Source: Flavobacteriaceae bacterium F08102 (lineage in GTDB: Bacteria > Bacteroidota > Bacteroidia > Flavobacteriales > Flavobacteriaceae). Taken from it: a stretch of DNA of 64,000 nt. Shown here one piece after another: positions 1-64,000 of the stretch. A program made the translations under genes and the position numbers. Position 1 is the first letter of the stretch, and each line of letters begins with the position of its first letter. The stretch covers positions 310,001 through 374,000 of the forward strand of contig JALKAY010000002.1 of assembly GCA_023015935.1 (NCBI GenBank), given 5' to 3'. Under the pieces are notes generated by a model, which saw only the letters and a list, made by a program, of their open reading frames with translations, was not told the DNA's origin and searched no databases.

Positions 1-861
1 ATAGTCAATGTCTTTACCTTTTTGCTCTTCTAATAATAGGTTATTGGTTAGAAAGAAATGTAAAAATCGCATATAAGGGAGTCCTTTTTCCTCTAAATTA
101 TCTGCAATTTTCACCTTAGGAATAAAGTCGTAATAATCGGCTGGTAATATCGCATCCTTTCCCTTTGTATATCCTTTGTGACTTGAAGGATAATTGATTT
201 TTCTTATCGTGGCTAAGTTAATATATTCATCTTTGGTGATTTCAATTAATTTTGGACTCAGTTTATGTTGTTTAGCATACTGTTCTAGAAACATTAATTT
301 TTTATCACGTATACTATCAACAGTACGTTTGTAGTCGGCCCCTTGTTTATCAACAATGAATTGATAATTGTTTTGTCTACGATTTTTATAAGTATTAAAG
401 GTGAAATCTGCCGTATTGACAAATTGGCTATTCACACTACCAGATCCCGTTAATTTGAGACTATTTTTAATAACATTCTCTCCTGACAATACATCCATAT
501 TGGCTTCCATAAAAATACTGTCTCCAGGTTCTAGGTAAACATAAATATATCGATTGTTCCCCATACCTTTTAGCATCACTCTTCCAAAATCTAAGGTACC
601 CTTGATCGGTTTTTCGATTTCAAGATCAAATTTGAAATTTCCTAAACTATCTACATGAAAATTTGATTTTTTAGTTTTTTTAAGGAGACCATATTCATCA
701 TAGGTGAATAAAGCTTGGTCTTTTTCGAAATTACTTACTTTTCCTTGAATGACAACCTTGTTTGTGGTAGTCTTATCTGTTTTTTCTTGTTTATTACAAG
801 AACTTAAGACCAAGAGTATAAACATACCCTTGGTCAAAAGTTGCATTATTGTACGGTTCAT
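1..861 (-). CDS. Lipoprotein, N-terminal part of a probable TlpA-like protein (partial, runs off the left edge)
   Basis: The minus-strand frame is open from an ATG at 861 to the window edge (about 287 residues visible). The N-terminus is a lipoprotein signal with lipobox Leu-Ser-Ser-Cys (Cys22). An internal ATG at 846 would also keep the signal. The visible part has a beta-rich segment with the Gly-Lys-Val-x-Asn and Asp-Ser-Leu-Gly-Asn-Phe pattern seen at the N-terminus of the TlpA-like lipoproteins elsewhere in this window, then a helical region. The thioredoxin domain, if present, lies outside the window, so the family call is inference. It starts 47 bp after the stop of the gene at 909-2864 and may be cotranscribed with it. 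Confidence 0.6.
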   Translation of the reverse strand, partial: MNRTIMQLLTKGMFILLVLSSCNKQEKTDKTTTNKVVIQGKVSNFEKDQALFTYDEYGLLKKTKKSNFHVDSLGNFKFDLEIEKPIKGTLDFGRVMLKGMGNNRYIYVYLEPGDSIFMEANMDVLSGENVIKNSLKLTGSGSVNSQFVNTADFTFNTYKNRRQNNYQFIVDKQGADYKRTVDSIRDKKLMFLEQYAKQHKLSPKLIEITKDEYINLATIRKINYPSSHKGYTKGKDAILPADYYDFIPKVKIADNLEEKGLPYMRFLHFFLTNNLLLEEQKGKDIDY

Positions 862-908
862 ATTTATTAAATGGAATATTATGTTTTTTAAATTATCTAT
901 TATTATGT

Positions 909-2864
909 TTAATTTGGATTAATGGTCTTTGTAAATTTGGTTATAACTTCATCATCTTGGACGGGTTTAACATAGAACATTATTTTTTTGTTAAACTTGA
1001 TGAACTTATTGTTTTCATCTCTTATTTGTTGTCCAACCCCCGCTAGGCTCGCTTTTTCCCATTCGTGCTGTGTATTAAAAGGTCCTGTGCCATAAGAGGG
1101 GTCATAATAGGCATCACCAATTTGCACAATCACGTGATTAGGATAATCTGTAGGTGGAGAACTATTATTCTGTCCTTTTACACCGGGTACAGGATACATA
1201 TTGAATGTGTTAATGTATTTATATCCATTAGGTGCATTTTTCATGAGATCTTTTATATCAACGAACTCGTCATCACCGCCTGTCTGAGAATTTATTTTTT
1301 CGTCAGGTCCTGCTTGAACAGCAATGCTAAAAGGGGCTCCTTTTTGGTAATTAGCTCCTGGAGTGTCGGAAATGCCGTTTTCACCAGAATTTATCCACCA
1401 CGACTCTTTTATGTCATCTCCACTTACCTTTGGAACATTTAAAGGTTTAGGCATTGCATAGGTAAAATTAATATGAGTGGCTCCAACTCCAATTTTGGGA
1501 TGCCATGAGATGAATGGATGTGGTTTTCCGTCAACTCCTTCACGAAAGATCTTCTGATGGGGAGTTTCTACAATCCCATTGGGTCCAGAAAGAACATAGG
1601 TGTTATTTAATTGATTGACAATAAGATCATCGCCACCGAGTTTTACCTTTCGAGAAAACCTTTTCTTTTTTAAAACGTAAAGTCTTTGATTTGGTAAGCC
1701 GAATTTGTAGGGTATGAGTGGAATAGCCTCTTCGGAAGAGATTTTTGTATCTACAATACCGTTTGGTCCTGTCTCATATAGCCCTTTGTCATCCAACGTT
1801 AATGATTTCGTTTTTGAAAATCCAGAAACCCAAATCTTTGAAAACGGCCGACCATGACCTTTGGGGATAATAGCTATATCATCCCCACTAAGACCTGTTT
1901 CATTGACACCATTTTTCCCTGTATTAATAAATTGGGTTCCTTCAATAAAATTCCAGTTCTTAATGAACAGCCGTCCTCTTCCAGGTGGGGCGACAAGAAT
2001 TATTTGGCTTTGAATTCCTTGGGTTCCCAATGTGGCATAAAGTAAATATGCCCAAGCTACGCACTGACCACTACCCGCCATCAACATTCTTCGGAGTTCC
2101 GCGGGCGCCTTATCCTTATATAGACCATAGTACATGAGTGGATATTGATCTCTTGCTCTTGTAACTTGTTGATCTCGAAACCTTTGCCAAACACGATCAA
2201 CAATTTGCTTTTTATCGGTGAGCCCTTTACCAGCCATTGAAGCAATCTTCAACGGAGTATGCAGTAGTGACATAATTGGTTGATCCAAAAGAATATAAAT
2301 GCTATTTTTGGATTTTCCCAAATTATATTTGCTATCATTTACGGTTAAAATCCATTCGATTTCTTCATCTTCCCAACTTGCTATGTGGTCAGGCAGTCGA
2401 TTATCAGATACAACGAATGCTGATAAGAATCCGTTAGTAATAGCTGCTTTACCTTTAAATCTTAGATGGTCAGATTTACCTATTAGTTCACCTTTCCCCG
2501 TGATACTACTCGCTAATTGAGCTTTTACTTGTATGCTCGGTTTTGAATTTCTGAGATAAGCTACGGGACTACCATGGTTGATGTAATATGTTGGAATGGT
2601 GGGGGACGAATAGGGGTATTCAGGTACTACTGGCCAATGCACATCCTTAACCACTCCGTATCCATCTAGCTCTACGGGATAGAAACCGCTTCCTTCAAAT
2701 CTTATTTGAAGAGAAGAATTCGTTACTGAATCACAGGGTAAAATTTCTTCTAAGACCTCATTCTCCATAGGCTCTTTAGCATAAGTAAAGAGCATTAAAA
2801 ATGGAGAAATGAGGGCAAGAATTGTGAAGGAGATTGTTAAAATTTCCTTGTTCGAATTTTTCAT
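909..2864 (-). CDS. Secreted or membrane-anchored transglutaminase-like protein with inserted Gly-Asp-Asp repeats
   Basis: A 651-residue protein with an N-terminal hydrophobic segment (residues 8-28) that is either a signal peptide or an anchor. It has the parts of a transglutaminase/cysteine-protease fold: a Cys in Gly-Ser-Gly-Gln-Cys (Cys268), followed by a hydrophobic helix, a His in Asn-His-Val-Ile-Val (His577) and an Asp in Tyr-Asp-Pro-Ser-Tyr-Gly (Asp588). Between Cys and His there are about 250 residues instead of the usual 40-60. These are filled by at least four imperfect repeats of the form (T/S)G-x-NG-(I/V)-x-(D/E)T, alternating with GDD motifs near residues 328, 411, 482 and 530. 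The transglutaminase call is from motifs only and the substrate is unknown. It follows the locus A susD gene but is separated from it by a terminator-like hairpin. Confidence 0.6.
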   Translation of the reverse strand: MKNSNKEILTISFTILALISPFLMLFTYAKEPMENEVLEEILPCDSVTNSSLQIRFEGSGFYPVELDGYGVVKDVHWPVVPEYPYSSPTIPTYYINHGSPVAYLRNSKPSIQVKAQLASSITGKGELIGKSDHLRFKGKAAITNGFLSAFVVSDNRLPDHIASWEDEEIEWILTVNDSKYNLGKSKNSIYILLDQPIMSLLHTPLKIASMAGKGLTDKKQIVDRVWQRFRDQQVTRARDQYPLMYYGLYKDKAPAELRRMLMAGSGQCVAWAYLLYATLGTQGIQSQIILVAPPGRGRLFIKNWNFIEGTQFINTGKNGVNETGLSGDDIAIIPKGHGRPFSKIWVSGFSKTKSLTLDDKGLYETGPNGIVDTKISSEEAIPLIPYKFGLPNQRLYVLKKKRFSRKVKLGGDDLIVNQLNNTYVLSGPNGIVETPHQKIFREGVDGKPHPFISWHPKIGVGATHINFTYAMPKPLNVPKVSGDDIKESWWINSGENGISDTPGANYQKGAPFSIAVQAGPDEKINSQTGGDDEFVDIKDLMKNAPNGYKYINTFNMYPVPGVKGQNNSSPPTDYPNHVIVQIGDAYYDPSYGTGPFNTQHEWEKASLAGVGQQIRDENNKFIKFNKKIMFYVKPVQDDEVITKFTKTINPN

Positions 2865-2877
2865 TAAATATATTTTA

Positions 2878-2929
2878 AAAATCCATAATTATGACGGGTC
2901 CATAAAAAGAAATTTTCTAATTATGGACC
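2878..2929 (-). terminator. Nested terminator-like hairpins after the locus A susD
   Basis: A 10-bp perfect inverted repeat (TCCATAATTA at 2882-2891 with TAATTATGGA at 2918-2927) is followed on the minus strand by TTTTT. A second 9-bp pair (GGTCCATAA at 2897-2905 with TTATGGACC at 2921-2929) shares the same right arm, so the two hairpins exclude each other. It lies just after the susD stop and probably ends the locus A operon. Confidence 0.55.
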
Positions 2930-2936
2930 AGTGTAT

Positions 2937-4412
2937 TTATCGAGGATTTTGTTCCAATTCTGGATTTTGAGAGATATATGAATAATGTATTGGCCAAATA
3001 AGTTTTGGATCATTTGCAGGTACGCTATATCCTTCAGTTAATTTCCCTGGGGTAACGTGACTAACAGGTAATCCTAATCTTTTAACATCAAAAAGCCGAA
3101 GTTCTTTACCATATAACTCTCTACGTCGTTCTAATAAAACTTCATCTAACACCTCCTGATTTCCTCCTACATCTGATAAACTCAAATGAACGTAGGAACC
3201 TGTAAGGTATCTGTGATCGCGTATGGTATTAATGTCATCCAATGCTTCTTGTAGATTCCCTAAGCGTGCATTGCATTCTGCACGGATAAGATACATTTCA
3301 GGAGTGGAAATAGGAATATAATCGAAATTAGCATTATCAGCAGAATAACGAGCAGATGTTCTATTAAAAACAAAACTCACATGGCTGTCTCTAGGCATCC
3401 CTCGCGATGTAAACTTGTCAAACCATAATGTACGACGCAAATCTTGATTTTCGGCTACACTGTCGTTGATACGAGTGAAACCGCTATACAATTTATTAAA
3501 CGTTGTCGTATCTAATTTCATGTAGGTTGATAGGGATGCGGGGGCATTCGACAATGTGGTTTTAAACAATAACATTTCCTTGTCCGTTGTTTTTGAGAGG
3601 CCAAGAAGATTCTCAGGTCGGGGTGTCCCAGTATATATCTCATTATAGTCATATAGGAAATTGTTTATTGATAAACTTTTTTCCGAATATTCTAGTGCTT
3701 TCTCATAATTGCCCATATATAAATAGGCTCGAGCGAGAATTGCATAAGCAGAAACTTGTGTAGGTCTTTGACTAAAATTATGGTTAATATTTTGAGGAAG
3801 ATCCTCAGCAGCATCTAGCAGTTCTTTAATAATAAAATCATAAACTTCTTGAACTGAATTTCTTTTAAGACTTGGAAGATCTGTAGGGTTTAGTACAATA
3901 GGTACTCCCAAATCAGTTTCTGCTGTTGCTGGATTGTAATGCTTTGCATAAATATTAACGAGGGTTAAATACGCTAGGGCTCTGTGAACTTTGGCTTCTG
4001 CAATGAGTTGTCGTTGCAAAGTGACGTTATCATCGGCAATGTGTATTTCATTGAGGACGTTCGCCACCAAGGTACTTACATAATAATTTTGTTTCCAAAC
4101 TTTATCTAAGCCTTCCCCATCTGGTAACCAAACCTCTGGTTCAAATGCATATAATTGTTTTGCATGAAGGGTTCCGCGTTCCCAATCAAACCAGATTGAA
4201 TCTAGTTGGGAATCATCCGAGACTACATCAACTAAACTGGAAGTCTGACTTAGATTGTGGGTGTATCTGTAATCAGAATTATCTAAAAACAGTCTAAAAT
4301 CGGCTGTGGTTTTTGCTACGATGACTCCTTTGGGCAACTCATCCAGAAAATTATCACTACAGGAGGTCAATCCAACCAGTATTAATAGGAGTATTATTAA
4401 TTTATTTTTCAT
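2937..4412 (-). CDS. SusD/RagB-like outer-membrane nutrient-binding lipoprotein (locus A)
   Basis: A 491-residue lipoprotein with lipobox Leu-Thr-Ser-Cys (Cys18). SusD-family proteins sit on the cell surface and form a lid over the partner SusC channel. Family signs are the early Ser-Asp-Asn-Phe-Leu-Asp motif after the Cys, TPR-like helices (Ala-Lys-Val-His-Arg-Ala-Leu-Ala-Tyr around 145-155, Ala-Arg-Ala-Tyr-Leu-Tyr around 227), and the C-terminal RagB/SusD region with Glu-Met-Tyr-Leu-Ile-Arg-Ala-Glu and Glu-Arg-Arg-Arg-Glu-Leu. It lies 37 bp after its susC partner and is probably cotranscribed with it. If susC is truly interrupted, this gene may be an orphan. The ligand cannot be read from sequence. 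Confidence 0.9.
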   Translation of the reverse strand: MKNKLIILLLILVGLTSCSDNFLDELPKGVIVAKTTADFRLFLDNSDYRYTHNLSQTSSLVDVVSDDSQLDSIWFDWERGTLHAKQLYAFEPEVWLPDGEGLDKVWKQNYYVSTLVANVLNEIHIADDNVTLQRQLIAEAKVHRALAYLTLVNIYAKHYNPATAETDLGVPIVLNPTDLPSLKRNSVQEVYDFIIKELLDAAEDLPQNINHNFSQRPTQVSAYAILARAYLYMGNYEKALEYSEKSLSINNFLYDYNEIYTGTPRPENLLGLSKTTDKEMLLFKTTLSNAPASLSTYMKLDTTTFNKLYSGFTRINDSVAENQDLRRTLWFDKFTSRGMPRDSHVSFVFNRTSARYSADNANFDYIPISTPEMYLIRAECNARLGNLQEALDDINTIRDHRYLTGSYVHLSLSDVGGNQEVLDEVLLERRRELYGKELRLFDVKRLGLPVSHVTPGKLTEGYSVPANDPKLIWPIHYSYISQNPELEQNPR

Positions 4413-4449
4413 AATTTCTTATATTTTAATTTATAAAAATGATGCTTAG

Positions 4450-7400
4450 CTACAGGTTAACTCTTAAAGACAAGGAGTACTCTGGTCTATCTCTTAAAAC
4501 ATTATAGAATGCTGTATAAAAGGAAGTACTCAATTTTGGATAAGAAGGATCTACTCCTTTATCATTAACCAAAAATATAGGGCCTAAATTTCGTGCCTCT
4601 ACTTGAATTTTTACACTTTCTAGGAAATTACCAATAAGGTTTTTTGGAAGTGTGTACGCCAAGCTGATGCTTTGTAGCCTTACTTGACCAGCATCCATAA
4701 CATTACGCGTGTTGTATTCTGCGATATAGTCATTCGTAATATTAGCGGTGTAAGGATTTACCTTATTTTGGATTGAATACATGGAAGCAGTTTCGTTATC
4801 AGCAGGTGATTGCCATCTGTTAACTAAGATTTCTGGTACCCATGTGTGAAAGGTAGATATGTTTGTATAACCATAAAGACCATTTCTTGGAGGAGCTTCA
4901 CCGATAAATTTATGACCGAAGCTATATAGCATTCTCGTCGAAAGCTCAAAATTTTTGTAGGAAATTCTATTTAACCAAGAACCAGAATGTTTTGGAACTT
5001 TTTGGCCTACAAATTTAAATAGCTTATCAAGGTCGGCTCCGGTATAAGGAATTTCAGTGATATCTACAATTTCATCACCGTAATGTACCATGGGTAATCC
5101 TTCATCACTGTATCCTGCCCATTCGGCAACGGCAAGGTAACTTACGGGTTGTCCTGCCACAGGATTTGCATAAGCATTACTCAATCGAGCAAAAAGATTA
5201 TTAGCGGAAGAGGTAACATTTACAACTTCATTTTTATTATACCCGTAATTTAGTGAACTTTGCCATTTGGTTTTCTTATCGACTACCAACGCATTTATTT
5301 CGGCTTCAATTCCCTGATTCTTCATGGTACCTTGATTAACGGTTACTTCGTCATAGTAGAAACCGTAGGTTGGATTTACTTCAAAATCAGCTAAAACATC
5401 GGTTGATTTTTTATAATATACTTCAACTAACCCTTTAATCCTATGATCGAAAAGAGAAAAATCAGTTCCAAAATTATAGTTAGCTGTTTTTTCCCAAGTC
5501 AATCCATGGGATGGAGAATTCTGTACAACACCATACTGCGAATTGTTGTTAGGATCTATCCAGGGAGTTGCTGTTAAAAATGGGCTAGAACTCTTTTCAA
5601 TGTGACCATTCCATCCATAGGAAGCTCTAAATCTAAGGTAATCTATTGATTTACTGTTGAAAAATGGTTCATCGCTTAGTGTGTATCCTAATCCAAATGA
5701 CCATTGTGGCAATTCCCTATACGAACCTGTACGTCCAAACAAGTTGGTTTGATCTAATCGAATACTTCCAGTGATATCATATCTGTTTTTATAAGAATAA
5801 CCAACATTTCCGTAGTAGGATAAGAAACGGTCATCAATTCCTTGGAGTCTAATACTTGAGGCTCCTAAAGTTGGAATAGGATCAATACCTCTTAAGAAAC
5901 GGCCATGAATTCCCTGACCATTAGGGAAATTATAGTTAACGTTACTTATTTGGGTGAGTGACTGAGGATCATAACCATAAAATCCATAGGGGATACTTTC
6001 TCTATACTTTTTTTGAACCTCCATACCAAATAACGCGCGTAAACTATGATCCTTAAAATCGTTGTCGTATGTCAATTGAAATCTTCCATTATGAGAGATG
6101 AAACTCGAACGACGTTCGTATAACATTCCACCTTGGGGTACAGCAAATGAGCCATCTGGTTGTGCAAATTGGTTTACTTCATTTCGAACATGCCAAGTTT
6201 CAGGGCTGTAGTAATTGCTAATAAGACCACTATTATTTTGGTACTGATACGTTACTTCAGCAGCAAAACCTTTAAATGGGGTTATTTTTAAAGCAGCATT
6301 TAATCTTATATCATTTATTTGTTCTTTTTGGTCTTTATTATCGATGTCTCTTTTAAGGTTCCAGTCCCAATCATAGGGTAAATTATACTGCTCAACTAAT
6401 TCTCTTCTTCGTGAAGTTGATAGCGTATAATAAAGATCAGGCCCTTGCATAATCATAGGTAAGTAATCACCATTATCATCAAGTATACGTGACATTTGAG
6501 GAATATCTTCTAAGTCTCGAATATCAACTCCATTTTTTTCTTTATTCGTAAAAGAAAAGTTTACTCCAAAATTAAAAGAGAACCAGTCTACTGGACTAAA
6601 TCGGTTATTAAGATTTCCCAGTATTTGTAGATCATTGTCCCCAATAGCATAACTTCTGCTATCGGTGGCCATAATTGATGCTCTTAGATTATTAACTTTA
6701 TTGCCGTTGGTAAACGCAACACTTATTTTCTTATTCATCTCTTGCTGATAAAATAAATCGGCAAATTCATCTCGCACATCTATTTTTGCTAATTCGGCCA
6801 ATCTTGCGTTCCCTTCAGCCTCGGTAATATCGCCAGCTTTCATTTGAATAAAGACATCAATAACTTCAGGAAATTCATATCTACTTCTGTTAAAAGGAGA
6901 TGTTAGTTGGTCAAAATTGGATGTTTCCATAAACATAGAACGATAAACTTCAATGGCATCAGAACTAGATGCAAATAAAATGTCGTACAAGTCTGGTGCG
7001 GGTTGTGTAACAAATTCGACACTGGCATTTACGCTAGTTCCAACTTGTCCTCTTCCATTTTTAGTCTGAATTACAATGACTCCATTTGCTGCAGAAGCAC
7101 CCCAAATAGAGGCAGCAGCAGCATCTTTTAACACCGTGATACTTGCTACGTCATTTGGGTTAATCGTAGACCAAGGGTCTACACCGCCTGCCGATATAAC
7201 AGGAAAGCCATCCACCACAATTAGCGGCTCATTATTCCCTAAGGTACTTTGTCCTCGTACAAGTAAACCTCTACTTCGCTCTGTGGTTCCGCTTTGGTCA
7301 TATTTGAAGTTAGGTTCAAAAACAAGCCCAGGCACAAGACCCTCAATTTTATCTTTTACACTAAAGCTTGTTATTCTTTCTAATTCATCTGATTTTATAT

Positions 7401-8070
7401 GACTAAAAGAACCTGTTGCCCTTTCTTTGGGTAAGGAGTAATATCCTGTAACTACAACTTCATCTAAGGTGTTTGATGATTCTTTTAGTACTACCACAAT
7501 GGCTTCATTATTTTCTATTTTCACCGTTTTTGTCTCAAAGCCTACATAACTAAAAACAAGTTCATTTCCTACAGAAGCATTAATTTTAAAGGAACCATCT
7601 AGATCTGTAGATACACCCGTTTTGGTGTTCTTAATTAAAACATTTACTCCAATTAAGGGTTCACCATGTTCATCTACGACTTTTCCAGTAATTTGATTTT
7701 GTTCCTTTTGTTTAATAATTATGCGATTATTAGCGCCTAATGTTACATTGAACTTCTCTTTAGATACGGTCTGTTCTAGTAAATTATCTAAATTAATAAT
7801 GCCTTTTTTTAGGGTTACTTTTGGTGTGTTATCAAACAAGTTGTCAGGATATATAAACCGATATTTGGTTTGTTTTTTTATAATATTAAAAATCTGATCA
7901 ACTGTTAGTTGTTTGTCGTTATTTATAGAGATCTTTTCTTAAGAAAAAGAAGCTCTCGGCGTAAATGCCATTACCGTTGTGCATAATAAAAGTATGAATG
8001 TTTTCATAAGAATGACAAGTAGCTTTTTATGAGATCGCTCAAAAAAGCTTTTTATTAATTTAAATTCCAT
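4450..8070 (-). pseudogene. SusC/RagA-like TonB-dependent transporter with STN domain, interrupted by an in-frame TAA (locus A)
   Basis: Read from the ATG at 8070 the protein starts like its paralogues (hydrophobic signal with Leu-Leu-Leu-Cys-Thr-Thr, then Ala-Ser-Phe-Ser) but codon 44 (7939-7941) is TAA where the paralogues have Gln. Reading continues in frame for about 1160 codons. It covers an STN domain (Thr-Val-Asp-Gln-Ile-Phe-Asn-Ile-Ile-Lys), a carboxypeptidase-regulatory-like domain, a plug domain (Leu-Asp-Glu-Val-Val-Val-Thr-Gly-Tyr; Leu-Lys-Asp-Ala-Ala-Ala-Ala-Ser-Ile-Trp-Gly) and the outer-membrane barrel ending in Leu-Arg-Val-Asn-Leu. A CAA-to-TAA change or a sequencing error would explain it. 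The next start candidate (TTG at 7839) would remove the signal peptide and most of the STN domain, so export is unlikely without read-through. Downstream codons show no further damage, suggesting a recent change. Confidence 0.8.
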
Positions 8071-8164
8071 AAATTTACTTTGTGTTAGTTAGACTTTGGT
8101 TTAATTTTCACGTTATAGAGGGTTGAAGTTTAAGGCACGTCGAAATGTTTGAACTTCGCTCTCT
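8071..8164 (-). promoter_or_regulatory. Conserved susC upstream element: inverted repeat plus leader (locus A copy)
   Basis: On the minus strand, arms GAAGTT/AACTTC (8125-8130 and 8152-8157), extended by AGAG/CTCT, enclose a loop. An AT-rich stretch follows, and then the leader TAACTAACACAAA directly before AAATTTATG. The same layout precedes the susC genes of loci B, C and D. The left arm and loop (CGAAGT, ACATTTCGACGTG) are almost the same as in locus B. It could be the promoter used by the cognate ECF sigma factor, or an RNA hairpin in the 5' untranslated region. Confidence 0.5.
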
Positions 8165-8391
8165 TTTTTTAATTGAATTACATGTGATTAACTTAAAAAC
8201 TACGAGAAAATCAACGCTTGATTTTCTTTAGTTCTTTAATGCTTTTGTATTACTACCTGATCAAAATAGTTCAGGGAGGTAGGCAATACATATGGCAGGT
8301 CGGTTTGGTACGGGTTTCATCATTTTTATTGTTTTGACGTATTTCCGTAAATCTAGGGTGGTGCAAAAAGCGTTTTTAGATACATATTTAT
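8165..8391. other. Intergenic stretch between fecR and susC (locus A), no gene
   Basis: No coding frame is convincing here. It holds a perfect 9-bp hairpin with a 3-nt loop (GAAAATCAA-CGC-TTGATTTTC, 8206-8226) and a weaker inverted repeat (CTACCT at 8253-8258 with AGGTAG at 8277-8282). The hairpin might reduce read-through from fecR into susC, but no T-tract follows on the minus strand. Confidence 0.4.
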
Positions 8392-9588
8392 TTAGTTAAT
8401 TATTATGCTTTTGTTATTGATTTCGTAATTTTTTACAACCCCAAAACTTTTGATGGTTTCTAAAATTTCTTCAATGTTTTGCTCTCTTCCTAAGGCTCCA
8501 TTAAAACCCGCATTTTCTAATTCTTTATTTTTAAAAGTAACTTTCATATCGTACCAACGCGCTAGTACCTGCATGATTTCTTTTAAATTCTTTTTATTGA
8601 AACTAAAAACACCGTCTTTCCATGAGATTTCATCATATACATCTACTTCAATGACTTGCATCGTATTGTTTCTTACGTTTACAATGGCTTGTTGAGAAGG
8701 TGCGAGTGTTTTATTGTTTTTGCCAGCAGTTACCCTTACTTTTCCTTCTACCAATGTGGTGTAAATAACAGATTCATTTCGATACGCTTTGATATTGAAT
8801 TCTGTACCCAACACGTTAACTTCTTGGTTTTTATTAAATACTTTAAAGCTTGCCCCTGCGTGTGCTGTACTAGGAGAAACATCAAAATAGGCTTCTCCAT
8901 ACACAAGTTCTACTTGACGTGTTTCTCCTTCAATAAATTGCACAGGATATTTTAATTGTGTTTCTGAGTTTAACCAAACTTTCGTGCCATCAGGAAGGAC
9001 AATCTTATATTCTCCACCTCTAGGTATGGTTAAATAATTGTAAGCAATTTGGTTGTTGGTTACCGATTGACTATCAGAGGTTAAACTTGACGCGTCCTTT
9101 GCTGGTTGATAAACAATTTCTTCCCCGTTGCTCGTTGCGTTTTTAATTGCATAGGTGTTGCCTTTTGTCAACGTTATTTCAGAACCATCCTCTAAAGTTA
9201 AGATTGCTTTATTTGAACCAGATTCAATTTGATTATTTATAATAATAGGGGCTGTATCTTCAGGAATGTTGTTTTCTTTCTTTACGAAAATGGATAAAGA
9301 TAAGAGTATGGTAATGGACGCTGCAATGGCGTATTTGTAAACAGCTTGGTTTTTAAGTCTGTACAATAATGTTTTTTCTTTTCGGATAGTACGAAGTAGT
9401 CTTTCTAAAGTCTCCTCGGATTCTTCATTATTCATAATATGGTTAATTGCATAGTGTGTTTGAACATAATCGTTAAAAATCTGTTCGTTTTCAGGGTTTT
9501 TAATCCACTCAGAAAGCGTATCTAAATCATTGAGTGTTGTTGAGTTTGTTAAATACCGAACAATTATATGTTTGATTTTCTCCGTCAT
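8392..9588 (-). CDS. FecR-type anti-sigma factor (locus A)
   Basis: A 398-residue inner-membrane regulator. Residues 1-80 form a cytoplasmic sigma-binding region, 83-102 a transmembrane helix, and the rest is periplasmic. It contains the FecR core (Tyr-Leu-Thr-Ile-Pro-Arg-Gly-Gly-Glu-Tyr; Leu-Pro-Asp-Gly-Thr-Lys-Val-Trp-Leu-Asn-Ser-Glu; Gly-Glu-Ala-Tyr-Phe-Asp-Val) and a C-terminal DUF4974-like domain (Ser-Trp-Lys-Asp-Gly-Val-Phe-Ser-Phe; Leu-Ala-Arg-Trp-Tyr-Asp-Met). In this family the periplasmic part senses the STN domain of the partner SusC and controls the sigma factor. It is divergent from the sigma gene at 9717, unlike loci B and D, where sigma and fecR point the same way. Confidence 0.92.
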   Translation of the reverse strand: MTEKIKHIIVRYLTNSTTLNDLDTLSEWIKNPENEQIFNDYVQTHYAINHIMNNEESEETLERLLRTIRKEKTLLYRLKNQAVYKYAIAASITILLSLSIFVKKENNIPEDTAPIIINNQIESGSNKAILTLEDGSEITLTKGNTYAIKNATSNGEEIVYQPAKDASSLTSDSQSVTNNQIAYNYLTIPRGGEYKIVLPDGTKVWLNSETQLKYPVQFIEGETRQVELVYGEAYFDVSPSTAHAGASFKVFNKNQEVNVLGTEFNIKAYRNESVIYTTLVEGKVRVTAGKNNKTLAPSQQAIVNVRNNTMQVIEVDVYDEISWKDGVFSFNKKNLKEIMQVLARWYDMKVTFKNKELENAGFNGALGREQNIEEILETIKSFGVVKNYEINNKSIIIN

Positions 9589-9716
9589 TAATGTTGTTAT
9601 TCATTTTACATATAGCAATGCAAAAATTAAAAACCCTTGCTTTTTATATAATTTTTTTTACTATTCATGTTATTTTTTACAATATTTGTATATTTCCTGA
9701 TACATTATATTCATTT

Positions 9717-10316
9717 ATGGTTAAACAATTTAAAGATAGCAAGGTTTTAATTTCACATTTAAAAGAAGGAAAAGAGTCGGCTTATGTTTATTTGGTGAAA
9801 ACGTACCATACGCCACTAATTAACTATGCAGTTAGTTTAACCAACGATAGAGATATGGCGAAGGATATTGTACAAGAAGTGTTTTTACTTATTTGGAAAG
9901 ATCGAAAAAAAATGGGGCAAATATTTGCCTTAAAAAGTTACCTCTATAAAAAGACCTATCATCAATTTATCAATATGTATCGTAAAAATAATGCGATTAC
10001 GACCATTGAGCAGGCTTTTTTAAAGGCGCTTAACAACACCGTTGATGATGCTAACAAAGAACTGTTAGAACGAAAAATAGCCGTGGTTAAAGAAAGTATT
10101 ACCAAGTTACCTAAACGTTGTAAAGAAACCTTCTTATTAAGTAAAAAAGAAGGGCTTACGAATATTGAAATTGCGGAGTATTTGAATGTTTCTATAAAAA
10201 CAGTGGAAGGTCATTTAACAAAGGCATATACCTTATTGCGCAAAAATGCAGGAGATCAATTAAAAAGTGTGTTGTTTTTGTTGTTTGGTACACGTGCAAT
10301 TAAGGTGAAAAAGTAA
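9717..10316 (+). CDS. ECF sigma-70 factor, FecI-like (locus A)
   Basis: A 199-residue sigma factor with region 2 (Asp-Arg-Asp-Met-Ala-Lys-Asp-Ile-Val-Gln-Glu-Val-Phe near 55-70) and region 4 (Leu-Pro-Lys-Arg-Cys-Lys-Glu-Thr-Phe; Leu-Asn-Val-Ser-Ile-Lys-Thr-Val-Glu-Gly-His near 150-170). The frame is open back to 9591, but those 42 extra residues are hydrophobic and unlike any sigma factor, so I chose the ATG at 9717, which gives the usual length. That leaves 128 bp between it and the divergent fecR, enough for both promoters. It should direct RNA polymerase to the locus A susC promoter when FecR is signalled. Confidence 0.88.
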   Translation: MVKQFKDSKVLISHLKEGKESAYVYLVKTYHTPLINYAVSLTNDRDMAKDIVQEVFLLIWKDRKKMGQIFALKSYLYKKTYHQFINMYRKNNAITTIEQAFLKALNNTVDDANKELLERKIAVVKESITKLPKRCKETFLLSKKEGLTNIEIAEYLNVSIKTVEGHLTKAYTLLRKNAGDQLKSVLFLLFGTRAIKVKK

Positions 10317-10390
10317 TTTCTTTTGAAATCTGACAGAACTGTTCGTGAAGTATTTAGACGGGGGAGGGGATATTTCAACAATTTATATAG

Positions 10391-10418
10391 AAAAAGGAGT
10401 GATTATAAAAATCACTCC
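10391..10418 (-). terminator. Rho-independent terminator after the locus B TlpA genes
   Basis: An 8-bp stem (GGAGTGAT at 10396-10403 with ATCACTCC at 10411-10418) is followed on the minus strand by TTTTT (10391-10395). It lies 37 bp after the stop of the gene at 10455-11489. The convergent sigma gene ends at 10316. Confidence 0.75.
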
Positions 10419-10454
10419 CTACTAAAAAAAACTAATTCAAATAAAAAGGTGTTT

Positions 10455-11489
10455 TTATATTTTCAGTTCATTAAAAAGGTCAATTAATTTTGGATTAGAT
10501 GGACGAGGTGCGTCTGGGGTAACTATATTTCCTTGAGGATCGATTAATATAAAACGCGGGATACCAAGAATGCGATATTCTTTGATAAATTCCGAATTCC
10601 AAGCGTTATCTGCAATTAATTGTACTCCTTTTAGTTCTTTATCCGCAACCATTTTCTTCCAAGCTTGATAATCTTTTTCTTTATCAATGGAGATACTTAC
10701 AAACTCAATATTTTTACCGTGGTATGTTTTTTCTATTTTCTTTAAAAATGGAATTTCAGCTTTGCAAGGTCCACACCATGTAGCCCAAACGTCAATGTAC
10801 ACGTATTTTCCTTTTAAATCATCTAATGAAGTAGTTCCTCCTGCATAGTTTTCATAATCCGTAAATTTTGGCGATGGTTTACCTTTTCCTAAAACGGTTC
10901 TTAAGTATACTCTTTCATTAAAATTTTTAGTGATACGTTTACGCATTTGTTCTAATGATTTAGCTTTTTGCGAAACAAATGCTGTGTCTAAAATTTGAGA
11001 ATTTTCTAACAATTCATGAAGTTCAGCCATAGCACTATTCAATTTCTGATCAAAGGTCTTTTGATCTAAATCATACAGATCTTCTAGAATTTTGTTGTTT
11101 AGTTTTTCACTCATCAACATTCTACTTTTAAGCATATAGTTGTTTATTTCAGCTCCAGTACCTTTAAAAGTAATAGTTTCATTAAAGTTCTCTGTGTCGA
11201 AAGTTAAATGTAAGTCATATCCATTTTTTAAATAAGAAAAAATGGGATTTGAGTAATCTAATAAATAGTCTCCTGGTTCAACGTTTAATGTGTCTGAAAA
11301 CGACCCGTTTGGGTTGATTCTTATTGTTTTAATTTTTTCATACATTCGTGTTCGAACAACTATTGAGTCTGAACTTTGATTTGTTATTTTGCCCGATAAA
11401 GTCACATAATTTTTAGGTGCTTCTTTTTTACATGCTATAGCTGTCATGGCAATAGCCAATACATAAATTACTTTTTTTATAATTGTCAT
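10455..11489 (-). CDS. TlpA/ResA-like thioredoxin-fold lipoprotein (locus B, short paralogue)
   Basis: A 344-residue lipoprotein with lipobox Ala-Ile-Ala-Cys (Cys20), an N-terminal beta-rich DUF4369-like region (about 28-120), a helical linker, and a C-terminal thioredoxin-like domain with Trp-Cys-Gly-Pro-Cys (Cys239, Cys242) and the cis-Pro loop Gly-Ile-Pro-Arg-Phe. TlpA/ResA proteins reduce or exchange disulfides outside the cytoplasm. Anchored here by a lipid, it probably faces the periplasm or cell surface. Its C-terminal domain is nearly the same as that of the next gene upstream, 5 bp away, but the linker is about 115 residues shorter. The partner protein is unknown. Confidence 0.88.
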   Translation of the reverse strand: MTIIKKVIYVLAIAMTAIACKKEAPKNYVTLSGKITNQSSDSIVVRTRMYEKIKTIRINPNGSFSDTLNVEPGDYLLDYSNPIFSYLKNGYDLHLTFDTENFNETITFKGTGAEINNYMLKSRMLMSEKLNNKILEDLYDLDQKTFDQKLNSAMAELHELLENSQILDTAFVSQKAKSLEQMRKRITKNFNERVYLRTVLGKGKPSPKFTDYENYAGGTTSLDDLKGKYVYIDVWATWCGPCKAEIPFLKKIEKTYHGKNIEFVSISIDKEKDYQAWKKMVADKELKGVQLIADNAWNSEFIKEYRILGIPRFILIDPQGNIVTPDAPRPSNPKLIDLFNELKI

Positions 11490-11494
11490 TTTTA

Positions 11495-12874
11495 CTATAT
11501 TTTCAGTTCATTAAAGAGTTCAATTAATCTAGGATCAGATGGTCTTGGAGCATTTGAATTTACAATGTTTCCCGATGGGTCAATTAGTATAAATTTAGGA
11601 ATGGCATCAATAGAATAATCTTTAGCAAAGTCAGATTGAAAATCATTATCTGCAAATAACTGAATACCTCCAAGTTCTTTTTCTTTAACCATAGCTTTCC
11701 ATTTTTCATAATCTTTTTGTTTATCTAAAGAAATGCTTACAAATGTTATGTTTTTGTCATGGTATTTTTTTTCGATTTCCTTTAAAAATGGAATTTCCTT
11801 TTTACAAGGTCCACACCAAGTTGCCCAAACATCAATATACACGTATTTTCCTTTTAAATCATCTAACGAAGTCGTTCCGCCAGCATAATTTTCATAGTTT
11901 TCGAATGTTGGAGATGGGCTCCCTTTTTGAATTGTTTTTAATTGCTCATAAAATTCCGTTACCTGATTTTCATGTTGTTCGTTTGTAGTAGCATCCATAA
12001 AGAGTTTGTAAAATTCTTCAAGATTTTCTGTCCTTTTTATAAGGGGTATGGTTGTACCTACTAATTTATTTTTTATGGTTTGGTTTTTACCAGTAGAACA
12101 TGCTTTTAAATAAGCAATTTCAAAAGGGATATTTTTAGATTCCATTAGTTTAGTAGCTTGTTGCCTATAATGACTTTGTACGATAAATCGATAAGATGGT
12201 GAAATTTCATAATCTTCTTCATTGTTATAGTCAACCTCAGCAAAGTCATTGAAGAAGTCAAAAGGAACTTTAAAATCAGGGTTGTTAATAAGCTTACTAT
12301 GTTCAGATTCGTAGGCATCCATTATTCGACGAAAAAGGTAGGTAATATCTTTACGTTGTTCAATTTTAAATCTTTCTGAAACTCCTTTTGTAGCATCCAA
12401 CCGCTCAATTAAAGACGTCATGGTAGAAAGTATTTTACTTTTAAATGTGTCTTGTTCTAAACGGTTTAGTTTTTCAAGATCTTTTAATTCTTTAGATATT
12501 TTTATTCTAGCTTGGAAAAAATTGTTTTCTGTTGCACCTTTACCACTAAAAGTAAGCGTATTTTCTAATGCTTTTGAATCTGCATTTAAGGTTAGGTCAA
12601 AACCATTGTCTAAATAGAGATGGATTGCTGAATTTTTGTAATGCAGTTGAAAGTATCCTTTTCCTCCTCTGAGGGTGTCTTTGAAAGTTCCGTCGCTACC
12701 TATTTGTAGTTGATGTCTAAATCGTTTACTACTGTCTGAAAAATTATACACGATTGCTTTGTCCGCGTCATTGTTTAAAAACTTACCTGAGATAAGTGTA
12801 TAATCAGCAGTTTCTTGAGCTTTGCACGAAAAAGCGAGCATCGCCATTCCGACAAAAAAGAGTTGTTTTCTCAT
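11495..12874 (-). CDS. TlpA/ResA-like thioredoxin-fold lipoprotein (locus B, long paralogue)
   Basis: A 459-residue lipoprotein with lipobox Ala-Phe-Ser-Cys (Cys17), a DUF4369-like N-terminal region (about 25-115), a long helical middle (120-315) and a thioredoxin-like domain with Trp-Cys-Gly-Pro-Cys (Cys354, Cys357) and Ala-Ile-Pro-Lys-Phe as the cis-Pro loop. It forms a tandem pair with the gene at 10455-11489 and resembles the locus C protein at 20280-21656 over its whole length. A possible terminator hairpin separates it from the susD gene at 13200, so it may have its own promoter in 12875-13090, or be expressed by read-through. Confidence 0.88.
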   Translation of the reverse strand: MRKQLFFVGMAMLAFSCKAQETADYTLISGKFLNNDADKAIVYNFSDSSKRFRHQLQIGSDGTFKDTLRGGKGYFQLHYKNSAIHLYLDNGFDLTLNADSKALENTLTFSGKGATENNFFQARIKISKELKDLEKLNRLEQDTFKSKILSTMTSLIERLDATKGVSERFKIEQRKDITYLFRRIMDAYESEHSKLINNPDFKVPFDFFNDFAEVDYNNEEDYEISPSYRFIVQSHYRQQATKLMESKNIPFEIAYLKACSTGKNQTIKNKLVGTTIPLIKRTENLEEFYKLFMDATTNEQHENQVTEFYEQLKTIQKGSPSPTFENYENYAGGTTSLDDLKGKYVYIDVWATWCGPCKKEIPFLKEIEKKYHDKNITFVSISLDKQKDYEKWKAMVKEKELGGIQLFADNDFQSDFAKDYSIDAIPKFILIDPSGNIVNSNAPRPSDPRLIELFNELKI

Positions 12875-13199
12875 AAAATTACGTATTGTTACCTTAAGTG
12901 TATATTCACTTTTAGATTTTATTTCCGATGTTTATTGAATCGGGTTGTTAACTTGTTGTTTAAAGGTGTTGGTGTGCTTGAATTGGGTGTCTTCCTGAAA
13001 AAAATGATGATTAATTGGAAGGAATTGTTCTTTTAATCTGCGAAAATTTAGAAGCTCATGATTCTTGTTTTTTAGAAAACTACTATTGTCACCTCTTTCT
13101 AAAATCTTAACAAGTTAAGCGTTAGAAAGAGGTTTCAATAATTCAGAATTCATTTCAACCTAATGTTGGATGTAGCCGGTTGCTAATTCTATCAAAGAA
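12875..13199. other. Intergenic stretch between locus B susD and the TlpA pair, no gene
   Basis: No credible coding frame. It contains the hairpin at 13092-13132 and otherwise AT-rich sequence that could hold a promoter for the TlpA pair. I could not pick a clear TAnnTTTG element. Confidence 0.4.
13092..13132 (-). terminator. Long hairpin after the locus B susD
   Basis: Outer arms CCTCTTTCTAA and TTAGAAAGAGG (11 bp) enclose a second stem CTTAAC-AA-GTTAAG. The structure is strong, but neither strand shows a good T-tract after it, so it may be a factor-dependent terminator or an mRNA-end stabiliser rather than a classic terminator. Confidence 0.5.
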
Positions 13200-14651
13200 T
13201 TAATAATATCCTTCATTTTGTGTTAAATTGTCATTGACAATAATTTCTTGAGGAGGAATAGGGAAGAATGCATCGGTAGATTCCCAATCTGTTTTTAAAG
13301 GCCCCATAACAGCGTCTATTTTTCCTGTACGTTTTAAATCGTACCACCGGTTACCACCTTCGAGCATTAATTCAATACGTCTTTCATGAGCAATGGCATC
13401 GAGTAAGCTCGCTTTGTCATTGGCTGTCGTATTTAATAAACCAGCTCGATTTCTTATTTTATTAAGATCGGCTTGGGCGCCAGGAATATTGTCTTGTTGT
13501 GCTCTCGCTTCAGCTCTTATTAAATACTGTTCCGCTAATCGAAATAGTGTAAATTCTTCATTAGGACCCGTCATTGAGGTGGTACTCCAAGTGGTCTTTT
13601 TGTATTTATAAGGGAAGTAATAATCTACAGAATTATATGTTTTAATCCCTACCCAATCCTTAAGACGTAGATCACCTGTTTCAAAAGCATTTAACAAACC
13701 TTCAGTTAATGGGTACGAACCTGCAAAAGGTAGTCTTCCTGGAGGTTGTGAGCCGGCAAAACCCTCAGTAGACATTACAAAAATTTGACCATAAGCAGTT
13801 TGTTGTTCATCTTCATTATTCAGTTTTAAAATAGTTTCTTTAGAATTGGCTAGAAAAACGTCATTTAAATTAGGTTCAATTTCATACATGGGGTTCGTGA
13901 TTACCGCTGTAGCTTCGATTTCAGCTTTGTCCCATTGCTCCGTATATAGGTAAGCTTTGGCTAACATAGCTTCGGCGGCACTTTTGTTTGCGCGTACGCG
14001 TTCATTACCGGCATGTGAGTAATCCTCTAACATGAGCGATTTAGCTTCTATTAAATCGGCTATTATTTTGGTGTAAACCGTTTCTACAGGTTCTCTTGGC
14101 ATTTCATTTAGCACATGTACATTGGATGTATTGGCATAAGGAACTGGCCCATATATATTTACCAAATGAAAATGTGCAAACGCTCTAAAAAATAGCGCTT
14201 CACCGTGTAATTGATCTCTAACTTCGCTACTTAATTTTGGATTATCTTTTACATTTTCTATAATGAGGTTTGCAGAACTTATTGTTCTATACGGATCATT
14301 CCACAATCCAGTAATCCAAGAATTCTCTGCAAGAATGTTATTTGCCTGTAGGTCTTTTATATCCTGAAAAAAATCATAAGTTTCCACTTCATCACTGGCC
14401 ATACCCAAATATTGTTCTAATTCACCGTTAAAAGTAGATGAATAGCGTTCAATTTCACTGTAAATCCCATTCATCGCAGCGGTAGCAGTTAAATCGGTAG
14501 AAAACAACTTATCTGTAGCTATTTGGTCTCTAGGCGTATCTATTTCGATAAATTCTTCACACCCAACAGATAAAATGCTAACAACAGCTATCAAGGCGAT
14601 AGTTGCTTTTTGTTGTAGTATTTTTGTAAGTTTTATAGTTATATTTTTCAT
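13200..14651 (-). CDS. SusD/RagB-like outer-membrane lipoprotein (locus B)
   Basis: A 483-residue lipoprotein with a longer signal and lipobox Leu-Ser-Val-Gly-Cys (Cys31). SusD signs include Phe-Ile-Glu-Ile-Asp-Thr-Pro after the Cys, Gly-Glu-Ala-Leu-Phe-Phe-Arg-Ala-Phe-Ala-His-Phe near 150, Ala-Lys-Ala-Tyr-Leu-Tyr-Thr-Glu near 230 and the C-terminal Leu-Ile-Arg-Ala-Glu-Ala-Arg and Glu-Arg-Arg-Ile-Glu-Leu-Met-Leu-Glu-Gly. It starts 12 bp after its susC partner, so the two are one transcription unit. The length is normal for the family and the ligand is unknown. Confidence 0.92.
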   Translation of the reverse strand: MKNITIKLTKILQQKATIALIAVVSILSVGCEEFIEIDTPRDQIATDKLFSTDLTATAAMNGIYSEIERYSSTFNGELEQYLGMASDEVETYDFFQDIKDLQANNILAENSWITGLWNDPYRTISSANLIIENVKDNPKLSSEVRDQLHGEALFFRAFAHFHLVNIYGPVPYANTSNVHVLNEMPREPVETVYTKIIADLIEAKSLMLEDYSHAGNERVRANKSAAEAMLAKAYLYTEQWDKAEIEATAVITNPMYEIEPNLNDVFLANSKETILKLNNEDEQQTAYGQIFVMSTEGFAGSQPPGRLPFAGSYPLTEGLLNAFETGDLRLKDWVGIKTYNSVDYYFPYKYKKTTWSTTSMTGPNEEFTLFRLAEQYLIRAEARAQQDNIPGAQADLNKIRNRAGLLNTTANDKASLLDAIAHERRIELMLEGGNRWYDLKRTGKIDAVMGPLKTDWESTDAFFPIPPQEIIVNDNLTQNEGYY

Positions 14652-14663
14652 TTTAAATTTTAT

Positions 14664-17600
14664 TTAAAAAGTTAATTGTAAACCTGTGATAAATGTTCTT
14701 AAGGCGGGTAAACTGAAATCGCCTGTTTCAGGGTCAACACCTTCGTAAGAAGTAAACGTGGCTAAGTTTTGGCCTCTCACATATACATTAAGATCACTTA
14801 AACCAAGAACTTTGATAAGCTCTTTAGGCACATTATAGTTAATTGATACGTTTTGTAATTTCACATACGATTTATCAACAATAATGCTTGATGATTGTGT
14901 GTGATAAAGGGTTTGGGCGTAGTATGGATTCAAAAAATTAATTTGTCCATATTTTGTGTTATCTCCTGGGTTTTTCCAACTATTTTCGTAAGCACTTCTT
15001 GTAACATTAGTACCTCTGCTTGTTGAGTAATTTCCCATGCCCGCTAAAAAATTAGCGTCGTAATTAGGTCCTTTTACTTTTTTAAACGTTAAACCAATAT
15101 TTAAGTCGAAATTTTTATACGAAAATGTATTTTGGAAACCTCCATAAAAATCCGGGCGCAAATCAATAAAATCAAGTTTGTCAAGGTAACTAATTTTACC
15201 ATCTTCATTTAAATCGACAATATCCATTAATCCTGTAGCTGGATCAACTCCAAGTGATTTATAACGTTTTAATCCATATAAAGATTTACCAACCACATAA
15301 CGATCGTTATAGGCACTGTAATCTTCTATATCATCAAATTCTTTTAAAATATTGCGTTCTTTTGAGATGTTAAATGCTGCAGACCAACGAATATCGTTTG
15401 TATTTATAATGTTGGCATTTAATGTGAATTCTAAACCTTTATTCTCTACAAGTGCAGGGAAATTCGATTGTAAAGAATTAAATCCTGTCATTGAGGCAAG
15501 TGGCAACCCAATTAATTGATTGGAAGAATGATTTCTATACCATGCCAATTCCATACGAACTCTGTCGTTAAACACGCCTAATTCTGCTGCTAACTCTAAT
15601 TTTTTATTTTCTTCCCAAGAATAGTCTGGATTAGCTGCTCTTACCGATGAATACGAAGGCCCACCATTATAACCGTAGCCAGTTTCATAGGCATCTAAAT
15701 ATCCATAATTAGGAATGTTATCACTACCGGTAATACCATAACTTCCTTTTAATTTCCCGAAGCTTAAAAAAGGTAAATTATCTTTCACAAAATTCTCTTC
15801 AGAAAATACCCAAGCGGCGCCAACAGCACCAAAATTACCAAACTTGTTATTCGGTCCAAAACGAGAAGATCCGTCTCTTCGGCCCGTTAAGTTTAAAATG
15901 TATTTGTTTTTGTAGTTGTAGTTAAGTCTTCCAAAAATGGCGGTGTATTTATATTCACTGAAATTGGTGTTTACCACTTTAATTTCGGCAGCCTCTAAAT
16001 TTCGTAATAGTAAATCTGAAGTATATCCATATCCTAATATACGCGTTCCATCCGTCGTTGAACTTTGAAAAGTACCTCCTAAAATTACTTGTACGTTGTG
16101 ATCTCCAATTCTTTTAGTATAATTAATTTCTGGTTCTACAAACGTTGTGTTAGCTTGTACATTGTATGAATCGTGTCTTCCTCGAGCTGGGTTTGAATTA
16201 ATTTCAGATGGCGAGAAACTAGATACGGGAGTTAAATGAAATTCACTTACACGTTGGTCAGTATATCCAACATCTATTTTCGTGTTTAATCCAGGGATAA
16301 TGTTCTTGTACCCTATGGTAAAACTACTTAAAAAATGACGCGTTTCAACTTCATTTTCTTCTTCAAGGATTTGTAAAGGATTTGTAACAAAATCATCATA
16401 ATTTATACTTCCATCACTTTTAAATAAATCAGGAGCATTTGGCGCTAGTCTAAAAGCATCTGTGATGATTCCTGTTAGACCATTTGAAATAGCCGGATTT
16501 TGGTCGTTCGTAGTAATCGAATAGCGGATTGAGATGTTTGTATGAAAACCATTATTTTTGGCTTTATGATTTACATTCAACAATCCTGAAGCTGATTTGT
16601 GCGCAGAATCATCATAATTATAAATGCTCGTTTCTTTAGAGAGGTTCGCTGAAAATAAATAATTGGTGTTTTCTGTACCACCAGTACTTGAAAAGGACCC
16701 TCGAGATTGTTCACCTATTCTACTCAATAATTCATTTCTCCAGTTGGTATTTTTAGTTTGATCCCATAGAAATAAGTCAGGATGTCTAAAATAATTATTA
16801 GGATCAACAGGCCATTGCCCAGTATTTATTAAAGCAGTTTTTCTCATTTCTAAATATTCTGGAGTCTCTAAATACTTAACTTTATTTAAGTTTTGAAATT
16901 TTAATTGTCCATATGAGTATTCTACCTTAATGTTACTTTTACCAGATTTTGCTTGTTTAGTGGTGATAAGAATAACTCCATTAGAACCACGAGATCCATA
17001 GATAGCGGTAGCATCGGCATCTTTTAGTACAGATACACTCTCAATATCTGCGGTGTTTAAAAAGGCTAATGGACTTTGTGTGTCAAGTGCAACACCGTTT
17101 ACGCCCTCAGAAAGGACAGGTACACCGTCTACAATGTACAAGGGTAAATTAGCGTCTTGAGTACCGCCTGCACCGGTATTCAAACTGTTAAGACCTCTAA
17201 TTCTTACTCTAATTGTTGAGCCTGGTGTTCCGTCATTTTGTGTGATTTGTAAACCTGCAATTTGCCCTTTTAGACCTGCGATTGGATCTACTACCGGCTG
17301 TCTGTTAATTACAGCTCCTTTTACGCTTCCAATACTACCTGTAGAAAGTTTTCTGGTGGTTGTATAATACCCAGCATTTAGGGTGATTTCTTCTAATTCG
17401 TTGGCAGCTTCATTTAAGGTTACGTTAATTTTATTTTGTGAACCTATTTTAATTTCTTTTTTCTCATAGCCTAAAAAAGAAAAGATTAGTATATCTTCTG
17501 AACTTGCGGTAATCTTATAGTTACCATCAAAATCTGTAGAAGTTCCAATAGTTTTATTTTTAATGATAACATTAACCCCAGGAATAGGATTTCCATCTTG

Positions 17601-18005
17601 ATCGGTTACTTTTCCAGTAACTTGATGTGATTGATTTTTAATTCTTTTTTTAATGTGTATGATATTGTCACCAGAAAGAATTACATCAATATCGTCTGTT
17701 TTTATACTCTGATTTAATAATTTATCTACCCGAATAGTCCCTTTTTTAAGTTGTACTTTAGGGGCATTTTTAAACATTTTTTTAGAGTACATGAATTTGT
17801 AATCAGTTTGTTCTTTGATAATTTCAAAGATTCTATTTACAGTTACTAATTGATCATGGTCTATCGTTACTTTCGCTTGTGAGAATGTATTCTCTGGAGT
17901 GAAACTAAAAAGGGTAGTACATAGTAAAAAGATGAATGTTCGTGTAATCATCATTAATTGCCGTTTTTTAAAATATAAAAAAGGATGAGATAATTTAATT
18001 TTCAT
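14664..18005 (-). CDS. SusC/RagA-like TonB-dependent outer-membrane transporter with STN domain (locus B)
   Basis: A 1113-residue protein with a signal peptide ending near Asn-Thr-Phe-Ser-Gln. It has an STN domain (Val-Asn-Arg-Ile-Phe-Glu-Ile-Ile-Lys-Glu-Gln-Thr-Asp-Tyr, about 55-115), a carboxypeptidase-regulatory-like beta domain (Gly-Lys-Val-Thr-Asp-Gln-Asp-Gly-Asn, about 128-215), a plug (Leu-Lys-Asp-Ala-Asp-Ala-Thr-Ala-Ile-Tyr-Gly-Ser-Arg-Gly) and a barrel ending in a Phe (Leu-Gln-Leu-Thr-Phe). The STN domain is the part that signals to FecR in Fec-like systems, which fits the fecR and sigma genes upstream. It imports a ligand captured with SusD, using TonB energy. Confidence 0.93.
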   Translation of the reverse strand: MKIKLSHPFLYFKKRQLMMITRTFIFLLCTTLFSFTPENTFSQAKVTIDHDQLVTVNRIFEIIKEQTDYKFMYSKKMFKNAPKVQLKKGTIRVDKLLNQSIKTDDIDVILSGDNIIHIKKRIKNQSHQVTGKVTDQDGNPIPGVNVIIKNKTIGTSTDFDGNYKITASSEDILIFSFLGYEKKEIKIGSQNKINVTLNEAANELEEITLNAGYYTTTRKLSTGSIGSVKGAVINRQPVVDPIAGLKGQIAGLQITQNDGTPGSTIRVRIRGLNSLNTGAGGTQDANLPLYIVDGVPVLSEGVNGVALDTQSPLAFLNTADIESVSVLKDADATAIYGSRGSNGVILITTKQAKSGKSNIKVEYSYGQLKFQNLNKVKYLETPEYLEMRKTALINTGQWPVDPNNYFRHPDLFLWDQTKNTNWRNELLSRIGEQSRGSFSSTGGTENTNYLFSANLSKETSIYNYDDSAHKSASGLLNVNHKAKNNGFHTNISIRYSITTNDQNPAISNGLTGIITDAFRLAPNAPDLFKSDGSINYDDFVTNPLQILEEENEVETRHFLSSFTIGYKNIIPGLNTKIDVGYTDQRVSEFHLTPVSSFSPSEINSNPARGRHDSYNVQANTTFVEPEINYTKRIGDHNVQVILGGTFQSSTTDGTRILGYGYTSDLLLRNLEAAEIKVVNTNFSEYKYTAIFGRLNYNYKNKYILNLTGRRDGSSRFGPNNKFGNFGAVGAAWVFSEENFVKDNLPFLSFGKLKGSYGITGSDNIPNYGYLDAYETGYGYNGGPSYSSVRAANPDYSWEENKKLELAAELGVFNDRVRMELAWYRNHSSNQLIGLPLASMTGFNSLQSNFPALVENKGLEFTLNANIINTNDIRWSAAFNISKERNILKEFDDIEDYSAYNDRYVVGKSLYGLKRYKSLGVDPATGLMDIVDLNEDGKISYLDKLDFIDLRPDFYGGFQNTFSYKNFDLNIGLTFKKVKGPNYDANFLAGMGNYSTSRGTNVTRSAYENSWKNPGDNTKYGQINFLNPYYAQTLYHTQSSSIIVDKSYVKLQNVSINYNVPKELIKVLGLSDLNVYVRGQNLATFTSYEGVDPETGDFSLPALRTFITGLQLTF

Positions 18006-18098
18006 AAATTTGTTTTGTGTTAGTTAGACATTAGTTTAATTAATACAGTGTAAGAGGGGCGAAGTTTGTTACACGTCGAAATGTTTTACTTCGTTCCC
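18006..18098 (-). promoter_or_regulatory. Conserved susC upstream element: inverted repeat plus leader (locus B copy)
   Basis: On the minus strand GGGAACGAAGT (right side 18088-18098) pairs with ACTTCGCCCC (18056-18065), with loop sequence containing ACATTTCGACGTG as in locus A. ATTAATTAA and the leader TCTAACTAACACAAA then run up to AAATTTATG. GGGAAC with CGTG about 16 bp later also resembles a generic ECF promoter (GGAAC at -35, CGT at -10). That reading is inference. Confidence 0.5.
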
Positions 18099-18233
18099 TT
18101 TTTTGGCAAAATTTCATTTTAGATCATAGTTTACTTCTTTATTGTATTTAATATTTATTGAATTTGTTGTTTAAAATCCACCTTTAGAAAGGAGTCGTAT
18201 AATTTGACTAATTTCATCCACTTATCGCTCTGC

Positions 18234-19400
18234 CTATTTAAGCGTTACGGTACGGTTGTTTATTTCATAGTCCTTTATAATACCAAAATCTTTAATGATG
18301 GATAGTACACCTTCGATCGATTGTGTTCTACCAAGGACTCCAATAAACTCTTCGTCTTCCATCTCATTTTTGGTAAAGACCACGTTCATATCATACCATC
18401 TTGATAAAACTTTCATGATTTCTTTTAAGGATTTATCTTTAAAGCTAAAGACGCCATCCTTCCACGAAATTTCATCAAAAACATTGATTTCAGAAATACC
18501 AATGCTCATGTTTGAAAGGTCAACTACCGACTGCTGGTTTGGTTTTAGTAATTTTTTTCCATTTTCGGTAATTACGTTCAGACTTCCTTCAACCAAGGTT
18601 GTATAGATATAGTTTTCATCCTTATACGCCTTTATATTAAACTCAGTTCCTAATACTTCAATTTTTTGGTTTTGGTTAATTACTTCAAACTTAGAACCAT
18701 TATGCTTTGTACTTGAGGATACATCAAAATAAGCTTCTCCATAAACGAGTTCAACTTGACGCGTTTCTCCATCAGTAAAACTTACAGGGTATTTTAATTT
18801 TGTTTCAGAATTCAGCCAAACCTTGGTTTTGTCTGCTAATTCTAAATAAAATTCACCCCCTCTAGGAATGGTTAAATAATTATAGACTGGAGCTGATTGT
18901 GCATGGAATTTGTCATTTTGATAGATGAGTTTTTCACCATTACTTGTCGCTATTTCTGTATTAAATACTTTTCCTTTTTCAAGGACTACAATGGTTCCAT
19001 TCTCTAACGTTAACGTTGCTTTATTGCTGCCTTTGGTGATTTTATTGTTCACAATCTCTTGGGGCGTTGAAGATTCTTCTTTTGTTGGGGCGAATAAATA
19101 GGTCAAACTCAACAAGAGGAGGATCGAGGCTGCCACTCCATAGCGAAAAAAGGATTTTTTATAGAAAGGAATGATTTTTGGGGAGATGTCGCTCTTGCGA
19201 TTTAGTATTTTTTCCCAAGTTTCGTTAACATCAACTTCAGATAGTCGTTGTAAATCCTTACCCTTTCCTTTAAGGTCTTTTAACATGTGATAAAACTGTT
19301 TGTTTTTTTTATTCTCGGCAATCCATTTGTCAAACAGTATGCGCTCTTCATCTGACAATTGATGATGTAATTTTTTTAATACGAGTTCTAGTTGTTCCAT
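18234..19400 (-). CDS. FecR-type anti-sigma factor (locus B)
   Basis: A 388-residue protein with a cytoplasmic N-terminal region (1-80), a transmembrane helix at about 85-104, a periplasmic FecR core (Tyr-Leu-Thr-Ile-Pro-Arg-Gly-Gly-Glu-Phe; Thr-Lys-Val-Trp-Leu-Asn-Ser-Glu) and a C-terminal DUF4974-like domain with Leu-Ser-Arg-Trp-Tyr-Asp-Met. It lies downstream of the sigma gene at 19553 in the same direction, 152 bp apart, and 228 bp before susC. It presumably keeps that sigma factor in check until the SusC STN domain signals. Confidence 0.92.
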   Translation of the reverse strand: MEQLELVLKKLHHQLSDEERILFDKWIAENKKNKQFYHMLKDLKGKGKDLQRLSEVDVNETWEKILNRKSDISPKIIPFYKKSFFRYGVAASILLLLSLTYLFAPTKEESSTPQEIVNNKITKGSNKATLTLENGTIVVLEKGKVFNTEIATSNGEKLIYQNDKFHAQSAPVYNYLTIPRGGEFYLELADKTKVWLNSETKLKYPVSFTDGETRQVELVYGEAYFDVSSSTKHNGSKFEVINQNQKIEVLGTEFNIKAYKDENYIYTTLVEGSLNVITENGKKLLKPNQQSVVDLSNMSIGISEINVFDEISWKDGVFSFKDKSLKEIMKVLSRWYDMNVVFTKNEMEDEEFIGVLGRTQSIEGVLSIIKDFGIIKDYEINNRTVTLK

Positions 19401-19552
19401 GATTTCGGTAGGGAATAGGAAGTCCCTATATAAAGAAGAGTATAAAAAGTCAAATAGGGTGATGAAAAAGTTGGATAATTTTTAATTAACTAAGCAGTTT
19501 AATATTAATCTACTGAAAATCAAAAATATAACTTAGTGAAGTACAGCGTTGT

Positions 19553-20110
19553 CTAACCCACAGGTTTTGTAAATTTCAATGCGATAAATAGGTAGATTTG
19601 TTTGAGGGAATTTCGCATAATCTTATAGGCTTTTTTCATTTGGCTTTTTACGGTATTGATAGAAATTCCAAGCTCTTCAGCAGTTTCGGCATATTTCATA
19701 CCATTCAATCCGGATAAGAGAAATACATTCCTGCATTCTGTTGGTAGTGAATCTAGCGCTTTGTAAAAATTTTTTTTAAGCGTAATACGTGCTGCGGAGT
19801 CATCTTCATATTGACCTGGCGTCGTTACACTATCTGAATGCTTTAGATGTTCATTTAATGATTCGAAATTTCTTTTTTTCTTGGCAGCTCTAAGGCTATT
19901 GTTTTTTATCGCGACGATGAGGTAGGCTTCAATGCTTTTGACCGTGTCGAGCTTGGTTTTATTGAGAAGATGAATAAAAACATCTTGGACAATGTCTTCA
20001 GCCTCGTTAATATCATCAGTATAATGATAGGATAACAAGCAGAGCTCCTTATACTTCATTTTAAAGATCGATTCAATTGTGCGATGCCAGTTTGTCAAAG
20101 GATTATACAT
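19553..20110 (-). CDS. ECF sigma-70 factor, FecI-like (locus B)
   Basis: A 185-residue sigma factor with region 2 (Tyr-Thr-Asp-Asp-Ile-Asn-Glu-Ala-Glu-Asp-Ile-Val-Gln-Asp-Val-Phe, about 30-46) and region 4 (Leu-Pro-Thr-Glu-Cys-Arg-Asn-Val-Phe; Leu-Gly-Ile-Ser-Ile-Asn-Thr-Val-Lys-Ser-Gln-Met, about 125-165). It comes first in a same-direction series sigma, fecR, susC, susD. On the minus strand a TATCTTCG sequence just upstream of the start could be a -7 element with one mismatch to TAnnTTTG. Confidence 0.92.
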   Translation of the reverse strand: MYNPLTNWHRTIESIFKMKYKELCLLSYHYTDDINEAEDIVQDVFIHLLNKTKLDTVKSIEAYLIVAIKNNSLRAAKKKRNFESLNEHLKHSDSVTTPGQYEDDSAARITLKKNFYKALDSLPTECRNVFLLSGLNGMKYAETAEELGISINTVKSQMKKAYKIMRNSLKQIYLFIALKFTKPVG

Positions 20111-20176
20111 TTAGAGAAATCGAAGATACTAATTATTATGAAATAGTGGTACTTCGAATCGAACACTATAGAAATT

Positions 20177-20207
20177 AAAAGAGCGATTCAAACTGAATCG
20201 CTCTTTT
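20177..20207 (-). terminator. Rho-independent terminator ending the locus C operon
   Basis: A perfect 14-bp stem (AAAAGAGCGATTCA at 20177-20190 with TGAATCGCTCTTTT at 20194-20207) and a 3-nt loop. On the minus strand it comes 73 bp after the TlpA gene stop and ends in TTTT. Confidence 0.85.
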
Positions 20208-20279
20208 GTACTTCGGTTTTAAAAACTAATTCAAACAACTATTAAATCGAAGTTGGTTAATAGTATCGTTACGTTGTTT

Positions 20280-21656
20280 TTAAATATTCAACTCATTAAA
20301 CAACGTGATTAATTCGGGGTTAGATGGACGAGGCGCATTGGGTGTTACAATTATTCCATCAGGATCGAGTAGGATAAATCGAGGAATACCTCGGATGTAA
20401 TAATCTTGTACAAATTGTGATTCCCAAGCGTTATCAGCTAATACTTGAATTCCTCCCAACTCTTCATCTACAATCATTTTTTTCCATTTGTCATGATCTT
20501 TGGGGTTGTCAATAGATAGGCTTAAAAAATTAATATTTTTTCCATGATATTGTTTTTCAACACGTTTTAAATGCGGAATTTCAGCTCTGCAAGGTCCACA
20601 CCATGTTGCCCATACATCGATATACGTATATTTCCCTTTAAGATCATCCAAAGACAAAGTTCCACCTGCATTATTCTCATAATTTGTAAACTTTGGTGAT
20701 GGTTGCCCTTTTACAACTTTTTTAAGTTTGTTATAGATTTCTGTAATTTTAGCATTATTTGCTTCATCCGTAGAAGCGTTCATGTATTCTTGGTAATATT
20801 CTTCTAAATTTTCGGTATAAGAGATTCCTGTTTGAGCTCCCGTAAACAATAGGTTGTTTTTGATGGTTTGATTTGGAATCGTAGCATAAACCTTAACCGC
20901 TGCAAAACTACGATCTATCGAATCTTTCTCAGCGACTTCTATAATTTTTTTGTTGTAATGTTCCTTAACTAATTCCTTATAAGCAGCAGAAAATATAAAA
21001 TCCGCTTCATTGTTCACGTCAAGTGTTTCTAACTCAGCTAAAAAATCAGGAGACACTTTGAAATCGGGTTTCTTAGCATAGTACTTATGGTACATTTCAT
21101 ACTTTGAAAGCTCTATTAATTTAGCATAATTGAGATTTCTTTTTTCAGCTGACTTATAAGAAGCTGGTATTCCTTTAAATGTGTCGAGTACACTAGCTAA
21201 AACCGTATTTATTTCTTGATTTTTGTTTTTAAAATCTTCTTCTTCAAGTGTGTAAAAAGTGGTGCCTGCTCCTTTAAGTTCGGCTGTTTTTTGATTTTTA
21301 AAATGTAAATACCTTGTTATTTCTGCACCTTTACCCGTTACATCTAAGGATTTCTTAAAATCTTCTGCATTTGCCTTAATGTTGAGATCGTTTCCATTGT
21401 CGAGATGAACAGTTGTTCTGTTTTTACCAGCAACGAGGGTGTAGACTCCTGGTCTGGATTTAATGGTGTCTGAAAAAGAACCATCTGCATTGACAGGGAT
21501 TTTTTTAGTAAAGGTTCGGTCATTCTTTGCTAACGTTAATTCAGTAGCATTCAAATTATCAATTTTTCCTGATAATAAAGCATAATCTACTGGAGTTTCT
21601 TTCGTACAGGCTACTAATGAAAGGGCCATTCCGAAAATACATAGTTGATTTTTCAT
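20280..21656 (-). CDS. TlpA/ResA-like thioredoxin-fold lipoprotein (locus C, last gene)
   Basis: A 458-residue lipoprotein with lipobox Leu-Val-Ala-Cys (Cys17), a DUF4369-like beta region (about 25-115), a helical middle (to about 315) and a thioredoxin-like domain with Trp-Cys-Gly-Pro-Cys (Cys353, Cys356) and cis-Pro loop Gly-Ile-Pro-Arg-Phe. It ends in Leu-Phe-Asn-Glu-Leu-Asn-Ile, almost the same ending as both locus B paralogues, so the three share a recent ancestor. It follows another TlpA-like gene by 76 bp and precedes the terminator. Confidence 0.88.
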   Translation of the reverse strand: MKNQLCIFGMALSLVACTKETPVDYALLSGKIDNLNATELTLAKNDRTFTKKIPVNADGSFSDTIKSRPGVYTLVAGKNRTTVHLDNGNDLNIKANAEDFKKSLDVTGKGAEITRYLHFKNQKTAELKGAGTTFYTLEEEDFKNKNQEINTVLASVLDTFKGIPASYKSAEKRNLNYAKLIELSKYEMYHKYYAKKPDFKVSPDFLAELETLDVNNEADFIFSAAYKELVKEHYNKKIIEVAEKDSIDRSFAAVKVYATIPNQTIKNNLLFTGAQTGISYTENLEEYYQEYMNASTDEANNAKITEIYNKLKKVVKGQPSPKFTNYENNAGGTLSLDDLKGKYTYIDVWATWCGPCRAEIPHLKRVEKQYHGKNINFLSLSIDNPKDHDKWKKMIVDEELGGIQVLADNAWESQFVQDYYIRGIPRFILLDPDGIIVTPNAPRPSNPELITLFNELNI

Positions 21657-21732
21657 ATGAGTAATTGTTGTTTAATTAGAAATAAAATAAGATGGGAATA
21701 CGAGACGTACCCCATTTTATTTTATGAGTTGT

Positions 21733-22986
21733 TTATTCATGGTGATCAGCAAATTTATTGCCGTACAAATCGATTAATCGAGCATCCATCCAAGATCCGC
21801 GCATATTACGTGTAACGATATGTCCAGACGGATCAATGAGTACACAGGTGGGGATTCCTTGAAAATTATATAATTTATTTAATTCTCCATTGAATGCTTT
21901 TAAGTCAGATACTTGTAACCAAGTCATTTGTTCCTCCTCAATGGCTTTTAACCATTTATCTTTATTATCATCCATAGAAATACTGATCACTTCAAATCCA
22001 GCTGGATGAAAAGCTTCATATGCTTCTTTTAGATGAGGGATGTCAGCGCGACAAGGACCACACCAAGATGCCCAAAATTCGAGCAAGACATAGTTCCCTT
22101 TACCAACATAGTCTGATAGTTTTACGGGATTTCCTTTGTGGTCTTTAAATTCAAAATCGATAAACTTAGCGCCAGGCGCTGAACGTTTTATTTTTTCCGC
22201 ATAAGTAACAAAGTCTTTATACGAATCGCTGTTTTTTATTTCAGATGAAAAACCAGCAGTTATTGAGGTTATTTGATCTGCATTAAATTTAGCTAAACGA
22301 TTTTTTGCCACCATGAGTCCCACATAATTATCTGCGTTGTTTTTTATAAATGTGAGAATGTTTTCTTTGGCTTTCGCTTCTGCCGCATCAATTTCATTAA
22401 CAATAGCAATACCTTCACTGATAGGGCCTTTTTCTTTACCGTTTTTAGGATTTAAATAGGCGATATATTTATTCATAAAAAGATCAGAACGTACTTGGTC
22501 TAAAGGCTCTTGGCTATTTTTAAAATCCATATACTTTTCATGTGTCTTAGACCCTTTAACGATGACTGTTTTATAGGCCAGTTTTTTTTGAAAAGACTCA
22601 GGATAGGAATTTGGCAATTCGTTAAGATCAACGACCAATTGAATTGGTGAATTTTCTAAAAACAATTCAAATGTTGGCTGATAAGGTGGGCGTTTACCTT
22701 TTTCTACCGCATTTCGCATAAAGGTTAATGTAAATAAGGAAGGGTTATTCACCCTTCCTTTAAATACAAATTTGCCTTTTTTTGAAATCACGCTATCCAA
22801 CGTAACAGTAGAACCTTTTGGTTGTAATTTCACCCAGATATCATGCGTTATCCCTTTTAATTCTCCTTTAATAATGAAAGAATCATTTAAGGGTTCAGTA
22901 CTTGCAATGCTTGACTGATGTGAAAAAATGCATAACATCAATATGAAACTAGTCCTAATTAATGGATTCATGTTTAACGTTTTCAT
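21733..22986 (-). CDS. TlpA/ResA-like thioredoxin-fold protein with signal peptide (locus C)
   Basis: A 417-residue exported protein whose signal has no lipobox Cys (it ends near Ile-Ala-Ser-Thr), so it should be soluble in the periplasm, in contrast to the neighbouring lipoproteins. It has a DUF4369-like domain (about 36-120) and a thioredoxin-like domain with Trp-Cys-Gly-Pro-Cys (Cys309, Cys312), then Ile-Ser-Met-Asp-Asp and cis-Pro Gly-Ile-Pro-Thr. Its closest relative in the window by eye is the locus D protein at 41096 (both have Phe-Trp-Ala-Ser-Trp-Cys). It lies 12 bp after the DUF4465-like gene. Confidence 0.88.
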   Translation of the reverse strand: MKTLNMNPLIRTSFILMLCIFSHQSSIASTEPLNDSFIIKGELKGITHDIWVKLQPKGSTVTLDSVISKKGKFVFKGRVNNPSLFTLTFMRNAVEKGKRPPYQPTFELFLENSPIQLVVDLNELPNSYPESFQKKLAYKTVIVKGSKTHEKYMDFKNSQEPLDQVRSDLFMNKYIAYLNPKNGKEKGPISEGIAIVNEIDAAEAKAKENILTFIKNNADNYVGLMVAKNRLAKFNADQITSITAGFSSEIKNSDSYKDFVTYAEKIKRSAPGAKFIDFEFKDHKGNPVKLSDYVGKGNYVLLEFWASWCGPCRADIPHLKEAYEAFHPAGFEVISISMDDNKDKWLKAIEEEQMTWLQVSDLKAFNGELNKLYNFQGIPTCVLIDPSGHIVTRNMRGSWMDARLIDLYGNKFADHHE

Positions 22987-22998
22987 CGCAGGAATTTA

Positions 22999-24051
22999 TT
23001 AATTAGCTAATCGAATACCGTCTAAACAAAAGGTTGGATCATAAACCATTTCTCCAGAACCATTTGTATAAGATGAGGATATTTTGAATAGCACTTTATC
23101 CACAGTTCCTAGTGAAGTAAGATTTACTTTTGTCCAGTCATTTAACACAAAATTATAATTTGGATTTAACGGGTCAGTATTTGGTCTTGCAGCTAAATAA
23201 AAGTCTACCGTTCCAGTAGTTGTACCGTTTAATGATCCTTCTATGGTCAATTTTATATATCCTGTCGTTAGATTATCATAAGCTGCATCATAAGCAGCTT
23301 GTGCCTCAGCAGGTGTATCTCCTGCAAGTATTGCAGCATCATAGGCAGCTTCTCCAGCTGCACGCTTTTCCATTTCTTCATGTCCAGACAATCGTAAAGC
23401 GAAACTACCATCAGGAGCAGGAAGTGTAAATCTTCCATACATAGACGCCGAGGTATTGGGGTTTTGGATGTTTCTTACTTTTGCACCATCAATCCTATAA
23501 GATTGGGTGGCTGAATCAAAAGTTCCAGAATAAACAGATCCATAAGTAGCTAATAAATAATTATAGGTTGTATTAGCAACTAAAACATGTTCTACTACTG
23601 CCGGCGTGTTTAAGGTGAAAAAAGCATCATTACCATCCGCACGACCAACTAAATAGTTTTCAGTTCGATTAGGTCTTCCAGTATAAACACTAAAAGCCGT
23701 TGAATCGATAGACTGTTGCTTTTCTGCGGCGGTGATTCCACCTGCAGGTTCAAAATCTGGACTTAAATTCCAAGGATAAGATCTCCAGTTTTTGTTTGAT
23801 AAAGCAAAACCACTATAGTTTGTACTTCCGCTACCCGTCACATTCACTGTAATTATTCCAGATTTAGAATCTCCAGATGTAAATGGAGCCGAAGGAACAT
23901 CGTAGGTAAATCTACCCAATGTCAATTCATTAAAAGTAATGTCATTAGGGTAGGGTATTTTAACGTCTAACGTATCATCTTCGCAAGAACTAAGCAAAAC
24001 AAGGCCAGTAATTACTGCAGCGGTACGTAAATATTTTTGTATATATTTCAT
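22999..24051 (-). CDS. DUF4465-like surface lipoprotein (locus C)
   Basis: A 350-residue lipoprotein with lipobox Leu-Ser-Ser-Cys (Cys23). The body is a predicted beta-sandwich with the pattern I associate with DUF4465: an early Phe-Asn-Glu-Leu, Tyr-Ser-Gly-Phe-Ala-Leu-Ser-Asn near 80, and a C-terminal Trp-Thr-Lys-Val-Asn-Leu-Thr-Ser-Leu-Gly followed by Cys-Leu-Asp-Gly-Ile-Arg-Leu. An Ala-rich insert at about 230-260 (Ala-Ala-Tyr-Asp-Ala repeats) is unusual. In Bacteroidota such proteins often sit with SusC/SusD and are thought to bind ligand at the surface. The exact role is unknown. It lies 18 bp after susD in the same operon. Confidence 0.65.
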   Translation of the reverse strand: MKYIQKYLRTAAVITGLVLLSSCEDDTLDVKIPYPNDITFNELTLGRFTYDVPSAPFTSGDSKSGIITVNVTGSGSTNYSGFALSNKNWRSYPWNLSPDFEPAGGITAAEKQQSIDSTAFSVYTGRPNRTENYLVGRADGNDAFFTLNTPAVVEHVLVANTTYNYLLATYGSVYSGTFDSATQSYRIDGAKVRNIQNPNTSASMYGRFTLPAPDGSFALRLSGHEEMEKRAAGEAAYDAAILAGDTPAEAQAAYDAAYDNLTTGYIKLTIEGSLNGTTTGTVDFYLAARPNTDPLNPNYNFVLNDWTKVNLTSLGTVDKVLFKISSSYTNGSGEMVYDPTFCLDGIRLAN

Positions 24052-24069
24052 AATGTCTTTCAGTTTAAA

Positions 24070-25566
24070 TTATTCTAAATCAGGGTTTTGCTTCATCAAT
24101 TTGTTGTTTACCATTTCTGCATCTGGAATTGGATAACAAATCTTGTTTTCTTCAAGTACTTTACCACCTTTGATTGTTTCAATCCACGGGCTACCCGCTT
24201 TATCAAATCTAAGTGCAGCAAAAAACTCACTTCCATTTTCTAAGAACGTTTCTAAGAAATATTCTTTAAAAATGAGGTCCATAAGTTCTGATTGTGAACC
24301 TGGGTTTAATGCTGGTAAAACAGGGTTAGTTCGAATTGAACGCATCGTGTTGATCGGAGCGATGGCATCGGCAATAGATGCTCCTGTTCTTGCTAACAAT
24401 TCAGCTTTCATGATATATAATTCAGGATATCTGAAGTAATAAGCTGCGTATTTTTCGTTTGGTGGTGAAGCTTGTTGACCTGCATAACGTCCTAAACGCG
24501 TAAGTTTTGGCCATGTGTAGTACATGGTATTATCCCATGTTTCTGCTCCTCGAACTTCACCCGTTACGATATCCCATCTTGGGTCTGCTTTAAACCAATC
24601 TAGACCAAATTCAAGACCTGCTGTTAATGTTTCTCCTGGACCTAATGGTAATCGATCTCCAACAATTTGGGCTAACCCATATGCATACCAATATCCTGCA
24701 TCGTAGCTTCTTCTACCATTGTCATCTAAATAACGAACAAATAAATTTTCTTGAGAATCCCATGAATCTTCATACACTTGTGCTAAATCTTCTTGCATTG
24801 AAAAACCTGCAGGGCTTGAGTTTAACACATCATTTACTAAGGTAAGTGCTTCATTGAGTTCAGCAGTATTGTCGTTGTATCCGCCTCTGTAGAGTAATAA
24901 TTTAGCTTTAAGAACTTTTGCAAATTCTTTTGATACCGTACGTGGACTAGTAAATGAAGGTAGGTTCGCAATTGCGTAATCTAAATCCTCATAAATTTTT
25001 GCATAACTTTCACCTACCGTTAATCGAGCTTTCTCAACATTTCCTAAATCCACAACTTGATCACGATATAAAATTCCATATTCATCAGAATCATCTGCCC
25101 ACCAGTGCGCGAAATTCCACAAAAGATTGGCATTTATCCAAGCACGTAAACAACGTCCTTCAGCAATTAAGGCTTCCCGAGCAGCTTCACTAGGTACGGA
25201 AGCCTCAGGTAAATTAGTTGCTCCATTAATGGCGAAATTTGCGGCATTTAAACTTCCGTAAAAAGCACTCCAATAGCTACTACCTGGATTATTATCCTGG
25301 CTATATTCCATGGCATATTCTCCAGATTTCCAATTAACAAAACCAGCTTTAGAAGCTAAGGCTACATAGAGAGATCCAGACCAGTTGTCTGATCTAAACG
25401 TAGCATAAACTCCACCTATAGCTGCTTCTGCTTTACTAAAATTGGTAATGGCATTTGTCTCATTCAATGAAAAGCTCGGTTCCCTATCGAGAAAATCAGA
25501 GCATGAACTAACACTAAATAATAGTGTTATAAACGATATATAAAATAATTTTTTCATGTGTTGCAT
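24070..25566 (-). CDS. SusD/RagB-like outer-membrane lipoprotein (locus C)
   Basis: A 498-residue lipoprotein with lipobox Val-Ser-Ser-Cys (Cys22). An ATG three codons later (25557) is an equally good start. Family signs are Ser-Asp-Phe-Leu-Asp-Arg-Glu-Pro after the Cys, Ala-Glu-Gly-Arg-Cys-Leu-Arg-Ala-Trp near 135, Lys-Leu-Leu-Leu-Tyr-Arg-Gly near 220 and Leu-Tyr-Ile-Met-Lys-Ala-Glu-Leu-Leu near 395, with the usual Ile-Pro-Asp-Ala-Glu-Met ending region. It starts 3 bp after its susC partner and is certainly cotranscribed with it. Confidence 0.92.
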   Translation of the reverse strand: MQHMKKLFYISFITLLFSVSSCSDFLDREPSFSLNETNAITNFSKAEAAIGGVYATFRSDNWSGSLYVALASKAGFVNWKSGEYAMEYSQDNNPGSSYWSAFYGSLNAANFAINGATNLPEASVPSEAAREALIAEGRCLRAWINANLLWNFAHWWADDSDEYGILYRDQVVDLGNVEKARLTVGESYAKIYEDLDYAIANLPSFTSPRTVSKEFAKVLKAKLLLYRGGYNDNTAELNEALTLVNDVLNSSPAGFSMQEDLAQVYEDSWDSQENLFVRYLDDNGRRSYDAGYWYAYGLAQIVGDRLPLGPGETLTAGLEFGLDWFKADPRWDIVTGEVRGAETWDNTMYYTWPKLTRLGRYAGQQASPPNEKYAAYYFRYPELYIMKAELLARTGASIADAIAPINTMRSIRTNPVLPALNPGSQSELMDLIFKEYFLETFLENGSEFFAALRFDKAGSPWIETIKGGKVLEENKICYPIPDAEMVNNKLMKQNPDLE

Positions 25567-25569
25567 TTT

Positions 25570-28500
25570 TTACTGGAGGTTAATTTTAATTCCAAGATTA
25601 TAAATTTGCGCTGATGGATAGGTACTAGCATCTACAGCCATACCAGATCCAATAGACGAAGAGGTCCAGTTCCCTTGTGGGTCAAACCCTGGATACTTCG
25701 TAAACGTAAATACATTGGTTGCTTGGAATGTTAAATCGATTCCATTAATTAACATATTCTTAAAGAATTTTGTCGGTAATTTGTAGGTCATATTCAATGC
25801 ATTCAAACGTAAATAGGATGCACTGTGTAAATAGAAATCAGAAAACTTATTGTTACGTCCAACTCCATATTGAGTCATTCTTGGATAAGATGCTTCATAC
25901 GGACTTTTTACAATGGTGCTTTCCCCTGCAATCAAGTTACTTTGATTGTAGTTTCCAACATATCCTACATCAGACATTGGCAATTGCCATAGTCTTGTGT
26001 GGCCATATGCATAAGTAAAGGCGGCGTTAATCATAAAACTTTTATATCGATAGGTCAATCCAAATCCACCAAAGCCTTTAGGTACTGATGTTCCTAAGTT
26101 AACTCTGTCGTCATTGGTGATTTTCCCATCTCCGTCTTGGTCAATATATATAAGGTCACCTTTAGTTTCTTGTGCACTATTGAACGAAGTGGTTAGTCCG
26201 GATTCTGTACGTCCTTGCATGGCAATTGCGTCCTCAGCAGTTACATAAAATCTACCAGCTGTTTGAAAACCATACCATTGTCCAGTTTCATCACCTTCTT
26301 CCATTTTAATATAGGTAGTATATGAGCTAGGAAATAATAATTCTTTAGTTTGGCCATTAATTTTAGTTACTTTCGTTACATTTTTTGCAAAATTGAAATC
26401 GAAAGTAAGACGTTGATCAGCCGTACGTAAGATGTCATATTTAATGTCAAATTCGAAACCATCATTTTTTATAGATGCTACATTCGAGGTTATACTGCTA
26501 AAAGAGGAACTCGGTGCTAATGGAGAACTATAAATAAGTTCATCACTTTTCTTTTGGTAGATTCCAACAGATCCATAAATACGATCGTCTAATAATCCAA
26601 AGTCTAATCCGAGATCAAACATTTGAGTTTGTTCCCATTGTAAATTTGGATTTCCAATAGAAGATGGTTGAATCGCTGGGTTTTCATTATACCGTGTAGA
26701 GCCTACTTGTGTAATCCAGTCAAAGTTACCGAGATTTTGTGATCCTGATAAACCTAAAGAAGCTCTAAGTTTTAAATAATTTACATATTTCGTAATACTT
26801 TCATTTTGCATGAATTTCTCACTTGACACCAACCAAGCAGCAGCACCTGAAGGGAATATCCCCCAGCGTTTGTCAGCTCCAAAACGCGATGATCCGTCTC
26901 TACGAATAGTTCCAGAAATAATATATCGATCGTCAAATTTATAGTGTAAACGAGCAAACTGAGAGATTAACGCATTCTCTGTTTGGGTTTCATTGATAGA
27001 TCCAATTGATGCGGCAGAACCAAAATTATTCAAAATGTCATCATCAGGAAAGTTTGTAGCACTCATAGAATATCTTCTAACAATACTGTTTTCCATAGAA
27101 TACCCCGCTAAAGCTCTAACATCATGCTTATCATTAATCATTTTGGCATAGGTCAAGGTATTCTCCCAAACGTTTAAGGAAGCCTTGCTGTTTGACCAAC
27201 TTCTACTTCCATTATAGTTAAAGGTACTTCCTGCTCTGTCATAATTTAAATTTTGACTATCGGTATAGTTATTGGTGAAAGCAGTTTTAAATTCAAGACC
27301 ATCCGTAATTCCTATTTCCAAAAAGGCAGTCCCATTAAAGGTAATACCTTTTCCAGCTTGGGTGTTTTTTAACGTAGTGTACGGATTCTCTGTATATGGA
27401 TCTCTTGTGAAGATGGTTCCATCGTCATTAAATGCTGGGATATCCGGACGAACTTTCTTTAATACGGTAAGCATATAGTCTTTATCATCAGAGTTACGTG
27501 TACTTCCACTTAAGTTTAAGCCGAATTTTACATCGTTACTGATTCTCGTATCGAGATTTACACGTCCTCCGTATAATTCACTTTTTCCTGATTTAACAAT
27601 CCCTTCCATATCTTTATAATTAAAGGATACAAAATAGGTTGTTTTTTCAGAACCTCCACGTACAGAAAAATCGTGTTGCATTACCACAGGATTCTGAGTC
27701 ATTTCATCTTGCCAATTGGTGTTACCCTCAAAGTAGGCTCCTGGTAGAATTTGTAAATCTGATTTATCATATTCACTTGTGTTCAAATCAAAAAACGCTT
27801 GTTGATCTAAATATTTACGTGAAAAATAATCGAATCCAGGTCTAGCCATTACGAGTTCTCTTGCAGCTGCATCAGCGAAAGCAATGTATTCATCAGCTTC
27901 AAAGTATTGATATTCGTTAAAATCCATAACCTGAACACCAACTCTTGAAGAGATTTCAAAAATTGGTTTCATTCCAGCAACTCCTTTTTTAGTGGTTACA
28001 ATAACCACACCATTGGCAGCTCTAGAACCATAAACGGCAGTAGCAGAGGCATCTTTTAAAATGTCAATACTTTTAACGTCATTTAGGTTTAAGTTATATA
28101 AGGTATTTGCAATATTCCCAGAAGTTGTTGAAGAGTACTGTGGTACACCGTCAATTACCCATAATGGTTGGTTATCTCCTGAAAGTGATGAAGCTCCACG
28201 AATAATTACACTAATTGGAGACGTTGGTGATGCAGATTGAATTTGAACGTTTACCCCTGCAGATTTACCTTGTAGTAAACTCTCAACACTAGAACCCATG
28301 GGGGAATTTTCAATTTCTTTTGCACTAATTCTAGAGATTACCCCAGTTGCGTCTTTAATTTTAGATGTACCATATCCAATAACAACCACCTCGTCAAGTC
28401 CTGCTAGATTTGGAACCATTTTTAAATCAATCGTGGTTTTAGTACCAATCTTAATTTCTTGATTTTCATACCCTACATAACTGAAAACTAAAATAGTATT

Positions 28501-29049
28501 TTCATCGCTGTTTCTTAAATTGAGTTGGTATTTACCATCAAAATCCGTTGAAGTACCTATTTTAGATCCTTTAACAATTACGTTTACTCCTGGAAGTGGC
28601 TCACCTCTCTCGTCAACCACGGTTCCTTTTATAGACTGTTGTAAGACTTCTATTACTTCGGGAATTTCAACCGGTACGGTTGGTTTCCCTTTAATCAGAA
28701 TGGTCTTATCCGCAGAAAAGTCACAAATAAAATTTCCTTGAGAAAGTGTTTTCTCTAGTAATTTATTTGCACGTATCGTACCTCTCTTTAAAGATACTTT
28801 TGGATAACCTTCAAACAAATTAGCCCTGTATATAAAGGTGTAATTGGTTTGTTCTTTGATCATTTTGAATACTTCATCGACAGAAGCGAATCGATCTGTT
28901 TCAATTTTTATTTTTGCATTTTGCGAGAAACCACTTTTAGGAGCAAAGCTCAAAAGGGTGGTGCAAAAAAGTAAAAAGAAAGTCTTCATGACGATAGTTA
29001 GAAACCTTTTCCGAAATAAGAAAAGTACGTTCGTAAAATTATTTTCCAT
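25570..29049 (-). CDS. SusC/RagA-like TonB-dependent outer-membrane transporter with STN domain (locus C)
   Basis: A 1159-residue protein with a signal peptide (Leu-Leu-Phe-Cys-Thr-Thr-Leu-Leu-Ser-Phe, ending near Gly-Phe-Ser-Gln), an STN domain (Ser-Val-Asp-Glu-Val-Phe-Lys-Met-Ile-Lys, about 55-118), a carboxypeptidase-regulatory-like domain (about 140-225), a plug starting Leu-Asp-Glu-Val-Val-Val-Ile-Gly-Tyr-Gly with Leu-Lys-Asp-Ala-Ser-Ala-Thr-Ala-Val-Tyr, and a 22-strand-type barrel. It is the first gene of the five-gene run susC, susD, DUF4465-like, TlpA, TlpA that ends at the terminator at 20177. It is probably activated by the sigma factor at 30402. Confidence 0.93.
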   Translation of the reverse strand: MENNFTNVLFLFRKRFLTIVMKTFFLLFCTTLLSFAPKSGFSQNAKIKIETDRFASVDEVFKMIKEQTNYTFIYRANLFEGYPKVSLKRGTIRANKLLEKTLSQGNFICDFSADKTILIKGKPTVPVEIPEVIEVLQQSIKGTVVDERGEPLPGVNVIVKGSKIGTSTDFDGKYQLNLRNSDENTILVFSYVGYENQEIKIGTKTTIDLKMVPNLAGLDEVVVIGYGTSKIKDATGVISRISAKEIENSPMGSSVESLLQGKSAGVNVQIQSASPTSPISVIIRGASSLSGDNQPLWVIDGVPQYSSTTSGNIANTLYNLNLNDVKSIDILKDASATAVYGSRAANGVVIVTTKKGVAGMKPIFEISSRVGVQVMDFNEYQYFEADEYIAFADAAARELVMARPGFDYFSRKYLDQQAFFDLNTSEYDKSDLQILPGAYFEGNTNWQDEMTQNPVVMQHDFSVRGGSEKTTYFVSFNYKDMEGIVKSGKSELYGGRVNLDTRISNDVKFGLNLSGSTRNSDDKDYMLTVLKKVRPDIPAFNDDGTIFTRDPYTENPYTTLKNTQAGKGITFNGTAFLEIGITDGLEFKTAFTNNYTDSQNLNYDRAGSTFNYNGSRSWSNSKASLNVWENTLTYAKMINDKHDVRALAGYSMENSIVRRYSMSATNFPDDDILNNFGSAASIGSINETQTENALISQFARLHYKFDDRYIISGTIRRDGSSRFGADKRWGIFPSGAAAWLVSSEKFMQNESITKYVNYLKLRASLGLSGSQNLGNFDWITQVGSTRYNENPAIQPSSIGNPNLQWEQTQMFDLGLDFGLLDDRIYGSVGIYQKKSDELIYSSPLAPSSSFSSITSNVASIKNDGFEFDIKYDILRTADQRLTFDFNFAKNVTKVTKINGQTKELLFPSSYTTYIKMEEGDETGQWYGFQTAGRFYVTAEDAIAMQGRTESGLTTSFNSAQETKGDLIYIDQDGDGKITNDDRVNLGTSVPKGFGGFGLTYRYKSFMINAAFTYAYGHTRLWQLPMSDVGYVGNYNQSNLIAGESTIVKSPYEASYPRMTQYGVGRNNKFSDFYLHSASYLRLNALNMTYKLPTKFFKNMLINGIDLTFQATNVFTFTKYPGFDPQGNWTSSSIGSGMAVDASTYPSAQIYNLGIKINLQ

Positions 29050-29134
29050 AAATTTGCATTTTGGTTAGTTAAACATTTAATTAATCACACTTGGGGGAAT
29101 AAGACAGGCTGTGAGAGGTGTGTATTTTATTCCC
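29050..29134 (-). promoter_or_regulatory. Conserved susC upstream element: inverted repeat plus leader (locus C copy)
   Basis: A perfect 8-bp stem GGGAATAA/TTATTCCC (29127-29134 and 29095-29102). The 5' arm overlaps the TAA stop of fecR. It is followed by ATTAATTAA and the leader TTTAACTAACCAAAA before AAATTTATG. The layout is the same as in loci A, B and D. Confidence 0.5.
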
Positions 29135-30284
29135 TTTTTTTTATTATTAGACTTTTATTGTTAAATTGATATTTCATATTATTTGTACTTTGGATTGCCT
29201 CTAAAATATTGACAATTGATTGTTTCTTATTTAAGACTCCGGTAAATCCGATATTTTCAATGTCGGGATCTGCAATAGCGATGTCTAAATCATACCAACG
29301 TGACAAAACCTTCATAATGTCTTTAAGCGGTTTGTTAATAAAACTAAACATTCCATCTCTCCAAGCAATTTCATCGTCTACTTGAACGGCATATACTTTA
29401 AAGGTGTTGTCTGATTGTGAAAGTTTGGATTGTTGACCCGGTTGAAGTAGTTCATTTTCAATACTATTTCCAACTTCAATAGAACCTTTTACTAAGGTAG
29501 TGAGAATTTCCGTTTCGTCACGATATGCTTTTACATTAAATTCTGTTCCCAAAACCGTAATGGTTTGTTCGTTGGTTTTTAAGGCAAAGGCATCTCCATT
29601 GTGTTTGGTACTTTCTGATACATCAAAATAAGCCTCACCGTAAATTAATTCAACCATACGTGTTTGTCCTGGGATAAAATTCACAGGATATTTTATTTTG
29701 GATTCTGAATTAAGCCACACTTTAGTACCGTCATCCATTTGCATGTAAAACTGACCTCCTCGTGGAATCGTTAAGTAATTATATTCAATTTCACCCGTTG
29801 TGGGTGTACTTTGTTTTTTATAGACAAGTTGTTCTCCGTTACTTTCAACAAACATATTCTTAAATGGCTTTCCTTTCTCTAAAGAGACTGAGGCTCCATT
29901 TGATAGGGTAAGGGTTGCTTTATCGGTACCAAAAGGAATATCAGTGTCCGAAATGACATCTTCTGCAGTAGGTTGTGAAAGAGATTCTGTATATACATAG
30001 GTTGCTGCAACAATCACGCAAGCAGCAGCTGCATATTTCACCCACATTGGAATGTATGTACGCGTTTTCTTTTTATGCATACTTGTGGGATTTATTTTAG
30101 CCATAAGCTCAGTGTAAATCTTATCAAGATTATGCGATGTAGGTCGGTCATTAACTAAATAGAATAAACGGACTTGTTTTTTGAATTTCTTATGGTTTTT
30201 TGGGTTTTCAAGCCATACCTTTAAAACCTTTAATTCATGATCCGTAATATCACCATATAGATATTTAATTATTATATTTTTCAA
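29127..30284 (-). CDS. FecR-type anti-sigma factor (locus C)
   Basis: A 385-residue protein with a short cytoplasmic region, a transmembrane helix at about 82-98, the FecR core (Tyr-Leu-Thr-Ile-Pro-Arg-Gly-Gly-Gln-Phe; Gly-Thr-Lys-Val-Trp-Leu-Asn-Ser-Glu; Gly-Glu-Ala-Tyr-Phe-Asp-Val) and a C-terminal DUF4974-like part (Leu-Ser-Arg-Trp-Tyr-Asp-Leu). It is divergent from the sigma gene at 30402 with 117 bp between starts, as in locus A. Its stop codon lies inside the hairpin that precedes susC. Confidence 0.92.
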   Translation of the reverse strand: MKNIIIKYLYGDITDHELKVLKVWLENPKNHKKFKKQVRLFYLVNDRPTSHNLDKIYTELMAKINPTSMHKKKTRTYIPMWVKYAAAACVIVAATYVYTESLSQPTAEDVISDTDIPFGTDKATLTLSNGASVSLEKGKPFKNMFVESNGEQLVYKKQSTPTTGEIEYNYLTIPRGGQFYMQMDDGTKVWLNSESKIKYPVNFIPGQTRMVELIYGEAYFDVSESTKHNGDAFALKTNEQTITVLGTEFNVKAYRDETEILTTLVKGSIEVGNSIENELLQPGQQSKLSQSDNTFKVYAVQVDDEIAWRDGMFSFINKPLKDIMKVLSRWYDLDIAIADPDIENIGFTGVLNKKQSIVNILEAIQSTNNMKYQFNNKSLIIKKRE

Positions 30285-30401
30285 TGTAAAATTTAATTAT
30301 TCACTATTATGATGCAAAAAAAATCATTTACCCTTAAACATTTTTTAATTAAAAAATAATTTGTTTATCTTCACCCGCTGGTTATTATCATTAGAAGCAT
30401 T

Positions 30402-30965
30402 GTGACTGATTATTTGGCTAAAATAAAAGAAGGAGATGAAAAAGCATTTAAAGCCATATTTGAGCTCTATTATGAGCCTCTTTGTAGTTATTTGAGAAGT
30501 TTTACAAGAGATTTATCCACGGCTGAAGACTTAGCACAAATGACGTTTGTTACTTTATGGCGAAAAAGAGCACAGATTGAGATCAAATCTTCTTTAAAAA
30601 GTTATCTCTTTAAAATGGGGTACAATAATTTCTTGCAAATGCACCGAAATTTAGTGCGTGAAAACAAATTAATTTTAAGCTTAACATCCGAAGCGCTTGA
30701 AATGACATTTATAGAAGATGATTCTATACAAGATTTGAAAATAGAACAGCTAAATAAGATAATTCAAAAGTTACCGCCAGCGAGTAGACGAGTTCTTGAA
30801 TTAAAACAAAAAGGGATTAAGAATACTGAAATTTCATCACAATTGGATCTATCCATTAAAACGGTAGAATCACATGTGCGAAATGCGTTTAAAATTATTC
30901 GAAAGGGTTTTAAGAATAATCCGCTGTTTATGATGCTCCTATATTGTACACATAAACGAAAATAG
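30402..30965 (+). CDS. ECF sigma-70 factor, FecI-like (locus C)
   Basis: A 187-residue sigma factor with region 2 (Leu-Ser-Thr-Ala-Glu-Asp-Leu-Ala-Gln-Met-Thr-Phe) and region 4 (Leu-Pro-Pro-Ala-Ser-Arg-Arg-Val-Leu; Leu-Asp-Leu-Ser-Ile-Lys-Thr-Val-Glu-Ser-His). The start is GTG at 30402, chosen because it gives the full conserved N-terminus and no in-frame ATG comes before region 2. The gene ends only 14 bp before the first CRISPR repeat and I see no terminator between, so its transcript may run into the array in the same direction as predicted crRNA transcription. Confidence 0.9.
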   Translation: MTDYLAKIKEGDEKAFKAIFELYYEPLCSYLRSFTRDLSTAEDLAQMTFVTLWRKRAQIEIKSSLKSYLFKMGYNNFLQMHRNLVRENKLILSLTSEALEMTFIEDDSIQDLKIEQLNKIIQKLPPASRRVLELKQKGIKNTEISSQLDLSIKTVESHVRNAFKIIRKGFKNNPLFMMLLYCTHKRK

Positions 30966-30979
30966 AAAGCGTATATGGC

Positions 30980-33525
30980 GTTGTGAATTGCTTTCAGAAT
31001 TACTATTTTAGTGATGATTCACAGGGGAGGACATTGTTAAGCAAATTCTTTTTCAGTTGTGAATTGCTTTCAGAATTACTATTTTAGTGATGATTCACAG
31101 GGCTTTTTTAAAAAAGCGGTAGCATTTGCCTGTTGTGAATTGCTTTCAGAATTACTATTTTAGTGATGATTCACAGGTAACGGAGATGGTTTTACAATAG
31201 ATGCCTTGTTGTGAATTGCTTTCAGAATTACTATTTTAGTGATGATTCACAGGCCGTTTGTGGACTATGAAAACAAAAGAGAGTTGTGAATTGCTTTCAG
31301 AATTACTATTTTAGTGATGATTCACAGGTTTACGAGATTCATTCTGATGCAATTATAGTTGTGAATTGCTTTCAGAATTACTATTTTAGTGATGATTCAC
31401 AGGGGCGGGAATGAATTTAAGCGATAGAGTTTGGTTGTGAATTGCTTTCAGAATTACTATTTTAGTGATGATTCACAGGACTTGACTCAATTATTAAAGG
31501 AAGATTGGGGTTGTGAATTGCTTTCAGAATTACTATTTTAGTGATGATTCACAGGTAGGAAAAGGAGAACACGAAACTTTGCATGTTGTGAATTGCTTTC
31601 AGAATTACTATTTTAGTGATGATTCACAGGCGACAAAAATGGAGTAGATATTTATGAGGGGTTGTGAATTGCTTTCAGAATTACTATTTTAGTGATGATT
31701 CACAGGAAGGAACATTTAAAAAGTAAAATTAAAGATGTTGTGAATTGCTTTCAGAATTACTATTTTAGTGATGATTCACAGGAAATAGCGAAAAGCAATC
31801 AAAATGGAGTTGGTTGTGAATTGCTTTCAGAATTACTATTTTAGTGATGATTCACAGGAAGCAGGATAAAAATGAACAACTGTTCATGGTTGTGAATTGC
31901 TTTCAGAATTACTATTTTAGTGATGATTCACAGGGGTGATGAAACAACCGCACACGCTGACTTAGTTGTGAATTGCTTTCAGAATTACTATTTTAGTGAT
32001 GATTCACAGGCTTTAATTAATAAATAGTAAAATACTTTTTGTTGTGAATTGCTTTCAGAATTACTATTTTAGTGATGATTCACAGGCATCTTTATTAGTG
32101 TCTACTTGACCGTCTGTTGTGAATTGCTTTCAGAATTACTATTTTAGTGATGATTCACAGGACTTAATGCAATTAAGTCTAATATCTCAACGTTGTGAAT
32201 TGCTTTCAGAATTACTATTTTAGTGATGATTCACAGGATCGAATCCCTGCTTTTCAATGGCAATTCTGTTGTGAATTGCTTTCAGAATTACTATTTTAGT
32301 GATGATTCACAGGACGGACTAATTTTTATTGTATACAGTATGGGTTGTGAATTGCTTTCAGAATTACTATTTTAGTGATGATTCACAGGACACCTTGGAG
32401 GAGTGGAAAATGATATGTGTTGTGAATTGCTTTCAGAATTACTATTTTAGTGATGATTCACAGGGTTAATAACTTTATACTCAACATACGTATAGTTGTG
32501 AATTGCTTTCAGAATTACTATTTTAGTGATGATTCACAGGATAAAGGTATTTTATTAGAAACTATATTAGTTGTGAATTGCTTTCAGAATTACTATTTTA
32601 GTGATGATTCACAGGTTAAGGGGCCGAATTAACGAGATCCGGCCCGTTGTGAATTGCTTTCAGAATTACTATTTTAGTGATGATTCACAGGTAATGTTGT
32701 ACGATTAACGTTGGCAGTAATGTTGTGAATTGCTTTCAGAATTACTATTTTAGTGATGATTCACAGGGAATCAACGGCGTTTATGTATTTAATTTTTGTT
32801 GTGAATTGCTTTCAGAATTACTATTTTAGTGATGATTCACAGGAGCGGTGGCTCTACGGTGTCGACTTCAAATGTTGTGAATTGCTTTCAGAATTACTAT
32901 TTTAGTGATGATTCACAGGAATTGCGCCAATTTCTTTTTTGGCTGCTGCGTTGTGAATTGCTTTCAGAATTACTATTTTAGTGATGATTCACAGGGTGAA
33001 GATTAAATTATGACCCTAACTATACGTTGTGAATTGCTTTCAGAATTACTATTTTAGTGATGATTCACAGGTGACTATCCAACTTTCTAATAGTCCGTGT
33101 GTTGTGAATTGCTTTCAGAATTACTATTTTAGTGATGATTCACAGGCCTGACTTTGCAGATATGCTTATGATGCGCGTTGTGAATTGCTTTCAGAATTAC
33201 TATTTTAGTGATGATTCACAGGCGGAGTCTCCTTTCCCTGTACTATCAATCTGTTGTGAATTGCTTTCAGAATTACTATTTTAGTGATGATTCACAGGAA
33301 CGTCCCCTTCTTGATCGTCAGCAATTGTGTTGTGAATTGCTTTCAGAATTACTATTTTAGTGATGATTCACAGGTGTGTTGCTTTGATGAGGATGAGAGC
33401 CTAGTTGTGAATTGCTTTCAGAATTACTATTTTAGTGATGATTCACAGGCGCGCTTATAAAATACACCGAGGACGCTAAGTTGTGAATTGCTTTCAGAAT
33501 TACTATTTTAGTGATGATTCACAGG
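30980..33525 (+). CRISPR. Type II-C CRISPR array, 34 repeats and 33 spacers
   Basis: There are 34 repeats of 46 bp, starting GTTGTGAATTGCTTTC and ending GATGATTCACAGG, and 33 spacers of 29 bp (eight) or 30 bp (twenty-five). All repeats appear identical by eye, including both terminal ones. Strand is set to plus because the first 17 nt after the initial G pair with the anti-repeat of the tracrRNA at 39198, as expected for the 5' end of a type II repeat in the crRNA. The array would therefore be transcribed towards cas2, against the cas operon. I could not match spacers to targets. I saw no obvious repeated spacer. Confidence 0.99.
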
Positions 33526-33633
33526 ATGCTTTCTGTAAAAGGTTGGCATCCTGTTTTTTAGGTGGGGAGCTAGGATGTACGATTTTCACAAAATTAGGCA
33601 GGCAAGGTTTTTGTTTAGGTAACATTATGAATC
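33526..33633. other. Short region between the array and cas2, possible leader
   Basis: This 108-bp stretch separates the last repeat from the cas2 stop. It is the only non-coding flank of the array longer than 14 bp, so it is the better candidate for the adaptation leader. No repeat remnant is visible. The choice is inference. Confidence 0.35.
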
Positions 33634-34014
<381 letters not shown>

Positions 34015-34914
34015 TTAGAATGTAAATTCTGGATATAGAATTTTTCGACGCGTCCCTTCAAAACATTCATACAAACTTGCTGTGGTGCGACTCATGGCAT
34101 TCATTAGTGGACTTCGTTTTCCGTCAATGACCACGTCCATTGCAGGAATCATCAATAACTCAGATTTAATGTTTGTATTCAGTTCTTCGAAATTGCAACC
34201 ACTTGCAACAATATCGTAAACCACCAGGTCCACAAACGGCCTGTATGGTTCCATTACATCGTCTGCCAAGCAAAAGGCATTGTATTTATTGTGATGAAAA
34301 ATTCCCAATGAAGGTATTAAGCCACTACTTACAAGGGCTCTTGCCGCTACCGCTCGTAAAATGGCATATCCATAATTCAATAAGTTGTTGGGAGGGATTC
34401 CTTTTTGATTTCGGCTAAAATCATCAAGGTCAAACAAATTTTGAAAATAAAAAGCGGCGGCCAATGCTTCCTGATTTCCCATAGCTCCACACTTGATTTC
34501 CTTGGCATATCTTTTCAGTCGGAGTGCATTTTTTTTGTGTAGTAAAAAGTGTGCCGCTTGATTCTCTATCTTTTGAATAACGGTTTGCTTCCATAAGTTT
34601 TTTTTAAGCGGGACACTTGCATCGAGCTGATATCGAAAACGCTCGGTCTGTTCGCTATGGCCTACCAACGGCTGTAAAAATCCAGAGGGTAAATGCTGCT
34701 TGTCACAGGTGATTACTGCAGTTTTATTTTGTACTAATTTCATTAACAGTCCTGTGGTTAGGGTAATTTGCGGATGTTCAAGCACTATATAGCCCACATC
34801 TTCTATGGGAATGGTTTTTTCTGCTTTATCGTCATCCGGATAGGTAACCGCTAACTGTTCATTTTGGGTACTTAAATAAGCTGGATTACCAAAAAATAAA
34901 GTACGCTTTATCAT
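34015..34914 (-). CDS. cas1: CRISPR integrase Cas1 (type II-C)
   Basis: A 299-residue Cas1 with the expected catalytic set: Glu149 (Gly-Asn-Gln-Glu-Ala), His207 or His208 (Gly-Ile-Phe-His-His-Asn) and Glu222 (Val-Met-Glu-Pro-Tyr-Arg-Pro). It starts with Lys-Arg-Thr-Leu-Phe-Phe-Gly-Asn-Pro, typical of type II Cas1. It catalyses insertion of new spacers together with Cas2. The start is 2 bp after the cas9 stop, so cas9, cas1 and cas2 form one operon. No cas4 or csn2 gene is present, which fits subtype II-C. Confidence 0.96.
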   Translation of the reverse strand: MIKRTLFFGNPAYLSTQNEQLAVTYPDDDKAEKTIPIEDVGYIVLEHPQITLTTGLLMKLVQNKTAVITCDKQHLPSGFLQPLVGHSEQTERFRYQLDASVPLKKNLWKQTVIQKIENQAAHFLLHKKNALRLKRYAKEIKCGAMGNQEALAAAFYFQNLFDLDDFSRNQKGIPPNNLLNYGYAILRAVAARALVSSGLIPSLGIFHHNKYNAFCLADDVMEPYRPFVDLVVYDIVASGCNFEELNTNIKSELLMIPAMDVVIDGKRSPLMNAMSRTTASLYECFEGTRRKILYPEFTF

Positions 34915-34916
34915 AA

Positions 34917-37900
34917 TTAATATTCTCCAACTTGAACTATTTTACCTATATGATTGATTCTAACTTTAATTATTCCTTGTAAAACTCTTGTAGATTGAAA
35001 ATGTTTATAGGTAAAATCAAGATTATTATTAATTGTAGTTTCTAGATGGTGTCTAAACATATAATTTTTTGTGGCTATTTTTTGTACCCTATATAAATAT
35101 GGGCTAATTTGATTATAATTCTTTTCATCTAACAAATCAATTCCTTTTGGGTCAAAACCTTGAGCGGGAATCACAAACATCTCATTTTGTTTCATTGTAA
35201 ATAAAAACCGCCAACCCAGTTCTTTGTTGTAGGTTTTATCTATTATAGGAATTCCTTGATTTACTCTGGTAACTGCTTCAAAAAAGGAAACTATTTGTTC
35301 CTGCCAATTCCCATTGGCATCCTCATAGATGGCAACGTGATGGTTGTTACCAGTACTCACAAAATCAACAGCTTCTTTAAGGTTGTCGTCATTTAAAATA
35401 ACCTTACCTAAATGATCTTTTTTATAGTGCAATGGTTCAGCATTGGTTACGCCCGTTATCGTTGCTCTTTTTATTGTAATTCCTTTGGCCTTATTTAAAT
35501 AGATCGGATTTTTTTCTAAATCTGAAAAAGCTTCTTTTGGGTTGCCTTTGAATTCTGTTAATCTATCTAATAAAATTTGGCGTACTTTTAAATCGACAAC
35601 CTTATGAATTGTTTTAACGTCCTTAAAGTTTTCTGGGGTTATATCTTTTCTAATTGTGAAAATTTCTTCAAAGCATAAAACCTCCTTTAAAGGCTCGTTT
35701 TTGAATAATATAGGTTCTTTTTTGAGTGTTTTTGTATCAAAAGCGAGTTCAGGTTTGTTGTCAAATTTTACTAAGTGTTCAATGACTAAATCTCGTTGTG
35801 TTGTATCGATGACTAGATGAGCCTGCTCAAGATTAAATTTCTTATTTAGTTTTGTAGGCTTTTCTAATGCTTTTTTACGTTTTCCATAAACCGTTTCTTT
35901 ATGTAATTGACCTCTTGGTGTAAGTTCTAATTTTTTGTAAACCTCATTTTTCTTTTTAGTCTTGTTAATATTCCGTGTGACTACCTTGTTCTTCGTTTTA
36001 AAACTTATTAATACAGATTCAATATGCTTTTTAGCTTCTGTTCTAAAGTTGGGCATTGGTTTTTTAAACTTTCGTTTTCCCTCTTCATTTTTATAAGTAA
36101 TTTTATTTTTTATACCATATAGCGCACTTTTTTTGTCTACTGATGCATTCAAATTGTTTAAATATTGAATATGGTTATGGGTAGTAAAGGCTACTGTTAA
36201 AGCATCTATGGCGTGATGACGATGGTCGTTACGTTTTGTCCAATCTTTAATAACTTCAACTTTTTTTAGTTTTTGGCTTCCTTTGTCTAGCCGTTCTTCA
36301 AATTCGGTTAAGCCCAAAGTTTTGTATTTTGGCATATTCAGTTCTTTCATCACATTGATTAAATCCCAATCTTCTCTGAGTTTATCCGTGATACGGCCAG
36401 ATGTTGAAACTATAGGGGTTCTAACCAAATCTTGTAAAATCTCTTTTGCTTTTTTTGCAATGTATTGGCTGTTGCGTAAATCGCGTTCTATAAATCCTTC
36501 GGGTAATTTGGCTTGGGTTAATAATAACTTATTTCTTTTAGCTTTTGAAATAGTACCTTTGCCATCATTGTATAAACTGGAGACACGTTCTACATAATTT
36601 TCTAGTTCAGAGTGATAGTCACTTGATATAAAATCGTACGCTGTACGATTAGCTTTTTTTAAATTGGTGTTTCGGTAAGCTAATGTTTTGTTAGAAAATG
36701 AATCGTCAAATAAGAGGGCTTTAGGAATGATATGTTCGATGTCGATTTCCTTTGAAAATAGTTTGTTTTTAGGAATGTATTTATTGGTAAATAATGTTTT
36801 GAATCCTCTTGGCTCTAATTCTAACCATAATTTATAGCGTACAACATCACTTTTCGTTGGATTGGGGATCCCAAATTCCTTCGTGATTGTTTTTCTAATA
36901 TCATCATTTATACGCGTAGCTGCTGCAATACCTTTTGTCATTTCAGCACGTTCTTTCGCGTTTTTTTTAAGTTCGCGTGCAAGTTCTATACGTATTTCAT
37001 CTGGTTTGCCATACGTATCAATAAGTTGGTTGATGACGTTAACCATTTGATTTAATATTTTTTCAACCACTGGATTACGCAAGCTATTTTTCTTAAGGAG
37101 CGCTAATTTGGGCTTTAACTCACGGTTTTCAAATTCTCTTTTTGTGAAACTGTTTGAATGGTTATAACCTGCTAAATCACAAGCTTTAGAATAGATGTTC
37201 CCCGCTTTTAAATAGGGGATTATTTTTTTGATAGCTTTCGTTGATAGATTGCCATAATCTTGTTGTAATGATATATTTGCGAGTAATGCGGCATAATTAG
37301 GCTTAAAACCGTACTTACTATGTAGTTTCTTTTTTAACGCTACATTTGTGTTGCCATACACTAATTTGTCTTCCTCAGAAATTTTAACGTCATCTTCTGC
37401 TGAATAAAGCAAATGCCATAGTTGATAACTGGTTTGATTGTTAAAGTCAGCTCCTTCTAATTCAGCATTGAAATCTAAAATTGAAGGGTCTATACCTATT
37501 TCTGGAAATATCGTTTTTAATTCCTCATTTATTTGTCTTGCGTTTTTTTTGTTCCAATCAAAACCATAGCCTTCGTATTCTGCAATTTTCTGATATACAT
37601 CGTATAGTGAAGCGTTGGTACGATTGCCTTCAATTTGCTCAAAATTACATTTCCACGCTGAAGTTTTGCCAATAGGGATAAAGTTAGACAGAATTTTTAA
37701 TATTTGTGTAGGTTTTAAATCCCCTCTTACATTAAGTTCACTAAAAATAGTTTCACGTATATCATCATCTATTTCTGCAATTTTAATGATCTCTCCTTTT
37801 GAAGTATTTATGAATTCTAAATTATTTAAGTTCTGCCAAATTTTAAATTCTTGAAATAAGGGAGATGATTTAGAAATAACACGATTACCTACAGTTCGTG

Positions 37901-39089
37901 TTTTGGTTTTTCCTGTTTCTTTTTCTATATAAGTTTGTTCCCAACTTTCAAATTGGCAAAAACTCAATAATCCTTTTTGAGACTTTAATTTACGCTGATA
38001 AAAAATGATAATATCACGGACTTCTTTTTTTAATTTGTTAGTCAATTGCGGATGATACTTAGCTTGTGTTTCCCAAATTTTTTCAAACTCATCTAAATAA
38101 TCTTGTCGGTAAAATACTTGGTTTTTGAGTGATGTATGTGGATTTTTCAGTAATTGTTTGTATAGGTATTCACCTACAGTTTCTTTATGAAAATAAAGTT
38201 CTTTACTGCGGTCTGAAATCGCTCCTAAATAACCGCTCGACTGGTTTAAATTATTGTTTATTTCTTGTAAAACAATAGCTAAATGTTCTAAATCTAGTTT
38301 TTTTACCAGAGCCGCTGCCCGTAATTCGTAACGTTTTAATTTTTGTTCAGCAGCTTTTCCTTCTAGTTTTATGCCTTGAATATTAAATGTCTTTTGACAA
38401 ATTGTCCACGTAGCTCCTTTGTTTTTGCCTTGTAGGGTTTTATACAATTCTTGTGTTAAAATGTTGGGGTAGTATTTTTTTTGAGTATTCCAAATTTTTT
38501 CGAATTCGGCTTGTAAATCTGAACGATAAAAGTCTGGAATGTACTTTTTACCATTTTTTAATAATTCTAGAACATATTGTCCTGGCGTTTGGTTGTATTC
38601 ATACAATGTTTTAGCAACAGACATACCATCTATTGTTTGTCCTTCCTCTTCATTATTGGCTTTTCGACTACTCCTATAACCACGTTTTTTATTTATAGCT
38701 AATAAAACACGAGCAAAATCTTCTAAATCTATTTTTTCTCGAGCAGATTTTGCGCGTAATCGCAAAGTTTGATGTGTAGTGTTTCTACCAACTTCGGTTA
38801 AAGGGGTGTCTTTTGTTATAAAACCATGGTTGATTAAAACCTCAATAAGTTTTTCACGGCGCAGTTTGTAGCGTTGTAAATTACGTCTCGCTCCACGTTT
38901 TAACGTTCGATTTGCATTTGTTGATAAAGGTCTTCCTTTTTCAAAATCCGTTTTTTCATCAGTAGTTAAAGGGTTTACTCTAACTCCCATTTTTATAATT
39001 GAAGATTTTTCGTCTTTACTTTCGGATTCGTTTACCAATGCCCATCCTATAGATGCAGTTCCTAAATCTAATCCAAGTATTTTTTTCAT
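34917..39089 (-). CDS. cas9: CRISPR effector nuclease Cas9 (type II-C)
   Basis: A 1390-residue RNA-guided DNA nuclease. RuvC-I is Gly-Leu-Asp-Leu-Gly-Thr (Asp8), followed by an Arg-rich bridge helix (about 60-80). RuvC-II has Ile-Arg-Ile-Glu-Leu-Ala (Glu702). The HNH domain has Asp-Ile-Glu-His-Ile-Ile-Pro (Asp783, His786), and RuvC-III has His-His-Ala-Ile-Asp-Ala (Asp962). All catalytic residues are present, so it should be active. The start at 39089 puts RuvC-I at the N-terminus as in all Cas9 proteins. The frame stays open further upstream only because it runs into the tracrRNA anti-repeat. Cas9 works with the tracrRNA on the opposite strand and crRNAs from the array. Confidence 0.97.
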   Translation of the reverse strand: MKKILGLDLGTASIGWALVNESESKDEKSSIIKMGVRVNPLTTDEKTDFEKGRPLSTNANRTLKRGARRNLQRYKLRREKLIEVLINHGFITKDTPLTEVGRNTTHQTLRLRAKSAREKIDLEDFARVLLAINKKRGYRSSRKANNEEEGQTIDGMSVAKTLYEYNQTPGQYVLELLKNGKKYIPDFYRSDLQAEFEKIWNTQKKYYPNILTQELYKTLQGKNKGATWTICQKTFNIQGIKLEGKAAEQKLKRYELRAAALVKKLDLEHLAIVLQEINNNLNQSSGYLGAISDRSKELYFHKETVGEYLYKQLLKNPHTSLKNQVFYRQDYLDEFEKIWETQAKYHPQLTNKLKKEVRDIIIFYQRKLKSQKGLLSFCQFESWEQTYIEKETGKTKTRTVGNRVISKSSPLFQEFKIWQNLNNLEFINTSKGEIIKIAEIDDDIRETIFSELNVRGDLKPTQILKILSNFIPIGKTSAWKCNFEQIEGNRTNASLYDVYQKIAEYEGYGFDWNKKNARQINEELKTIFPEIGIDPSILDFNAELEGADFNNQTSYQLWHLLYSAEDDVKISEEDKLVYGNTNVALKKKLHSKYGFKPNYAALLANISLQQDYGNLSTKAIKKIIPYLKAGNIYSKACDLAGYNHSNSFTKREFENRELKPKLALLKKNSLRNPVVEKILNQMVNVINQLIDTYGKPDEIRIELARELKKNAKERAEMTKGIAAATRINDDIRKTITKEFGIPNPTKSDVVRYKLWLELEPRGFKTLFTNKYIPKNKLFSKEIDIEHIIPKALLFDDSFSNKTLAYRNTNLKKANRTAYDFISSDYHSELENYVERVSSLYNDGKGTISKAKRNKLLLTQAKLPEGFIERDLRNSQYIAKKAKEILQDLVRTPIVSTSGRITDKLREDWDLINVMKELNMPKYKTLGLTEFEERLDKGSQKLKKVEVIKDWTKRNDHRHHAIDALTVAFTTHNHIQYLNNLNASVDKKSALYGIKNKITYKNEEGKRKFKKPMPNFRTEAKKHIESVLISFKTKNKVVTRNINKTKKKNEVYKKLELTPRGQLHKETVYGKRKKALEKPTKLNKKFNLEQAHLVIDTTQRDLVIEHLVKFDNKPELAFDTKTLKKEPILFKNEPLKEVLCFEEIFTIRKDITPENFKDVKTIHKVVDLKVRQILLDRLTEFKGNPKEAFSDLEKNPIYLNKAKGITIKRATITGVTNAEPLHYKKDHLGKVILNDDNLKEAVDFVSTGNNHHVAIYEDANGNWQEQIVSFFEAVTRVNQGIPIIDKTYNKELGWRFLFTMKQNEMFVIPAQGFDPKGIDLLDEKNYNQISPYLYRVQKIATKNYMFRHHLETTINNNLDFTYKHFQSTRVLQGIIKVRINHIGKIVQVGEY

Positions 39090-39143
39090 ATTTGAGCTAG
39101 TATTAAAAAAAGAACCTACAAGTACAGAAAAATCTTTCAAATA

Positions 39144-39167
39144 AAAAAGGGGAATTTTCCCCTTTTT
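39144..39167. terminator. Symmetrical hairpin between cas9 and tracrRNA
   Basis: An 11-bp perfect stem (AAAAAGGGGAA with TTCCCCTTTTT) and a 2-nt loop, which can work as a terminator on either strand. It may insulate the divergent cas9 and tracrRNA units. If the cas9 promoter lies to its right, it would instead sit in the cas9 leader. On the minus strand TTTG-N19-TAGGTTCT between it and the cas9 start is a possible cas9 promoter. Confidence 0.5.
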
Positions 39168-39196
39168 ATATTGCTTATTTATTATTAATTTAGTCG

Positions 39197-39276
39197 CCTG
39201 AAAGCAATTCACAATAAGGATTATTCCGTTGTGAAAACATGCAAAGCGGCAAGTTAAACCTTAGTCGCTTTTTTAT
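39197..39276 (+). ncRNA. tracrRNA of the type II-C system
   Basis: The plus strand carries a 17-nt anti-repeat (CTGAAAGCAATTCACAA, 39198-39214), which is perfectly complementary to the 5' part of the CRISPR repeat. It is followed by TAAGGATTATTCCGTT, which matches the TAAGGCTAGTCCGTT nexus of Streptococcus pyogenes tracrRNA in form, and by a terminator hairpin (AAGCGGC pairing with GTCGCTT) and TTTTTT. A -7 like TAATTTAG at 39186-39193 suggests a start near 39197. The RNA would be about 80 nt. It is divergent from cas9. Confidence 0.88.
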
Positions 39277-39316
39277 TTTTTAGTAGTATACCCTCAAAAA
39301 GGGATGATACTCATTA

Positions 39317-39351
39317 AAAGCCAAAACCTCGAAAAGTAGTTTTATGGCTTT
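39317..39351 (+). terminator. Second hairpin after the tracrRNA
   Basis: Arms AAAGCCA and TGGCTTT, with an inner AAAC/GTTT stem, are followed on the plus strand by ATTATTTTTT. It may be a back-up terminator for the tracrRNA, or the end of a separate small RNA. Confidence 0.4.
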
Positions 39352-39398
39352 ATTATTTTTTAGCTTATGCTCAACGAACGCTGGGAACGTCGTAAATG

Positions 39399-39427
39399 AA
39401 AAAAAAATTGAAAAATCGAAGATTTTT
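39399..39427 (-). terminator. Terminator after the tRNA-Pro repeats
   Basis: AAAAATC-TTC-GATTTTT on the minus strand (39411-39427) is followed by an almost unbroken T run. It lies just beyond the last copy of the tRNA 3' end and would stop any transcript that passes the earlier terminators. Confidence 0.65.
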
Positions 39428-39440
39428 AGGCTTTTAATGG

Positions 39441-39765
39441 TCGGGATGACAGGATTTACAGAATCCTATAAAACCCTCATGGCAAATTAAAAATACAGGC
39501 TGACGCCTTTACATTTTTTGTTTACATGCCCATACAAAAACAAGGCTTTTGACGTACATATAAACAAAAAATGATTTGCTTTTGCAAATCATTTTTAATT
39601 TAGTCGGGATGACAGGATTTACAGAATCCTATAAAACCCTCATGGCAAATTAAAATGCAGGCTGACGCCTTTATATTTTTTGTTTACATGCCCTTACAAA
39701 AACAAGGCTTTTGACGTGCTTATAAACAAAAAATGATTTGCTCTTGCAAATCATTTTTAATTTAG
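39441..39765 (-). repeat. Two tandem 162/163-bp repeats carrying tRNA-Pro 3' ends
   Basis: Unit 1 is 39441-39603 and unit 2 is 39604-39765. They differ at about seven positions by eye. Each starts (plus-strand view) with TCGGGATGACAGGATTT, which is the last 17 nt of the tRNA-Pro that follows at 39766-39782. Each also carries a T-arm-like hairpin (AGGATT/AATCCT) and a 13-bp terminator stem (AAAAATGATTTGC/GCAAATCATTTTT). In the direction of tRNA transcription the order is tRNA, spacer, tRNA 3' end, spacer, tRNA 3' end. Confidence 0.92.
39724..39758 (-). terminator. Terminator of tRNA-Pro (copy in repeat unit 2)
   Basis: On the minus strand a 13-bp stem AAAAATGATTTGC / GCAAATCATTTTT with a 4-nt loop is followed by more T. 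It starts 8 bp after the tRNA. The same structure with a TTTT loop (plus view) recurs at 39562-39596 in repeat unit 1. Confidence 0.75.
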
Positions 39766-39839
39766 TCGGGATGACAGGATTTGAACCTGCGACCCCACGG
39801 CCCCCAGCCGTGTGCGCTACCGGGCTGCGCTACATCCCG
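39766..39839 (-). tRNA. tRNA-Pro (anticodon GGG)
   Basis: On the minus strand the acceptor stem CGGGATG pairs with CATCCCG and the discriminator base is A. The D arm contains AGCGCAGCCCGGTAGCGC, the anticodon arm is CACGG-CTGGGGG-CCGTG with anticodon GGG, and the T arm has loop TTCAAAT. The 3' CCA is not encoded. The fold is complete, so it should be functional. Confidence 0.97.
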
Positions 39840-40413
39840 AAACTAAATAATTTATAACTTAAAGAACATCTATATTACTAAGTTTTCCCTTTGATTTCTA
39901 AGCTGAAATCTGCAGGTGCCTACAGGGTATAGTCGAAAATAACTTTCTTAACCTAGTAAGGTCGGCAAAACTATAAAATTTAACTTAAATATTCATAACG
40001 ATTCGATGGATAAATATAAAATTCTATGATAGGTTACCTTAATAGGGGTACGTTATTTAATAAATTGGAAATAAAAATCTTGGCTTAACATAGCTGCTTG
40101 CTCTCTTTTTAATTGGAGTTAGCTAGATCAATTGTAAGCGTGATGGTTGGGTTTTGTTTGGCTGATTTTGACTTCAACGTTGCTTTAATTGCAATGGGAT
40201 GCTTATAAAATATCGCCGGAAGAAAACGGATAGCCATTTCTAGGTATGGAGTATTTCCAATGAAGAAGTCATTGAACGAATAGAATAGGTTGTAACTTTA
40301 GTATGAATAGGGTAGAAGTAAAGGAATGACAAATAGGTGTTTTAGTCTTCTGTTAATTAGTTTACTTTGGTTATTTTGGTGTTTTTAAAAATAACCATAA
40401 ACGAAGTGAGAAA
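39840..40413. other. Non-coding stretch between tRNA-Pro and a methyltransferase gene
   Basis: I see no convincing gene, repeat or RNA structure in these 574 bp. The promoter of tRNA-Pro should lie at its left end and that of the methyltransferase at its right end (around 40370-40390, TTTGGTTATTTTGG). Confidence 0.4.
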
Positions 40414-41019
40414 ATGACCCCTCTAACGAATCTCAAACAACAAGTAGGTGCAAAAATTGATATCTATATTTTTGATCAAATTTTAAAAAATCGCTATGCG
40501 CTAAAGGATCTAATTTTAGATGCAGGGTGTGGCCATGGTCGGAATATTCATTGGTTTTTAGCGCAGGGGATGACCGTTTACGGAATTGATAAACTCAAGG
40601 ATCGAATCCATGTGGTAAAAGAAAAATATCCAACAAGCGCCCAAAATTTTCAGGTGGCGAATTTAGAGCAAATTCCCTTTGATGATGCCTATTTTGACCA
40701 TGTTATTTGTTCTGCTGTGCTACATTTTGCAAAAAGTGAAGATCATTTTAAACAACAATTTTCAGAATTAGTGCGTGTACTCAAGCCTAAGGGACATTTG
40801 TTTATCCGAATGACTTCGGATATTGGTATTGCTGATAAAGTGGTGCCAAAAGGCAATGGTGTATATTTTTTACCTGATAAAACGCATCGTTTTCTGTTGA
40901 CTAAATCGTTGCTTTCTGAAGTTATGAAAATGCATAAGTTGACTTTTGTTGAACCTTTGAAAACAACGAATGTCAACGACTTGCGTTGTATGACTACCGT
41001 AGTGTTGATAAAACGGTGA
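40414..41019 (+). CDS. Class I SAM-dependent methyltransferase
   Basis: A 201-residue protein with a Rossmann-type methyltransferase fold. Motif I is Leu-Asp-Ala-Gly-Cys-Gly-His-Gly-Arg (about 38-46), an acidic residue ends strand 2 (Val-Tyr-Gly-Ile-Asp-Lys), motif II is Gln-Ile-Pro-Phe-Asp-Asp-Ala-Tyr-Phe-Asp near 90, and Leu-Val-Arg-Val-Leu-Lys-Pro-Lys-Gly follows near 125. This matches Methyltransf_11-type small-molecule or lipid methyltransferases. The substrate cannot be inferred. It stands alone on the plus strand between tRNA-Pro and the convergent locus D operon. Confidence 0.85.
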   Translation: MTPLTNLKQQVGAKIDIYIFDQILKNRYALKDLILDAGCGHGRNIHWFLAQGMTVYGIDKLKDRIHVVKEKYPTSAQNFQVANLEQIPFDDAYFDHVICSAVLHFAKSEDHFKQQFSELVRVLKPKGHLFIRMTSDIGIADKVVPKGNGVYFLPDKTHRFLLTKSLLSEVMKMHKLTFVEPLKTTNVNDLRCMTTVVLIKR

Positions 41020-41038
41020 AAAACGAGAATTTAGGGAG

Positions 41039-41088
41039 TCACGAGCCGATGTAACTTGTTGAAAGCTTTCTTTCATAGCCGCTCGTGA
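41039..41088. terminator. Inverted repeat between convergent genes
   Basis: TCACGAG (41039-41045) and CTCGTGA (41082-41088) enclose about 36 nt that contain the palindrome GAAAGCTTTC. It lies between the stops of the methyltransferase and the locus D TlpA gene. No T-tract follows, so a terminator role is only possible. Confidence 0.35.
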
Positions 41089-41095
41089 AATATAG

Positions 41096-42229
41096 TTAGT
41101 CGGTAAATTCTTTCATCAAGATTTTTTCTAAATCTTTTCCTCGCAATGATTCACCAACTATGATCCCTTCTGCATTAACTAAAATATTATAAGGAATACC
41201 ATTAAACTCATAATCTTTCTCACTTTGAGATTTCCACGCTTGAGTATCAATGGTATTTATCCAGGTAGTTTTTTCTTCTTTTAAAGCCTTACGCCATTTG
41301 TTATTACTATCGTCAAGAGAGACAGCATAAATTTCAAAACCTTTATCTTTGTATTCATCGTAGGCAATGCGTAAATGTGGAAATTCTGCACGACAAGGTC
41401 CGCACCAAGATGCCCAAAAGTCTAAAAGTACGAGTTTATTGGTTTTTAAAATCTCTGAAAGGGTATGGGTTTTTCCATTTATATCGACGGAAGTTACATC
41501 GGTATACGGGGTTCCTACACGTGATTTTCTCGATAATCCAGCTTCTTTTTTGGTTTTCTCTTTTTTGTAATATTCATAAGCGAAACCAATACCCATTGCT
41601 TCGGGATGGTCAGGAAAGTTCGAGGTAAATGTGGTTGCTGCTTTTTCAAATTCATCAAAATTAGTCCTTGGGTCAAATTCGTAGAGCGTGTATAGTTGAT
41701 AGGTTGGATGAGACTTGTTGAACCAGTTTTTATTTACAGAGAACATGTAAGAACCAAGCTTTTGTTGTAGTTTTTGCAAGGTTAATTTCTCTTCATCAGT
41801 GGTCTCTTTAGCTTCCATTTCCATGACTTGTTTCCGTAATGCTCCATACCTAGGGTCTTTATGACCTGCGTAAATTTTCGCGGCATATAGGCCCCCTTTA
41901 ATATTGAAAATGGGATATTTTGTAAACAATCCCGAATAGTTGACCGTTCTTTTCTCTATAAAAAGATTTCCGTAAAGGGTGTCTTTACCGTGCGTAGTAA
42001 CCATGGTGTAATAACCGTGCTCATAGGGCACATACCCAGTTAAGGTGAATTTTCCATTTACAACATTCGTTTTAGCAAAAGGAACTAATTCTTTTTTTAC
42101 CACATTACAGATAAAAATAGAATCGGCATCTTTAATATTAGAGAAGTTCCCAATGAGTTTGAAGTTATTTTCTTGTGCAAATATTTGGATGGTAATTAAT
42201 GTGCTAAGTATATAGATGTATTTTTTCAT
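41096..42229 (-). CDS. TlpA/ResA-like thioredoxin-fold protein with signal peptide (locus D)
   Basis: A 377-residue exported protein. The signal ends near Ile-Phe-Ala-Gln without a lipobox. It has a DUF4369-like beta domain (about 23-110), a helical linker and a thioredoxin-like domain with Phe-Trp-Ala-Ser-Trp-Cys-Gly-Pro-Cys (Cys276, Cys279), Val-Ser-Leu-Asp-Asp and cis-Pro Gly-Ile-Pro-Tyr. It is last in locus D, 7 bp after the MORN-repeat gene. Like the locus C protein at 21733, it should be soluble in the periplasm. A disulfide reductase or isomerase role is inferred from family. Confidence 0.88.
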   Translation of the reverse strand: MKKYIYILSTLITIQIFAQENNFKLIGNFSNIKDADSIFICNVVKKELVPFAKTNVVNGKFTLTGYVPYEHGYYTMVTTHGKDTLYGNLFIEKRTVNYSGLFTKYPIFNIKGGLYAAKIYAGHKDPRYGALRKQVMEMEAKETTDEEKLTLQKLQQKLGSYMFSVNKNWFNKSHPTYQLYTLYEFDPRTNFDEFEKAATTFTSNFPDHPEAMGIGFAYEYYKKEKTKKEAGLSRKSRVGTPYTDVTSVDINGKTHTLSEILKTNKLVLLDFWASWCGPCRAEFPHLRIAYDEYKDKGFEIYAVSLDDSNNKWRKALKEEKTTWINTIDTQAWKSQSEKDYEFNGIPYNILVNAEGIIVGESLRGKDLEKILMKEFTD

Positions 42230-42236
42230 TCTTCGT

Positions 42237-42896
42237 TTAATTTAATCCTTTGATATAGGTAATGTCTGTTTTGATTTCCCAAAGTCCTGATTGAAAAATT
42301 TCAACTTCAATAAAGTCTTGTCCATAACTCGCTTTAAGTCTTATTGGATAAGTGACATTGGTGAGTTCTAAAAAGTCATTTGAATTTAATTGTGTTTGGT
42401 ATTGACCTGAAATTACAATAATGGTAAGACGGGGGTATTTTACTTGTTCTTGATTCGTTTTTACATAAAAACGCAAATTATTTATATCATCTTGAATTTT
42501 TCGTAATGAATAGTCCGCTACATTTTGCGATTTTGATATTTTTTTATAGGGTTTTTCAAAGAGGCCTACATAGGTATCTTTGTTCCAATACCCCGTTATG
42601 ATACTATCTGTTTTTATCGTAAGTTTTCCCTTACCCTCTTTTTTCCCTTTGACAAAGGAGCCTTCGTAGATTCTCCCATCTTTCCAGGTATAGGTACCTA
42701 TACCATGGGGTAGCCCTTTTTTAAATTCGCCCACGTACGTATCAATACCCGTTGCGCTTCCTTTTCCATTGGCTTTGCCTTTTTTACACTCACCTTCGTA
42801 GGTCTCATTAATCGTTTTTAATAAGACTTTACAATCTTGAGAGTAGGTTGTATGTAAGGTTAAAATACTTAAAAATAGGATGAGTTGTTTTTTCAT
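42237..42896 (-). CDS. Secreted MORN-repeat protein (locus D)
   Basis: A 219-residue protein with a signal peptide (cleavage near Thr-Tyr-Ser-Gln). Residues about 30-112 hold four or five MORN repeats, with the Tyr-x-Gly-Glu/Asp-Phe/Cys-Lys-x-Gly-Lys-x-x-Gly-Lys-Gly pattern (for example Tyr-Val-Gly-Glu-Phe-Lys-Lys-Gly-Leu-Pro-His-Gly). The C-terminal 100 residues are a separate beta-rich region I do not recognise. MORN repeats form extended beta-hairpin surfaces that bind partners or lipids. A MORN protein inside a SusC/SusD operon is unusual. It lies 60 bp after susD and 7 bp before the TlpA gene. Confidence 0.82.
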   Translation of the reverse strand: MKKQLILFLSILTLHTTYSQDCKVLLKTINETYEGECKKGKANGKGSATGIDTYVGEFKKGLPHGIGTYTWKDGRIYEGSFVKGKKEGKGKLTIKTDSIITGYWNKDTYVGLFEKPYKKISKSQNVADYSLRKIQDDINNLRFYVKTNQEQVKYPRLTIIVISGQYQTQLNSNDFLELTNVTYPIRLKASYGQDFIEVEIFQSGLWEIKTDITYIKGLN

Positions 42897-42956
42897 GTTT
42901 CAATAAGTTAATAAATACCTGCCCACTTCGCAGAATGAAATTGACAGGTATATTTA

Positions 42957-44441
42957 TTAGTAAGAAGGATTTTGTTCTACCACATTTTTACCTGCTTCAA
43001 TGGTCACATAATCGATAGGTAATATGTATTTATCTGGGTTTGTTGCAGAAGGTTTTACGGTCGTTACATCAAATCCATCTACAAAGTGGTAACGGACTAA
43101 ATCAAACCAATCTTCACCTGTTTCAACACCAAGTTCAATACGTTTTTCAATGCGTATGGCTTCTAAAAACTGCGAAAGAGTTATCGATGCTGGATAAGTT
43201 TCAAAGCCGTCATTGCCTGTGGTTGTTGCTCCAGCTCTTTCTCGAATAGTATTAAGTGCATTCAATGCATCAGAACGTACACTATTCGTTGCGCGCGCGT
43301 CAGCTTCGGCATAAATAAGGTAAATTTCGGCCATTCGTAGGTGATAGACCATCTCATAAATATTGGCGGGTGGAAAAAAATTAAAGTTTGATTTTAAGCT
43401 ATCAAAGCCAAAAAATCCACTCATAACTGTCGAGGAAACGCGCGTAGCATCATGTGATATGGTTTGACCTGCAATTACGGTAGACGCTAAGGCAGAATTA
43501 ATATAGGTTGGTGTAACAGCCTCAATGGTACCAATAACATTTCCAATTCCAATCCCTGCTGCGGGTTCGCCCTTCGTTCCAAAAAGAATTTCAGCACTAT
43601 CAAATAAGTCTGGTGTTGAGTGGTCTAAAAAGATTTCGCCATAGCTTTCACTTAGAGCGAAGTTAGGATCTTGTGTGTCAATAATGCTTTTGGCTAAGGT
43701 AGCTGCTTCGGCATACTTGCCTTGATAGAGCAATACTTTTGCCTTTAAACCTTTTGCATACGCAGTGTTGGTGTAATACTTAGCCCTTAAATAGGGACCA
43801 TTAGCAATGGCGTAATTGAGATCGTCAATTATGGCTTCGTAAGAATCACTTACACTGCTTCTAGGGAGTGCATTACCAGATCGGGAAGGTTCCGTTCTAA
43901 TACTAATCCCATACGGAGAAGTATTGTCATAAAATTGTCCCCAAAGTCGCAATAAATAAAAATTGGCCGTTGCGCGTAACATTTTGGCTTCTGCGATAAT
44001 TTCTTGTCGTCTTCCAGGTGTTGGAAATTTATCGTCGGTCAGTGCTTCATCTTTCTCAATGAGCCAATTGGCTCGATTGATGATGTCGTACATTCGCGTA
44101 TAAGCACCTAATCCTTGCGAAGTATTTACCGAAAGGGGATTGTTATTAACGTAACCTTGAACTTCATCGTTATTAAAAAGGAACGTATTGATGAGTACAC
44201 CACTCATTAAAGAGGGAATGGTGTAAATTTCAGGAATACCAACCCCGCTATTTTGTTGGTGGAAACCCGCATAAACGCCTGCTAAAGCTAATTCAGATGT
44301 AGATTCGTCTATGATTGCATCATTTGCATCCAAGGCATTTAAAGGTTTGAAATCGTCTAATTCTTCGGCTAATTGACATGATGAGATGCCTAAAAAAACA
44401 AGGCTTAGTATGTAAATATAGATGTGTTTTATTGTTTTCAT
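42957..44441 (-). CDS. SusD/RagB-like outer-membrane lipoprotein (locus D)
   Basis: A 494-residue lipoprotein with lipobox Ile-Ser-Ser-Cys (Cys22). SusD signs are Ala-Leu-Ala-Gly-Val-Tyr-Ala-Gly-Phe near 52, Ala-Glu-Ala-Lys-Met-Leu-Arg-Ala-Thr-Ala-Asn-Phe-Tyr near 150, Lys-Ala-Lys-Val-Leu-Leu-Tyr-Gln-Gly near 232, Met-Ala-Glu-Ile-Tyr-Leu-Ile-Tyr-Ala-Glu-Ala near 370 and Arg-Ile-Glu-Lys-Arg-Ile-Glu-Leu-Gly near 432. It starts 19 bp after susC. The ligand is unknown. Confidence 0.92.
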   Translation of the reverse strand: MKTIKHIYIYILSLVFLGISSCQLAEELDDFKPLNALDANDAIIDESTSELALAGVYAGFHQQNSGVGIPEIYTIPSLMSGVLINTFLFNNDEVQGYVNNNPLSVNTSQGLGAYTRMYDIINRANWLIEKDEALTDDKFPTPGRRQEIIAEAKMLRATANFYLLRLWGQFYDNTSPYGISIRTEPSRSGNALPRSSVSDSYEAIIDDLNYAIANGPYLRAKYYTNTAYAKGLKAKVLLYQGKYAEAATLAKSIIDTQDPNFALSESYGEIFLDHSTPDLFDSAEILFGTKGEPAAGIGIGNVIGTIEAVTPTYINSALASTVIAGQTISHDATRVSSTVMSGFFGFDSLKSNFNFFPPANIYEMVYHLRMAEIYLIYAEADARATNSVRSDALNALNTIRERAGATTTGNDGFETYPASITLSQFLEAIRIEKRIELGVETGEDWFDLVRYHFVDGFDVTTVKPSATNPDKYILPIDYVTIEAGKNVVEQNPSY

Positions 44442-44460
44442 TTTGTTGTTTTTGTATTAA

Positions 44461-47400
44461 TTAGAAGCTTAAATTAACTCCAATAGTAAAAGTTTTAGCT
44501 TGTGGATAGGCCACACCAGTATCTCTTCTCAAATCGACTGTGGATCCACCTCGTTGTGATTCTACACTTTCTGGATCTATTCCCGGATAGTCGCTAAGGG
44601 TAAAAAGGTTGTTTCCTGTTAAGCTAAGCTTTACATTTTCAATGCCTGTATTTGTCAACCATTCTTTTGGGAAATTATACCCTAAAGAAACTGATCGGAA
44701 TTTAATATAGTCACCTGCAACGACATTTTTACTTGTCGAAGTAGATGTACCATGGGTAGCCGATCCAATTCGCGCGTATGTAGCATCTTTGTTGGTCGGT
44801 GTCCAAGTGTCAAAAACGGCGGTGGTAACATTAGAAACGGTACTTACAGTTCCGAATTCGGTAGCTCCACGCGTCCAATTTCGTTTATTGCCTTGGACAA
44901 AATTGAAGTTAAAAGAGAATTCTAAATTTTTATAATTTACATTGTTGTTCCAGCCTCCGTAATAGTTCGGATTAATATCACCAAGGGTAGTGATGTCACT
45001 ATTGGTAATTTCACCATCTTCATCGGTATCTCTAAAAATATAATCTCCAGGCTGAGTTAAGCCTCCGTAGTAGGTGCCACTAGGAGCTGTTGCATTTAAC
45101 GCATCTATTTCTTCTTGAGTTTGCGCAATCGACACTACATCGTATCCCGTAATAACTCCAATAGGTTCTCCTTCAATAATACCTGAACTTCCAAAATTCG
45201 TCGTTGATCCGTTGTTTAATGCATCAACATTGTTCTCTATAAATGAAATGTTAAAGGAAGAATTCCAACGCAAATTTTTGGTTCGAATTACATCACCTCC
45301 GAGTTCAATTTCCCAACCTGTATTTGAAACGTCTGCAATATTGGCATTCCAGCTAGAATATCCGGTTTGTGAGGCTGTTGGTACCAACAAGATTATATCA
45401 CTTGTTTTCTTTTCGAAATACACGACTTCACCTTGTACACGCCCGTTAAACAAGCCAAATTCTACCCCTAGATCTAACTGGTCTGTTTCTTCCCATCGAA
45501 TGTCTAAATTTGGAACACCATCTACGGTAATTCCATTGATTCCATTGTAGTAAGAGTTTACACCACTAGATTGATAATTTACCAAATAGGAAAATGCTGG
45601 TAGATTGTCAGACCCTGTGCGACCTAAACTGGCGCGTAATTTTAATTGGCTAATGATTTTATGGTCGCTTAGAAAATTTTCGTTGTGTAAATTCCATCCG
45701 ATGGCTACTGAAGGGAAAAAACCACGGCGATTGTTTGGTCCAAACTTTATAGAACCGTCGTATCTTGCGGTAAAAGTAGCTAAATAACGATCTTTGTAAT
45801 TGTAATTTAACCGTCCAAATAACGAGTTTAAAGCAGTTTGTGTAGCTTGGCTTCGTTTGCTAAGCAGTTCTTGTGCAGAATTAATATCTACTAAGATTTC
45901 ATCATCAGGGAAACCAAGATATTCTTGTGTGTCTGAATTGTATTTTGAATGGTCCCATGAAATTCCCGCTAGTGCGTCAATGGTATGTGCCTCCGAAAAC
46001 GTATGATTGAAATTTAAGGTGTTTGCCCATGAAGTACTTAAACTAGAAGCGTGTTGAACGTATAGCAAAGCACCATTGGCCAAACCTCGTCGGGTATATG
46101 AAGGGTGAAATATGTCGTTTAAACCATGGCTGAGGTTAAGGCTCAATTGGGATTTAAATCGCAAACCATCTAGCAATTTATATTCTCCATAAATGGTTCC
46201 TAAAACATTTTGGGAAATTGATTTGTTTCTTACTTTAGCCTCATCTCCTAGGGGGTTTCGGAATTCGGTACCTGAATAATCAATCGTAGTATAGCTTCCA
46301 TCATCATTAAAAACGGCTAAATCTGGACGGTAAAAGGCCCCGCTTGCTAAGCTATTTAAGGCAGATTGTCTATTGTTGCCATAGTTGTAACTAATGTTTG
46401 TTCCAGCCCTAAATTTATCGTTAAGATCTGCATCAACACTGGTTGAAAATGTATAGCGATTAAATTTATTCCCTACCATAAGGCCTTCTTGATCGTTAAT
46501 ATGTCCAGACACTAGGTAGTTGATTTTTTCACTACCACCAGAGATATTCATGCTGTATTGATTCCAAATAGCGTTATTATTGGTTACTTGGTCTTGCCAA
46601 TCGGTATCAGCGTCACCAAAGATGATGTCATTTTCTAGCCCATTTTCAATGATGCGTTTTTTAAACTCAGAAGCATTGAGTACATCATAGGTATTTGCTG
46701 GGTTTTGCATGGTCGTGTTATAAGAAAAATTGAACCGTGCTTTTTGATTTCTTGTACCCCGCTTCGTGGTTATGAGTACAACTCCATTGGCTGCTCTAGA
46801 GCCATATATTGCAGCAGATGAAGCATCTTTTAGTACATCTACACGTTCTATGTCTGCAGGGTTAATGGTCAACAAGGGATTTTGAGAATTCTCATTAATA
46901 TTACCATTGCTAAATTGTGGATTTATAACAATAGGGACTCCGTCTACAACATATAAAGGTTGATTATCACCAATTAATTGACTGAGCCCTCGAACATGAA
47001 CAATAGCACCACTTCCCGGTGCACCAGATTGTGCAGAAACAAAAACTCCTGAAAGTTTTCCTACCAGGGCTTGATCGATTGTTTGTGTTTTTAATTGCTC
47101 AATATCTTTAGATTTAATAGACCCAACTGACCCTGTTAAGTCTTTTCGTTTTTTAGAACCATATCCTACAATGACTACTTCGTCTAAATCGTTGGTCCGC
47201 TCTGTTAGTATTATAGGATAAACTACTTGAGTTTCTGTAATTTCTTGAACGTAAAATGAATATCCAACCCCTGTAGCTACTAAATAATTTCCTGTTTTAC
47301 CTCGCAAAGAAAAGTTTCCATCTAAATCAGATGCGGTTGCAGCGAGTAATTGGTCTTTATCTATAATTTCGGTTGTGGGTTTTTTATTAAGAATGTATAG

Positions 47401-47835
47401 GGTAATGCCAGGTAAAGCGGTACCGTAGATATCAGTTACTTTTCCTCTTATTGTTAGTTGATCAACTTTCTTTTCTTTGATGACGATGGTGTTGTAAGCC
47501 GAAAGTTTATATTGAAATTCACCATGAGATAGACTCATTTTTAACAGGTCACTCGCTTTAATTACCCCTTTTTCTACTTTGATTAATGGATAATCTTTAA
47601 AGATGCTAGACTTGTAGATAAAATTATAATCCGTTTCGCGCTTGATTAAGTTGAAAACCTCATCAATTGTTAAGGTTTTGCTTGACGTAATTTTGACCTT
47701 TGTGTTTTGTGAAAACACTCCTTCTGATGAAAAGCTAAAAACAGTTGTACAAAAGAGGAAAAGAATGAGTCTCATAGTAATTTTAAACACGCTTTTCGTT
47801 TTCAAGGAAAAACCATTGGTTAATTTAATTTTCAT
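44461..47835 (-). CDS. SusC/RagA-like TonB-dependent outer-membrane transporter with STN domain (locus D)
   Basis: A 1124-residue protein with a signal peptide (Leu-Phe-Cys-Thr-Thr-Val-Phe-Ser-Phe), an STN domain (Thr-Ile-Asp-Glu-Val-Phe-Asn-Leu-Ile-Lys, about 55-118), a regulatory-like beta domain that carries an insert (Asn-Lys-Lys-Pro-Thr-Thr-Glu) compared with its paralogues, a plug with Leu-Asp-Glu-Val-Val-Ile-Val-Gly-Tyr-Gly and Leu-Lys-Asp-Ala-Ser-Ser-Ala-Ala-Ile-Tyr-Gly-Ser, and a barrel ending in Leu-Ser-Phe. It is the first gene of a four-gene operon (susC, susD, MORN protein, TlpA) under a same-direction sigma-fecR pair. Confidence 0.93.
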   Translation of the reverse strand: MKIKLTNGFSLKTKSVFKITMRLILFLFCTTVFSFSSEGVFSQNTKVKITSSKTLTIDEVFNLIKRETDYNFIYKSSIFKDYPLIKVEKGVIKASDLLKMSLSHGEFQYKLSAYNTIVIKEKKVDQLTIRGKVTDIYGTALPGITLYILNKKPTTEIIDKDQLLAATASDLDGNFSLRGKTGNYLVATGVGYSFYVQEITETQVVYPIILTERTNDLDEVVIVGYGSKKRKDLTGSVGSIKSKDIEQLKTQTIDQALVGKLSGVFVSAQSGAPGSGAIVHVRGLSQLIGDNQPLYVVDGVPIVINPQFSNGNINENSQNPLLTINPADIERVDVLKDASSAAIYGSRAANGVVLITTKRGTRNQKARFNFSYNTTMQNPANTYDVLNASEFKKRIIENGLENDIIFGDADTDWQDQVTNNNAIWNQYSMNISGGSEKINYLVSGHINDQEGLMVGNKFNRYTFSTSVDADLNDKFRAGTNISYNYGNNRQSALNSLASGAFYRPDLAVFNDDGSYTTIDYSGTEFRNPLGDEAKVRNKSISQNVLGTIYGEYKLLDGLRFKSQLSLNLSHGLNDIFHPSYTRRGLANGALLYVQHASSLSTSWANTLNFNHTFSEAHTIDALAGISWDHSKYNSDTQEYLGFPDDEILVDINSAQELLSKRSQATQTALNSLFGRLNYNYKDRYLATFTARYDGSIKFGPNNRRGFFPSVAIGWNLHNENFLSDHKIISQLKLRASLGRTGSDNLPAFSYLVNYQSSGVNSYYNGINGITVDGVPNLDIRWEETDQLDLGVEFGLFNGRVQGEVVYFEKKTSDIILLVPTASQTGYSSWNANIADVSNTGWEIELGGDVIRTKNLRWNSSFNISFIENNVDALNNGSTTNFGSSGIIEGEPIGVITGYDVVSIAQTQEEIDALNATAPSGTYYGGLTQPGDYIFRDTDEDGEITNSDITTLGDINPNYYGGWNNNVNYKNLEFSFNFNFVQGNKRNWTRGATEFGTVSTVSNVTTAVFDTWTPTNKDATYARIGSATHGTSTSTSKNVVAGDYIKFRSVSLGYNFPKEWLTNTGIENVKLSLTGNNLFTLSDYPGIDPESVESQRGGSTVDLRRDTGVAYPQAKTFTIGVNLSF

Positions 47836-47926
47836 AAATTTGATGTGTTAGTTAATAATTTTTTATTAATTAATGTATAAGGGGAATTAGAGGTTTGTTT
47901 GGTGAGATATTCTAAACCTCATTCCC
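47836..47926 (-). promoter_or_regulatory. Conserved susC upstream element: inverted repeat plus leader (locus D copy)
   Basis: GGGAAT and AGGTTT (minus strand, from 47926 and 47919) pair with AAACCT and ATTCCC (47896-47891 and 47887-47882), with a small internal loop. Then come ATTAATTAA and the leader ATTAACTAACACA before AAATTTATG. It is the best-paired of the four copies. Confidence 0.5.
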
Positions 47927-47936
47927 TTTCCTTTGA

Positions 47937-49070
47937 CTATTTGAATAGTATCGTATTGTCTTTTATTACATAGGCATTGTTAATAATGGTTTGAATTGAA
48001 TTTAATATATCTTCGATATGTTGATTTTTTCTTAAGATACCTGAAAAACGTTCTGATTTTAAGGCAGGGTCTGTAAACTCAACTTCTACATCATACCATC
48101 TCGCTAGCACTTTCATTATATTTTCTAATGGGATTTCGTTGAAACTGAAAATTCCTTTTCGCCAAGAAGTCGCAGAGAAAACATCAGCTTGTACAACATT
48201 TAATTTTTGTGTGTCTTTCCTAATGATGGCTTGTTGATTAGGGTGCAGTACAGTATGGTTGGTGCCATTTGTAATAGCAATTTTTCCTTCTGCCAAAGTG
48301 GTATAAATGGCCTCATCATCTTTGTATGCAGCAATGTTGAACGCCGTACCTAAGACTTCAACTTCTTGTGAATCAGTTCGTACTTTGAATGAAGTACCTT
48401 GGTGCTTTGTACTAGGAGATACCTCGAAATAGGCTTCGCCATAGACTAATTCAACCTGTCTAGTTTTGTTTTCGGGAAAACTGACAGGATAGCGCAATTG
48501 AGATTCAGAATTTAACCAAACATTTGTTCCATCAGCTAAAACAATGTGATATTGCCCCCCTCGCGGAATGGTTAAATAATTGTAGGTAATTTCATTTTTT
48601 GTTGAACTCGGCGCGGTGTATACTAATTTTTTTCCATCACTTTGAACTGTATTTGAAATGTATTCTTTCCCTTTTTCTAAATTAACTACCGTGCCGTCTT
48701 CTAAGGTTAAGGTGCTTTTATCTGTACCTATTTTAATTGTGTTGTTAATCGTGGTTACGGCAGGTGTGTGCGTTTGCTCTGTTTTGTCTTTTTTTAATAA
48801 AAAAGGAATAGAAATAAAAAGTAAAATTGAGGCAGCAACAGCGTATTTTAAGTACTTTGAAGATCGTTTTTTGGGAGGGGTTATTTTCTTTTCAATCGCT
48901 TTCCATCCATTTTCAATATCGACATGTAGCGGGTCATTCAGATAGTTTTGTTGAACGTTGTGGAAATATTCTTTGTGGGACTCAGCCTCGTTATACCATT
49001 CAGAAAAAATAATTTCTTCATCTGCAGAAAGTGTATTGTTAAGCTTTTTAACAATTAGTTTGAAATCCAT
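47937..49070 (-). CDS. FecR-type anti-sigma factor (locus D)
   Basis: A 377-residue protein with a cytoplasmic N-terminus, a transmembrane helix at about 75-92, the FecR core (Tyr-Leu-Thr-Ile-Pro-Arg-Gly-Gly-Gln-Tyr; Thr-Asn-Val-Trp-Leu-Asn-Ser-Glu; Gly-Glu-Ala-Tyr-Phe-Glu-Val) and a C-terminal DUF4974-like domain (Leu-Ala-Arg-Trp-Tyr-Asp-Val). It follows the sigma gene by 124 bp in the same direction and precedes susC by 101 bp. Confidence 0.92.
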   Translation of the reverse strand: MDFKLIVKKLNNTLSADEEIIFSEWYNEAESHKEYFHNVQQNYLNDPLHVDIENGWKAIEKKITPPKKRSSKYLKYAVAASILLFISIPFLLKKDKTEQTHTPAVTTINNTIKIGTDKSTLTLEDGTVVNLEKGKEYISNTVQSDGKKLVYTAPSSTKNEITYNYLTIPRGGQYHIVLADGTNVWLNSESQLRYPVSFPENKTRQVELVYGEAYFEVSPSTKHQGTSFKVRTDSQEVEVLGTAFNIAAYKDDEAIYTTLAEGKIAITNGTNHTVLHPNQQAIIRKDTQKLNVVQADVFSATSWRKGIFSFNEIPLENIMKVLARWYDVEVEFTDPALKSERFSGILRKNQHIEDILNSIQTIINNAYVIKDNTILFK

Positions 49071-49194
49071 GGAGCCGTCTCGTTTTATAATGCTTTAACC
49101 TTAAGACAAAAAATAAATAAGAATGGGTGACAAAAAAGTAATTTTTTTTACGCTGTATGGATGTACGTTACGTTTTTTGGGTTTTTTAGTGTGT

Positions 49195-49749
49195 TTACTT
49201 TATTTCAAGTAAGATGAGAAGCATGGTTACCAGTTCGGTAATTCTAGATTTCGCCCTCCTTAATTGAGTTTTGACTGTATTTATTGAAATTCCCAATTCT
49301 TCAGCTATTTCTTTATATTTATAATTATGCAGGAATTTAAGCTTGACAATCTGTTGCATTTTTTCAGGGAGGCCATCTACAATTTTTAAAATTTGACGGT
49401 ACACTATTTTTTTTTCCTCTTCAGTTGTAGAATCAAAGACATGTTCTGTAATGATGTTGATATTAAAATCTAACAGTTCAAAGCTATCGCTTAATTTTAT
49501 AGATTTTAAAAAGTTTAAACATCGATTGCGAACCATGGCATGTATATAGCCATTTAAGGAGGTGTTTATTTTTAACAGAGACGCATTTTCCCATATGTAT
49601 ATAAAGATTTCTTGAACGATATCTTCGCTAGATTCTTTATCGAAGAGATATCCATTGGCATACCTGACTAACTCTTCATAGTGCTTGTCAAAAAAGACTT
49701 TAAATACTTTTTCGTTTTTTTTACATATTTCCTCAAGGATAAGGTTCAT
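49195..49749 (-). CDS. ECF sigma-70 factor, FecI-like (locus D)
   Basis: A 184-residue sigma factor with region 2 (Phe-Asp-Lys-Glu-Ser-Ser-Glu-Asp-Ile-Val-Gln-Glu-Ile-Phe, about 36-49) and region 4 (Leu-Pro-Glu-Lys-Met-Gln-Gln-Ile-Val; Leu-Gly-Ile-Ser-Ile-Asn-Thr-Val-Lys-Thr-Gln-Leu, about 128-165). It is first in the locus D series sigma, fecR, susC, susD. A TAGATTTG element lies 29 bp upstream of the start, so the regulator genes are probably read by the housekeeping sigma factor. Confidence 0.92.
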   Translation of the reverse strand: MNLILEEICKKNEKVFKVFFDKHYEELVRYANGYLFDKESSEDIVQEIFIYIWENASLLKINTSLNGYIHAMVRNRCLNFLKSIKLSDSFELLDFNINIITEHVFDSTTEEEKKIVYRQILKIVDGLPEKMQQIVKLKFLHNYKYKEIAEELGISINTVKTQLRRAKSRITELVTMLLILLEIK

Positions 49750-49777
49750 TGAGCTAGGGGAGTATTTGAGTATTTAA

Positions 49778-49785
49778 CAAATCTA
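49778..49785 (-). promoter_or_regulatory. Candidate -7 promoter element of the locus D sigma gene
   Basis: TAGATTTG on the minus strand matches the Bacteroidota -7 consensus TAnnTTTG exactly, 29 bp before the ATG. I do not see a well-placed -33 TTG (the nearest is 13 bp upstream), so this is moderate evidence. Confidence 0.45.
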
Positions 49786-49943
49786 TAAAAAAAGAAACCA
49801 ATACAGTTAACAACCTTTGTGAAATGCAGAATTGAGTTCGATTAAATAAAGAGATAGTCGTCATTTTCCTTTTTGGATTGCCGGGATAGGAATGTCTTTA
49901 ATTATATCAAAATACCTATCTTTAGATCAAAATTTAAAAGTTT

Positions 49944-51065
49944 ATGAAGTCTATATGTGTTCTAATAAGTCTGTTGGTTTTTTCGTTGAGTGCCTGTGCA
50001 CAACAGGAAGAGTCTTCGGTAAAAGCAGAAAGCCCGAGTACGATCAATTATACGGTAGAAACCGTGGTTTCTGACATGAAAAATCCGTGGGGAATGGCAT
50101 TTTTACCGGATGGATCACTGTTGGTAACAGAAAAAGAAGGAAAATTGTTACATGTTATCAATGGACAAAAAATTGAAGTCGGTGGATTGCCTGAAATTTA
50201 TGTTCGAGGACAAGGTGGGTTGATGGATGTTGAGTTACATCCAAATTTTTCAAAGAATAAGTTGATTTATTTTTCCTATGCCTCTGCTGAAGGGGAAGGA
50301 GAAGGAGGAAATACGGCTATAATGCGTGCTAAACTGGTTGATAATCAGTTGAAAGAGCAAAAAGTGCTGTATAAAGCAACACCGAATACGAAAAGAGGCC
50401 AACATTTTGGTTCGAGAATTAGTTTTGATCGTGATGGATTTCTTTACTTTTCAATTGGTGAGCGAGGCAATAGGGATGTGAACCCTCAAGATATTACCCG
50501 CGATGGAGGTAAAATTTATCGTTTACATGACGATGGATCTATTCCTAAAGACAATCCCTTCGTCAATGTACCCAATGCAAAAAAAGCAATTTATTCGTAT
50601 GGACATAGAAATCCACAAGGAATGATTGTTCATCCAGTAACAGGGGCGATTTGGACGCATGAACACGGACCGCGAGGTGGGGATGAAATTAATATTATTC
50701 AAAAAGGAAAAAATTATGGGTGGCCAAAAATAAGCTATGGGATTAATTATAGCGGCACCCCTTTTACTGAACACACGGCACTTCCAGGGATGGAACAGCC
50801 CTTTTTTTATTGGGTGCCCTCCATCGCTCCCAGTGGTATGGCAATGGTGTCATCGGATAAATATCCATCGTGGAAGGGGAATTTGCTTGTCGGCTCGTTA
50901 AAATTCCAATATTTAGAGCGCTTGGTGATCGAAAATAATAGCGTGGTAAAACGAGAAAAATTACTGGAAGGCATGGGAAGAGTGCGAAGTGTTGTAGAAG
51001 CGCCTGATGGGTATATTTATGTGGGTATTGAAAATTTAGGGGTTGTTAAAATAGTTATGAAATAA
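49944..51065 (+). CDS. PQQ-dependent aldose sugar dehydrogenase, GSDH family lipoprotein
   Basis: A 373-residue lipoprotein with lipobox Leu-Ser-Ala-Cys (Cys18). It is a six-bladed beta-propeller of the glucose/sorbosone dehydrogenase family. Diagnostic parts are Asn-Pro-Trp-Gly-Met-Ala-Phe-Leu-Pro-Asp-Gly near 50, Gly-His-Arg-Asn-Pro-Gln-Gly near 227 and His-Glu-His-Gly-Pro-Arg-Gly-Gly-Asp-Glu-Ile near 245. Members oxidise aldoses to lactones with PQQ at the periplasm or surface. The cytochrome c gene overlaps it by 1 bp and is the natural electron acceptor. No PQQ synthesis gene is in the window. A TATCTTTA sequence at 49917-49924 could be its -7 element. Confidence 0.88.
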   Translation: MKSICVLISLLVFSLSACAQQEESSVKAESPSTINYTVETVVSDMKNPWGMAFLPDGSLLVTEKEGKLLHVINGQKIEVGGLPEIYVRGQGGLMDVELHPNFSKNKLIYFSYASAEGEGEGGNTAIMRAKLVDNQLKEQKVLYKATPNTKRGQHFGSRISFDRDGFLYFSIGERGNRDVNPQDITRDGGKIYRLHDDGSIPKDNPFVNVPNAKKAIYSYGHRNPQGMIVHPVTGAIWTHEHGPRGGDEINIIQKGKNYGWPKISYGINYSGTPFTEHTALPGMEQPFFYWVPSIAPSGMAMVSSDKYPSWKGNLLVGSLKFQYLERLVIENNSVVKREKLLEGMGRVRSVVEAPDGYIYVGIENLGVVKIVMK

Positions 51066-51466
51066 TGATGTATCGAATTGTTTTGGGAATTATTTTGATC
51101 CCATTGCTTGGTGTTGCTCAAGAAAAAGAGCGTGAATTTGCAAAGAGTATTGAAAGAGGAGAAGTGATTTATGAAGATTTTTGTATGAATTGTCACATGC
51201 CCAATGGAGAAGGAGTCGCTGGTGTTTATCCACCGTTGGCAAAATCTGATTATTTAGTTAAAAATTTAGAGAAGAGTATCTATGCGGTAAAGTTCGGATT
51301 AGAAGGAGAAGTGATTGTCAATGGGAAAACGTATAACTCAGTCATGGCACCCCTAGGTTTAACCGATGAAGAAATAGCCGATGTGATGAACTATATCAAT
51401 ACCCAATGGGGAAACACTACAAAAAAAATGCTCACAGCCGAAGAAGTTGCAAGAATAAAGAAATAA
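51065..51466 (+). CDS. Exported cytochrome c, probable electron acceptor of the sugar dehydrogenase
   Basis: A 133-residue protein with a signal peptide (ending near Gly-Val-Ala-Gln) and a single haem-binding motif Cys-Met-Asn-Cys-His (Cys40, Cys43, His44). The likely distal ligand is Met94 (Ser-Val-Met-Ala-Pro), and a C-terminal helix Ile-Ala-Asp-Val-Met-Asn-Tyr-Ile closes the class I fold. Its ATG overlaps the dehydrogenase TAA by one base, so the two are translationally coupled. It should carry electrons from sugar oxidation to the respiratory chain. Confidence 0.9.
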   Translation: MMYRIVLGIILIPLLGVAQEKEREFAKSIERGEVIYEDFCMNCHMPNGEGVAGVYPPLAKSDYLVKNLEKSIYAVKFGLEGEVIVNGKTYNSVMAPLGLTDEEIADVMNYINTQWGNTTKKMLTAEEVARIKK

Positions 51467-51482
51467 ACCTGAACTATTTGGT

Positions 51483-51490
51483 TAAATTTG
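51483..51490 (+). promoter_or_regulatory. Candidate -7 promoter element for udk
   Basis: TAAATTTG matches TAnnTTTG exactly and lies 18 bp before the ATG at 51509. It argues that an in-frame TTG at 51488 is part of the promoter and not the start codon. A clear -33 element is not visible. Confidence 0.5.
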
Positions 51491-51508
51491 CGAGGTAAAA
51501 AAAACGAT

Positions 51509-52117
51509 ATGCTAATTATTGGAATTGCAGGAGGAACAGGTAGTGGGAAAACAACAGTGGTTAATCAAATCATTAATGAGTTACCTTCAGCGGATGTTAC
51601 CCTAATATCTCAAGATTCTTACTATAAGCAAACCGATCATTTAAGCCTTGAAGAACGGTCCAAAATAAATTTTGATCATCCACGGGCTATCGATTTTGAT
51701 TTACTTATTGATCACTTAAAAAAGTTACGAAAAAAGAAGACTATTAATCAACCCGTATATTCATTTGCAGCACATAATCGAACTAAAGATACCTTGGTTA
51801 CACATCCTAGTAAGGTGGTGATCATTGAAGGAATTCTCATTTTCTCACATAAAGAATTGAGAGATTTGTTCGATATAAAAGTGTTTGTGCATGCCGATTC
51901 TGATGAACGTTTAATTAGGCGATTGAGACGAGATATACAGGAGCGATCTCGCGATATGGAAGAAGTACTGCAGCGATATCAAAATACCCTTAAACCAATG
52001 CATGACGAGTTTATAGAGCCTATGAAAGAGTTTGCCGACATTATTATTCCAAACAATAAATACAATACAGTTGCGGTTGACATCGTACGAACTATTATAA
52101 ATGAAAGACTTTCTTAG
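51509..52117 (+). CDS. udk: Uridine kinase
   Basis: A 202-residue P-loop kinase: Gly-Gly-Thr-Gly-Ser-Gly-Lys-Thr-Thr at residues 8-16, the substrate-site region Ser-Gln-Asp-Ser-Tyr-Tyr-Lys near 40, Phe-Asp-His-Pro near 60 and Glu-Gly-Ile-Leu near 110, then an Arg-rich lid (Arg-Leu-Ile-Arg-Arg-Leu-Arg-Arg-Asp). It phosphorylates uridine and cytidine for pyrimidine salvage. ATG at 51509 is chosen because it gives the standard N-terminus just before the P-loop. It is followed after 2 bp by the ftsB-like gene. Confidence 0.93.
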   Translation: MLIIGIAGGTGSGKTTVVNQIINELPSADVTLISQDSYYKQTDHLSLEERSKINFDHPRAIDFDLLIDHLKKLRKKKTINQPVYSFAAHNRTKDTLVTHPSKVVIIEGILIFSHKELRDLFDIKVFVHADSDERLIRRLRRDIQERSRDMEEVLQRYQNTLKPMHDEFIEPMKEFADIIIPNNKYNTVAVDIVRTIINERLS

Positions 52118-52119
52118 GG

Positions 52120-52431
52120 ATGACGTTTAACGAAATAAAAAATCGCAAGGTCTTTAAACTACTTAGTAATCGCTATGTACTCATTTTCCTATTGTTTTTA
52201 ATTTGGATGTTGTTCTTTGATGAAAATTCATACCTCAATCATCGTGAATTAGATCGTGAGGAAGATAAATTGCGGAAAACGAATCAGTATTATCAAAATG
52301 AAATTTCAAAGGATAAGAAAATCATTAAAAACCTCGCCAATCCTGATTCGTTGGAACGGTATGGTAGAGAAGAGTATAGAATGAAGCGAATGGATGAAGA
52401 TATTTTTATCATTGAATTTGATAGCTTATAA
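52120..52431 (+). CDS. FtsB/DivIC-like septum formation initiator
   Basis: A 103-residue single-pass membrane protein. It has a cytoplasmic N-terminus, a transmembrane helix at about 20-36 (Tyr-Val-Leu-Ile-Phe-Leu-Leu-Phe-Leu-Ile-Trp), a coiled-coil region (about 45-75) and the family ending Asn-Pro-Asp-Ser-Leu-Glu-Arg-Tyr-Gly-Arg-Glu-Glu-Tyr. FtsB/DivIC proteins form a complex with FtsL and FtsQ that activates septal wall synthesis. It lies between udk and the mutase genes, an order I associate with Flavobacteriaceae. Confidence 0.88.
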   Translation: MTFNEIKNRKVFKLLSNRYVLIFLLFLIWMLFFDENSYLNHRELDREEDKLRKTNQYYQNEISKDKKIIKNLANPDSLERYGREEYRMKRMDEDIFIIEFDSL

Positions 52432-52436
52432 AAATA

Positions 52437-53792
52437 ATGAAGAAATTTTTATTTAATGAATTTGATCCAGTTTCTGCAAAGCAGTGGAAGCAAAAAATTC
52501 AGATGGATCTGAAAGGGGCTGATTATCAGAAAACCCTTCTTACACAGACTAATGAGGGAATTACCATTAAACCTTTTTATCATAAAGATGAGGTTAAAAA
52601 GCTCTTAATAAAGGAGACAAATGACCCTGTTAAAATTTGTCAAGACTTCTTTGTGTCAGACGAAAAAAAAGTAAATTTTTTAGCAAAAGATGCTTTGCAA
52701 CGTGGAGCAGATGCCGTCTTGTTTGAAGCAAATGAGCCTTTTGATATAGCAACTTTGCTAAAATCTATATCGGGAAATGTTCATTTTAAATTGAACTTCA
52801 ACAATGCCGATTTTTTACGTGATTTAATAAATTATACCAGCAATCGCACGGTGTTTGTTGAATTTGATCCCATTGGAAATTTAGCCAAAACAGGAAATTG
52901 GTTTAATAATCAAAACGCCGATTTTACCGTAGGTAAATCCATGTTGCATTGGGCTTCATCAACGCAGCATGTACTCGCTATTCATGCTGATCTTTACCAA
53001 AATGCGGGGGCCAATGGGGTGCAACAAATAGCCTATGCCTTAAGTCATTTAAATGAATACCTCCATCTTTACGGAGCAGAACTCAATAAAAAGATCATCG
53101 AATTCAAGGTGGCCATTGGGGCAAATTACTTTATGGAAATTGCTAAATTGAGAGCGTTGAGATACCTCTTCGATTTAGTTGTTAAGGAATATGATTTAGC
53201 AGTTACAATGCATCTGTTTGCTACACCGAGCCTTCGAAATAAAACACTGTACGATTACAATGTAAATATGTTACGTACAACATCTGAATGTATGAGTGCG
53301 ATGTTGGGTGGGTGCCATACCCTTTGTAACCTTTCTTACGACGCACTGTATCACAAAAAAAATGAATTTGGAGAACGTATAGCAAGAAATCAACCATTGA
53401 TATTAAAAGAAGAAAGTTTTTTCAAGGAAGCGGGGAAAGTAGCTGAAGGTACTTATTATATTGAAAATTTAACAACTGAATTGGCGCAAAAGGCCCTTGA
53501 TCTTTTGAAGGATATTGAACGGAATGGAGGTTTTCTTAAGCAATTAACTGACGGAACAATACAGCGGAAAATAAAGGAGAGTGCACAAAAAGAACAACAG
53601 CAGTTTGACCATGGAGAAAAAGTGCTCGTTGGATCCAATCGACATCCTAATAAAAAGGATCGAATGCATGAGGAATTAGAATTATATCCATTTGTAAAGG
53701 TAAATAAACGAAGCACTAAAATAGTTCCGATTATTCCTCGTCGTTTATCCGAATCATTAGAACAAGAACGTTTAGCTAAAGAAAAAGAATGA
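52437..53792 (+). CDS. mutA: Methylmalonyl-CoA mutase small (beta) subunit
   Basis: A 451-residue protein with the mutase TIM-barrel layout (Phe-Asp-Pro-Val-Ser-Ala-Lys-Gln-Trp-Lys at the start; Ile-Gly-Ala-Asn-Tyr-Phe-Met-Glu-Ile-Ala-Lys-Leu-Arg-Ala-Leu near 232; Met-Leu-Gly-Gly-Cys-His-Thr-Leu near 288). It stops before a cobalamin-binding domain, as expected for the non-catalytic short subunit in Bacteroidota. It pairs with the large subunit encoded 74 bp downstream. The enzyme interconverts succinyl-CoA and methylmalonyl-CoA in propionate metabolism. Confidence 0.92.
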   Translation: MKKFLFNEFDPVSAKQWKQKIQMDLKGADYQKTLLTQTNEGITIKPFYHKDEVKKLLIKETNDPVKICQDFFVSDEKKVNFLAKDALQRGADAVLFEANEPFDIATLLKSISGNVHFKLNFNNADFLRDLINYTSNRTVFVEFDPIGNLAKTGNWFNNQNADFTVGKSMLHWASSTQHVLAIHADLYQNAGANGVQQIAYALSHLNEYLHLYGAELNKKIIEFKVAIGANYFMEIAKLRALRYLFDLVVKEYDLAVTMHLFATPSLRNKTLYDYNVNMLRTTSECMSAMLGGCHTLCNLSYDALYHKKNEFGERIARNQPLILKEESFFKEAGKVAEGTYYIENLTTELAQKALDLLKDIERNGGFLKQLTDGTIQRKIKESAQKEQQQFDHGEKVLVGSNRHPNKKDRMHEELELYPFVKVNKRSTKIVPIIPRRLSESLEQERLAKEKE

Positions 53793-53866
53793 TATTTTTA
53801 GTGTTAAAAATTGCTGCTATTTAGGGGAGTGTTTTTAAACAAAGATTATTTAAAAGTAAACCAGAA

Positions 53867-55933
53867 ATGTCAAGAAAGTCATTACAAAATTTAACGATAG
53901 ATAGTAATCAGGAAACACCAGTAAAATCGTCGTTCAAACACGAGGGGTTTGTTGCTGGTATACCTCCTTATTTACGGGGGCCTTATTCTACGATGTATGT
54001 AAGAAGGCCTTGGACCATTCGTCAATATGCCGGATTTTCAACGGCTGAAGAAAGCAATGCGTTTTATCGACGAAATTTAGCAGCTGGACAAAAGGGACTT
54101 TCAGTGGCTTTTGACTTGGCAACTCATCGCGGCTATGATTCTGATCACGAACGGGTGCAAGGGGATGTAGGGAAAGCAGGGGTTGCGATTGATTCTGTAG
54201 AAGATATGAAGATTCTATTTGATCAAATACCACTTGATCAAATGTCTGTTTCTATGACCATGAATGGAGCTGTTTTACCCATATTAGCTTTCTATATTGT
54301 GGCAGCACAAGAGCAGGGCGTGAAAATGGAAGACCTTTCAGGAACGATACAAAATGACATTTTAAAAGAGTTTATGGTGAGAAATACCTATATCTATCCG
54401 CCTGCACATTCGATGCGGATTATAGCAGATATTTTTAAGTTCACCAGTAATAATATGCCTAAATATAACTCCATTTCAATTTCTGGGTATCATATGCAAG
54501 AAGCTGGAGCTACCCCTGAAATAGAATTAGCATACACCTTGGCAGATGGGTTGGAGTATATCCGTACTGGACTCAAAGCAGGAATGGATATTGATCAATT
54601 TGCCCCTCGGTTGTCCTTTTTTTGGGCTATTGGAATGGATCACTTTAAGGAAATTGCTAAGTTGAGAGCAGGACGAATGCTATGGGCTAAATTGGTTCAA
54701 AGCTTTTCGCCAAAAAGTCAAAAATCTCTAGCCCTTAGAACACATTGTCAAACAAGTGGGTGGAGTTTAACGGCACAAGATCCATTTAATAATGTAGCTC
54801 GTACAACAATTGAAGCGATGGCTGCTGTATTTGGAGGTACGCAAAGTTTACATACCAACGCACTGGATGAAGCCATTGCACTTCCAACCGATTTTTCAGC
54901 GCGCATTGCCAGAAATACGCAAATCTATTTGCAGGAAGAAACCATGATAACTAAAACGGTTGATCCCTGGGGGGGCTCTTATTATGTTGAGGAATTAACA
55001 GCTAAGATTGCTGAAAAAGCTTGGGATTTAATTCAAGAAGTTGAGGAATTAGGAGGAATGACCAAGGCTATTGAAAAAGGGATTCCTAAATTGCGTATTG
55101 AGGAAGCAGCAGCACAAAAACAGGCACGGATAGATAGTGGACAAGACCGTATTATTGGTGTTAATACCTATGAATTAAAAGAAGAAGATCCGTTACATAC
55201 CTTAGAAGTAGACAATGTTGTAGTCCGCGATGCTCAAATTGAACGATTAAAACAAGTAAAGGCAGCTCGCGATTCCAATGCGGTGAAAAAAGCATTGGCA
55301 GATTTGACTGATGCTGCAGCAGGATCTGAAGGAAATTTATTAGCTTTGGCCATAGAGGCAGCTCGGGTACGAGCTACTTTAGGAGAAATTTCATCCGCTT
55401 TAGAAACTGTTTTTGGTAGGTATAAAGCAACAATTAATTCAATCACTGGCGTGTATAGTAAAGCAATAAAAGACGATGACTCCTTTAAAAAGGCGGCTGC
55501 ATTAGCAGATGAATTTGCTACGCTAGAAGGAAGACGGCCCCGAATTATGGTGGCAAAAATGGGGCAAGATGGGCATGATCGCGGAGCCAAAGTAGTGGCA
55601 ACTAGTTTTGCAGATTTAGGCTTCGATGTAGATATTGGCCCACTTTTTCAAACGCCTAAAGAAGCAGCGAAACAAGCTGTTGAAAACGACGTGCATATTC
55701 TCGGAGTTTCTTCCTTAGCCGCTGGACATAAAACCTTGGTTCCTCAAGTATTAGAAGAATTAAAAAAATACGGACGAGAAGATATATTAGTAATTGCGGG
55801 AGGAGTAATTCCGCCACAGGATTATCAATTTTTATTTGACGCTGGTGTTGTAGGAGTTTTTGGTCCAGGAACTAAAATTGCCAAAGCGGCGATTTCAATT
55901 TTAGAAATACTAATTGAAAGTGTACAGGATTAA
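53867..55933 (+). CDS. mutB: Methylmalonyl-CoA mutase large (alpha) subunit
   Basis: A 688-residue catalytic subunit. The N-terminal barrel has [11 protein letters not shown] and [14 protein letters not shown] (substrate binding), and Arg-Thr-His-Cys-Gln-Thr-Ser-Gly near 290. The C-terminal cobalamin domain has the Asp-x-His-x-x-Gly motif (Asp-Gly-His-Asp-Arg-Gly, His570 as cobalt ligand). It isomerises methylmalonyl-CoA and succinyl-CoA with adenosylcobalamin. No cobalamin riboswitch is visible upstream. Confidence 0.96.
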
Positions 55934-56049
55934 CCGTGTTAAGGATTATTTAAGTGCAGAGCGCAATCCGCTATATTCAATTAATAACATACCAGTTTCG
56001 AGGCATTAATTGAGATTTTGCGTGTCCAGTTCTTCGGTAATGTGACGGG

Positions 56050-56892
56050 CTATTTGGTGTTTTTTAGGAGTCGAATACCATCTTCTTCTAAGCTTATCTT
56101 GCGTGCTTTGTACAAGCCGCCAATGGTTTTCTTAAAGGCTTTTTTACTCATTCCTAAGATTGCCGCAATGTCTGCAGGTGCACTTTTATCTGTCAATGCT
56201 AAAAAGCCATCGTGAGCTGATAAAGTTTGTAAAATTTTGTCGCTATACGTGTCAATGACTTGCCTGAAACCGAGCTTTTGAATGGAAATGTCAAGCTGAT
56301 TATCCTCACGGACCTTTTTGACATAGGCAGGCATTCGATCTCCGACACGAAGTGTGGTAAAGATTTCATTGTCATAGATTAATCCTTCGTGCTCGTCATT
56401 TACAATTACGGTATATCCCAAATCTGTTTTTTTAAGAATAAGAATTTCTACTTCATCGCCTTCGTTGACTGTGATATGGATGTTTTGAAGTTGGTCTTCT
56501 ATTTTAGTGGTAGCAAAAAGGCGTCCTGAATCATCGATGTCTAAATAGACTACATACCATCTACCTTCTGAAAGATCGCGACGCTGTTCACTAAATGGTA
56601 AGAGGATGTCTTTATCTAACCCCCAGTTTAAAAATGCACCTACTTTAGTCATGGCAGTTACTTGTAACAAAGCAAATCCGTATAAGGTTATTTTGGGGGT
56701 TTGTGTAGTGGCTATTTTTTTACCGTTATTTCCGTGGTATACAAATATGCGGAGTGAATCGCCTATTTCAGTTCCTTTTGGAATGAACTTGGTAGGTAAA
56801 CACACTAGTTCTCCTTCGTTGTCCTTTAACTGTAGTCCGTCTTCTGTTTGCTTTACTACCGTTAAATTATTGTATTTTCCTACCTCAATCAT
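56050..56892 (-). CDS. CvfB-like S1-domain RNA-binding protein
   Basis: A 280-residue protein built of S1-like OB folds and a C-terminal winged helix, as in Staphylococcus CvfB/YitL. Signs are Tyr-Gly-Phe-Ala-Leu-Leu-Gln-Val near 70, Val-Gly-Ala-Phe-Leu-Asn-Trp-Gly-Leu-Asp-Lys-Asp-Ile-Leu-Leu-Pro near 85 (an S1 core), Gly-Asp-Arg-Met-Pro-Ala-Tyr-Val-Lys near 183, and Ile-Leu-Gly-Met-Ser-Lys-Lys-Ala-Phe-Lys-Lys near 245 for the winged helix. It is thought to bind RNA in the cytoplasm. Its role in this group is not known. It stands alone, convergent with mutB. Confidence 0.88.
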   Translation of the reverse strand: MIEVGKYNNLTVVKQTEDGLQLKDNEGELVCLPTKFIPKGTEIGDSLRIFVYHGNNGKKIATTQTPKITLYGFALLQVTAMTKVGAFLNWGLDKDILLPFSEQRRDLSEGRWYVVYLDIDDSGRLFATTKIEDQLQNIHITVNEGDEVEILILKKTDLGYTVIVNDEHEGLIYDNEIFTTLRVGDRMPAYVKKVREDNQLDISIQKLGFRQVIDTYSDKILQTLSAHDGFLALTDKSAPADIAAILGMSKKAFKKTIGGLYKARKISLEEDGIRLLKNTK

Positions 56893-57004
56893 GCTTTACT
56901 TATTTTTGCAAAATTACGGTTTCTTTCTTCAATGAAGCTTAAAACTAATCAAATTTGTCTTTCGATAAAGAAGAAGCATCGTTTGTGTTTCCTATCGTCT
57001 TATT

Positions 57005-57634
57005 TTATGAATTTTTATCTTTTTTGATTGGCGGGGGAATCATCGGCAGTGATATGTTGTATTTCACCGCAATGAGTCTTATGGCAATAACAACGGATGT
57101 TGTAAAGATATAGGCCACATTAGATGATAAGGATAAATGGTGAGAAATCATAAACGCAATTGCACCCACTAGGCAGGCACTGGCATAAATTTCTTTTCTA
57201 AAAATGACAGGAATGTCATTACATAAAATATCCCTAATAACCCCTCCAAAGGTTGCTGTAGTCACCCCCAATGCAATTGAAATGACGGGGTGTAAACCTT
57301 GTTGAATCCCAATTTCAGTACCGATGATGGTGAAAATGCCCAAGCCTATGGTGTCAAATAAAAATAATGTTTTACTCAAATAGGAGATATAATTTCTGAT
57401 AATCAACGCAAATATGGTGGCAAAGATAATAACGTAGACATAATGTAAATCGAGCATCCATCCTACAGGTGTTCTGCCAATCAAAACGTCTCTAAGGGTC
57501 CCACCCCCAATGGCCGTTACAAAGGCGATAATAAAAATTCCAAAGGGATCAAGGCGTTTGTTTAATGCGGCCAAGGTGCCAGACATTGCAAAAGCAATGG
57601 TTCCCGTTAGATCTAAAGCATAAAAGATGGTCAT
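57005..57634 (-). CDS. TRIC/UPF0126 family membrane channel protein
   Basis: A 209-residue membrane protein with about seven helices arranged as two pseudo-repeats. Each repeat has a Gly-rich signature: Gly-Gly-Gly-Thr-Leu-Arg-Asp-Val-Leu near 43 and Thr-Phe-Gly-Gly-Val-Ile-Arg-Asp-Ile-Leu near 128. Bacterial members (YicG/YadS type) are related to trimeric intracellular cation channels and have also been called glycine transporter proteins. The transported ion is not certain here. It appears to be a single-gene unit. Confidence 0.9.
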   Translation of the reverse strand: MTIFYALDLTGTIAFAMSGTLAALNKRLDPFGIFIIAFVTAIGGGTLRDVLIGRTPVGWMLDLHYVYVIIFATIFALIIRNYISYLSKTLFLFDTIGLGIFTIIGTEIGIQQGLHPVISIALGVTTATFGGVIRDILCNDIPVIFRKEIYASACLVGAIAFMISHHLSLSSNVAYIFTTSVVIAIRLIAVKYNISLPMIPPPIKKDKNS

Positions 57635-57778
57635 AGTGTTGGGTGCTGTTTAGATGGGTCAAGCCAGAAAATGATTTCCAAAAGAATCCAAGAATCGTGT
57701 AGTAAGACACGTTATGCGACCAATCATACCTAGGATGCTATGTTTCATTTTACCGGTGTTAGAAGGGGCTAAATATAG

Positions 57779-57816
57779 CAAAAAAAAAACCGAAGTACTT
57801 AAAAAGCACTTCGGTT
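57779..57816 (-). terminator. Rho-independent terminator after the gene at 57844
   Basis: Stem AACCGAAGT / ACTTCGGTT (57788-57796 and 57808-57816) is followed on the minus strand by a run of nine T. Confidence 0.85.
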
Positions 57817-57843
57817 CATATATAAATTACGTGTAAAATAATA

Positions 57844-58656
57844 TTATTCGATAGTAGGCGTTACACTTGCTGTTTTTATTTCAATTGACTGTAAAGCTTG
57901 TTTTTCAGTGCTTTTTGAAAAGGTAAACTTATCATCTAATTTTATTTGAAGTAATTGATGGTCATCACTTACCCAAAAATAAGATTTTTTAATGCCTTTC
58001 CCTTGGTGCACAAATTTATGTGTTTTTGTAGTTACACCTTGAACACTAATTTCTTCTAAACCAAGATAGTTTACTGTTTGGTTCATGTTAACGTATAATT
58101 TTGTTTCATCCAGTGAATTGAAAATAAAAGTACCTTTTCTTGAAAACTCTAAATTTGGTATGATTGACCATAAATTAAATGAAGGCACGGTTCGCTCAGG
58201 AATTTTTAAGGTTGCGTTGTACTTCGCGAAAGCAAATTTCTGAATATCTGGATCTTTTTCGAGCTGATCGACAAAATCTCCTTGGAAATTCCAAAACGAA
58301 ACACCATTTTTTACTGTTTTAATTCGTGTACCTGTAAACGTAACAGGCTTAATCTCTGAATCAATGGTTCCGGTGAATTTAAATCGTGATGGGAAGAGTA
58401 ATTTTTTATCATCGTTTGTACTAACCAATGTGAAATTTAATTGTTCGTCGTCAAATTTCGCAACGACTTCAGTGGTTAACACAGTTTTGTTATCTACTGT
58501 AGATTCCTCAATTTTAATATACCCTTCGGTATCGTTAGATGTATACCAAGAAGTGGTTTTTGTATCTTGGTTTTGTGGTTTCGTGTCGTGGTCCGATTGC
58601 GCTTGTAAATTAAATACAAGACACAGTCCTGCTACTATTAAGGGGAGTTTCTTCAT
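57844..58656 (-). CDS. Exported beta-rich protein, DUF3108-like
   Basis: A 270-residue protein with a signal peptide (cleavage near Asn-Leu-Gln-Ala-Gln). The rest is predicted to be mostly beta strand without Cys or an enzyme motif. A stretch near 214-245 (Thr-His-Lys-Phe-Val-His-Gln-Gly-Lys-Gly, Tyr-Phe-Trp-Val-Ser-Asp-Asp-His-Gln-Leu-Leu) resembles the end of DUF3108-type periplasmic proteins, but I am not sure of the family. It is a single-gene unit with its own terminator. Function is unknown. Confidence 0.65.
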   Translation of the reverse strand: MKKLPLIVAGLCLVFNLQAQSDHDTKPQNQDTKTTSWYTSNDTEGYIKIEESTVDNKTVLTTEVVAKFDDEQLNFTLVSTNDDKKLLFPSRFKFTGTIDSEIKPVTFTGTRIKTVKNGVSFWNFQGDFVDQLEKDPDIQKFAFAKYNATLKIPERTVPSFNLWSIIPNLEFSRKGTFIFNSLDETKLYVNMNQTVNYLGLEEISVQGVTTKTHKFVHQGKGIKKSYFWVSDDHQLLQIKLDDKFTFSKSTEKQALQSIEIKTASVTPTIE

Positions 58657-58785
58657 TATAGATGATTTAAGTTAACTATTATTCTACACCAGTAAAACAA
58701 CTATCGGACCAGAATTCCTACTAGTTTTTACTAGAAATAACAAAAATACATCATAAAAATCTGAAAATAAATACTTTGTGGTCAA

Positions 58786-60996
58786 TTATTTTTTAGAAGA
58801 ACGTTGTTCTCGACGCACTTTTCTTCGTTCTTTCCGTTCTGCTTTTCGTTGTTCCTTATCGTAGGAACTTTTAGTTCCTTTGAAAATTCCATTTAGGAAT
58901 TTGTTTAAGCCGGTATCTTCGCGATAGTCTTCACAGTCAATATCACTAACACTTAATTCAAATGGTTGTTGGTATCTATGCTGAAATCCTTGAAGGGTTT
59001 TTGCTACTAAAGGCAAGGCTAATTTACTTCCAGAACCATTTGCTCCATTGGTAAACCGTATACTTGGATCAGAAGCACCAACCCGGGTAACAAATACAAT
59101 TTTAGGTGTGTATGCCGCAAACCAAGCATCCGAATAATCTTGTGAAGTCCCCGTTTTACCAGCTAAAGGAATTGTAATGCCATAGCGATTTACCATAGAG
59201 GTCCCAGTCCCTTCTTGTATGGCTTTTTGAAGCATCATCGATAGTTGATTTGCGACTTCCTTTGATAAAACACGTTGCTGTTGTTGTTTTAATTGTTTGT
59301 TTTGGTAGATAATTTTTCCAGTGGCTGTTTTAATCGAAATGATAGATTGCGGTTTAACTTTATATCCGCCATTAGCAAAACTACTATAGGCTATGGCCGT
59401 TTCGTAAATGCTTGCTGTTCCGGTACCAAGTGCACTGGCAGGTTTGTTCTCTAAGGGTTGGCTAAATCCTAGCTTGTTCCATAGTTCTTGAATTCTTGAG
59501 AAGGGAGTTTGAAGAAATAGATTCACTGTGGGGATATTCATCGATTTAGCTAAGGCGGCTGCCATGGTATATTTTCCACCACTGGTTTTGTCATAATTTT
59601 GTGGTTGCCAATTTGCGTAATCTTTTAAGTCCTTTGCTTCGTTTTCTAAATAGGTACAAGGGGTCATATCACCTGCTAATGCTGCGGCATAGAGAATTGG
59701 TTTAAAGGTTGATGCCATTTGTCGCTGAGCGTAGATTTGATCGTAGGGTTGTGTCTGGTAGTCTATTCCACCTACATACGCCTTTATTGCACCTGTATTT
59801 GGATCTAAAGCGAGTAAGCCTGCCTGTAGTAGTTGAATGCTATTTCGAAGACTGTCTTTTACACTTACTGAATCTTTTTTGAAACCATCCCATTGAAAGA
59901 GTAGTCTATTTTTACGTGCGTTGTTTTTGAACTTTCCTTGTCGATATGCGATTTCGACACGTTGATTTAATAATTTGCGTTGTTCCTTCTGCCGATATTG
60001 AGCGTTTAATTTTTTTTGCATGGTTGCCAAATGTGAACTAAACGCTTGGTTGGCATTGGTTTGTAAGGAGTAATCTAAAGTCGTCGTAATGACTAACCCA
60101 TCGGTTAAGAGGTTTAAATGATCTTTATGGGTCGCATTGTATTGAGTAAGTATGCGATCAATGTCTTTTTTTACTTGAATTAAAAAATAATTAGCTGGAC
60201 CTTCAGCAGCAAGATTGGCATAATCTAATTGAAGTGGTCGCTGTTGTAACGAATCTTTAACCTGAGGCGTGAGATATCCATATTTTTCCATCTGTGAGAG
60301 TACCACATTTCGTCGTTTAAGTGCATTTTCGGGATAGAGCCTAGGGTTGTAATAGTTGTTTGCTTTCAATAGTCCTATTAAAACAGCACCTTGCTCTATG
60401 CGTAAGGAATCAATAGGGCGGTTAAAAAAACGTCTTGAAGCAGCTTCTATTCCATATATATTCTCTCCAAAAGGGACTGTATTTAAATACAGAGCTAGGA
60501 TTTCTTCTTTGGTGTAGATTTTTTCTAAACGATATGCTAAAAATCCCTCTTTGGCTTTATTGACTAACATGGTTAATACACCATGCCGTTCACGACCATA
60601 CATGTTTTTGGCAAGTTGTTGATTTATGGTGCTGCCACCTCCAGCGTTCTTTTTATTGAGTAAGATGCTTTTAAAAAGAACACGTAATAAACTTCTAGAG
60701 TCAACCCCTTCATGTTCAAAGTACCGAGCGTCTTCAGTGGCAACTAAGGCATTTACAATGTGGGAAGGAAGATCAGAAAAGTCAATATTTGTCCGGTTTT
60801 GATCAAAATATTTCCCTAGAATTTCTCCATCTGAAGAAAGAACGAGGCTAGCCGTTTGGTTTTTAAAATCTTTTAATTGTTCTATCGTGTGCAATGGGCC
60901 AAAAACGCCATTATAAACAGCGGCTAGAAATAGGCCAATCAATAAGCAAAATACAAAAGTACTGATGAGTACATAGTTAATTATTTTCTTAAACAT
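58786..60996 (-). CDS. Class A penicillin-binding protein (transglycosylase and transpeptidase)
   Basis: A 736-residue bifunctional peptidoglycan synthase with an N-terminal membrane helix (about 8-29). The glycosyltransferase-51 domain has Thr-Glu-Asp-Ala-Arg-Tyr-Phe-Glu-His-Glu-Gly (catalytic Glu88) and Gly-Gly-Ser-Thr-Ile-Asn-Gln-Gln. The transpeptidase domain has Ser-Thr-Phe-Lys (Ser429), Ser-Met-Asn (485-487) and Lys-Thr-Gly (614-616). It polymerises glycan strands and cross-links stem peptides. The C-terminus is a very basic tail (Arg-Lys-Ala-Glu-Arg repeats). An exact TAGATTTG lies 25 bp upstream. Confidence 0.95.
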   Translation of the reverse strand: MFKKIINYVLISTFVFCLLIGLFLAAVYNGVFGPLHTIEQLKDFKNQTASLVLSSDGEILGKYFDQNRTNIDFSDLPSHIVNALVATEDARYFEHEGVDSRSLLRVLFKSILLNKKNAGGGSTINQQLAKNMYGRERHGVLTMLVNKAKEGFLAYRLEKIYTKEEILALYLNTVPFGENIYGIEAASRRFFNRPIDSLRIEQGAVLIGLLKANNYYNPRLYPENALKRRNVVLSQMEKYGYLTPQVKDSLQQRPLQLDYANLAAEGPANYFLIQVKKDIDRILTQYNATHKDHLNLLTDGLVITTTLDYSLQTNANQAFSSHLATMQKKLNAQYRQKEQRKLLNQRVEIAYRQGKFKNNARKNRLLFQWDGFKKDSVSVKDSLRNSIQLLQAGLLALDPNTGAIKAYVGGIDYQTQPYDQIYAQRQMASTFKPILYAAALAGDMTPCTYLENEAKDLKDYANWQPQNYDKTSGGKYTMAAALAKSMNIPTVNLFLQTPFSRIQELWNKLGFSQPLENKPASALGTGTASIYETAIAYSSFANGGYKVKPQSIISIKTATGKIIYQNKQLKQQQQRVLSKEVANQLSMMLQKAIQEGTGTSMVNRYGITIPLAGKTGTSQDYSDAWFAAYTPKIVFVTRVGASDPSIRFTNGANGSGSKLALPLVAKTLQGFQHRYQQPFELSVSDIDCEDYREDTGLNKFLNGIFKGTKSSYDKEQRKAERKERRKVRREQRSSKK

Positions 60997-61020
60997 TTGG
61001 GCTGAAGATTAGATTTGGCG

Positions 61021-61028
61021 CAAATCTA
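61021..61028 (-). promoter_or_regulatory. Candidate -7 promoter element of the penicillin-binding protein gene
   Basis: TAGATTTG on the minus strand matches TAnnTTTG exactly, 25 bp before the ATG at 60996. I see no well-spaced -33 TTTG. Confidence 0.45.
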
Positions 61029-61116
61029 CAACCCAAAGTTAAAGAAATTCTGAAATTTCATGAGGGGTAAAAATCTTGTGAAGATTATTTGATGTAATAA
61101 AATTGAGATTGTATTC

Positions 61117-61146
61117 TTTGGTTTCAAGAAACATTACGTAATTTTG
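61117..61146 (+). promoter_or_regulatory. Bacteroidota-type promoter (TTTG-N18-TAnnTTTG)
   Basis: TTTG at 61117-61120, 18 bp, then TAATTTTG at 61139-61146. This fits the flavobacterial -33/-7 consensus. It lies 22 bp before the ATG at 61168, and shows that an in-frame TTG at 61144 is part of the promoter. Confidence 0.7.
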
Positions 61147-61167
61147 CAGTCCAAAAAAACATACCTC

Positions 61168-61683
61168 ATGTTCAATAAAAATATAAAATTACTCTTAGCT
61201 ATTGCCATATTTGCCTATGCAATTTATGAATTTACAGATAAACACATAGGGAATGGAATAGCGCTTATCTTTTTGTCTTTGATTTTTGTCTTTTTCTACT
61301 TTAAGAATGAGTTTATTCTCCTTTCTTTTATGCGCTTGAGAAAACAAGATTTTGCAGGTGCACAGAAATGGTTAAATTATATTAAGAATCCGTCTGGAGC
61401 TTTGGTTAGAAAGCAACAGGGATATTATAATTTTTTACACGGAATTATGGTATCTCAAACCAATTTAACGCAAGCTGAGAAATATTTTAAAAAGGCACTT
61501 AAATTAGGGTTGTCAATGAGTCATGACCGCGCGATGGCTACGTTACAGTTAGCAGGGGTGGCAATGACGAAAAGAAGAAAAAGAGAAGCAACGGCATTGA
61601 TGGCAGAAGCTAAAAAATTAGATAAGCACGGAGTGTTAGCTGAGCAAATAAAAATGATGAAGGAGCAAATGAAAAGGCTCTAA
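61168..61683 (+). CDS. Membrane protein with TPR-like repeats, function unknown
   Basis: A 171-residue protein with two N-terminal transmembrane helices (about 5-22 and 27-46) and a cytoplasmic helical region with TPR-like units (Gly-Tyr-Tyr-Asn-Phe-Leu-His-Gly near 88; Ala-Glu-Lys-Tyr-Phe-Lys-Lys-Ala-Leu-Lys-Leu-Gly near 104). I chose the ATG at 61168 because the promoter -7 element covers the alternative upstream TTG. It is convergent with rpmE2 and shares a two-way terminator with it. I do not recognise a specific family. Confidence 0.75.
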   Translation: MFNKNIKLLLAIAIFAYAIYEFTDKHIGNGIALIFLSLIFVFFYFKNEFILLSFMRLRKQDFAGAQKWLNYIKNPSGALVRKQQGYYNFLHGIMVSQTNLTQAEKYFKKALKLGLSMSHDRAMATLQLAGVAMTKRRKREATALMAEAKKLDKHGVLAEQIKMMKEQMKRL

Positions 61684-61755
61684 GTGAATGGCAGAACGGA
61701 ATTCAAAAGCGTACTAGCGCTATAATATTAGGAAATAAAAAAACGCTTAGGAAAT

Positions 61756-61794
61756 AAAAAAAAACCTCGAAACATGAATATTTCGAGGTTTTTT
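61756..61794. terminator. Two-way terminator between the TPR protein gene and rpmE2
   Basis: The stem AAAAACCTCGAAA / TTTCGAGGTTTTT with a 7-nt loop is flanked by A runs on the left and T runs on the right, so it can end both convergent transcripts. Confidence 0.85.
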
Positions 61795-61819
61795 AATGCT
61801 AGTAGTAAAAAACAAAAAT

Positions 61820-62074
61820 TTATTTTTTAAACTTAGCGTATTTATTTTTGAACTTGTCAATTCGACCAGCACTATCTACTAATTTCACTTTTCCAGTATA
61901 GTATGGGTGTGACGTTCTTGATATTTCCAATTTGATCAACGGATATTCTACCCCATCAACTTCCAACGTCTCCTTAGAATCAGCAGTTGATTTTGTTAAA
62001 AAGACATCGTCATTAGACATGTCTTTAAACGCTACTATTCTATAATTTTCTGGATGAATTCCTTTTTTCATCAT
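61820..62074 (-). CDS. rpmE2: 50S ribosomal protein L31 type B
   Basis: An 84-residue protein that begins Met-Lys-Lys-Gly-Ile-His-Pro-Glu-Asn-Tyr-Arg and contains Thr-Ser-His-Pro-Tyr-Tyr-Thr-Gly-Lys, the pattern of type B L31. It has no Cys residues, so it is the zinc-independent form, common as the only L31 in Bacteroidota. A second ATG one codon later (62071) is the more usual start. It is part of the large ribosomal subunit. Confidence 0.96.
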   Translation of the reverse strand: MMKKGIHPENYRIVAFKDMSNDDVFLTKSTADSKETLEVDGVEYPLIKLEISRTSHPYYTGKVKLVDSAGRIDKFKNKYAKFKK

Positions 62075-62136
62075 ATTTTGTTTTAAATGATATTAAATTT
62101 AGCCCTATTTTTATATTAAAAAAAATACCTGACTAT

Positions 62137-62166
62137 TTTGAGACTGCAAATTTAATACTATTTTTG
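62137..62166 (+). promoter_or_regulatory. Bacteroidota-type promoter (TTTG-N18-TAnnTTTG)
   Basis: TTTG at 62137-62140, 18 bp, then TATTTTTG at 62159-62166. It lies 19 bp before the ATG at 62185. The spacing is identical to the promoter at 61117, and it rules out an in-frame TTG at 62164 as the start. Confidence 0.7.
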
Positions 62167-62184
62167 AAAATTCAAACATATCAG

Positions 62185-63207
62185 ATGAAAAAAATAACTT
62201 CCTTTTCCCTTTTTCTTTTTTTAATGGGATTAACCCAGTCATGTGGTAATGCATATAAACTCGAATTAAGCTCACCAAAGCGTATAAAAATTAATGAAAA
62301 ATTGTCGATTTCGGTTTCTGAAAAAAATAAAAAGCCAATTGATTCAGTGCGGTATTATATTGATGGAGAGCGGATTGAGAATCATATTGATATAGATATT
62401 TCGGATAGTAGATTAGGAAAACACGCTGTTTCTGCTACGGTATTTTTTGGAAATCAACAGAAGCAGTTAACGAATACAATTTATTATTTAGCAGATCGCT
62501 TAGCTGAAATTTATACGTACGAAATTGTCAATACGTACCCACATGATCCAAATGCTTTTACACAAGGCTTAGAATACCACGATGGTTACCTCTATGAAAC
62601 GACAGGACAAAGAGGAGAATCTAGCTTGCGTAAAGTAGATATTTCTACCGGAAAAGTCGTGCAAAAACTTGATTTAGACGATATGTATTTTGGTGAAGGT
62701 ATGACTATTTTCCAAAATAAAATTTACATGTTGACCTGGCAGAGTAAAGTTGGTTTTGTTTTTGATTTACATAGTTTCGATAAATTAAAAGAGTTTTCCT
62801 ATAATGAGAGTAAAGAAGGGTGGGGGCTTGCGCATAATGGTGAAAAATTAATTAAGTCTGATGGTACAGAACGTCTTTGGTTCTTAAATCCTGAAACCCT
62901 AGAAGAGGAAGGGTTCATTGAGGTATATGCGCATAATGGAAAAGTAACCATGCTTAATGAATTGGAGTATTTTAACGATCGAATCTATGCAAATAAATGG
63001 CAAACTAACAGTATTGTAATTATAAATCCTAAAAACGGTATGGTCGAGGCAATTGTAGACCTTAAAGGATTGCAAGAAAAATCTGGTCAAACGGGTGATG
63101 ATAATATATTAAATGGCATTGCTTATGATGCTGAAAATGATCGACTTTTTGTGACTGGTAAAGATTGGAATAAGCTCTACGAAATAAAGTTGTTAAAAAA
63201 ACAATAA
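62185..63207 (+). CDS. Glutaminyl-peptide cyclotransferase (glutamine cyclotransferase) lipoprotein
   Basis: A 340-residue lipoprotein with lipobox Leu-Thr-Gln-Ser-Cys (Cys20), a short Ig-like N-terminal part, and from about residue 115 a five-bladed beta-propeller of the plant/bacterial glutaminyl cyclase family. Diagnostic parts are Tyr-Pro-His-Asp-Pro-Asn-Ala-Phe-Thr-Gln-Gly-Leu-Glu-Tyr, Gly-Glu-Gly-Met-Thr, Gly-Trp-Gly-Leu-Ala, Asn-Glu-Leu-Glu-Tyr and Leu-Asn-Gly-Ile-Ala-Tyr. These enzymes turn N-terminal Gln of peptides into pyroglutamate, here probably at the periplasm or surface. It is divergent from rpmE2, with its own promoter. Confidence 0.92.
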   Translation: MKKITSFSLFLFLMGLTQSCGNAYKLELSSPKRIKINEKLSISVSEKNKKPIDSVRYYIDGERIENHIDIDISDSRLGKHAVSATVFFGNQQKQLTNTIYYLADRLAEIYTYEIVNTYPHDPNAFTQGLEYHDGYLYETTGQRGESSLRKVDISTGKVVQKLDLDDMYFGEGMTIFQNKIYMLTWQSKVGFVFDLHSFDKLKEFSYNESKEGWGLAHNGEKLIKSDGTERLWFLNPETLEEEGFIEVYAHNGKVTMLNELEYFNDRIYANKWQTNSIVIINPKNGMVEAIVDLKGLQEKSGQTGDDNILNGIAYDAENDRLFVTGKDWNKLYEIKLLKKQ

Positions 63208-63234
63208 CATAGCCCTTAAAGGGGTTATCATATT

Positions 63235-64000
63235 ATGATGATTAGAACCTCGGTTGCCGTTTTATTACTTTCACTACTCGTAGTCACTGGTGCCTGCCGA
63301 AAAGACTTTGGAACAATCTTAAGTTCAGGAGACTTAGCATTTTCGGTTGATACGTTGTTATTAAATCGAGTTTTCGAAGATATCAGCTCAAGTACACAAT
63401 CGTTTAAAGTTTATAATAGATCCAAAGAAGCAATTCGGATTCCGCAAATAAGCTTAGGAAGAGGAGATCAATCGTTTTATCGCCTTAATATTGATGGGGT
63501 GCCTGGTAAGTCTTTTGAAGATGTAGAGATTCTTGGGAAAGATAGTATTTTCGTTTTTGTTGAAGCTACGATTGATTTTGACTTTGTTGATCCTGATGAT
63601 TTTTTTTACCGTGATGCAGTGATTTTTGATACAGGCATGTATGAACAGCGAGTACCTCTAGAAGCTTTAGTCTTGGATGTCAATTTAATACGGCCTGACC
63701 GAACACGCGTAGGGGATGATTTTGTATATGAAACCATCGTGCTGGGCGAAGATGAAGATGGACAGCCTTTAGGGGTTCGCGGCGTAATGTTATCGGGTAA
63801 TACCACGTTTACAAATGAAAAACCCTATCTAATTTATGGATATATTGGGGTTCCTGAAAATTCAACCTTAACTATAGAAGCTGGTGCTAGATTGTATTTT
63901 CACAATGAATCTGGAATTGTTGTCGATAAAAAAGGAAGTTTAAAGGTGCTTGGTACGGCTGATGAAAAAGTGCTTTTTGAAGACGATCGATTAGAGCCAG
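63235..64000 (+). CDS. Lipoprotein with a possible right-handed beta-helix (partial, runs off the right edge)
   Basis: The frame is open from ATG at 63235 to the edge (255 residues visible). Lipobox Val-Thr-Gly-Ala-Cys (Cys21). Residues 30-165 form a beta-rich domain with alternating Asp/Phe motifs. From about 190 the sequence has Gly-Asn-Thr-Thr-Phe-Thr-Asn-Glu, Leu-Thr-Ile-Glu-Ala-Gly-Ala-Arg-Leu-Tyr-Phe and Leu-Lys-Val-Leu-Gly-Thr-Ala, the ladder pattern of right-handed beta-helix (pectate-lyase-like) surface proteins. No catalytic residue can be judged from this part. It starts 27 bp after the cyclotransferase stop and may be cotranscribed with it. Confidence 0.75.
   Translation, partial: MMIRTSVAVLLLSLLVVTGACRKDFGTILSSGDLAFSVDTLLLNRVFEDISSSTQSFKVYNRSKEAIRIPQISLGRGDQSFYRLNIDGVPGKSFEDVEILGKDSIFVFVEATIDFDFVDPDDFFYRDAVIFDTGMYEQRVPLEALVLDVNLIRPDRTRVGDDFVYETIVLGEDEDGQPLGVRGVMLSGNTTFTNEKPYLIYGYIGVPENSTLTIEAGARLYFHNESGIVVDKKGSLKVLGTADEKVLFEDDRLEP

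Follow-up and report, generated by a model that had tools for sequence, protein, structure and literature searches.

In the window, a stretch of 64,000 nucleotides from contig JALKAY010000002.1 of Flavobacteriaceae bacterium F08102, an intact gene for tRNA-Pro(GGG) is followed, in the direction of transcription, by a tandem array of units that border directly on the tRNA and on each other. The host gene and the parts of the array are the following:

39765..39839, minus strand: tRNA-Pro(GGG), the host gene, intact (ARAGORN; Rfam RF00005, 63 bits)
39603..39764, minus strand: unit 1, 162 bp, adjoining the tRNA; its last 18 nt, 39603-39620, repeat the tRNA 3′ end
39440..39602, minus strand: unit 2, 163 bp; its last 18 nt, 39440-39457, repeat the tRNA 3′ end, after which CA (39438-39439) completes CCA
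39614..39630, minus strand: altered T-arm of unit 1, AGGATT-CTGTA-AATCCT (sequence and fold)
39451..39467, minus strand: altered T-arm of unit 2, identical in sequence to that of unit 1 (sequence and fold)
39723..39764, minus strand: terminator-like hairpin h1 of unit 1 (inverted repeat I6)
39561..39602, minus strand: terminator-like hairpin h1 of unit 2 (inverted repeat I5)
39675..39734, minus strand: long second hairpin h2 of unit 1, the part most like the tRNA-Ser(TGA) units found elsewhere (inverted repeat I4, alignments)
39512..39573, minus strand: long second hairpin h2 of unit 2 (inverted repeat I7, alignments)
39280..39439, minus strand: third, decayed unit of the tRNA-Pro(TGG) trailer type (matches among tRNA downstream regions; inverted repeat I8)

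The 18-mer AAATCCTGTCATCCCGAC, which runs from the T-loop to the 3′ end of the tRNA plus one base, starts on the minus strand at 39782 within the tRNA gene and again at 39620 and 39457, and the end copies in units 1 and 2 are exact over these 18 nt. When the array is compared with itself in register, identity between the repeats reaches 94% over 136 nt and is complete (100%) over a stretch of 53 nt. The initial annotation had described a tRNA 3′ end that recurs twice downstream at a spacing of 162 and 163 bp, each time with its own terminator hairpin, and both statements hold, the tRNA being called by ARAGORN and the hairpins lying at 39723-39764 and 39561-39602; the third, decayed unit is an addition to that account. 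Each copy has the 5′ strand AGGATTCTGT where the tRNA has GCAGGTTC, so that an altered T-arm forms in which, from sequence and fold, the T-loop of the tRNA is replaced by a longer hairpin. The end of tRNA-Pro(GGG) reaches 16/16 in its downstream DNA at two places, while control pairs with a different tRNA reached at least 13/16 in 0 to 0.19% of cases across the five genomes surveyed (at most 0.19% in any of them), and the copies thus exceed chance. A DNA search of the same genome returned the array locus alone, with weak matches inside that locus, and neither unit 1 nor unit 2 holds an ORF of 60 aa, hence no gene for a GIY-YIG nuclease of the kind described below.

The array has a type II CRISPR-Cas locus beside it (30980-39277), with cas2, cas1 and cas9 on the minus strand and CRISPR repeats at 30980-33526 with a period of 75-76 bp. 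A stretch near 39197-39214 is complementary to the start of the CRISPR repeat and is therefore probably a tracrRNA, which would point towards the tRNA array. In another genome (G008), the 3′ end of tRNA-Pro(GGG) is the exact starting point of a contig (L006), which would fit a break in the assembly caused by a repeat array at this site.

The tyrT operon of E. coli carries 178-bp rtT repeats. The comparison with this architecture, made in the initial annotation, is well founded and extends to the manner in which the T-arm is altered: in both systems, units stand head to tail downstream of a tRNA on the same strand, each ends in the tRNA 3′ end, and the T-stem is kept with the T-loop replaced by a longer hairpin of the form GGAT-x-A...TAATCC, which reads GGATGA...TAATCC in the rtT repeats behind tyrV of E. 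coli K-12 and GGATCA...TAATCC in most of the tRNA-Pro units read. The two differ in that a single E. coli locus was compared with several tRNAs in Flavobacteriaceae, that the annotation of the 1.1-kb E. coli stretch contains no GIY-YIG gene, and that the RtT family of Rfam had no match at 38900-40500 of the window, even at E ≤ 1.

The spread of such arrays was followed by a survey in which each tRNA's own 16-nt end was sought in its downstream DNA in five genomes (at most 30 loci each, threshold 13/16). End matches were found behind 2 of 24 tRNAs in G000, 2 of 27 in G013 and 4 of 25 in G069, and behind none of 29 in G018 and none of 34 in G053, both from other families of the class. Regularly spaced arrays stand in G069 behind the tRNAs for Phe (95 bp), Trp (72 bp), Gln (150 bp), Ser (177 bp) and Pro (182 bp). 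The initial annotation had allowed that relatives might carry only a single, unconserved and silent copy, as a chance local duplication would leave; transcription aside, relatives carry arrays at several tRNAs. When named genomes were scanned for TAATCC followed by the 3′ end of tRNA-Pro, at least 120 loci came up, 80 of which, mostly from Flavobacteriaceae, were analysed; among the matches listed, 32 of the 80 lie 104-448 nt behind a detected tRNA-Pro(TGG), and of the other loci some are units without a detected tRNA, many resemble the ends of integrated elements and a few are unrelated.

Across the phylum, the exact-copy pattern was found in 1 of 296 genomes and was thus too strict, so that a covariance model of the conserved part (the tRNA-Pro(TGG) trailer) was run on 198 genomes of the phylum instead, the genomes used being mostly drafts. 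It matched in 26 of the 198 at E ≤ 0.01 and in 6 at E ≤ 1.1e-6; because G000, G069 and G145 (L089) had supplied sequences for the model, only G045, G061 and G133 are independent among these six. Thirty loci were fetched: tRNA-Pro(TGG) precedes 9 of the 10 that reach E ≤ 1.1e-6, and none of the 20 weaker ones has a tRNA. Within the genus, the pattern GGATCACGA...GTAATCC gave 55 matches in 8 of 17 genomes. Among 30 of these loci that were fetched, many of them overlapping, 20 follow a tRNA on its own strand, 2 (at a contig end) precede one, and 8 have none in view, 7 of which are cut by contig ends and one of which (L320) has full flanks. An explanation of this pattern as a dispersed REP-like hairpin finds no support in this genus, and the pattern read backwards gave no match; a weaker copy in the genome of the window lies away from tRNAs. 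In viral contigs at least 120 stretches matched the same pattern, which is too loose there, most of them being expected by chance by our own estimate; the one such locus that was read, L345, carries Ser-type units.

The array in the window is therefore not a lone rtT-like curiosity, and the main point, which the initial annotation could not have seen, is its link to units with GIY-YIG genes at tRNA genes. In G045, tRNA-Pro(TGG) and a copy of its end enclose a small GIY-YIG gene. Five genomes searched with PF01541 gave 42 matches whose open frame does not exceed 140 aa; 28 of these lie at a tRNA, a tmRNA or a tRNA half, and 13 had none within flanks of about 0.5-1.5 kb, one being counted neither way. 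The genes, often in tandem, stand at tRNAs of several kinds. G001 has four 377-bp GIY-YIG units at tRNA-Phe and one at tRNA-Pro(GGG) (L516), and a further genome, G335 (L549), has three in tandem at tRNA-Pro(GGG). G069 has two genes at tRNA-Asp, three at tRNA-Arg(ACG), one and a part of another at tRNA-Met and one at tRNA-Ser(TGA), besides eight behind an apparent 3′ half of tRNA-Met. G045 has one each at Leu, Arg, Val, tmRNA and Pro, G013 has one at Asn, and the genome of the window has a single small GIY-YIG gene, at tRNA-Asp.

In a typical coding unit, the gene for a small single-domain GIY-YIG protein (about 73-113 aa) is combined with part of the host tRNA, copied with one loop or arm exchanged for another hairpin, and units are placed either downstream, with copies of the 3′ end, or upstream, with copies of the 5′ end. 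The hairpin that replaces a loop is TCCCGAAGCATCGGGA in the T-loop of a Phe copy, TCCCGATAGCTATCGGGA in the D-loop of an Asn copy and CCTGCCTGCCGCAGGCAGG in the D-loop of an Arg copy, and in the tRNA-Pro(GGG) copy of G335 TCACGCCAAAGGCGTGA stands for the anticodon arm. In L516 of G001 (1340-1740), a pseudo-copy of the tRNA with several arms replaced lies upstream of tRNA-Pro(GGG), and the nuclease gene extends into the 5′ end of the real tRNA, where its stop codon is found. Small GIY-YIG genes also stand downstream of tmRNA, which has a tRNA-like end, in G045 (L536, 300-830) and G316 (L552), and their proteins are mutually nearest.

The association of these proteins with tRNA genes was tested on other genomes with a profile (A3) built from 11 tRNA-associated GIY-YIG proteins and run on 60 genomes of 60 genera, of which G000 alone is also represented in the profile. 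Matches at E ≤ 1e-8 were obtained in 43 of the 60 genomes, 20 of them at E ≤ 5.8e-21, a cut that was seen in the data rather than preset and that includes G000. The best locus of each of 30 genomes was fetched, and all 20 with E ≤ 5.8e-21 lie at a full tRNA or tmRNA (17) or at 3′ pieces of a tRNA (3), with the same strand used in all 17 cases of the full gene. None of the 10 weaker loci has a tRNA, a tmRNA or such pieces (one of them, L562, has 88 bases of contig on one side), nor does any of 20 control loci, taken from chance matches of the covariance search, lie at a tRNA. All 11 members of the profile match the GIY-YIG family of Pfam, and four also weakly match a group I intron endonuclease; Y6, Y17, G19, R27, H31 and E65 are invariant among the 11, of which Tyr6, Tyr17, Arg27 and Glu65 are what we take to be the catalytic positions. 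By sequence, the nearest solved structures are those of UPF0213 GIY-YIG proteins and SLX1 (1zg2, 1ywl, 7cq2), although the small GIY-YIG proteins of these genomes that lie away from tRNAs mostly group separately from the tRNA-associated ones.

In a tree of 52 proteins, 51 of them different, the label for tRNA association changes 4 times, against 15.3 for shuffled labels, and none of 500 shuffles was as low. The 18 small GIY-YIG proteins away from tRNAs fall mostly into a group of their own, 15 of them together with three tRNA or tmRNA cases. Within the association, the proteins are grouped by tRNA: for 24 of 33 proteins the nearest relative outside the genus sits at the same isoacceptor, where 10,000 shuffles gave a mean of 1.9 and a maximum of 12, and the proteins at tRNA-Pro(GGG) in G001 and G335 are mutual nearest neighbours.

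Coding and non-coding units occur with common borders and even in one array. Behind tRNA-Ser(TGA) of G069, units of 177, 177, 373, 178 and 177 bp follow each other, and the 373-bp unit alone encodes a nuclease, an 87-aa GIY-YIG protein; all five units share a left terminator, with one or two changes, and a right copy of the Ser end. G045 likewise has a GIY-YIG unit and a non-coding unit in one array behind tRNA-Pro(TGG), and the units at tRNA-Phe, whose junction inside the T-loop is identical in the two genomes, contain the gene in G001 (377 bp) and lack it in G069 (95 bp). The non-coding Ser units of G069 (L243) count among the five regions that best match the units in the window, which leads back to the history of the array itself.

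Units 1 and 2 and the third unit were compared with 327 tRNA downstream regions. The five best regions among the 327 were the same for units 1 and 2 (L309, L034, L308, L243 and L313), the last four of these being typed as Ser(TGA) and L309 being left untyped ('???') by ARAGORN. The margins are small, the fifth match scoring 42 against 40 for the next, a Pro region, in unit 1 and 38 against 37 in unit 2, and the likeness to the Ser type rests mainly on the long hairpin. For the third unit, the four best of the 327 regions are all tRNA-Pro(TGG) regions, the first being the paralogue in the same genome, the second from Gelidibacter gilvus (L164) and the last two from G002. The array is thus layered, and since units 1 and 2 are Ser-like while the older, decayed unit is Pro-like, the units were probably inserted at the tRNA, with the old flank pushed away. 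The simplest history that the alignments suggest is one in which tRNA-Pro(GGG) first had a Pro-type trailer and later took up Ser-type units precisely at its 3′ end, which was duplicated in the process. The tRNA-Ser(TGA) of the same genome lacks the same long hairpin and its single small GIY-YIG gene is at tRNA-Asp, which places the source of units 1 and 2 outside the assembly.

Taken together, units 1 and 2 are best explained, with somewhat more confidence than doubt, as non-coding members of a class of mobile, tandemly amplifying units at the tRNA ends of Flavobacteriaceae that are driven by GIY-YIG nucleases. The nuclease of a coding unit would cut its own tRNA gene, and repair from a unit-bearing template would then place the unit next to that gene, which would stay intact and gain an additional copy of its end. 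The hairpin in the end copy would destroy the cut site and so protect the copy, and further breaks or unequal exchange may enlarge the array. Cutting in the region of the tRNA by these nucleases is predicted from the grouping of the proteins by tRNA (24 of 33). Non-coding units would be passengers or deletion derivatives, and those in the window would be satellites.

Several observations count against homing. The intact tRNA keeps the presumed cut site, so that one would expect an element of this kind to be suicidal, and the array in the window has no nuclease gene, its link to coding units running via relatives. The altered loop or arm is present in most units read, with the exception of the tRNA-Pro copy of G045, in which the T-loop is kept. 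The tRNA-associated proteins do not form one clade, three of them falling among the others and three others among them. Unit-like ends occur with no tRNA in view, on contig C33 of the same genome near 379929 and in L098 and L138. Finally, a wobble bias in the stems suggests selection on RNA, which would be superfluous for a selfish element.

A more general proposal is put forward tentatively, as a serious possibility on which our confidence falls a little short of balance: that a selfish system resides at the tRNA and tmRNA genes of bacteria, in which GIY-YIG units specific to a single tRNA insert beside it, keep the tRNA working and leave end copies that a swapped-in hairpin makes uncuttable, while non-coding satellites spread along with them and can switch their tRNA host, the rtT repeats of E. 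coli being fossils of a similar kind. Being essential and conserved, tRNA genes are good landing sites for selfish DNA. If the proposal is true, a mechanism would be offered for the long-known rtT repeats, and the units may be one reason why tRNA trailers are patchy, why tandem repeats vary and why assemblies break at tRNA ends; the tRNA-matched nuclease units would then be a chromosomal counterpart of SegB of phages.

SegB, as presented in the available portions of two papers (PMC13096335, PMC2988022), is a free-standing GIY-YIG homing endonuclease of phages T4 and T6 that is encoded among tRNA genes, is required for the tandem amplification of a segment comprising tRNA-Tyr and segB, and is widespread in phages beside tRNA genes of many isotypes. 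The likeness lies in a nuclease gene that adjoins tRNAs and in the tandem amplification of a segment of tRNA plus nuclease; those portions also describe a microhomology of the tRNA 5′ end with the 3′ end of the nuclease gene, to be compared with the upstream units of Flavobacteriaceae in which the gene runs into the tRNA. The array in the window shares one of the SegB-like features, i.e., a tandem array at a tRNA gene. SegB differs in that it resides in a phage genome and amplifies a segment with a full-length tRNA, and hairpin-altered copies are absent from the features described in the same portions, whereas the Flavobacteriaceae units are chromosomal, encode single-domain proteins grouped by tRNA and are in many cases non-coding. 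One tRNA-associated GIY-YIG protein had no match among 50,697 phage records. In the literature on rtT and tyrT, on tRNA repeats and on GIY-YIG proteins with tRNA, which was covered in available portions of open-licence papers (PMC8040213 included) so that an absence weighs little, the SegB papers alone looked related.

Of the other explanations, the one that fares best, though we judge it unlikely, is that the units are functional RNAs like rtT, contained in the tRNA precursor and processed to small structured RNAs (a stable trailer, a sponge or a decoy), which were selected and multiplied by unequal exchange. It agrees with the position of the units downstream of the tRNA on its strand and with the case of E. 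coli, where rtT repeats of the same design come with an annotated RNA, rttR. In 33 unit bodies, from which the 3′ ends and the altered T-arm had been left out, the sense fold is the more stable in 28, and the stems have 1105 Watson-Crick pairs, where none of 20 shuffles exceeded 802. G.T pairs exceed C.A pairs in 24 of the 33 units and are fewer in 3, a bias that is modest after base composition (0.72, against a shuffle mean of 0.59 and a maximum of 0.66 in 20 shuffles). The altered T-arm covaries, with 50 of 66 pairs over 22 distinct loops, taken from the units in which the T-arm pattern is present (26 of 33), against a null maximum of 45. Given the excess of stems and the G.T bias on the tRNA strand, the transcribed strand may matter, and an RNA role is possible and would be compatible with a selfish origin. 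In a MAFFT alignment of 20 units, the long hairpins remained unaligned and the consensus fold consisted of h1 and the altered T-arm only, so that alignment-based covariation is claimed for nothing beyond these two.

Against such an RNA stands its patchy occurrence, the trailer model reaching E ≤ 1.1e-6 in the six of 198 genomes named above, three of which had supplied model sequences, as well as the apparent swapping of unit types between tRNAs. By our own reading, the G069 units at tRNA-Phe, Trp, Thr and Gln have no cloverleaf; the units in the window match no Rfam family, and on 18 unit-bearing loci Rfam matched the tRNA alone. Whole units, 3′ ends included, fold better on the opposite strand in 23 of 33 cases; an antisense RNA, which this number had favoured, was rejected, the trimmed bodies and the mismatch count both favouring sense. 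An RNA role also leaves the nuclease genes in the same arrays unaccounted for.

Plain tandem duplication, in which a chance copy of the tRNA 3′ end gave rise to slippage or unequal exchange with no dedicated machinery, is quite improbable in our judgement. Units 1 and 2 are nearly identical, and one local duplication would suffice for them; against it, arrays with borders of the same kind recur at several tRNAs and in several species, far above the control rate, and T-arm, D-arm or anticodon arm have repeatedly been swapped for a hairpin.

Integrative elements duplicate the segment of a tRNA from the T-loop to the 3′ end, which is the same segment that is duplicated here, and the copies might be attR-like scars of such elements or spare targets that divert integrases from the tRNA. 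In relatives, tRNA-Pro is apparently an integration site, with putative tyrosine integrase genes beside it in L011 and L014, and att-like copies have the same T-loop boundary, which was fixed by the search pattern itself. An origin of the repeats as att-site duplications, considered in the initial annotation, is nonetheless very improbable and finds no support: such elements carry an integrase, and no phage-type integrase was found among 13 window proteins tested (one of them being Cas1; the window has 48 ORFs of at least 100 aa); the altered T-arm of the unit copies, with its 5′ T-stem partner strand AGGATT, is absent from the presumed, displaced element ends that were read; and in L111, L132 and L135 the presumed element end, at which alone the elements were followed, precedes the unit, which looks like use of the genuine tRNA end by the element.

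Related structures stand elsewhere in the genome of the window. Contig C33 carries, near 379929 (L488), a near-identical counterpart of the end of the unit at its own tRNA-Pro(TGG), about 12 kb from that tRNA; being this far from the nearest known unit, it indicates that some copies are found away from tRNAs. The tRNAs for Arg(TCG) and Arg(ACG) (L053, L058) are followed by repeats in tandem whose T-arms are altered, the end copy at ACG being decayed, and behind tRNA-Leu(TAG) (L057) there are tRNA-Leu-like pieces with extra hairpins and an end copy of 14/16. Related hairpins are present at tRNA-Val, Ser(TGA) and Pro(TGG), and the motif GGATCATTC stands behind tRNA-Lys, Asn, Asp and Gln (L045, L046, L049, L050), at Asp directly after the GIY-YIG gene.
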